A stretch of DNA of 25,042 nucleotides from a virus. The position numbers and the translations under genes are program-made. Within the stretch, counting starts at the first letter, position 1. Every line of letters starts with the position of its first letter. The stretch covers positions 1 to 25,042 of IMG/VR virus record IMGVR_UViG_3300044701_001469. One strand, 5' to 3'. Below, piece after piece: positions 1 to 25,042 of the stretch. Below the pieces are notes generated by a model that saw nothing but the letters and a program-made list of their open reading frames with translations, was not told where the DNA came from and searched no databases.

Positions 1-14
1 TAAAAACAAACCTA

Positions 15-410
15 ATGATTAAACTTATTGTATCGGGAAGAGTTGGTGCAGATGCGGAACTTAAAACTGTGGGTGACACAACTGTTTGCTCGTTCTCTGT
101 GGCTCATACTGAAAAGGTTTATGGTCCTAATCCATCAGAAAAGACGATTTGGATTAATTGCAATATTTGGGGAGAAAGAGGGGAAAAATTGAAACCTTAT
201 ATTATTAAGGGAACTTACATTGTGGTTGAGGGATCTGGGGGAGTAAATGCTTATACCATGAAGAGTGGTGAAGCAGCAGCCATTATTAATTGCCGTGTTA
301 GTAGCCTGGAGTTTGGTGGAAAGCCAACAGTAGAAGCTACTCCGCACACCGCTACTCCGCCAGTAGGTAAAGTAACTTTTGAAGGTGTAGATGGAGATTT
401 GCCATTTTAA
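15..410 (+). CDS. ssb: Phage single-stranded DNA-binding protein (SSB)
   Basis: This protein binds single-stranded DNA during phage replication and recombination. The 131-residue product reads as a bacterial-type OB-fold SSB. The N-terminus (about residues 1-105) shows alternating beta strands, with a V-x-G-x-x-x-x-D-A-E-L pattern near the start and an F-S-V-A strand. A short low-complexity linker follows, then the acidic-hydrophobic tip D-G-D-L-P-F that SSBs use to recruit partner proteins. It is slightly shorter than typical bacterial SSB because the linker is short. The start follows an A-rich leader without a Shine-Dalgarno sequence. A strong terminator lies directly downstream. Neighbouring replication and nuclease genes support the role. 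Confidence is high from the fold pattern and the C-terminal tip. Confidence 0.88.
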   Translation: MIKLIVSGRVGADAELKTVGDTTVCSFSVAHTEKVYGPNPSEKTIWINCNIWGERGEKLKPYIIKGTYIVVEGSGGVNAYTMKSGEAAAIINCRVSSLEFGGKPTVEATPHTATPPVGKVTFEGVDGDLPF

Positions 411-446
411 TGCTTTTTTTTGATTGAGAGTAGATAGTGTTCTTAT

Positions 447-475
447 GTAGCCCAGTATGTTCTGGGCTACTTTTT
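447..475 (+). terminator. Rho-independent terminator after ssb
   Basis: A perfect 9-bp stem GTAGCCCAG/CTGGGCTAC (447-455 with 462-470) with a 6-nt loop is followed directly by five T. It ends the unit that contains ssb. Confidence 0.85.
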
Positions 476-525
476 AAAACTAAATCATTATTAATAATTT
501 TAATTAACCTTACAAAATAAATTAC

Positions 526-768
526 ATGAATTTGGAATTTATACTTCAGAAATATCCGGATCAAACATTATTAAAAGCTGACGGATTTGATGACGCTATA
601 ATTGGTATTGATATGTCTTCAATGCGTCTTATATATTCTATAGCACAATGTATTGATATTTTAATGGAAAATATGTCATATGAGGATGCTAAAAAACATT
701 TTTATTATAATATTAGTGGTTGCTATGTGGGAGAACAAACTCCTATTTGGTGTGATGACATTGATTAA
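526..768 (+). CDS. Small conserved phage protein of unknown function
   Basis: This is an 80-residue acidic protein. Its motifs D-G-F-D-D-A-I-I-G-I, S-M-S/Y-E-D-A near the middle, and G-x-Y-V-G-E-Q-T-P near the C-terminus match, from memory, a small uncharacterised family that recurs in phages and plasmids. No catalytic motif is apparent. The start follows an A/T-rich leader after the ssb terminator. A second gene begins 10 bases after its stop, suggesting co-transcription. Its function is unknown. Confidence 0.7.
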   Translation: MNLEFILQKYPDQTLLKADGFDDAIIGIDMSSMRLIYSIAQCIDILMENMSYEDAKKHFYYNISGCYVGEQTPIWCDDID

Positions 769-778
769 AACTAAAATT

Positions 779-1111
779 ATGAATGATTACAAAGAGTATT
801 ATAAGCAACATGATGAAATCAAAGAAAGGATTATTGAAATCTGCCAATTGTTTCATCGCCATGACCCCCGTTTGTATCCAGACATTGCAATGGATGACAT
901 TTTATTTTTTTATGATAACGATGGTCGTATTTGTGTTATAAACTATGGGATGTTTGATTTAGAAACATACTGCATTATAGAAGTTAAATACCTTTCATGG
1001 TCAAATGATATGATTGCAAATGAGATTGTTTCAAGAAGAAAGGAAAGAGAAGAACGCGACAAAAGATATTATGGAGAAAAAAGTAACAATAAAGGAAAAA
1101 GTAAAAAATAG
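779..1111 (+). CDS. Hypothetical protein, charged C-terminus
   Basis: This is a 110-residue protein of unknown function. The reading frame is open further upstream, to an ATG at 680, but that would overlap most of the preceding gene. The ATG at 779 sits after the previous stop with a normal A-rich leader and is preferred. The N-terminal two thirds look globular, with many aromatic and acidic residues. The last 30 residues are highly charged (R/K/E-rich, probably helical or disordered). It is not recognised as any known family. Confidence 0.6.
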   Translation: MNDYKEYYKQHDEIKERIIEICQLFHRHDPRLYPDIAMDDILFFYDNDGRICVINYGMFDLETYCIIEVKYLSWSNDMIANEIVSRRKEREERDKRYYGEKSNNKGKSKK

Positions 1112-1114
1112 TAT

Positions 1115-1122
1115 TATCTTTG
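1115..1122 (+). promoter_or_regulatory. Bacteroidetes-type -7 promoter box TATCTTTG
   Basis: TATCTTTG matches the Bacteroidetes sigma-factor -7 consensus TAnnTTTG. It lies inside a 17-bp sequence (1109-1125) that is repeated exactly at 4368-4384, also in an intergenic position before a gene. The predicted start point, about 1128-1130, coincides with the first base of the hairpin array downstream. No clear -33 TTTG is visible, so this rests on the -7 box and the repeat. Confidence 0.5.
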
Positions 1123-1127
1123 ATTAT

Positions 1128-1225
1128 CCTTTAAACGGAGTGGACGCTGCTTAAAGGAATTGGAACAACACAATATTGTTCTAACCCTTGCCCGATAGAG
1201 TCCACCTATTGGGCATTTTTTTTTT
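1128..1225 (+). ncRNA. Candidate structured leader or small RNA with kissing loops
   Basis: Three hairpins lie in a row. H1 is CCTTTAA/TTAAAGG (1128-1134 with 1151-1157) with a 16-nt loop. H2 is GGAACAA/TTGTTCT (1162-1168 with 1176-1182, one wobble). H3 is GCCCGATAG/CTATTGGGC (1190-1198 with 1206-1214, one wobble), followed by ten T. The H1 loop holds GTGGAC (1140-1145) and the H3 loop holds GTCCAC (1200-1205), a perfect 6-bp complement that could form a kissing interaction. With the -7 box just upstream, the transcript would be about 95 nt. It may be a free small RNA, or a leader that limits expression of the homing endonuclease starting at 1232. No known RNA family is recognised. Confidence 0.5.
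1190..1225 (+). terminator. Rho-independent terminator before the HNH gene
   Basis: This is a 9-bp stem (one G-T pair) with a 7-nt loop followed by ten T (1216-1225). It ends only 6 bases before the ATG of the HNH endonuclease, so it would act as an attenuator of that gene unless read through. Confidence 0.75.
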
Positions 1226-1231
1226 ACAATC

Positions 1232-1717
1232 ATGTCAAAAGAAATTAAACTAACACAAGGTAAGGTTGCAATAGTAGATGATGAGGATTTTGAAGAATTA
1301 GACAAATTAAAATGGTTTGCTGACAAACAGGGAGATAATTACTATGCAGTTCGTAAATCATTATGCATAAATGGCAAATATATAAATCAAAAAATGCACA
1401 GGATAATTACCGGGGACAAATTTGGTGTTCATACAGATCACATCAACGGAAACACATTAGACAATAGACGCAGTAACTTGCGGAATTGTACTCATCAACA
1501 AAATATGTGGAATAAACCTAAATCAAAAGCAAATAAGTCTGGATATAAAGGTGTTTTTTATATGAAATCAAGTAAAATGTACAGAGCAACAATTACTATA
1601 AATGGTAAAACTATTAACCTTGGAACATTTTACTATATAAAACAAGCTGCTATAGCATATAATTTAGCGGCTTCTAAATACCATGGTGAATTTGCTAACT
1701 TAAATAAAATAGATTAA
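1232..1717 (+). CDS. HNH homing endonuclease with AP2 DNA-binding domain
   Basis: This is a free-standing homing endonuclease that makes a DNA break and promotes its own spread between phage genomes. The 161-residue product has an HNH core at about residues 55-95 with H56, the D69-H70 pair, N72/N74, N78 and the S-N-L-R segment at 81-84, as in phage HNH enzymes. A C-terminal AP2-type domain (about 103-158) carries S-G-Y-K-G-V, a L-G-T-F strand and a final A-x-x-Y-H-G-E-F-A-N-L-N. All key residues appear intact. The gene lies between a structured terminator and the replication initiator, whose ATG starts one base after this stop. Insertion there is typical of a mobile gene. No group I intron is recognised around it. 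Confidence 0.88.
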   Translation: MSKEIKLTQGKVAIVDDEDFEELDKLKWFADKQGDNYYAVRKSLCINGKYINQKMHRIITGDKFGVHTDHINGNTLDNRRSNLRNCTHQQNMWNKPKSKANKSGYKGVFYMKSSKMYRATITINGKTINLGTFYYIKQAAIAYNLAASKYHGEFANLNKID

Positions 1718-1718
1718 A

Positions 1719-2642
1719 ATGAACGAAATTAGAGATTTTAAAGGTGTTTGGATAAAAAAGGAAATTTGGTTAAATACAAATTTAACTTTAATAGAAAAGG
1801 TTTTAATTGTAGAAATTGATTCTCTTGATAACTCAGAACGTGGATGTTTTGCTTCTAATGAATACTTATCAAAATTTGTTAATTTATCAGAAGGTAGGGT
1901 AGCAAATATAATTAGCGATTTAAAGAAAAGAGATTTTATAATTCAACTTTTTTTTGATGGTAGGAATAGAGGATTAAGGACTAATAAACATAAATGTGAA
2001 AGCAGCTTTAACGAAAACGTGAAAGCAGAATTCACGAAAACAGTAAAGCAGCCTACACGAAAACGTGAACATAATAATACAGTTAATAATACAGTTAATA
2101 ATACAGATTATAATATATGCGAAAACGAATTTTCGCACACAGAAGATGAGATAAAAAATCCTTTTACAAGGCAAGGTTTCTCTGATTCCTTAGACGCTGA
2201 CAAGGTTAAAAAGAAAGAAAAATTGCGTGAAAAGAAAGAAAAAGCCGAGCCGAAGCAGCCCAGCGACATTTTTGTCGCTTACGAAATGTTCTGCACCTTC
2301 CATGAATCTGTTTCCGCTGCAAAGTATCCCCGTACCCTTAATGGCAATTATATCCTTAATCCAATTGATGCAAGGAATGTAAAGTTGTTATTGGAATGGG
2401 TTGAAAAGATTAATCCGGATAACAAGATGGACAACTTTAAAGTATTTGTACAGGCTGCCTGGATGCTTGATGATAAATATTTAAAGGCTAACTTTAATAT
2501 TGGTTTACTATATAGACAATGCACACAGATTTATGCAAAGGTGCAAAATAGTAATCCAATACTAAGTAAGCAAAAAAAGGAAGAACAGTTAAATGCTGAA
2601 GCTGCCGAGTTTTTGAGAAGTAGATATGGAATTGTAAACTAA
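1719..2642 (+). CDS. Phage replication initiator (winged-helix, lambda O-like organisation)
   Basis: This probably binds the phage origin and starts replication. The 307-residue protein begins with a winged-helix domain (about residues 18-88) of the HTH_36/replisome-organiser kind: a L-T-x-x-E-K-x-x-L helix, a S-N-E-Y-L-S-K-F helix, then a recognition helix around S-E-G-R-V-A-N-I-I-S-D-L-K and a wing. Residues about 90-185 form a polar, Lys/Asn/Glu-rich linker. The C-terminal part (about 185-290) is a compact helical domain. The linker DNA contains four 23-bp iterons, AT-rich repeats and a dyad, a layout like the origin inside lambda gene O. The winged helix is seen in the sequence. The initiator role is inferred from domain layout, the repeats and the replication neighbours. 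Confidence 0.7.
   Translation: MNEIRDFKGVWIKKEIWLNTNLTLIEKVLIVEIDSLDNSERGCFASNEYLSKFVNLSEGRVANIISDLKKRDFIIQLFFDGRNRGLRTNKHKCESSFNENVKAEFTKTVKQPTRKREHNNTVNNTVNNTDYNICENEFSHTEDEIKNPFTRQGFSDSLDADKVKKKEKLREKKEKAEPKQPSDIFVAYEMFCTFHESVSAAKYPRTLNGNYILNPIDARNVKLLLEWVEKINPDNKMDNFKVFVQAAWMLDDKYLKANFNIGLLYRQCTQIYAKVQNSNPILSKQKKEEQLNAEAAEFLRSRYGIVN
1988..2079 (+). repeat. Four tandem 23-bp iterons inside the initiator gene
   Basis: Units begin at 1988, 2011, 2034 and 2057, exactly 23 bp apart. The consensus is ACGAAAACGTGAAAGCAG plus five variable bases. Unit 2 fits fully, unit 1 differs at three core positions, unit 3 at three, and unit 4 matches the first 13 bases exactly. Because 23 is not a multiple of three, each copy is read in a different frame, so the periodicity is not explained by a protein repeat. 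This points to binding sites for the initiator. Confidence 0.8.
2073..2106 (+). repeat. AT-rich 12-bp direct repeats (2.8 copies)
   Basis: AATAATACAGTT occurs at 2073 and 2085 and, minus its last two bases, at 2097. The repeats encode an Asn/Thr/Val linker in the initiator. They lie directly against the iterons and may be the DNA-unwinding element. Since 12 is a multiple of three, a purely coding origin by slippage is also possible. Confidence 0.7.
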
Positions 2643-2656
2643 TAAACTATTATAAC

Positions 2657-2914
2657 ATGAATGACTTAAAGAACATTAAAGAGTTGATTGAATTTATTGA
2701 CTCAAGGATTGGTTTTTACAATCGAAGCCTTAGAGAGGTAGATGAAAAAACACTCTCCGCCTCTATTGACAAAGCCTATTTTTATGGTAATATGTCTGCA
2801 TTGCTTGACATAAGGGATACCATGACCAAGTTATCAAACAACATTGCTAACCCTAACTTATTTAGCCAAGATGAGTACGAACTTACCGGCAATTGCAGCC
2901 AAAACCAATTCTAA
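2657..2914 (+). CDS. Hypothetical protein in replication cluster
   Basis: This is an 85-residue, mainly helical acidic protein. It has no recognised domain. It starts 15 bases after the initiator stop, and its 3' end overlaps the next gene by 44 bases, so the three genes look co-transcribed. Its function is unknown, and a replication role would be guesswork from location only. Confidence 0.6.
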   Translation: MNDLKNIKELIEFIDSRIGFYNRSLREVDEKTLSASIDKAYFYGNMSALLDIRDTMTKLSNNIANPNLFSQDEYELTGNCSQNQF

Positions 2915-3629
2915 TTTAACCCACGTTGAACGCATTGTAAACCATAGGGAGAATAGGATAATGAAAATAGGTTTCCAGGCTGCCTATACCCAGGTTTACA
3001 ATTTGATTACTACATTGTTTCCGATGTATGGCATTGATGGAGCGAAGGAATACTACATGGAAGTTGCAGATCACATTGGAAGAAATTACAAATTACTTGC
3101 ACCCGAAGAAATAAAGACTGCTTTTGAATTGTTTTCGACCCAGCAGTTGGACTTAGATGAAGACATAAAGTTTTACGGGAAGGTCAACTTACACACATTA
3201 GGTAAGATTATAAATGCATATATGCTTTACAGAAATAAGATTACCTACCAAATAGACAAGGAAAAACAGGATAAGTTAGAACAGGAAATACTTGATAAGA
3301 AACGGGAATTGTCAAGTAAGGAATACGACCGTGACTTTGAGAATAAGTTACGAAATTTCCAATCTAATGACTTTAATGACATTCCTATTTACTGGTACGA
3401 CATGGCAGTTAGACTTGGTTACCTTACATGGAAGGATGGAGAGAAAGAGGCATTATGGGAAGAGGCAAAAGAGATTGCTAAGAACCTACCGCCAGACTCG
3501 GACAATGTTTACGACAGAAAAGCACACATGAGAAAAATAGCTGAAGGTAACTTGCCACGAGCAAAGGTCATAGCTTATAAGTTAGCGGTTTACAAAAAAG
3601 TAATTAATTTTACACTTGATGGTAAATAA
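2871..3629 (+). CDS. Probable replication-module protein, possible helicase loader
   Basis: This is a 252-residue soluble protein. The frame is open to an ATG at 2844, but the ATG at 2871 is preferred because it shortens the overlap with the upstream gene and has an A-rich leader. The N-terminal third is helical. A segment near residues 85-130 (E-E-I-K-x-A-F-E-L-F, followed by N-L-H-T-L-G-K-I-I-N-A-Y) resembles, from memory, uncharacterised Bacteroidetes phage replication-region proteins. The middle (about 130-170) is a charged helix, possibly a coiled coil. No ATPase motif is present. Its position after the initiator would suit a helicase loader, like lambda P after O, but no sequence motif proves it. 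Confidence 0.5.
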   Translation: MSTNLPAIAAKTNSNLTHVERIVNHRENRIMKIGFQAAYTQVYNLITTLFPMYGIDGAKEYYMEVADHIGRNYKLLAPEEIKTAFELFSTQQLDLDEDIKFYGKVNLHTLGKIINAYMLYRNKITYQIDKEKQDKLEQEILDKKRELSSKEYDRDFENKLRNFQSNDFNDIPIYWYDMAVRLGYLTWKDGEKEALWEEAKEIAKNLPPDSDNVYDRKAHMRKIAEGNLPRAKVIAYKLAVYKKVINFTLDGK

Positions 3630-4265
3630 ATGCATATGGAAGGTAAATTTGTAAAGAACAAAAGATATTATAGAGATACGGTTTATGAATGGAATCTTCC
3701 TACCGGATCTACTTGCCCATTTGCACTTGAATGCAAGGTTACGGTTGATAGAATAACGGGTAAGTTTGATGTTTATAAAGGTCAGTATAAATGTTACGCT
3801 GCTGCTCCAGAGCGTTTTCCAGCGGTTAGGGAACATAGATGGAGAAACTTTGAATACTGTAAAAATGGCGGCATTCCTGTTATTCCAAAAGATTGTAAAG
3901 CAATTCGAATTCATAGTTCTGGCGATTTTTTCAATCAAGAGTATTTTGATATGTGGCTACAATTAGCAAGGGATAATCCAGGTATTGAGATGTGGGCATA
4001 TACAAAGTCATTAGGGTATTGGGTAAAAAGATTATTTGACATACCAAATAACTTAGTTTTAACGGCAAGTTATGGTGGAAAGCAAGATGATTTAATAGAG
4101 AAATATCATTTAAAAAACGTAATGGTTTACAATGAAATTGATCTTGTAGCAAAAGACAGGCCTATAGATAACAACGATGATTGGGCAAGAAAACCATTTA
4201 TAAACTTTGCTTTATTAGACAATATTAAGTTTTCTAAAAAAGATAAACTACCTAAGACATTGTAA
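3630..4265 (+). CDS. Cys-rich phage protein resembling the Gp88 family
   Basis: The 211-residue product has Cys at 29, 35 and 55 (C-P-F-A-L-E-C, later K-C-Y-A-A), plus C77 and C89. A motif I-R-I-H-S-S-G-D-F-F follows at about 92-101, then W-x-Y-T-K and an L-T-A-S strand. From memory this pattern fits the phage Gp88 family and related Gp37/Gp68-type proteins, whose clustered Cys and barrel-like strands resemble radical-SAM enzymes. Whether it binds an iron-sulfur cluster is not established here. It starts immediately after the preceding stop and is followed by a terminator. A second in-frame ATG lies two codons in. The family link is moderate and the biochemical role is unknown. Confidence 0.6.
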   Translation: MHMEGKFVKNKRYYRDTVYEWNLPTGSTCPFALECKVTVDRITGKFDVYKGQYKCYAAAPERFPAVREHRWRNFEYCKNGGIPVIPKDCKAIRIHSSGDFFNQEYFDMWLQLARDNPGIEMWAYTKSLGYWVKRLFDIPNNLVLTASYGGKQDDLIEKYHLKNVMVYNEIDLVAKDRPIDNNDDWARKPFINFALLDNIKFSKKDKLPKTL

Positions 4266-4291
4266 TTGTCATTCATAAACTTTGGTTTTCG

Positions 4292-4321
4292 AGGTGAGAT
4301 AATTTTGTCTCACCTTTTTTA
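4292..4321 (+). terminator. Rho-independent terminator after the Gp88-like gene
   Basis: A perfect 8-bp stem AGGTGAGA/TCTCACCT (4292-4299 with 4308-4315) with an 8-nt loop is followed by a T run. It closes the replication unit 27 bases after the stop at 4265. Confidence 0.85.
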
Positions 4322-4373
4322 TATTTTTTTTAATTATTTTTATTAAAAATGTACATTGTATTATATTTAGTAT

Positions 4374-4381
4374 TATCTTTG
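4374..4381 (+). promoter_or_regulatory. Bacteroidetes-type -7 promoter box TATCTTTG
   Basis: TATCTTTG fits TAnnTTTG. It lies 20 bases before the ATG at 4402, after a terminator. The 17 bases at 4368-4384 are identical to 1109-1125. A possible ATTG -33 element sits at 4355-4358, with a shorter spacing than usual. It likely starts the unit that runs to the terminator at 5345. Confidence 0.6.
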
Positions 4382-4401
4382 ATTTAATAAAAACCAAAAT
4401 C

Positions 4402-4656
4402 ATGACAGAACAAGAAAGAGATGAAAAAATTGTAGAAATTCTTACAAAGATTTGTATTAATGTACTCGTAAAAAATTTATTTGACAAAAATGGAGATACT
4501 GTAATACAAGAGATCTTAACTGAACTTAATAGAGTACCTGTAGCCGAAGCAAAGGATTATACAAGATGTAATTCTTCGCATAGTTTTTTGCATAAAACAG
4601 CTATGGAATATTTACAAAAAACATTAGCTTTTAAAGAAAAAAACAACCTAAAATGA
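4402..4656 (+). CDS. Hypothetical protein, first gene of a small operon
   Basis: This is an 84-residue, mostly helical protein of unknown function with a charged N-terminus and a single Cys in each half. It is the first gene after the promoter box at 4374. Its stop overlaps the next start (ATGA), a sign of translational coupling. No motif is recognised. Confidence 0.6.
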   Translation: MTEQERDEKIVEILTKICINVLVKNLFDKNGDTVIQEILTELNRVPVAEAKDYTRCNSSHSFLHKTAMEYLQKTLAFKEKNNLK

Positions 4657-4919
4657 ACCAAGCAAGTCAAGATATTTTAGATTACATTGTAGATAATCAT
4701 TTACCCATGCACGACATTTCCGATGAAGGCATAAGTAGGGTTATTGATGCTTTATTTAACTTTAACGACTTACTACCGAAAGAACAAGTGCTTTTTAACT
4801 CTATAATGGCACAGGCAATAGACTTTGAATGGATTGCCATACAGTTAAGTAATTGGCAGGAAGAAGAAGAATTAAAAAGATTAGACGCTCAAAGAGAAGA
4901 TTATTATGACAATCACTAA
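4653..4919 (+). CDS. Hypothetical acidic protein
   Basis: This is an 88-residue, strongly acidic, helical protein of unknown function. It overlaps its upstream neighbour by 4 bases and the next gene by 14, so it is the middle of a three-gene operon. The C-terminus is rich in E, D and Q. No family is recognised. Small acidic phage proteins sometimes mimic DNA or block host enzymes, but nothing specific supports that here. Confidence 0.6.
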   Translation: MNQASQDILDYIVDNHLPMHDISDEGISRVIDALFNFNDLLPKEQVLFNSIMAQAIDFEWIAIQLSNWQEEEELKRLDAQREDYYDNH

Positions 4920-5331
4920 AGGTAAAGTTAAATATGCGGCTGGTGCGCCAAGAGAAGGTCAATACGGTCCTTCTATAAACATTCTTGTCGTGTTTAACGA
5001 TGGCAAGGAAGCAAGGATTTATGGTAAACCTGGAGATCCTATACAGAATTTAAAAGCTGGTGAAATTATTGATGTATTAGATGATAAAGGTAAATATAAG
5101 TATATTGTATCGGAAACAATACCAGCCCCTGCTGGTGTTGCGGTAATTGAGCAGAAAAAACATATTGCCGAACCACAAGATATTGCTGCTATGATATTTG
5201 AAGCTGGTACAATATATAGCCAAGCCTACATTGATATTTATAATAAATTAGCTGCTGAAGGTTTACCTTTAGAACATCTTAGTGCAGCAGCAACTACAAT
5301 ATTTATCCAAGTATCACAAAAAATAAGATAA
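4906..5331 (+). CDS. Possible OB-fold DNA-binding protein
   Basis: This is a 141-residue protein. The first 65 residues look like a small beta barrel: alternating strands with Gly turns, a Y-G-P-S-x-N-I-L-V-V-F strand pair and a G-x-x-I-D-V-L strand, as in OB-fold proteins that bind nucleic acid. A short linker containing A-P-A-P is followed by a helical C-terminal domain (about 85-141). The gene is last in its operon before a terminator and precedes the PD-(D/E)XK nuclease, so a role in DNA replication or repair is plausible. The fold assignment rests on pattern only. Confidence 0.5.
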   Translation: MTITKGKVKYAAGAPREGQYGPSINILVVFNDGKEARIYGKPGDPIQNLKAGEIIDVLDDKGKYKYIVSETIPAPAGVAVIEQKKHIAEPQDIAAMIFEAGTIYSQAYIDIYNKLAAEGLPLEHLSAAATTIFIQVSQKIR

Positions 5332-5344
5332 TGACTCATTTGAT

Positions 5345-5374
5345 GAGGCGGTAGCTGAACTGCCTCTTTTTTTT
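5345..5374 (+). terminator. Rho-independent terminator
   Basis: An 8-bp stem GAGGCGGT/ACTGCCTC (one G-T pair; 5345-5352 with 5359-5366) with a 6-nt loop is followed by eight T. It ends the 4402-5331 operon. Confidence 0.8.
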
Positions 5375-5394
5375 AAAACTTAAAATTAATTACA

Positions 5395-6291
5395 ATGCTT
5401 ACTTTACCACGACCACACCTTTCAATATCCCAGATTAATCTCTGGGAATCCGATCCCTCCGCTTATATGAAGAGGTATTTTCTAAACATACCGGATGCTC
5501 CTTCGCCTATGATGGAATTTGGAAAGCAGTTTGCCAGTGACATTGAGGATTATTGCAAAGGAGAGAAAAGAGAGTTTAATTTTCCTAATAACTTTCTAAA
5601 CGACATATTAATTTATCCTCATGTTGAGCATAAACTGGAGTATGATTTTGGTGACTTTAAATTTCTTGGCTACATTGACAATGCCTCCGAAAAATTTGAG
5701 ATTATCCGTGACTTTAAAACAGGCACTGCTGCCTGGACACAAGATCGACTTGAAAACAGTTTACAAATGCAAGCCTATAGCTATGTAATATTTCAGCAAT
5801 ATGGCATTATCCCTACTTGTTTTATTGATTATTACAAGACAAGGATAAAAGGCAAAAGCATGGAGTGGACAGATGTGCATGAAACATATCAGCACACTTT
5901 TAATATGCAAGACCTTGCTAAAGTAGCACTTCGTATAAGGAAAGCAGCGGAGGAAATAGCGGAAGCCTACGAGCTGCATTGTAATGAGGAATTAGCTGCT
6001 ATTATTAGTCGTTATGTAGAGTATGACAATAGTGTTAAATCTTTAACAGAAAAAAGAGATAATTATAGAAAGCAAATAGAAAAGGAGTTACAGAATAGTA
6101 GGTATATGGTGCAAGTTGATAATAAGGTATTAAGCTATTCTACATATGAGAAGAAGTCATATATTCATAGTCCAGAACTACAAGAAAGGGAAGAGCAACT
6201 GGCAGCACAGAAGAAGCAGGAAATACTTTATGGAGTAGCTACGGAAGAAACAAAGACAATTACATTGCTAACGGTAAAAGATGCAAAGTGA
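5395..6291 (+). CDS. PD-(D/E)XK nuclease (RecB/Cas4-like)
   Basis: This is a 298-residue nuclease of the RecB-like PD-(D/E)XK superfamily, likely acting in recombination or DNA end processing. An N-terminal S-x-S-Q-I-N-L-W segment matches the usual family opening. The core follows: E/F-G-K-Q near 42-46, G-Y-I-D (D95), then I-R-D-F-K-T-G (D106, K108), and Q-M-Q-A-Y-S-Y at 124-130, which corresponds to the Q-x-x-x-Y motif IV. After residue 180 the protein is a long charged helical region. No Cys set for an iron-sulfur cluster, as in Cas4, is evident. The stop overlaps the next GTG start. Confidence 0.75.
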   Translation: MLTLPRPHLSISQINLWESDPSAYMKRYFLNIPDAPSPMMEFGKQFASDIEDYCKGEKREFNFPNNFLNDILIYPHVEHKLEYDFGDFKFLGYIDNASEKFEIIRDFKTGTAAWTQDRLENSLQMQAYSYVIFQQYGIIPTCFIDYYKTRIKGKSMEWTDVHETYQHTFNMQDLAKVALRIRKAAEEIAEAYELHCNEELAAIISRYVEYDNSVKSLTEKRDNYRKQIEKELQNSRYMVQVDNKVLSYSTYEKKSYIHSPELQEREEQLAAQKKQEILYGVATEETKTITLLTVKDAK

Positions 6292-6698
6292 AAGAGTACA
6301 ATGCTCAAATGATGGAGATTAAAGCCTTTTGTGATGAGGTAAACGCATGGATAAGTACAGCCCCAAGTGCTGAACACCTTGAGGAATGTGACGAGTATCT
6401 CCGCCAGTTATCAGCCTACTATTCACGCTACACAGTTATATCCGGAATGAATGAAAGTATATATAGCCAGCTACTTATGATGTGCATCCGCGACATGGCA
6501 GAGGAGGAGTATAAAAGAATAAAGCACTCTTCTACTTTGACAGATTACTATGTTAAAGGTAAATATCCCAAGGCCACTGCCATCTTTGAGCAATGTAGAG
6601 CGGTAAAGCAGCTATTATTAATCACCAGCGATAATTATCGCACACTACTAAGTAGCTTTAGGCAAGAAAGAATATTAGTAGGTCACATGACTACATAA
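6288..6698 (+). CDS. Hypothetical helical protein downstream of nuclease
   Basis: This is a 136-residue, all-helical protein of unknown function. The proposed GTG start at 6288 overlaps the upstream stop (GTGA), consistent with coupling to the nuclease. The ATG at 6309 is an alternative and would remove seven residues. It contains several Cys and Met residues but no recognised motif. It is the last coding sequence before the 456-bp tRNA-like region. Confidence 0.55.
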   Translation: MKEYNAQMMEIKAFCDEVNAWISTAPSAEHLEECDEYLRQLSAYYSRYTVISGMNESIYSQLLMMCIRDMAEEEYKRIKHSSTLTDYYVKGKYPKATAIFEQCRAVKQLLLITSDNYRTLLSSFRQERILVGHMTT

Positions 6699-6803
6699 GA
6701 TATTTGCAGACCTCGGAGTAGGATGTTTTGTTTACTGATTAAACATTTCTTTCCATCCTATTGCGTCAGAGGATGAATTGGCAGCCTGGAAAGACAGGCA
6801 AAT
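6699..6803 (+). other. Non-coding stretch with nested inverted repeats
   Basis: No convincing gene lies here. Nested pairs are visible: CCTC (6711-6714) with GAGG (6769-6772), TAGGATG (6719-6725) with CATCCTA (6754-6760), and inside these TGTTT/AAACA (6729-6733 with 6741-6745). A separate hairpin GCCTG/CAGGC spans 6784-6799. A near-match to the -7 box, GATATTTG, sits at 6699-6706. This may be the leader of the tRNA-like transcript. Confidence 0.4.
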
Positions 6804-6898
6804 AGCAAGGTGGCGAAATTGGTAGACGCTATCGTTATAAAGGTAGAATGATAAATAGGTTACGCTTCATTCGTATAGGTTCGAATCCTGTCCTTGCA
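6804..6898 (+). tRNA. tRNA-Leu-like gene, anticodon not readable
   Basis: Acceptor strands GCAAGG (6805-6810) and CCTTGC (6892-6897) pair. The D arm, GCG (6813-6815) with CGC (6827-6829) around G-A-A-A-T-T-G-G-T-A-G-A, is typical of tRNA-Leu. A variable-arm hairpin TACG/CGTA (6861-6864 with 6872-6875) and a T arm with loop TTCGAAT (6880-6886) complete a type II tRNA. Two features are odd. The acceptor has only six pairs, with A opposite A at the end. The anticodon arm is best drawn with a 12-nt loop (stem 6831-6835 with 6848-6852), so no standard Leu anticodon follows a T33. No CCA is encoded. It could be a decayed gene. Confidence 0.5.
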
Positions 6899-6973
6899 AC
6901 TTACCAGTCCGAAGGTTATGATGAAGCATCTGACACCGTATGTTCATAAAGTAGGCTGGAACGGTGTAAATTT
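6899..6973 (+). other. Spacer between tRNA-like elements, one inverted repeat
   Basis: A 7-bp pair ACACCGT/ACGGTGT (6933-6939 with 6961-6967) encloses 21 bases. No further tRNA arm can be drawn with confidence. A 40-codon open frame starting at 6918 runs into the next tRNA-like element and is not considered a gene. Confidence 0.35.
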
Positions 6974-7114
6974 AGCAAGGTGGCGAAATGTAGACGCTCG
7001 ACTTAAAAGAGAGGATTCGGCAATGTTGGTTAGTGGCTGAACACCTTATTTAAGAAGATAAAATAAATCACACCAACTAAAAGGTTTATGCTGGTATCGA
7101 GTCCAGTCCTTGCG
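6974..7114 (+). ncRNA. tRNA-Leu-like element with structured internal insertion
   Basis: Both ends match the upstream tRNA-like gene: GCAAGG (6975-6980) pairs with CCTTGC (7108-7113), the D-arm sequence is shared but lacks two or three bases of the T-T-G-G loop, and a T stem GCTGG/CCAGT (7090-7094 with 7103-7107) is present. The T loop has one extra A (T-A-T-C-G-A-G-T). C-T-T-A-A-A-A at 7002-7008 would suit a UAA anticodon loop, but its flanking stem has mismatches. About 60 extra bases sit before the T arm and can fold as a three-way junction: GTTGGT/ACCAAC (7025-7030 with 7072-7077) around GTG/CAC and TTATTT/AAATAA hairpins. It may be a degenerate tRNA or a new tRNA-like RNA. Confidence 0.4.
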
Positions 7115-7131
7115 CAATTTTAAACCATATC

Positions 7132-7143
7132 GTTGACGTCAAC
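7132..7143. promoter_or_regulatory. 12-bp perfect palindrome before thyX
   Basis: GTTGACGTCAAC is a perfect palindrome 11 bases upstream of the thyX ATG, in the short gap after the tRNA-like element. It may be an operator. No regulator gene is identified in the window. Confidence 0.35.
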
Positions 7144-7154
7144 AAAATGATAAA

Positions 7155-7796
7155 ATGAAAATAGAACTATTAGAAATATTTGGCAATGATGAAATGGTGG
7201 TCAATGCCGCCAGAGTAAGCTATGGCAAGGACGCAACCAATTACACCAGTGGGGAAAACAAAAGCCTAATAAATTACCTCGCCTCACATGGTCACACCTC
7301 GCCCTTTCGCCATCCACAATTACAGTACCGGATAACTTGCCCTATCTACGTTGAGCGGCAGTTGTTCAAGCACCAGGTAGGCTTATCTGCCAATAGTATC
7401 TCTGGCAGATACGTTGATTTCTCCGATACATACACTAAGGTTAATGTATGGAGGAAACAAAGCAAGTCAAGTAAGCAAGGCAGCGAAGGTATGTTGTTTA
7501 CCGATGTCGCAGAGAAGGCAAAGTTTATAGAGGAGCAAATGATTGACCATGCTAAAAGAGCGTATCACACGTTAATTGAGTTAGGAGTATCAAAGGAACA
7601 AGCGCGTACTATTCTACCGTTAAATTTAAATACTACCTTTATCTGGACCGGATCGCTCTACGCTTATATTAATATGTTTAAGCTACGCATTGACGCAAAT
7701 GCCCAGGCAGAAACAAGATATATAGCTATGGAAATGTTGCATGAGTTAAAACTTACAAATAAATTTATATTATCTTTAGAAGCATTTCACTTATGA
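7155..7796 (+). CDS. thyX: Flavin-dependent thymidylate synthase ThyX
   Basis: This enzyme makes dTMP from dUMP using methylene-tetrahydrofolate and FAD. The 213-residue protein shows the ThyX landmarks: an early A-A-R-V-S-Y segment, H-x-S-P-F-x-H at about 47-53, the signature region at 72-86 ending S-x-N-S-I-S-G-R-Y, and the C-terminal A-R-x-I-L-P-L-N-x-x-T and R-x-D-x-x-A-Q-x-E-T-R motifs. The normally R-H-R start of the signature reads K-H-Q here, an unusual substitution in the flavin/nucleotide site. Its stop overlaps the dCTP deaminase start by 4 bases. Together the two genes make a pyrimidine supply pair. Confidence 0.9.
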   Translation: MKIELLEIFGNDEMVVNAARVSYGKDATNYTSGENKSLINYLASHGHTSPFRHPQLQYRITCPIYVERQLFKHQVGLSANSISGRYVDFSDTYTKVNVWRKQSKSSKQGSEGMLFTDVAEKAKFIEEQMIDHAKRAYHTLIELGVSKEQARTILPLNLNTTFIWTGSLYAYINMFKLRIDANAQAETRYIAMEMLHELKLTNKFILSLEAFHL

Positions 7797-8326
7797 TTTT
7801 AACAGACAAGACCATCATTGACGAAATTACGGAAGGTAACATCGTCATTGAGCCACTTATTAGGGAAAACATTGGTACAAATAGTGTTGACTTAACATTG
7901 TCCAACACACTATTAATGTACACAGACCGTATTCTTGATACCAGGAAGAAGAATGGCTACGCTCCCATGATTATCCCAGAGGAAGGAATGATTTTGCAGC
8001 CAAACATTCTATACCTTGCCTCAACCGTAGAATATACGGAAACCTTGCGTCATGTTCCAATTTTGCAAGGAAAATCAAGTCTTGGTAGATTAGGATTATT
8101 CGTCCACATAACCGCAGGGTTTGGAGATGTAAATTTTAGAGGCCATTGGACTCTTGAACTTTGTTGTGTGCAGCCAATAAAGATATATCCTGGAATGAAG
8201 ATTGCCCAAATCTGCTATCATGATATCAGCGAAATGCCTTACACGGACTATGCAAATAAGGCAGATGCAAAGTACAAAGACCAGGGTAAAGATCCGGTAG
8301 CAAGTAAAAACTATTTAAACAGATAA
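7793..8326 (+). CDS. dcd: dCTP deaminase (possibly bifunctional with dUTPase)
   Basis: This converts dCTP to dUTP, or directly to dUMP if bifunctional, feeding thymidylate synthesis. The 177-residue length fits the family. Motifs are G-K-S-S-L-G-R (93-99), the H-I-T-A-G-F-G-D (105-112) strand that lines the active site, and T-L-E (120-122) with E122 as the expected catalytic Glu. The C-terminal Y-K-D-Q (161-164) corresponds to the nucleotide-covering segment. Whether it also acts as a dUTPase cannot be told from sequence alone. It is translationally coupled to thyX upstream. Confidence 0.88.
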   Translation: MILTDKTIIDEITEGNIVIEPLIRENIGTNSVDLTLSNTLLMYTDRILDTRKKNGYAPMIIPEEGMILQPNILYLASTVEYTETLRHVPILQGKSSLGRLGLFVHITAGFGDVNFRGHWTLELCCVQPIKIYPGMKIAQICYHDISEMPYTDYANKADAKYKDQGKDPVASKNYLNR

Positions 8327-8328
8327 TC

Positions 8329-8454
8329 ATGATGACCGAAAGAGAAAAAGAATTGTTAATTAAAATGGTTTTAAAGACCATAGTAACATTTGGCGGAGTT
8401 CTAACTTGCCTTTGGATTATTTATTACTTATACGATTTGCTATGGAAAAAGTAG
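8329..8454 (+). CDS. Small single-pass membrane protein
   Basis: This is a 41-residue frame beginning with two adjacent ATGs, two bases after the dcd stop. The first 16 residues are charged (M-M-T-E-R-E-K-E). Residues about 14-36 are hydrophobic, with G-G and aromatic residues, consistent with one membrane helix, and the end is W-K-K. It overlaps the next start by 13 bases, which supports translation as part of the thyX-dcd unit. Function is unknown. Small phage membrane proteins can be lysis or exclusion factors, but there is no direct evidence here. Confidence 0.5.
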   Translation: MMTEREKELLIKMVLKTIVTFGGVLTCLWIIYYLYDLLWKK

Positions 8455-8621
8455 AACAAAAGTATATTATGTGCTATGAAGATGGAAGAAAAGTCATAGT
8501 ATCTGCTCAAAGTCTTGAAGATGCTATAGAACGATTTAAGGAACTTAGAATAGACACAGAAAGCAAAGAGATAAGAGTATTGTCAGCATACGAAATGTAC
8601 AATCAGCATAAGAAAATGTAA
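8442..8621 (+). CDS. Small hypothetical protein
   Basis: This is a 59-residue protein. The ATG at 8442 is preferred over a further upstream non-ATG start at 8406, because it gives a normal overlap with the small membrane protein. The sequence has a beta-beta-helix look: strands around Y-I-M-C-Y and K-V-I-V-S-A, then an S-L-E-D-A-I-E-R-F-K-E-L helix and a final strand I-R-V-L-S. This is a frequent plan in small phage proteins of unknown function. It is the last gene before a terminator. Confidence 0.55.
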   Translation: MEKVEQKYIMCYEDGRKVIVSAQSLEDAIERFKELRIDTESKEIRVLSAYEMYNQHKKM

Positions 8622-8654
8622 TTGGTTAATGTGTTAATTTTAAGTTTGCCATAT

Positions 8655-8686
8655 AGTGCGGAGAATTGCCTTCGCACTTTTTTTTT
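8655..8686 (+). terminator. Rho-independent terminator after the thyX-dcd unit
   Basis: An 8-bp stem GTGCGGAG/CTTCGCAC (one G-T pair; 8656-8663 with 8670-8677), extended by an A-T pair, has a 6-nt loop and runs into nine T followed by a second T run. Confidence 0.8.
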
Positions 8687-8726
8687 ATTTTTTTTTATAT
8701 TTTATGTATAATAATATTATTTATAT

Positions 8727-8734
8727 TATATTTG
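8727..8734 (+). promoter_or_regulatory. Bacteroidetes-type -7 promoter box TATATTTG
   Basis: TATATTTG fits TAnnTTTG. It sits 26 bases before the ATG at 8761 and after the terminator at 8655-8686. Its placement also decides that the lysin gene starts at 8761 and not upstream, where a long T/A-rich in-frame extension would span the terminator. Confidence 0.55.
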
Positions 8735-8760
8735 TATTTATAATTACTAAAACAAAGATT

Positions 8761-9606
8761 ATGAAAGAACCAATTATTGAAACTTATGTAGCGCAAAATA
8801 AAACCCTTCCATATCAAATTGCTATGGGAATTTGCGCTGCCTTTATTGTTGGGTTGATTTATTCCCCAATAAACACAAATTACAACTATACATCTTTTAT
8901 CCCTATTATTGAACGCGATACCGTTTACGTTCACAAAATTACCTCACTTACAATCCAAGGTAAGGAAGAAAAAAAGGAAATAGATGAAAGTGCATACGGA
9001 TCACGCTCCTATGGTTATGAGGTGCGCAAGTTATCCGGATTACAACTAAGGCAAACGCTGGAAGGTCGAGGGTTTAGAAACCTTGCAAAAGTTGACAGGG
9101 CAAAGCTTCGTCGCATTTATTTAGCATACTGTTACGAAAGTATGTTAATGAATGTCCACCTATTAACCGACTTTCCCGTGTCAATGATTTATTCTTTTTT
9201 TATTATTGAAGCTACAAGTCAAGGTATTGAAACAGACCTTTGGAGAAAACACGCAAACGCTGGTGGCGTAAAGGCTTTAAAGGGTCAACAATCAGTAACA
9301 TATAAAACACGAGAGGTAATAAGAGGTAGAGACAAGTATATAAGGGCAAAGTTTATGAAAGCAGAAACAACGGAAGAAGGTATGAACCTTTGGGCTGGTG
9401 TTCTTAATTCCGGAAGATATGCAGCCTGTAAAAAGGCAAATTACAAAATGAAAGGAATTAAACTTTATGAATCAATTTGCAAATGTGTTTACAAGTCTGG
9501 TTATCACACCGATAGAGATTATAAGTTTAGAGCGACATTAATGGCCGAGTACTGGCAAATTAAAAAGGATAACTTTCCTTTAAAACAAAATTACAATGAA
9601 TTTTAA
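8761..9606 (+). CDS. Membrane-anchored peptidoglycan hydrolase, glucosaminidase-like
   Basis: This is a 281-residue protein with an N-terminal membrane helix (about residues 18-34), a periplasmic linker, and a C-terminal domain (about 115-275) resembling the FlgJ/GH73 glucosaminidase fold. F-P-V-S-M-I-Y-S-F-F-I-I-E-A-T-S matches the helix that carries the catalytic Glu (E150), followed by A-N-A-G-G-V-K, the counterpart of N-x-F-G-I-K, and a late W-A-G-V-L-x-S-G-R-Y-A motif. It probably cleaves host peptidoglycan glycan strands for lysis or during entry. The signal-anchor N-terminus suggests host export without a holin. The frame is open upstream, but the promoter and terminator positions favour this start. 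Confidence 0.65.
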   Translation: MKEPIIETYVAQNKTLPYQIAMGICAAFIVGLIYSPINTNYNYTSFIPIIERDTVYVHKITSLTIQGKEEKKEIDESAYGSRSYGYEVRKLSGLQLRQTLEGRGFRNLAKVDRAKLRRIYLAYCYESMLMNVHLLTDFPVSMIYSFFIIEATSQGIETDLWRKHANAGGVKALKGQQSVTYKTREVIRGRDKYIRAKFMKAETTEEGMNLWAGVLNSGRYAACKKANYKMKGIKLYESICKCVYKSGYHTDRDYKFRATLMAEYWQIKKDNFPLKQNYNEF

Positions 9607-10123
9607 ATTTGAACCAATGGAAAAAAACTTTACAAACACTCAATTTAAATGGACATTTGAAAGCATATCGGACAATATTCCGACTATCATGCTTCTTACA
9701 ATTGTCTTAACCTACGGCATTAATGCCTATCTTACGGCTATATTTTTACCAATGGAATTTTGGTTAGCTATCATTGCTGCTTCAATTCTTCAATTAGGGA
9801 GATTCGCAGTCGTTTTCATGGACTTTCTTAATCCAACCAAAGGTAGAAGCACTTATCCACCTAAGATAGCGTTAGGAGCAACTATAGTGGCTTTAGTAGA
9901 AATCTTTTTTGGTTTACAAGAACAATACGAAGGCGGTGAGTTTATAACCATGTTTCTTTTTGTTGGTACAATTGTAGTTTTTGGTTATCTTTTGGAAATA
10001 AACTTTGTAGACAAAGGTGTTGAAGCTTACGGAATAAACAACCAAAAAAAAACAAGAAGAAGAACACCCAGGAAACCAAAGGAGAACAAACAAACAATAG
10101 AATTAAACAAAGCAATATCATGA
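9596..10123 (+). CDS. Four-helix inner membrane protein
   Basis: This is a 175-residue protein with four hydrophobic segments (about 28-50, 53-75, 90-107, 116-134) and a very basic C-terminal tail (K-K-T-R-R-R-T-P-R-K-P-K). It overlaps the end of the lysin gene by 11 bases; an ATG at 9617 is an alternative start. Because it follows a membrane-anchored lysin, it could be a holin or another lysis-associated membrane protein, but no holin family is recognised. The basic tail would face the cytoplasm under the positive-inside rule. Confidence 0.55.
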   Translation: MNFKFEPMEKNFTNTQFKWTFESISDNIPTIMLLTIVLTYGINAYLTAIFLPMEFWLAIIAASILQLGRFAVVFMDFLNPTKGRSTYPPKIALGATIVALVEIFFGLQEQYEGGEFITMFLFVGTIVVFGYLLEINFVDKGVEAYGINNQKKTRRRTPRKPKENKQTIELNKAIS

Positions 10124-10590
10124 AGGTAATCGGTGTAGATCCAGCAATAAGGGAAAATGGTCAAGCGATTTGTATATTAGATACAATGACAAAAAAATTA
10201 GAGTTTATGAAATTTAAACAGTTTGTTGACTTTTTAAACTACATAATGAACATTGATACAAATCAAGACTACTACTTTATTATTGAGGACTCATCTATGC
10301 AAAACATTACTTTTATAAAAGGCTATAATCACAATGTTCAGAGTTCAATTTCAAGAAGAGTTGGTATGAATCAAGCGGCATCAACCATTACAAAACAATG
10401 GATTGAGGTAAATAACTACAAACATATTTGTGTTAGTCCCTTGCAAAAAGGTGCAAAATGGAATAAGCAATATATGTTAGCAGTTCTTAAAGGAGAAAAT
10501 TATATTACGGACATTCCTGCAATCAAAATAACCCAGGATATGATTGACGCATTTACTCTTGTTTTTAAATTTAAACCAAAATCAATATGA
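10120..10590 (+). CDS. RuvC-like Holliday junction resolvase
   Basis: This is a 156-residue RNase H-fold nuclease of the RuvC type, likely resolving branched DNA before packaging. The first strand gives V-I-G-V-D-P-A (D7), the third I-I-E-D-S-S (E56), and the C-terminal helix Q-D-M-I-D-A-F-T-L (D140, D143), which together make the four acidic active-site residues in the expected order and spacing. The length matches bacterial and phage RuvC. It overlaps its upstream neighbour and downstream gene by 4 bases each (ATGA), so it is translationally coupled in this unit. Confidence 0.75.
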   Translation: MKVIGVDPAIRENGQAICILDTMTKKLEFMKFKQFVDFLNYIMNIDTNQDYYFIIEDSSMQNITFIKGYNHNVQSSISRRVGMNQAASTITKQWIEVNNYKHICVSPLQKGAKWNKQYMLAVLKGENYITDIPAIKITQDMIDAFTLVFKFKPKSI

Positions 10591-10844
10591 AGACTAAAAA
10601 AACAGATTATTTAAAGTTGGCTATCATGACAGATAAGCCTGTTAATTTTAATCTACAAGTTCCATCTTTTAATGCTCTTGTAACATTTTACAGTAAGCCG
10701 ATGGGTTCAAATTTAGGTGAACCATATAAAAATATGGAATCTAAAAGAATTGCATCTATATTGGCAAAAGCAATAATTAGCAAAAAACTTGAACCAAGCA
10801 TGGAAGGTAAAGCAATCGATATGATTAAAAGGATAGGATACTAA
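10587..10844 (+). CDS. Small hypothetical protein, last plus-strand gene
   Basis: This is an 85-residue basic protein of unknown function, coupled to the RuvC-like gene by a 4-base overlap. A central strand-rich part (V-N-F-N-L-Q-V-P) is followed by a helical C-terminus. Its last 20 bases overlap the 3' end of the convergent amidase gene on the other strand, and no terminator is seen between them. No motif is recognised. Confidence 0.55.
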   Translation: MKTKKTDYLKLAIMTDKPVNFNLQVPSFNALVTFYSKPMGSNLGEPYKNMESKRIASILAKAIISKKLEPSMEGKAIDMIKRIGY

Positions 10845-11475
10845 AATACTTTTTAATTGCATTAAAGTGAGCATTGGCAATTTTATGTTGACTTTCCTTA
10901 TTAAACATTTTCATTGCATCGTTCCTGTCCGTAAAGAAACCATTCTCGGTTAATACGGCAGGAACTTTTACATTACAAACCATGTGGAATTTAGCTTCTT
11001 TGTCAACATCACCATCAGTAATGTCGGGTCGCATTCTAAACAAGTTAGTATTTTTTACCTCATCATACATTAATGTGGCTAAAGTATCTGCTTGTGTTTG
11101 ACCTGGACTTGTAAAGACTTCCCAACCATTTGCACCTTTAGGTCCTGCATTGCCATGAACCGAAACAAGTATTGCAGCATCGTAATCCTTAAACGCATTA
11201 GCTTTGCTTGATCGAACTTTTAATGGTGTATCATCAATTTCGTGATAAAGTTTTAATGTATTAAAACCTTCTGCCTTTAACATCACATCTAATAAATCTA
11301 CAATATCTCTATTAAATACACCCTCAAAAAACCACCCATAACCATGGAATAGTTGATGAGATGTATGTTGAAAGCATTTACTTGGGTAAGTTGTATAGCG
11401 ATGTGGTATATCAAATTTCTTACCCAATCCACCATGACCGGCATCTAAAAAAATAGTAAATCTGTTCTTTTCCAT
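10825..11475 (-). CDS. N-acetylmuramoyl-L-alanine amidase endolysin (Amidase_3)
   Basis: This endolysin cuts the bond between N-acetylmuramic acid and the L-alanine of the peptide stem. The 216-residue protein is a single Amidase_3 domain: F-L-D-A-G-H-G-G at 9-16 (zinc ligand H14), E51 in F-E-G-V-F-N-R, V-S-V-H-G-N-A (H107) and the catalytic V-L-T-E-N-G-F-F with E177. It has no signal peptide or cell-wall-binding domain, so it would need the holin encoded three genes upstream. It is the last gene of the late cluster and overlaps the convergent plus-strand gene by 20 bases. Confidence 0.88.
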   Translation of the reverse strand: MEKNRFTIFLDAGHGGLGKKFDIPHRYTTYPSKCFQHTSHQLFHGYGWFFEGVFNRDIVDLLDVMLKAEGFNTLKLYHEIDDTPLKVRSSKANAFKDYDAAILVSVHGNAGPKGANGWEVFTSPGQTQADTLATLMYDEVKNTNLFRMRPDITDGDVDKEAKFHMVCNVKVPAVLTENGFFTDRNDAMKMFNKESQHKIANAHFNAIKKYFSILSF

Positions 11476-11489
11476 GTTTTATATTTTTA

Positions 11490-11517
11490 AGGGCGATGTA
11501 AATCAATACACCGCCCT
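11490..11517 (-). other. Strong intergenic hairpin upstream of the amidase gene
   Basis: On the minus strand AGGGCGGTGTA pairs with TACATCGCCCT over 11 bp (one G-T pair) with a 6-nt loop. No T run follows on either strand, so it does not look like a terminator. It ends 14 bases before the amidase ATG and may stabilise or process the mRNA, or tune amidase translation. Confidence 0.55.
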
Positions 11518-11548
11518 GTAAACGCATAAGGTAGCGAATCGTCTGCGC

Positions 11549-11842
11549 CTATAATTTAAACCCGATCAGAGCAAAAGCTGCCGAAATAAGTCCCAGTTTG
11601 GCTGGTAACTTTACTTCAATTTCTTTACCAGCACATTCGCGGCTTGTCTCCTTAATCTTGTCCCAAATGATTTGAGCAAGTTGGACGTATTCTCTCCAAG
11701 TAAATTTTACTTTATTGCCTTCAAGATGAACATTTATCTCCGAGGCTAACTCCGCAAAGTTCATTGAGTAACAAGCCACGTCGCCCATTGGTGACTTTAT
11801 TCCATCTGCATTTTTAAGGGCATCTTTTAAATTAGTCTGCAT
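11549..11842 (-). CDS. Small hypothetical protein in lysis cassette
   Basis: This is a 97-residue protein between the holin and the endolysin. The N-terminal 80 residues look soluble and helical, with a W-R-E-Y-V-Q-L-A-Q segment. The last 15 residues are hydrophobic (G-L-I-S-A-A-F-A-L-I-G), a possible short membrane-associated helix. No family is recognised. Its location suggests a lysis or accessory role, but this is inference only. Confidence 0.55.
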   Translation of the reverse strand: MQTNLKDALKNADGIKSPMGDVACYSMNFAELASEINVHLEGNKVKFTWREYVQLAQIIWDKIKETSRECAGKEIEVKLPAKLGLISAAFALIGFKL

Positions 11843-11853
11843 ATTATTTGTTT

Positions 11854-12258
11854 TTAACGTCTGAAAAATCTTGTTATTAATGTACCTAATTCAACGCCAG
11901 TAATTTTCTTAATGTTCTCAGCTACCGAAAATAATTCTGTTGCAGAAATCATCATTGCCACCATATATGTAATGGGAAAAGGTATTGAAAAAGTATTTTT
12001 CGCACCTTCAAAAATAAGAATGGCTACAAAGTAGATTACTATTTTTTCAGTAGTACGATAAAGTCCTTTACTGGTTATAATTTGATTTTGCTTCTTTGAT
12101 GCCTTGATTCCCGTGATTGTGTCTGCAAAAACCACTGCGACCGTAAAAAGCAAAAATCCCTTAATAGGTATAAAAAACGAAGCAATGAAGCCGCAGCAAA
12201 AGGAGAAGGCAATGAACTCGTAGCCTTGATAAAAAAGTTTTAGTATTATTGATTTCAT
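11854..12258 (-). CDS. Phage holin (Phage_holin_4-like)
   Basis: This is a 134-residue membrane protein with three to four hydrophobic segments. The conserved feature of the Phage_holin_4 (toxin secretion/lysis holin) family is visible: a helix ending F-A-D-T-I-T-G-I, then a K-A-S-K-K loop, T-S-K-G-L-Y-R-T and another helix starting K-I-V-I-Y. It would open the inner membrane at the end of infection so the amidase downstream can reach the cell wall. The C-terminus is basic (R-F-F-R-R). It overlaps the preceding gene by 4 bases. Confidence 0.8.
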   Translation of the reverse strand: MKSIILKLFYQGYEFIAFSFCCGFIASFFIPIKGFLLFTVAVVFADTITGIKASKKQNQIITSKGLYRTTEKIVIYFVAILIFEGAKNTFSIPFPITYMVAMMISATELFSVAENIKKITGVELGTLITRFFRR

Positions 12259-12857
12259 CGGGTAATTTGTTTTTGCTTTTTAAGAACCAATTTGTTATCC
12301 AAATCCTTGAACGACTTTTCATTTGTTTTGTAAATCACAAATCTTTCGCCCGTGTTTGGATAATTTACAATGATGCCATAAGTGTCGGCAACGGCAATGA
12401 AAGGCTTGTTGATGCTTTCGCCTATCTTTATTCTTAACTCATTGTTCTTGTTAAAAAATATCTCAGCCCCAGCAAGAACCTTTGTCCCGTTGGCGATGGC
12501 ATTGTAATTGCCTGTCCAGAACGAAGCGTATAAATTAGAAAGGTAATCAAATGAACTTTCAATTTTGCCGTTAATCATGCTTTTATCTAGCTTGTATAAA
12601 CTGTTTATAAACTTGTTTCGGTTTTCGTAAATATTAAAAGCATCGGTCATTTTCCGTGCCTCATCGACAACATCGTTTAAAATGTAGTAATAAATGGCTG
12701 CTGAATCCTCAAATGTTTTTACTTGAACATCTTGATTAGCGTAAACCTTTTTTACACTCCACAGGGTATCATCTGCAAAGATTTTAGAAATGATAACCGT
12801 ATCCTGTGCAATGGCAAAGGAAGGAATCAAAAATAAAAAGATTAATATTTTTTTCAT
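12255..12857 (-). CDS. Secreted protein with signal peptide, unknown function
   Basis: This is a 200-residue protein starting with a clear signal peptide: M-K-K, a hydrophobic core of about 13 residues and a cleavage-type site A-I-A-Q-D near residue 19. The ATG at 12857 is chosen over one 12 codons upstream because it places this signal peptide at the N-terminus. The mature part is helical with aromatic residues and has no recognised domain. It lies between the fibre-like gene and the holin, overlapping the holin start by 4 bases. It could be a periplasmic lysis factor (spanin-like) or a surface protein. No lipobox Cys is seen. Confidence 0.6.
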   Translation of the reverse strand: MKKILIFLFLIPSFAIAQDTVIISKIFADDTLWSVKKVYANQDVQVKTFEDSAAIYYYILNDVVDEARKMTDAFNIYENRNKFINSLYKLDKSMINGKIESSFDYLSNLYASFWTGNYNAIANGTKVLAGAEIFFNKNNELRIKIGESINKPFIAVADTYGIIVNYPNTGERFVIYKTNEKSFKDLDNKLVLKKQKQITR

Positions 12858-12868
12858 GTTTTGTTTAT

Positions 12869-15322
12869 TTAATTTTTTTGCATTATATGCCAATTAGTGC
12901 CATCAGCAACTAATGTAACCCATTGAGGCGTAACATTTCCAGCTGATAAAATTGCAGTTCCAGCTGAACCGCCACTAAAAGGTATAACATTTGATGCGGT
13001 GCTAATTACTGTTCCTGTTGCAAGGTTTTTTATCATGTATTGCCTTCCATTTGTTGCGGTTGTTAAATCTATGGATGTTGTTGAAGCGCCGCCAGTATTT
13101 ACAATAGAAACTCGATTACTTGATAAAATAATTGAACTTCCAGCGGTTGATTCTACAAAAACATAACCAACATCAAGCGTACTTCTTGCTACGGATGCAC
13201 TTGTAGCCCCCGTGCCACCTTTTGAAATTGGCACCGTTCCAAGATTTAAGGAATCACCCGCTAAAGATAAAGGCGAGGTCAAGCGAACATTGCCTACAAC
13301 ATTACTCCCGTCTTTACCAAGTAAACTTGTAGGCGTTGCAGATACCGTTGCAATTCTTACCTCACCGTTTATATCAAGGGTCTTTGAAGGCGTTCCCGTG
13401 CCAATACCAACCCTATCCATTGACGCATCCACGAAAACCATGTTGGCGTTTTCGTCACTTTCAACGCGAAAGTCTGAATTGACTGAGCCTTCATTAAACA
13501 CGGCTGACCCATGAACCTCTAATGTTGATTGTGGATTTGTTGTACCTATACCGACACTACCTATTGATGTTATTCTCATTTTTTCAGTAAATCCATTAGC
13601 TGGTATAGCATTAGATGTTTGTGTCCAAAAAGATAAACCTCCAGCAATTTGAGTATTTGCTGATAAATAATCTCCTTCTCTAAATGAGCGAACACGACCA
13701 CTGGTAAAGTACCCACCGCTTGACCCTTGATAAAAATCAATGTCTGCCGTTTCGTCCGTGCTACCCGTTTCGCTAAATGAATTTGTAATACGCAATGATG
13801 TTGATGTACCGTTATTACTTTTTGAAACCTCAAAAAGATTTAAAGGTGTATTTGTGCCAATACCAAAATTTCCCACAAAATTAGCAGTTGTTCCCGTCAA
13901 TCCTCCTGTTAATGTTCCTCCTGTCAATGGCAAATAAGTTGATGCTGCAACGCCTGAGCGCAAATAATTTGTAAGCATTGAAGCAGTGTCGGAAATATTT
14001 AATTTTGTTGCAAATCTGGAATTAAGATTTAATGAGGTTGTATCTGAATCACGGAAATACGGAGTTAACATCGTAGCAGTATCAAGAATATTTAACTTAG
14101 TCGATAATCTGCTTTGAATGTTTAATGATATGGTATCTGCATCGCGGAAATACGGTAACAACATCGTAGCTGTATCAAGAACATTTAGTTTTGTAGATAA
14201 CCGGCTTTCCAGGTTTAATGAGGTAGTATCCAAGTCGCGGAAATAAGGCGTTAACATCGAAGCCGTGTCGCTTACCAAAAGTGCGGCAGTTGTATCGCGC
14301 CATAATCCATCAGAATAAAATAAACTTGATTTTTCAACTGGTGAGGTAATTGCCACGTTGTGCAATTCGTTTAAACTATAACCCGATGCCACACGAATTG
14401 AAATTGTACCATTGTTTGAAGATGAATTTATACAAAAGCCGATAGGCATATCAATGTTTGGTGCAACTGGCTCAACATCTGTCCAAACACCAGCCGTAGT
14501 TGGAGATGGGTAAAGGATTGCACCAGCCGCAAAGGTATCTGTGTTGACTTGTCTTATTTTGCCAAAGGAAATAACGTATCCATCCTCACCATCTGTTAAA
14601 TCATGTGCCGTTATTCCTAATAAATATTTAGCATCTATTGTGCCATCGGCTATAAACTTTGCAACTGTTATTCTGCCACTTGCTCCAACCGTGCCATTAG
14701 CATAAACAAGGCTTCCTTTTGTAATAGTTGAGCCTGTCTGATTCTTGACAAGCCAAAAGTTTTTAAATCCTAATTCATTTGGCACTTGGTCGTACATTCC
14801 CAAAACCACTGTACCTAAATCCGAATCCCATCGCATTTTAGCAGTGTCCACATTGTTTGGAGATACACTTGTTTTAAAAAACAATGAGTCAATAGGCTGA
14901 GTAAAATTGTTATTTATAATTACCGTATCGCCGTTACTAAACTTCCAGCCGCCCTTAGTTTTAATGTAATTGTAAAGAATATTATTTACCGTATCAAGGA
15001 TAAAATAAGCATTATTTATACCGCTACTTTTTATTCCTACGGTGTCCGATGCCCTACCTCGATACACCAGCCCATCTCCCGTAGTCTGATAACCTAATCT
15101 TTGCTTATTGCCTGTTGCTGGATACTGGGCAAAGGCAAATGATGAAGCTAAAATAACAAAAGCAATAATAAGGCCTTGTCGTTTATTGCCTACTTTGTCA
15201 ATGGCTTTGCCAATAAACTTTCTTGCAATTCCCATAACCAATTCATTAGCCAAAACCTTGGCAATGTTGCCTACGGCTTTTAAAAACTTCCTTTCTTTTT
15301 TGGGTGCTTTTATCTCTTCCAT
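12869..15322 (-). CDS. Tail fibre-like protein with internal signal-peptide-like segment
   Basis: This is an 817-residue, beta-rich, repeat-rich virion protein likely involved in host recognition. A basic N-terminal stretch (1-48) precedes a hydrophobic segment (50-65) ending F-A-F-A-Q, like a signal peptide. A beta-rich region follows, then about three and a half copies of a 31-residue repeat (near 352-455) with D-T-A-x-M-L-x-P-Y-F-R-D. Next come L-P-L-T-G-G-T-L-T-G and three G-I-G-T-x-x-P motifs typical of trimeric fibre shafts, and a glycine/serine-rich beta C-terminus. No intramolecular chaperone or peptidase domain is evident. It starts on the last base of the preceding stop. Fibre identity is strong; the purpose of the hydrophobic segment is unclear. 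Confidence 0.7.
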   Translation of the reverse strand: MEEIKAPKKERKFLKAVGNIAKVLANELVMGIARKFIGKAIDKVGNKRQGLIIAFVILASSFAFAQYPATGNKQRLGYQTTGDGLVYRGRASDTVGIKSSGINNAYFILDTVNNILYNYIKTKGGWKFSNGDTVIINNNFTQPIDSLFFKTSVSPNNVDTAKMRWDSDLGTVVLGMYDQVPNELGFKNFWLVKNQTGSTITKGSLVYANGTVGASGRITVAKFIADGTIDAKYLLGITAHDLTDGEDGYVISFGKIRQVNTDTFAAGAILYPSPTTAGVWTDVEPVAPNIDMPIGFCINSSSNNGTISIRVASGYSLNELHNVAITSPVEKSSLFYSDGLWRDTTAALLVSDTASMLTPYFRDLDTTSLNLESRLSTKLNVLDTATMLLPYFRDADTISLNIQSRLSTKLNILDTATMLTPYFRDSDTTSLNLNSRFATKLNISDTASMLTNYLRSGVAASTYLPLTGGTLTGGLTGTTANFVGNFGIGTNTPLNLFEVSKSNNGTSTSLRITNSFSETGSTDETADIDFYQGSSGGYFTSGRVRSFREGDYLSANTQIAGGLSFWTQTSNAIPANGFTEKMRITSIGSVGIGTTNPQSTLEVHGSAVFNEGSVNSDFRVESDENANMVFVDASMDRVGIGTGTPSKTLDINGEVRIATVSATPTSLLGKDGSNVVGNVRLTSPLSLAGDSLNLGTVPISKGGTGATSASVARSTLDVGYVFVESTAGSSIILSSNRVSIVNTGGASTTSIDLTTATNGRQYMIKNLATGTVISTASNVIPFSGGSAGTAILSAGNVTPQWVTLVADGTNWHIMQKN
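13958..14269 (-). repeat. 93-bp tandem repeats in fibre gene
   Basis: On the minus strand, units begin at 14269, 14176, 14083 and 13990, each 93 bp apart (31 codons), the last one partial. They encode D-T-A-x-M-L-x-P-Y-F-R-D followed by a S-L-N-L-x-S-R-L-S-T-K-L-N segment. In-frame repeats can change copy number by recombination and alter fibre length. Confidence 0.8.
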
Positions 15323-15693
15323 TATGCTAATATTATAAATGTAACAATGTAATTACTACCATCATAATGTGTATTACTATCAATGGTAATAGTGCTTGGC
15401 AAAGTTACGACATATTGTGATTTAATAAGCAATTGTCCATTTTGGTATACTTGCAATTGAGCATCTTGATTTGTTATAGGTAGTTGATTATTATTTTTAG
15501 TAATAGTCAATACGTTTGATGAGGTTGCTAAAAACTCTTGTGCATATATTGCAAAAGTAGACCCTGTTACGGTTACATTACTTATAGTTTCTGTAATATT
15601 AGTTGATGATGTACCACCGCTACCACTTGAGAAAGGAGTGCCATCTTCCCAACCTAAACCTTTAATTACAACACTTCTCTCTGTGTATGGCAT
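15322..15693 (-). CDS. Small virion-associated protein
   Basis: This is a 123-residue, Ser/Thr/Asn-rich, beta-type protein of unknown function. The N-terminal 25 residues contain a Gly/Ser stretch (S-S-G-S-G-G-T-S-S). The rest looks like a single beta sandwich. It shares one base with each neighbour (TAATG arrangement) between the large tail-tip protein and the fibre-like gene, so it may be a fibre adaptor or tip component. No family is recognised. Confidence 0.6.
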   Translation of the reverse strand: MPYTERSVVIKGLGWEDGTPFSSGSGGTSSTNITETISNVTVTGSTFAIYAQEFLATSSNVLTITKNNNQLPITNQDAQLQVYQNGQLLIKSQYVVTLPSTITIDSNTHYDGSNYIVTFIILA

Positions 15694-17969
15694 TATTCAT
15701 CGTTTTTAATTACAAACCAATCACCAGTTATTATGTCTGTCATACATTCATAAGTACCTCTTTCAAATACCCAAAAATTATCATTGTCTTGAGCAATAAC
15801 AGATGTAAAATCTATAACAAAGTGAGGAAGAAATGGGTTGTTAAGATTTTTATTTTGGAATCCTACATTGATCATTCTTCTTACTGGTTTTAATTGTCCT
15901 TTAATAACTTCGTTAACTAATATTTGAGATATATTTTTACCAGTACCAATATCAGCAATAGTCCAACCAATAGGACTTGCTAATACAAAATTACCATCAT
16001 TATTCTTTACGAATATTGCACCTGGAGAAGATGTCACCGGACCATCGCCAATCTTAGTTTCAATCCTTGCTCTTAGAGATGAGAAAACATTGTTGTCACT
16101 TGCATATTCGTATATATCATTTTGATTTTGAATATTACCATTAGGTAAAAATTCTAAGTAGTTATCTGAAAATGAATAATTGTAAGCTAAAAGTTCTGTT
16201 GTTATATTTGTTCCTGCTGCATTCCTAATACTTTTAAGTATAATTTGAAATGAATATTGAGATGTTGCAGGAATAGCTAATGTATCAAATGCTACTACTT
16301 TATTAAATATGTATGTTAAATCTTGACTAATTACATCAGATGTAAATTGATATTCACTTGGGAATGTTTCCCATGACGCAGCAGAAAATATAGTATTTAA
16401 TCCCTCAAAAGTAGCATTTCTTCTTAACCATCTAACAGGACCAACCATTGATAAATTACTTATACTACCAATACTTGAACCAACAACAGAACTTTGTAAT
16501 TTAAAACCAGTTGTGTCAACTGCTATTAAATCAAATTCAAAATCACCCGACTCTGTTAATTCAAAAAATGCACCACCCATATAAACTTTCATATTACCCT
16601 GGTCAAAAGTAATTTTTAATTTTACACTATATTTAAAACCAATAGTTGCAGCAATTAATGATTTTGCGGCTTGAGAAGTATTGGTAACATTAAATTTTAA
16701 CTTTTTTTCATCAACAGAAAAACCAGTTCCTAAAGACCAACCACTTGAATCTTCAAATTCTTGTACAGGAATTACAAATCCTTTTTGATTAATTATAGCA
16801 GCAAATAAAAAAATGTGTGGTTGGAAAGTATATCCTGCTAAATTATAAGCTGAAAACATAGAAAGATTACTTGTGTAAGATAACCTTGCTTCTAAATTAT
16901 CAGCATCAAGTTCTTCTAATAAAATCTCACCAGAATCACCTAAACTTGGATTTAAAAAACTATAAGTATTATAAGTAAATAAACTACCAGGTATTAAGTT
17001 TCTTCTTGCAGATGTTTTATATTCTACAATCATTTCTCTTAATGGAGCATAATATCCAAATCGACCACCGCCAATTCTAACTAAATCACTTTCTGCTAAA
17101 TTAGTTTGATTGTTTACTATAGCTAAATCTCTATTGTCAAAAACAGTAGGATCCTCAATTCCAGTTGCAAAGAAATTAAAATATCTCATTGCATTGGGAT
17201 TCATGTACTCATTAATTTGAATCAACCAATAATTTGTACCAGAGAATATTAATCTTGAAGCAAAGGCCTCACAAATCGCTACCAATACATCATAGCAAGT
17301 TGTGTATATGTAATTGTCTTTTGTATCTTTCCAATAGAATGCTTTGTGATTAATTTTTACTCTACTTAAAATATTATTGTTTTCAGAGTAGGTATAAAAT
17401 GAATTATGCCAATTACCTATAAAACTTAAAATAGGTATATTGGTAGAATAAAAAGAGTTTACAAAACTTAATTTATTAAGGCAATTCATTATGTGATTTG
17501 CCAATGTTTCAGCACCTACAAACGGACCATTAGGTGCTTTGTATTCTATATTTTTTAACCAACCAAGCCCATCAACTGCAATTATATCAAAATTATATCC
17601 TATGGCATTAGCAACATCTTCAAACTCTATTAAATCAATTAGTATATAACCAAACCATTTCATGTTAATTGTACTGCCATTTGCAGCATAAGCATAATAC
17701 TCAACAGTAAATCTACCTTCTTCACTATCAACTAACTGCTCAACAAAAGTTTGTAAAATAGAACTATTTACAAAAAATGAAAAGTCGCAAGTGCTACCAA
17801 TTACCGGTGCAAATCTTTCACTACCTTTTTTTCTATTGCTATCCCAATTTAAATTTAAATTAACCAATCTTATTGGGTTAATTACACCAGAATAATTTGC
17901 ATCATTAATATACAATTTAAACTCCCTACCTTTTTCAGAATAAACTGTTGCCTCAAATCTTCTTGCCAT
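15693..17969 (-). CDS. Large tail-tip/baseplate protein
   Basis: This is a 758-residue, mostly beta protein encoded directly after the tape measure. The start resembles a tail-tip N-terminal domain, with strands and aromatic residues around F-K-L-Y-I-N-D. The middle is rich in aromatic, Asn and Ser residues, typical of carbohydrate-contacting virion proteins. No enzymatic motif is recognised. Its place between tape measure and fibre, with one-base overlaps on both sides, is where siphophages encode distal tail or tail-associated (Dit/Tal) proteins. The exact assignment is uncertain. Confidence 0.65.
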   Translation of the reverse strand: MARRFEATVYSEKGREFKLYINDANYSGVINPIRLVNLNLNWDSNRKKGSERFAPVIGSTCDFSFFVNSSILQTFVEQLVDSEEGRFTVEYYAYAANGSTINMKWFGYILIDLIEFEDVANAIGYNFDIIAVDGLGWLKNIEYKAPNGPFVGAETLANHIMNCLNKLSFVNSFYSTNIPILSFIGNWHNSFYTYSENNNILSRVKINHKAFYWKDTKDNYIYTTCYDVLVAICEAFASRLIFSGTNYWLIQINEYMNPNAMRYFNFFATGIEDPTVFDNRDLAIVNNQTNLAESDLVRIGGGRFGYYAPLREMIVEYKTSARRNLIPGSLFTYNTYSFLNPSLGDSGEILLEELDADNLEARLSYTSNLSMFSAYNLAGYTFQPHIFLFAAIINQKGFVIPVQEFEDSSGWSLGTGFSVDEKKLKFNVTNTSQAAKSLIAATIGFKYSVKLKITFDQGNMKVYMGGAFFELTESGDFEFDLIAVDTTGFKLQSSVVGSSIGSISNLSMVGPVRWLRRNATFEGLNTIFSAASWETFPSEYQFTSDVISQDLTYIFNKVVAFDTLAIPATSQYSFQIILKSIRNAAGTNITTELLAYNYSFSDNYLEFLPNGNIQNQNDIYEYASDNNVFSSLRARIETKIGDGPVTSSPGAIFVKNNDGNFVLASPIGWTIADIGTGKNISQILVNEVIKGQLKPVRRMINVGFQNKNLNNPFLPHFVIDFTSVIAQDNDNFWVFERGTYECMTDIITGDWFVIKNDE

Positions 17970-20719
17970 TATCTTATTCTTAGGTTTTTAGAATCTGTTC
18001 TTTCAAGTATTAATTGCAGATCAGTTCCAGAGATACTTGTTTTAAGTATATATGGAGTGCCGCCACCCGTGTCTCCTAACATTGCTTTTAGCTTTGATAA
18101 AGGTGCAATAACCTCTGGGTCAATTCCAGCATTCCTATTATCACCAACCATGGCCATTGTAGGACCAAATGCCAAACCACCCTCTGCAAGTGCAGGGGCT
18201 TTTAATTGACTCTTAACAAATGTACCTAAAGCAACCAATGCAATACCAGCAGCAATTGCACCAACACCACCTAATGATTCTAAGGCTATTTTAATTCCTT
18301 CGGCAGCAAAACCAGCTGCTATAGCCATTTTACCAAATTGTATTAATGCATCAGCTATAGGCATTAATATCATATTTATAGAAAATCCAGCACCGGCTAA
18401 AGCATTGCCAAGTTGTTCGCCAAGAGCAAATGCAACTTCGGTTAATGTATTTTCTACTAAGTCTGTTAATTGATCATTTAACTTTTCAATATCAACCATT
18501 GTACTTTCGATTGCATATTGAGCATCGGTCATTGGCTGAACAATATTTTCAGTTATAGCACCTTTTACAATACTTCCTACCTCTTCGGATGTATCACCTA
18601 AATTTCTCATTGATTGAGAAACACCATCTACAAATCCTATACTACTTTTTATTTTATCTACTAAATCGTCTGGGAAGATATCTTTAAAACTTGTTTCTTT
18701 TGGTCCACTAAATTGAGGCAAAGGTGTTACACTAAAATCTCTTCCTTCAATTTTGTCCCATTGTTCGTTTACTTTATTTAAAGTATCTTTTAATTTATTG
18801 TATTGGTCAGATAATTGTAATGCATCAGCAGACAAAGCACCTTGTGTTAATACAACATTTTTATATTTTTCTTCAGTATCCTTTAATTGTTCATTTAATA
18901 ACTCGTATTTTGTCTTTACCTTATCTGTACTATTTTTTAAATTATCATTGCTATTTAGTTCTGTTTGTTTTGTTCCCTGTAATGCATCTAATTGACTTTG
19001 ATATTTAGTAATCTCATCTTTTAAATTTTTTACAGTTTCGGAGTTTTTACCATATTTTGCAGAACCTTCTTCTAAAAAAACATTTAAATCTTTAACCTTA
19101 TTACTAAGGTTTTCAATTTTTTCAGCTTTTAATTTATCATTATAAAGACTTTGTTTATCAGTTAGTGTTACAAGACTTGCTTCTGTTTTATTATAAGCAT
19201 TTTTTAATGTTTCAATTTTAGTTTTTAAAGCATCAATATTTGAACCTTGAACATCATATTGCGTACTTACATTACTTCCAAATCCAGTTACAGGACCTTG
19301 TTGCTGCTTTTGAAATTTAGTTCTGTTTTGTTCTGCAATAAATAATTGCTCTTCTAAATCAAGTAATTTTTTTTGTTGTTTTTCAAGAACTCCTTGAGCA
19401 GCTAATACTTTAAATTTATTTTGTAAAGCAATATTACCTTTTTCTTGTGCAATTCTTACTGCATCAATACTGGTAGCTTCTTCTAATAAATTAGGTAAAT
19501 AATCCGAGTATTTAGTATTTATAGTTTCAAGTGCTTTTGATCTTGATATTAAACTTGCATTTGCATCTTGAAGAACATTCATTAAACTATTAAACTCTAC
19601 ACTTTCTTTTCTTGCATTTTTAGCACCAACAGACAAATGCTCGTTAAAAGTGTCCATTGGCTTGGAAGCATTATTGTAATTATTAACTAATAATCCAACG
19701 GCAATTGCAGCCGCAGCAATTGCAGTAATCCATCCACCAGTAGTTAATGCTAATGTTTTAGTAACTTTATCAAATATTACAAGTTGTCTAACCGCTTGAC
19801 CCATTACATAAATGAATGTACCTAATGCAGAGCCAACTTGTCCTATAATCCAGGCTAAACCACCAAATATCGCTATGTTTTTAGTTGCACCTAATATAAA
19901 CTTTTGCATTCCGTCGGATAGACTTCCAAACCAATCAGACAACATATTTATCCTTTCAGTCACACTATCTATCACCGCTTCTAAATCTATATTCTTTAAA
20001 ATAGCTTTACCCATTTCAGCAGAGGCAAATTTTAAAGCATCTCTCAAGTTGTCAAATTGATTTCTTATGCCGCCTGTTGAATTTAATACTTCTGGTAAAA
20101 CCGCTAAAGATTCGGTTAAACGCATAGCAAACTCTTTAGCCCCAACACCGGTTGCTCTTACCGCCTCAATATTATCTGTATTAAATGCTAATTTTAAAGC
20201 TTTGCCAATTAAAGGAACGGCAGATTGAATAGGCTTAAAATCTTCTGCAAGAATCCTATTCTTAGAAATCATTTGAGTTAACTGGTATTGTACGGCTTCT
20301 AATTCTACCGCACCACCACCAGTTGTAGCAATTGCTTTACCAAATGTTTCTAATATCTTTCTTGCTTGTTCTGCCTGTAAACCTACCGCTTGTAATCTAA
20401 TACTACCTCTAACTGCCTCTTCAAAGCCTAAACCTGGTAACTTTGCACTTTCTTTTAATTTACTTAATTCTTTTCCTGCTTCACTTGTACTACCCATTAC
20501 CGCTGCCATGCCTCTCTCTAACTGATCCATAGAAGCAGCCGCATTAACAAAACTTGAACCCATAGCAATTATAGGTCCTGTAAATCCTAATGTTACACCT
20601 CTACCAATAGCTAAAGCCTTTTGGCTAAATGCGGCCATATCCCTGCCAACTACCTTTAATGCCCTTTCTAAAGGACTGGCATCAGCACGAATTTTTATAG
20701 ATAGTATTCCTTGAGCCAT
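17969..20719 (-). CDS. Tail tape measure protein
   Basis: This 916-residue protein sets tail length and fills the tail tube. The N-terminal 250 residues match the usual tape measure opening (A-D-A-S-P-L-E-R-A, then a long amphipathic region with M-G-S-T-S-E-A and a G-F-E-E-A-V-R-G motif). Hydrophobic helices lie at about 275-350 and 780-840, and a Lys/Glu/Gln-rich coiled-coil region spans about 420-650. The C-terminus has the conserved A-E-G-G-L-A-F-G-P-T-x-A-M-V-G-D and P-E-V-I-A-P-L-S-K-L motifs (about 845-877). At roughly 0.15 nm per residue it predicts a tail near 135-140 nm. It lies directly after the frameshifted chaperone gene. Confidence 0.88.
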   Translation of the reverse strand: MAQGILSIKIRADASPLERALKVVGRDMAAFSQKALAIGRGVTLGFTGPIIAMGSSFVNAAASMDQLERGMAAVMGSTSEAGKELSKLKESAKLPGLGFEEAVRGSIRLQAVGLQAEQARKILETFGKAIATTGGGAVELEAVQYQLTQMISKNRILAEDFKPIQSAVPLIGKALKLAFNTDNIEAVRATGVGAKEFAMRLTESLAVLPEVLNSTGGIRNQFDNLRDALKFASAEMGKAILKNIDLEAVIDSVTERINMLSDWFGSLSDGMQKFILGATKNIAIFGGLAWIIGQVGSALGTFIYVMGQAVRQLVIFDKVTKTLALTTGGWITAIAAAAIAVGLLVNNYNNASKPMDTFNEHLSVGAKNARKESVEFNSLMNVLQDANASLISRSKALETINTKYSDYLPNLLEEATSIDAVRIAQEKGNIALQNKFKVLAAQGVLEKQQKKLLDLEEQLFIAEQNRTKFQKQQQGPVTGFGSNVSTQYDVQGSNIDALKTKIETLKNAYNKTEASLVTLTDKQSLYNDKLKAEKIENLSNKVKDLNVFLEEGSAKYGKNSETVKNLKDEITKYQSQLDALQGTKQTELNSNDNLKNSTDKVKTKYELLNEQLKDTEEKYKNVVLTQGALSADALQLSDQYNKLKDTLNKVNEQWDKIEGRDFSVTPLPQFSGPKETSFKDIFPDDLVDKIKSSIGFVDGVSQSMRNLGDTSEEVGSIVKGAITENIVQPMTDAQYAIESTMVDIEKLNDQLTDLVENTLTEVAFALGEQLGNALAGAGFSINMILMPIADALIQFGKMAIAAGFAAEGIKIALESLGGVGAIAAGIALVALGTFVKSQLKAPALAEGGLAFGPTMAMVGDNRNAGIDPEVIAPLSKLKAMLGDTGGGTPYILKTSISGTDLQLILERTDSKNLRIR

Positions 20720-21039
20720 TATAGTATTTCTTTAGTTAGCATTGAGTTACCTTTAACCAACGTGTCCATTAAATCCATTTCTTGATAATCCCTTTCTGTT
20801 AAAACCCTTTGTTTAAAGTTATGATCCCACGGAAATTTAATAAGATCATTAGGCTTTAAAGTTTTATGTTTGCCAACATAAGGTAACATTGCATTAAATG
20901 CAATAAACCTTGATTGTTCCCAGCTTAGTCTATATTGATTGTTTACAGAGTTATAATAACCATCAATTTTAATCATTAATTCTCTCCAATCAAACATATT
21001 CATTTCATCTGGTGTCATCTGTAATTCACCCAAACACAT
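20719..21039 (-). CDS. Tail assembly chaperone, frameshift extension (T part)
   Basis: This frame encodes the C-terminal part of the long tail assembly chaperone. It is open from position 21087, directly at the slippery site in the upstream gene, so the ATG at 21039 is probably not used on its own. A -1 shift at 21087 would give a 227-residue fusion. The part here has M-T-P-D-E-M, then F-D-W-R-E-L-M-I-K-I-D-G-Y, a pattern seen in T-type chaperones of siphophages. Its product contacts the tape measure, encoded immediately downstream with one base shared. Separate translation from 21039 cannot be excluded. Confidence 0.7.
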   Translation of the reverse strand: MCLGELQMTPDEMNMFDWRELMIKIDGYYNSVNNQYRLSWEQSRFIAFNAMLPYVGKHKTLKPNDLIKFPWDHNFKQRVLTERDYQEMDLMDTLVKGNSMLTKEIL

Positions 21040-21093
21040 TTTTTCAATATCCTCAATCTCAAGAGGCTTTGCGTTTGGGTTACTTAGTTTTTT
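21028..21093 (-). promoter_or_regulatory. Programmed -1 ribosomal frameshift signal
   Basis: On the minus strand the heptamer A AAA AAC (21093-21087) ends just before the 0-frame stop (21086-21084). Six bases later ACCCAAACGC (21080-21071) pairs with GTGTTTGGGT (21037-21028), a 10-bp stem with one G-T pair. A possible inner hairpin CCTC/GAGG sits in the loop. Slippery site, spacer and stem match the standard -1 frameshift layout. Confidence 0.8.
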
Positions 21094-21401
21094 TCGTTTT
21101 CAGTCGAACCGCCTCCCATACTTTGAGCAACTAAATCACTAAAATCTTGTAGCTTGTTATAATCATCAACCATTTCACAGAAGGATTCTAAATTATAAGG
21201 ATTATCTTTTCCTTCTCTTTTATAGCCATTCTCTACCCCTAAATAAATAACTTCATACAATAAACTCAAATCATCATCTAAAGCTTCTTTAAATAATGAG
21301 AATTTAATGTTTTTTTTCTTTAAAAATAAACTCAATGCATATCCACCTAATTTAAAAGGAATTTCATTTTTGTTTATTTCAATGTGATTTACCGATACCA
21401 T
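21084..21401 (-). CDS. Tail assembly chaperone (G part)
   Basis: This is a 105-residue protein, the short form of the tail assembly chaperone pair (lambda G/GT type) that holds the tape measure during tail building. It is helical, with K-L-G-G-Y-A-L-S-L-F-L near residues 17-27, an acidic D-D-D-L-S-L-L-Y-E-V-I-Y helix, and a flexible Gly/Ser/Asn C-terminus ending just at the slippery site. Position before the tape measure and after the major tail protein fits the role. The ATG is preceded by eight T on the mRNA strand, an odd leader. The frameshift product continues into the next frame. Confidence 0.75.
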   Translation of the reverse strand: MVSVNHIEINKNEIPFKLGGYALSLFLKKKNIKFSLFKEALDDDLSLLYEVIYLGVENGYKREGKDNPYNLESFCEMVDDYNKLQDFSDLVAQSMGGGSTENEKN

Positions 21402-21428
21402 AAAAAAAAGTTTATTGATTTATAATTG

Positions 21429-21472
21429 GATACTAATGAGAGTTGACAAAGTGTCAACCCCCAAATAGTATC
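21429..21472 (-). other. Nested hairpin between tail tube and chaperone genes
   Basis: An outer 7-bp stem GATACTA/TAGTATC (21429-21435 with 21466-21472) surrounds a 7-bp inner stem GTTGACA/TGTCAAC (21442-21448 with 21452-21458) with a 3-nt loop. No T run follows closely on the mRNA strand (the eight T at 21402-21410 are about 18 bases away). It could protect or process the abundant tail tube mRNA and lower chaperone expression. Confidence 0.6.
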
Positions 21473-21480
21473 GGAAAAAT

Positions 21481-22191
21481 TTATGCAGTTGTAGCAGTAA
21501 GAATGTTTGAGTATTCCCCTGTTCCTGTAGCATTTATAGCAGCAACCCTAAAGTTGTAAACCGTTCCAGTAATTAAACCAGTTACCGTAGTAGTAAGATC
21601 AGTAGATACACCATCTGCAAATGTCAAATATGTATTTGAATTACTTGTCTTATATTGAACAATATAATCTGTAATTGGGTATCCACCGTTAGGTGTAGGA
21701 GCAGTCCAAGTTAATGGCATAGTTGTAGTTGTCGGTGTTCCAGCTGATGCAGTTGGAGCGGCAGGAACAACCTTAGTGTATCTTGTAACCGCACCATTTA
21801 CTCTTAAAGAACAAGAAGCAGTAACACTTTCTTGGTTTGCAGCACTTAACGACAAACTTTCAATAAAGGCATTGAATGTAAATATAGAATCACCAGTAAC
21901 ATCTGATGTATATGTACATACAATGGATGTTCCCGAATCCCAAGAAGAAAATAGTGTGTTAAATTTTGTATTTGCACTTGCATCACCAATATCAGCAAAC
22001 ATTAATTCAGTTGAAAATGTAGCTGATTTTTGTCCAGGACTAACTTCTACCCATGCAGATGTATTATCCTTGTGTGCGAGTTCTCGCATTGCTCTTGTTA
22101 AATCTAATGTATCAGATGTTGAATACGCAACCGCAACACCATCTACATATAATCGCAACAAAGAACCGTTCATTATTCCAGTTGTAGCCAT
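21481..22191 (-). CDS. Major tail tube protein with C-terminal FN3 domain
   Basis: This is a 236-residue protein. Residues 1-140 match the phage major tail tube fold: M-A-T-T-G-I-M-N-G-S-L-L-x-L-Y-V, an L-A-H-K-D-N-T-S-A-W segment, P-G-Q-K-S-A-T and a beta strand pair ending S-C-S-L-R-V-N-G. Residues about 143-236 form a fibronectin type III domain (P-T-A, L-T-W-T-A-P-x-x-N-G-G, Y-I-V-Q-Y, T-G-L, Y-N-F-R-V-A-A-I-N). FN3 domains on tail tubes point outward and are thought to help attach to cell surfaces or carbohydrates. The position before the chaperones is as expected. Confidence 0.85.
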   Translation of the reverse strand: MATTGIMNGSLLRLYVDGVAVAYSTSDTLDLTRAMRELAHKDNTSAWVEVSPGQKSATFSTELMFADIGDASANTKFNTLFSSWDSGTSIVCTYTSDVTGDSIFTFNAFIESLSLSAANQESVTASCSLRVNGAVTRYTKVVPAAPTASAGTPTTTTMPLTWTAPTPNGGYPITDYIVQYKTSNSNTYLTFADGVSTDLTTTVTGLITGTVYNFRVAAINATGTGEYSNILTATTA

Positions 22192-22197
22192 TTTGTT

Positions 22198-22482
22198 TTA
22201 TTTTAATTTTGACTTAATCTTGTTTCCTTTTTCCATTTCCGTATCGTAATTTATGTCATGCTCGTCAACTTGCATTTGTTCCATTAATTGTTCTTCGTTG
22301 ACAATTATTGGTACATAAACTACTTCCTTTTCTGGTTCTTTTGTAGGCATAATTTCTACTTCAGCACCATCGTAATGTTTAGCAACACCTAATTTATATA
22401 AAGATGACGCAAAAGTATCTAAGACCTCGCATACATCACCTTTCTTAAAATTATTATGTTCTTTTAAAAAAATTATTCTCAT
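22198..22482 (-). CDS. Small hypothetical protein before the tail tube gene
   Basis: This is a 94-residue protein. The first 45 residues look like a small beta fold (I-I-F-L-K, G-D-V-C-E-V, a helix, then V-A-K-H-Y). The rest is a Glu/Lys/Met-rich, probably disordered or helical tail. No family is recognised. It overlaps the preceding gene by 4 bases and ends 6 bases before the tail tube start. It may be a small head-tail joining or assembly protein, by position only. Confidence 0.55.
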   Translation of the reverse strand: MRIIFLKEHNNFKKGDVCEVLDTFASSLYKLGVAKHYDGAEVEIMPTKEPEKEVVYVPIIVNEEQLMEQMQVDEHDINYDTEMEKGNKIKSKLK

Positions 22483-22874
22483 AGTCTGTTTATTTTAAAT
22501 AAGAAATCTATTGCTATCCAATATATTTTGTCTTCCATTACAGGATCACCAGTCGTTTCATCTTCAAATATACACCAATCTAAATTAATTGAATTATATG
22601 TACCTCTAAGGTTATCGAATTTATTCCTTAAAGCTATGGCAACATTTTCACTTGTGTCATAATTATTAGAATAAACAAAAAAAGTAACCTTAACCATATC
22701 CAAAGGACTAACAATATTTTTTACTCTTGTTGGTTGCGTATTTACTTTAGTAAATGTTATGTAAGGATAAGCTACATTATTAGGTGCTTCTTCCGGATAA
22801 ACTCTTGTGCCTATCAAACCAACAAGAGTAGCATCACTTGCAACAACGGCATATATTAATTTTCCTATGTTCAT
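22479..22874 (-). CDS. Tail completion/terminator protein (DUF3168-like)
   Basis: This is a 131-residue protein. The arrangement L-V-G-L-I-G-T-R-V-Y-P-E-E-A-P, then Y-P-Y-I-T-F, a central V-T-F-F-V-Y-S strand and a helix with A-I-A-L-R-N-K-F-D matches the DUF3168/tail completion family that caps the tail end and joins it to the head. The length is normal for the family. It overlaps its neighbours by 4 bases on both sides, in the usual order after the gp10-like protein. Confidence 0.7.
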   Translation of the reverse strand: MNIGKLIYAVVASDATLVGLIGTRVYPEEAPNNVAYPYITFTKVNTQPTRVKNIVSPLDMVKVTFFVYSNNYDTSENVAIALRNKFDNLRGTYNSINLDWCIFEDETTGDPVMEDKIYWIAIDFLFKINRL

Positions 22875-23548
22875 TGTATTCTATAATCTAACCCAGCTGC
22901 TTTAGCATTTTGATTTATTAAACTATGTGTACCCTTTATTACTACATCCCTGGATGCATGAAAGGCTTTTAAAAATCCTTGTAATAATACTTTTGTTTGG
23001 AATGCAACCGCACTACCGTAAAGAAAATTTGTATAATATGCATCGGCTTTATTAACACCATCAAATGGTCCTCTACTAACTTTAGTAGGATAATTTTTAA
23101 GTGTACCAATTACAATTGTTTCAATCCTTTTTAACCTTGGTTTAAAAGGGTTAAGAACTTTTACTGATTTTCTTAAATGACCTGGTATAAATGATGCCCT
23201 ATATTCTTTTTCGCTACTTTGACCCGTTTTTTTATTTGTAGTTTTTTTTGTAAAATACCTATAGTGAACACCACCTTTGTAAATAGGAATTTGAGGCTTA
23301 ACCGCTGCAACCATTGGTTCTGCGGCATTGTGTAGTATATCCATTTTCTTTGCGTCCCAATCTTTTTTAAAATTAGTTCGCATCATTTTTAATGCATCTT
23401 GTACATCTCTATCAAATATTTGCCATTCAACATTAAAATCCTTTTCAACAAATTTACCCTGTTGTTCAGCACGTCTTGTTTCTACACGCAACTTAGCATA
23501 GTCTACCCCTCTATTAGTATTCGTAAATGATAATGGCCTTCTTGGCAT
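22871..23548 (-). CDS. HK97 gp10-like head-tail joining protein
   Basis: This is a 225-residue basic protein. The region A-A-E-P-M-V-A-A-V-K-P-Q-I-P-I, then a tyrosine/lysine-rich insertion, then G-H-L-R-K-S-V-K-V fits the HK97 gp10 family, where an amphipathic helix is followed by P and G-x-L-R-x-S. It is longer than many members because of an N-terminal extension of about 70 charged residues. It is the first gene after a terminator and a -7 promoter box, and overlaps the DUF3168-like gene by 4 bases. The start at 23548 is about 17 bases after the promoter box. Confidence 0.6.
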   Translation of the reverse strand: MPRRPLSFTNTNRGVDYAKLRVETRRAEQQGKFVEKDFNVEWQIFDRDVQDALKMMRTNFKKDWDAKKMDILHNAAEPMVAAVKPQIPIYKGGVHYRYFTKKTTNKKTGQSSEKEYRASFIPGHLRKSVKVLNPFKPRLKRIETIVIGTLKNYPTKVSRGPFDGVNKADAYYTNFLYGSAVAFQTKVLLQGFLKAFHASRDVVIKGTHSLINQNAKAAGLDYRIQ

Positions 23549-23564
23549 TTTAATTACTTTTATG

Positions 23565-23572
23565 CAAATATA
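23565..23572 (-). promoter_or_regulatory. Bacteroidetes-type -7 promoter box TATATTTG
   Basis: On the minus strand TATATTTG fits TAnnTTTG and lies 16 bases before the ATG at 23548, after a terminator. It overlaps an imperfect inverted repeat (23564-23576 with 23583-23593, around GCAAATA...TATTTGC), which could be an operator. No clear -33 element is seen. Confidence 0.5.
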
Positions 23573-23599
23573 AGTTTTAATTAACTTATTTGCAGTTTT

Positions 23600-23629
23600 A
23601 AAAACTCCTGCCTATATTTCAAGGCAGGA
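23600..23629 (-). terminator. Rho-independent terminator on the minus strand
   Basis: On the minus strand TCCTGCCT/AGGCAGGA (23629-23622 with 23613-23606) forms a perfect 8-bp stem with an 8-nt loop, then G and five T. It lies just after the stop at 23635. Confidence 0.8.
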
Positions 23630-23634
23630 ATATT

Positions 23635-24042
23635 TTAGGCAACTGTTAAGGTTAATGCAGATACATTAAATTTTACTTCATCACCAGATGCAACCGTTTT
23701 TGCAGTTGATAATGGACCAAAGAAAAGTAAATTACCAGATGCAGATGCGTCCCAAACAGTAACGTGAGTAGCAGATGCCGTAGCCGTTGCACTTGTTGTA
23801 ATAGTAAAAGCAGATGCATTTGTAATTGTACCATTTCCAAGTGTTCCTCTTGTCCATGACCCTGCGCCACTCGCAATAGATGTTCTTGCCGCAGTTGCAA
23901 TTACAATAGGAGTACCTCCTAATCCTGTGTCTAATGGATCACCATTATACAACTGCACGAAAGTTGCCGTTGGAGCAGTCATTGATGTACCTGCAATCCA
24001 GTTTGTTATTTGGTCTTCCAAATAATTTGAAAAAGCACTCAT
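23635..24042 (-). CDS. Virion protein of the Gp80/phage tail fibre-like family
   Basis: This is a 135-residue, Ala/Thr/Ser-rich beta protein. The opening M-S-A-F-S-N-Y-L-E-D-Q followed by W-I-A-G-T, P-T-A-T-F-V-Q-L-Y-N-G-D-P, then T-G-L-G-G-T and A-R-T-S-I, and a late F-G-P-L-S-T-A-K-T-V-A-S-G-D motif, match from memory the family annotated as Gp80 or phage tail fibre-like protein, a small virion component. It lies between the glycosyltransferase and a terminator, so it appears to end a transcription unit that starts further upstream. Confidence 0.6.
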   Translation of the reverse strand: MSAFSNYLEDQITNWIAGTSMTAPTATFVQLYNGDPLDTGLGGTPIVIATAARTSIASGAGSWTRGTLGNGTITNASAFTITTSATATASATHVTVWDASASGNLLFFGPLSTAKTVASGDEVKFNVSALTLTVA

Positions 24043-24048
24043 AGTTTA

Positions 24049-25023
24049 TTAATTTAAATTATTTAAAATTAGTTCTCTCTTTTTGTTCAGTTTGTCCACT
24101 CTAAGCACATCGTTCAAATACTCCCTTCCCTCCTTCACTATCGCCTCTCTGTCAAAATCCTTGTTTTTTACTGCCTCCATGACATCGCCAAAGTTGTTAT
24201 ACTTTATCACACCTGGTATATTGTACTCTGGTATTCCCTTTGGTGCAATCGTTACTCCGCCAGCGACTAACATCTCAATGGCAAATATATTGCTTTTAGC
24301 AAAGTTGAAATCGTTTTTAAGTAACGGAAATAAACCGTAATGACATTGGCTATTGTTTAATGTTTCAAAATAGCCAAATAGACTACTATTCCATTCCTTT
24401 GTTTTTACCTTTGGAAACAAGTGAGCCATGATAAAATCTTGTATGCCAAGCATGGCAACATCGCAGCTTTCATCTTCCGCTAACTCATTTATATAACTTG
24501 CAATGCTGCCTATGTCATCCAGGTGATGCATTGAACCTCGCCAAATAAATCTTATCTTATCTTCTATTTTAGGCACTGGCATAAATGGCTGAATGATTGG
24601 ATTCCATCCATTATTTATAACAGTGCTTGCAATGCCTTCGTGATATGGCATATAATACTTTTGCAAGGCATCGGTAGAATAAATAATATGGTCAGCAAAG
24701 CCAAAGCAATCCTCCACCGTTTTTCGCATTGCCTCATGGCTTAGTCCAATGTGTGCCGGATTAGTCCTTGTTGTTTCATGTAGATTATCGTCATGGTCAA
24801 TAATTATCTTTTTGCCCATTCTCTTACACTCTCTTAGCATCTCAAAGTATGCCATGCCATTAGGAGACTTAGCCACTACAACATCAACATCCATTAAATC
24901 ATACCACTTTGCACTTTCAATGGCAAGGTATCTTATATCATGCCCCATGTAGGCATAGCAGCCAACAGTTCTGTAAAAGTCGGTAGCTGGAGAGTTGATG
25001 TTTGTAAAAATGGCTATTTTCAT
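24049..25023 (-). CDS. GT-B family glycosyltransferase
   Basis: This is a 324-residue enzyme, probably transferring a sugar from a nucleotide donor. The N-terminal half has Rossmann-type features (I-A-I-F-T-N, a D-V-D-V-V-V-A-K strand, K-K-I-I-I-D-H-D-D-N). The C-terminal half contains the donor-site region F-A-K-S-N-I-F-A-I-E-M-L-V-A-G-G-V-T-I-A, with K243 and E250 in the places expected for GT4-type enzymes, followed by P-K-G-I-P-E-Y. Its location inside the virion gene cluster suggests that it modifies a structural protein or the host surface. Upstream context lies outside the window. The acceptor cannot be predicted. Confidence 0.75.
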   Translation of the reverse strand: MKIAIFTNINSPATDFYRTVGCYAYMGHDIRYLAIESAKWYDLMDVDVVVAKSPNGMAYFEMLRECKRMGKKIIIDHDDNLHETTRTNPAHIGLSHEAMRKTVEDCFGFADHIIYSTDALQKYYMPYHEGIASTVINNGWNPIIQPFMPVPKIEDKIRFIWRGSMHHLDDIGSIASYINELAEDESCDVAMLGIQDFIMAHLFPKVKTKEWNSSLFGYFETLNNSQCHYGLFPLLKNDFNFAKSNIFAIEMLVAGGVTIAPKGIPEYNIPGVIKYNNFGDVMEAVKNKDFDREAIVKEGREYLNDVLRVDKLNKKRELILNNLN

Positions 25024-25042
25024 TGTGTTAGGTATTAAAAGG

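Follow-up and report, generated by a model that had tools for sequence, protein, structure and literature searches.

Does the repeat array in the middle of one gene of this virus mark the place where its replication begins? To our knowledge, the origins of most phages are unmapped. The window, by which we mean the whole stretch of DNA analysed, is a linear virus record of 25,042 bases, and the initial annotation had proposed that a replication origin laid out like that of lambda lies within its initiator gene. This reading is supported by the retention of the iterons in homologues, by the recurrence of the layout across phyla, by a link between the iterons and the DNA-binding domain and by the replication genes found as neighbours. 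From these comparisons of sequence we predict, with a probability of about 0.88, that 1985-2137 is the theta-type replication origin of the phage, situated within the gene for its own initiator. The gene and the parts of its product are as follows.

1719-2642, plus strand: HTH_36-type replication initiator gene, 307 aa (PF13730 and PHROG matches), with the whole putative origin inside it
1746-2003, plus strand: winged-helix DNA-binding domain, about residues 10-95 (AlphaFold model)
2004-2255, plus strand: disordered linker, residues 96-179, in whose coding sequence the putative origin lies (AlphaFold pLDDT <50 for residues 96-178)
2256-2627, plus strand: helical C-terminal domain, residues 180-303 (AlphaFold model)

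The protein matches PF13730 (HTH_36) with an E-value of 3e-7 and 30.6 bits against a curated cut-off of 25, and so belongs to that family; PHROG replication initiation families match it with E-values from 7e-11 to 3.5e-8. The Pfam search returned PF13730 and HTH_46 only. It did not place the protein in PF04492 (Phage_rep_O) and found no RepA_N domain, the resemblance to RepA_N proteins being one of fold only. When the PDB was searched by sequence the full initiator had no match, and a profile of the domain gave weak winged-helix matches. In the AlphaFold model the pLDDT is high for the winged helix (about residues 10-95), below 50 for residues 96-178 and mostly above 90 from about residue 180. 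Structures resembling the modelled winged helix include the plasmid RepA 4pql (Z 9.2, 97 residues aligned, 3.0 A), 4pt7 and the N-domain of DnaD, 2v79 (Z 9.0, 93 aligned, 3.8 A), and many MarR-type winged helices are also among the look-alikes of the initiator model. The C-terminal domain is divergent and is swapped between relatives, with an amino-acid identity within the window's clade of 35% compared with 86% for the DNA-binding domain. It is presumed to make the contact with the helicase or its loader.

The elements of the putative origin follow one another along the linker, the iterons and the dyad being given without a strand.

1985-2000: iteron 1, degenerate palindrome TAAACA-TAAA-TGTGAA, 4/6 pairs, unit start 1988
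2008-2023: iteron 2, palindrome TTAACG-AAAA-CGTGAA, 5/6 pairs, unit start 2011
2031-2046: iteron 3, palindrome TTCACG-AAAA-CAGTAA, 3/6 pairs, unit start 2034
2054-2069: iteron 4, palindrome TACACG-AAAA-CGTGAA, 5/6 pairs, unit start 2057
2072-2115, plus strand: AT box array, AATAATACA at 2073-2081, 2085-2093 and 2097-2105 (12-bp period), proposed unwinding element
2118-2137: dyad TGCGAAAA-CGAA-TTTTCGCA, arms 2118-2125 and 2130-2137, 4-nt loop

As had been claimed, the repeats lie in the coding sequence of the stretch that AlphaFold predicts to be disordered, and the four units start exactly 23 bp apart, at 1988, 2011, 2034 and 2057. The core first quoted for them, ACGAAAACGTGAAAGCAG, is exact at 2011 only; the units at 2034 and 2057 have ACGAAAACAGTAAAGCAG and ACGAAAACGTGAACATAA and that at 1988 has the degenerate ACATAAATGTGAAAGCAG, and the array is better described as three full iterons with a degenerate first unit. 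Each copy had also been placed in a different reading frame, which holds for consecutive copies, though the fourth is again in the frame of the first unit, as 69 = 3 x 23. What had been overlooked is the palindromic build of every unit, with inverted arms round an A-tract and the consensus TTCACG-AAAA-CGTGAA. Compared with unit 2, unit 1 has A-T instead of G-C as the innermost pair on both sides (ACG..CGT to ACA..TGT), and the left half of iteron 1 is altered or missing in most relatives. The best 69-bp self-match in the initiator gene is 48/69 at a period of 23, compared with maxima of 41 in 500 dinucleotide shuffles, 43 in 500 codon shuffles and 40 in the rest of the window. The strength of the array at a single locus is moderate, since for the near-identical relative L017 a p of only 0.08 was obtained in a cruder test based on 12-mers; the strong evidence comes from comparison.

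The initial annotation had argued that selection must act on the DNA, and the codons used by relatives in the window's clade bear this out. Where the amino acid is unchanged, codon identity is 95% in the iterons (315/331) and 99% in the AT box (121/122), whereas the DNA-binding domain has 59% and the C-terminal domain 55%, and none of 141 control windows comes up to the iteron value. Since the codons of the iterons and AT box are kept while their amino acids are less conserved (78 and 63%, respectively) than those of the DNA-binding domain (86%), it is the DNA rather than the peptide that is kept. Alignment of homologues, a check suggested at the outset, shows the 23-bp spacing of the iterons kept and the choice of codons elsewhere in the gene drifting.

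To cover a wider range of relatives a profile of the DNA-binding domain was used, which found hundreds, from which the best 80 matches in viral contigs and the best 80 in cellular genomes were kept; with named phages added, the survey set was 126 non-redundant loci. Amongst these loci, which were picked by similarity of the DNA-binding domain and hence are not phylogenetically independent, 60 of 94 long proteins have at least three iteron copies at p <= 0.02. The 60 arrays have 157 spacings, of which 131 measure 20-24 bp and another 23 measure 42-46 bp, or about two periods. The spacing is not a multiple of three in 120 of the 157, and all 60 arrays use two or three reading frames, such that the DNA word TTCGGAAAA is read as FGK, SEN or LRK within one protein. 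The palindromic build is general: over 73 loci the best 6-bp arms have a mean of 4.93 matches against 3.75 in shuffled units (z 15.8), with letters that vary by relative, as in CTTCGG-AAAA-CCGAAG (L124), TAGTCA-AAA-TGACTA (L106) and ATTCGA-AAAA-TCGAAT (L050). Short proteins consisting of the DNA-binding domain only have three copies in 1 case of 25 (L096); their best repeat is at 20-24 bp in 8 of the 25, seven of these being pairs, such as chance can produce.

Proteobacteria, Firmicutes, Fusobacteria and Bacteroidota all have relatives with the layout of iterons and AT box, and additional named phages with it are those of Staphylococcus, Lactobacillus, Fusobacterium and Erysipelothrix. It was not found in Vibrio phage D65. 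Orf5 of Leptospira phage LE1 and the initiator of an Oceanospirillum phage were also considered; both have the domain, the former with no iteron array and the latter with weak repeats. The short exception, L096 (78 to the end of the ORF), is a 136-aa initiator that has AT boxes as well as its three palindromic iterons but stops early, giving a DNA-binding domain and origin without a long C-terminal domain. Other short HTH_36 proteins of about 120-140 aa, mostly from Verrucomicrobia (L125, L130, L134-L136, L142, L143, L149), have the DNA-binding domain only, without iterons, and are possibly regulators. The initiators of L020 and L028 are mosaics, which differ in the sequence of the N-terminal domain and have the end of the linker and the C-terminal domain in common; this suggests recombination inside the origin.

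The AT-rich 12-bp repeats that had been noticed after the iterons prove to be AATAATACA boxes at 12-bp steps. The paired motif has two matches in the window and none in 100 shuffles. Amongst the relatives, the motif [AG][AG]TA[AG]TA[CT]A is no more than 70 nt from the last iteron at 54 of 75 loci, against 1.1% of control windows from the same genes, with most failures coming from the Halomonas clade, which is mostly without the box. In genes with a GC content of at least 45% the motif is present in 12/23 against 0 control windows. In these GC-rich genes the Thr codon of the box is ACA in 22/22 cases against 28/337 (8%) elsewhere, the Ser codon AGT in 15/15 against 11% and the Asn codon AAT in 24/28 against 30%. 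A motif-first scan of viral contigs with AATAATACANNNAATAATACA gave 92 sites at 80 loci, of which 67 sites lie in ORFs with the DNA-binding domain of the initiator, and several further sites are truncated by the end of the contig; in the loci with the domain the box keeps one frame (Asn-Asn-Thr). By a hand count on printed sequences from members of several phyla, the box starts about 14-16 bp past the start of the last A-tract. In the group of Halomonas, Vreelandella and Salinicola (L103-L128) the iterons are of alternating types with a 45-bp super-period, and mostly there is no AATAATACA box, GGGGTTCAG repeats coming after the iterons instead.

Beyond the boxes, the 8-bp dyad TGCGAAAA / TTTTCGCA is present as described. 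Thirteen of 18 clade members, the window and 12 others, have, past the AT box, a stem of 6 bp or more that closes a loop of exactly 4 nt, at an offset from the box start of 45-48 nt in 12 of the 18 and of 31 in L036. The arms seen in the clade are TGCGAAAA/TTTTCGCA, GTGAATT/AATTCAC, GTGAAA/TTTCAC and GAAAATTC/GAATTTTC; as their letters differ between members, the pairing is kept while the letters change. As a feature of the whole family the dyad fails, being found in only 18/73 loci at p <= 0.05, largely those of the window's clade, and weak outside it. Under the same script, the downstream dyad of lambda itself was not the best stem.

If the winged helix reads the iterons, the two would be expected to vary together, and the sequence of the iterons does track the DNA-binding domain. 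In partial Mantel tests, in which shared ancestry is only partly controlled, the correlation of iterons with the DNA-binding domain given the C-terminal domain is 0.61 (p 0.002), and that with the C-terminal domain given the DNA-binding domain is 0.06. Among the sampled downstream neighbours DnaB is found in L037, L039, L146, L154 and L163, DnaC-like loaders in L009, L040 and L124, AAA ATPases in L044 and L151, and a homologue of lambda P in L010 (PF06992, E 4.5e-30); some of the neighbours sampled have no match. The corresponding gene in the window is the following.

2871-3629, plus strand: next large gene, encoding an all-helical protein (phrog_26016, function unknown)

Its product has no recognised homology to helicase loaders and no clear fold in the PDB (best Z 5.5); from its position we infer a candidate helicase loader. 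On the other side, an HNH endonuclease with an AP2 domain, of the homing type, is encoded at 1232-1717, abutting the initiator gene, and may be a mobile gene placed beside the origin.

A winged-helix protein might instead use the iterons to regulate its own operon, with replication starting elsewhere. The winged helix is of a generic kind and has many MarR-like look-alikes, palindromic sites fit a dimeric repressor, and the relatives with a DNA-binding domain only may themselves be regulators. Against an operator, the sites are situated some 270 bp into the gene, in three to six phased copies followed by an AT box at a near-constant distance; almost all of the short relatives are without the array; genes for DnaB, DnaC-like proteins and lambda P are among the sampled neighbours; and the same layout in lambda and pSK41 belongs to proven origins (PMC7466680, PMC5703833). 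On balance we regard a purely regulatory role as improbable.

More doubtful still is another cis-acting site bound by the initiator protein, for packaging, partition or incompatibility. Iteron arrays do have roles in partition and packaging in other systems; here, however, no terminase or partition gene was recognised adjoining the array, replication genes neighbour the arrays of relatives and the protein matches replication-initiation families. It is least likely of all that the repeats belong to the protein, as a low-complexity disordered linker that arose by tandem duplication and is either neutral or selected as a peptide. The predicted disorder of the linker and the single frame of the AT box in the motif-first loci with the domain would suit this, but it is already contradicted by an iteron period that is not a multiple of three, by the crossing of frames in all strictly detected arrays and by the frozen synonymous codons, those of the box being otherwise uncommon in GC-rich genes.

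For the origin reading, the selection at the DNA level, the order of the elements, the helical spacing, the near-constant distance to the AT box and the clade-specific dyad are each shown by the sequences themselves. In the mechanism that we propose, the N-terminal winged helix would bind the palindromic iterons, which their spacing of 22-23 bp (about two helical turns) would set on one face of the DNA, giving a complex like the O-some of lambda. Strain in this complex may then melt the AATAATACA boxes beside the iterons; the replicative helicase would be brought to the opened strands by the C-terminal domain, either directly or via the product of the downstream gene. The dyad may have a secondary role as a hairpin or as everted half-sites. 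Cumulative GC skew, run on the window and on three relatives of 38-39 kb, tracks the gene strand in two of the relatives (+0.14/-0.14) and is flat in the third, and thus cannot place the origin.

The likeness to lambda that was first remarked upon, with iterons in the linker, an adjoining AT-rich element and a dyad beyond, is found in each of its parts in the window. In lambda also the iterons lie mid-gene, between the N- and C-terminal domains of O, with spacings of 20, 24 and 23 bp compared with 23 bp here, and the lambda iteron TCCCTC-AAAAC-GAGGGA has the same build as TTCACG-AAAA-CGTGAA in the window. The lambda iterons are known as imperfect inverted repeats round an A-tract, and footprints of the O protein on them have been published (PMC7466680). 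Both have an AT-rich tract downstream of the iterons, though that of lambda is without the AATAATACA box, and in lambda the gene for the helicase loader P comes next, whereas the next gene in the window is not a recognised lambda P. O itself belongs to PF04492 and the window protein to PF13730. To call the initiator unrelated-looking was nevertheless too strong, as the window protein and lambda O both match PHROG 678, 391, 345 and 277. Of the two origins suggested for the design, convergent or ancient, these families in common make shared descent likelier than convergence. An hhalign comparison of the initiator family with lambda O was not significant, a weak result as lambda O was a single sequence.

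In pSK41 the winged-helix N-domain of RepA_N binds four Rep boxes central in rep, and the protein can do without the linker that the origin encodes (PMC5703833). The model of the window protein resembles 4pql and 4pt7; the pSK41 initiator differs in the family of its DNA-binding domain, in its C-terminal domain and in coming from a plasmid rather than a phage. For the chimeric rep of pPR9 the N-domain was reported as pfam13730, an in-gene origin was inferred and a mini-replicon replicates (PMC5703833). Its repeats precede four AATAATAC words that recur every 15 bp, but they are spaced 45/48/15 bp in a single frame and the C-domain is that of RepA. As a close relative pPR9 fails, with an E-value for HTH_36 of 0.006 and a DNA-binding domain missed by the family profile. 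The DnaA-trio and 5'-TTATT-3' single-strand elements of oriC are short AT-rich repeats beside initiator boxes (PMC10797057). AATAATACA likewise holds TAA/TAC triplets and its complement TTATT, a putative functional parallel, though no DnaA boxes were shown in the window.

In-gene origins are thus already established by lambda O and pSK41 RepA_N, and the window is a variant of that design. What we did not find described is the breadth of in-gene iterons in the HTH_36 initiators of phages and the conservation of the AT box across phyla; the literature searched, mostly outside subscription journals, contained no survey of in-gene iterons in HTH_36 initiators. A tentative extension, which we hold to be possible but on the doubtful side, is that these initiators share an origin code across phyla, made of palindromic iterons at 22-23 bp followed, about 14-16 bp past the last A-tract, by a AATAATACA box that is sequence-specific. 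Beyond being AT-rich, the box would be a DnaA-trio-like single-strand recognition element, read by the initiator, host DnaA or the helicase loader.

If the origin reading is true, the sequence alone would suffice to place the origin of many HTH_36 phages and prophages within 150 bp, in at least Bacteroidota, Firmicutes, Fusobacteria and Proteobacteria. The lambda arrangement would then be a general strategy of phages, the DNA-binding domain and origin moving together as a single cassette and being combined with different C-terminal domains and helicase partners. A further question, raised by the conservation of the AT box, is whether phage origins contain a sequence-specific single-strand signal.

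The assignment of the host to Bacteroidota rests on a relative in a Saprospiraceae bin (L097) and on a promoter word of the TAnnTTTG type. An identical 15-mer, AGTATTATCTTTGAT, occurs in two intergenic spots of the window, 1110-1124 and 4369-4383, with none expected in shuffles; we take TATCTTTG inside it to fit the Bacteroidota -7 promoter word TAnnTTTG. ARAGORN finds no tRNA at 6804-6899, where an Rfam tRNA match scores 31.1 against a gathering threshold of 29, and this is possibly a tRNA-like or decayed tRNA sequence. Within an 817-aa gene on the minus strand there is a 93-bp tandem repeat of 2.6 copies (14024-14263), the period of which is a multiple of three and thus points to a repeat at the level of the protein.
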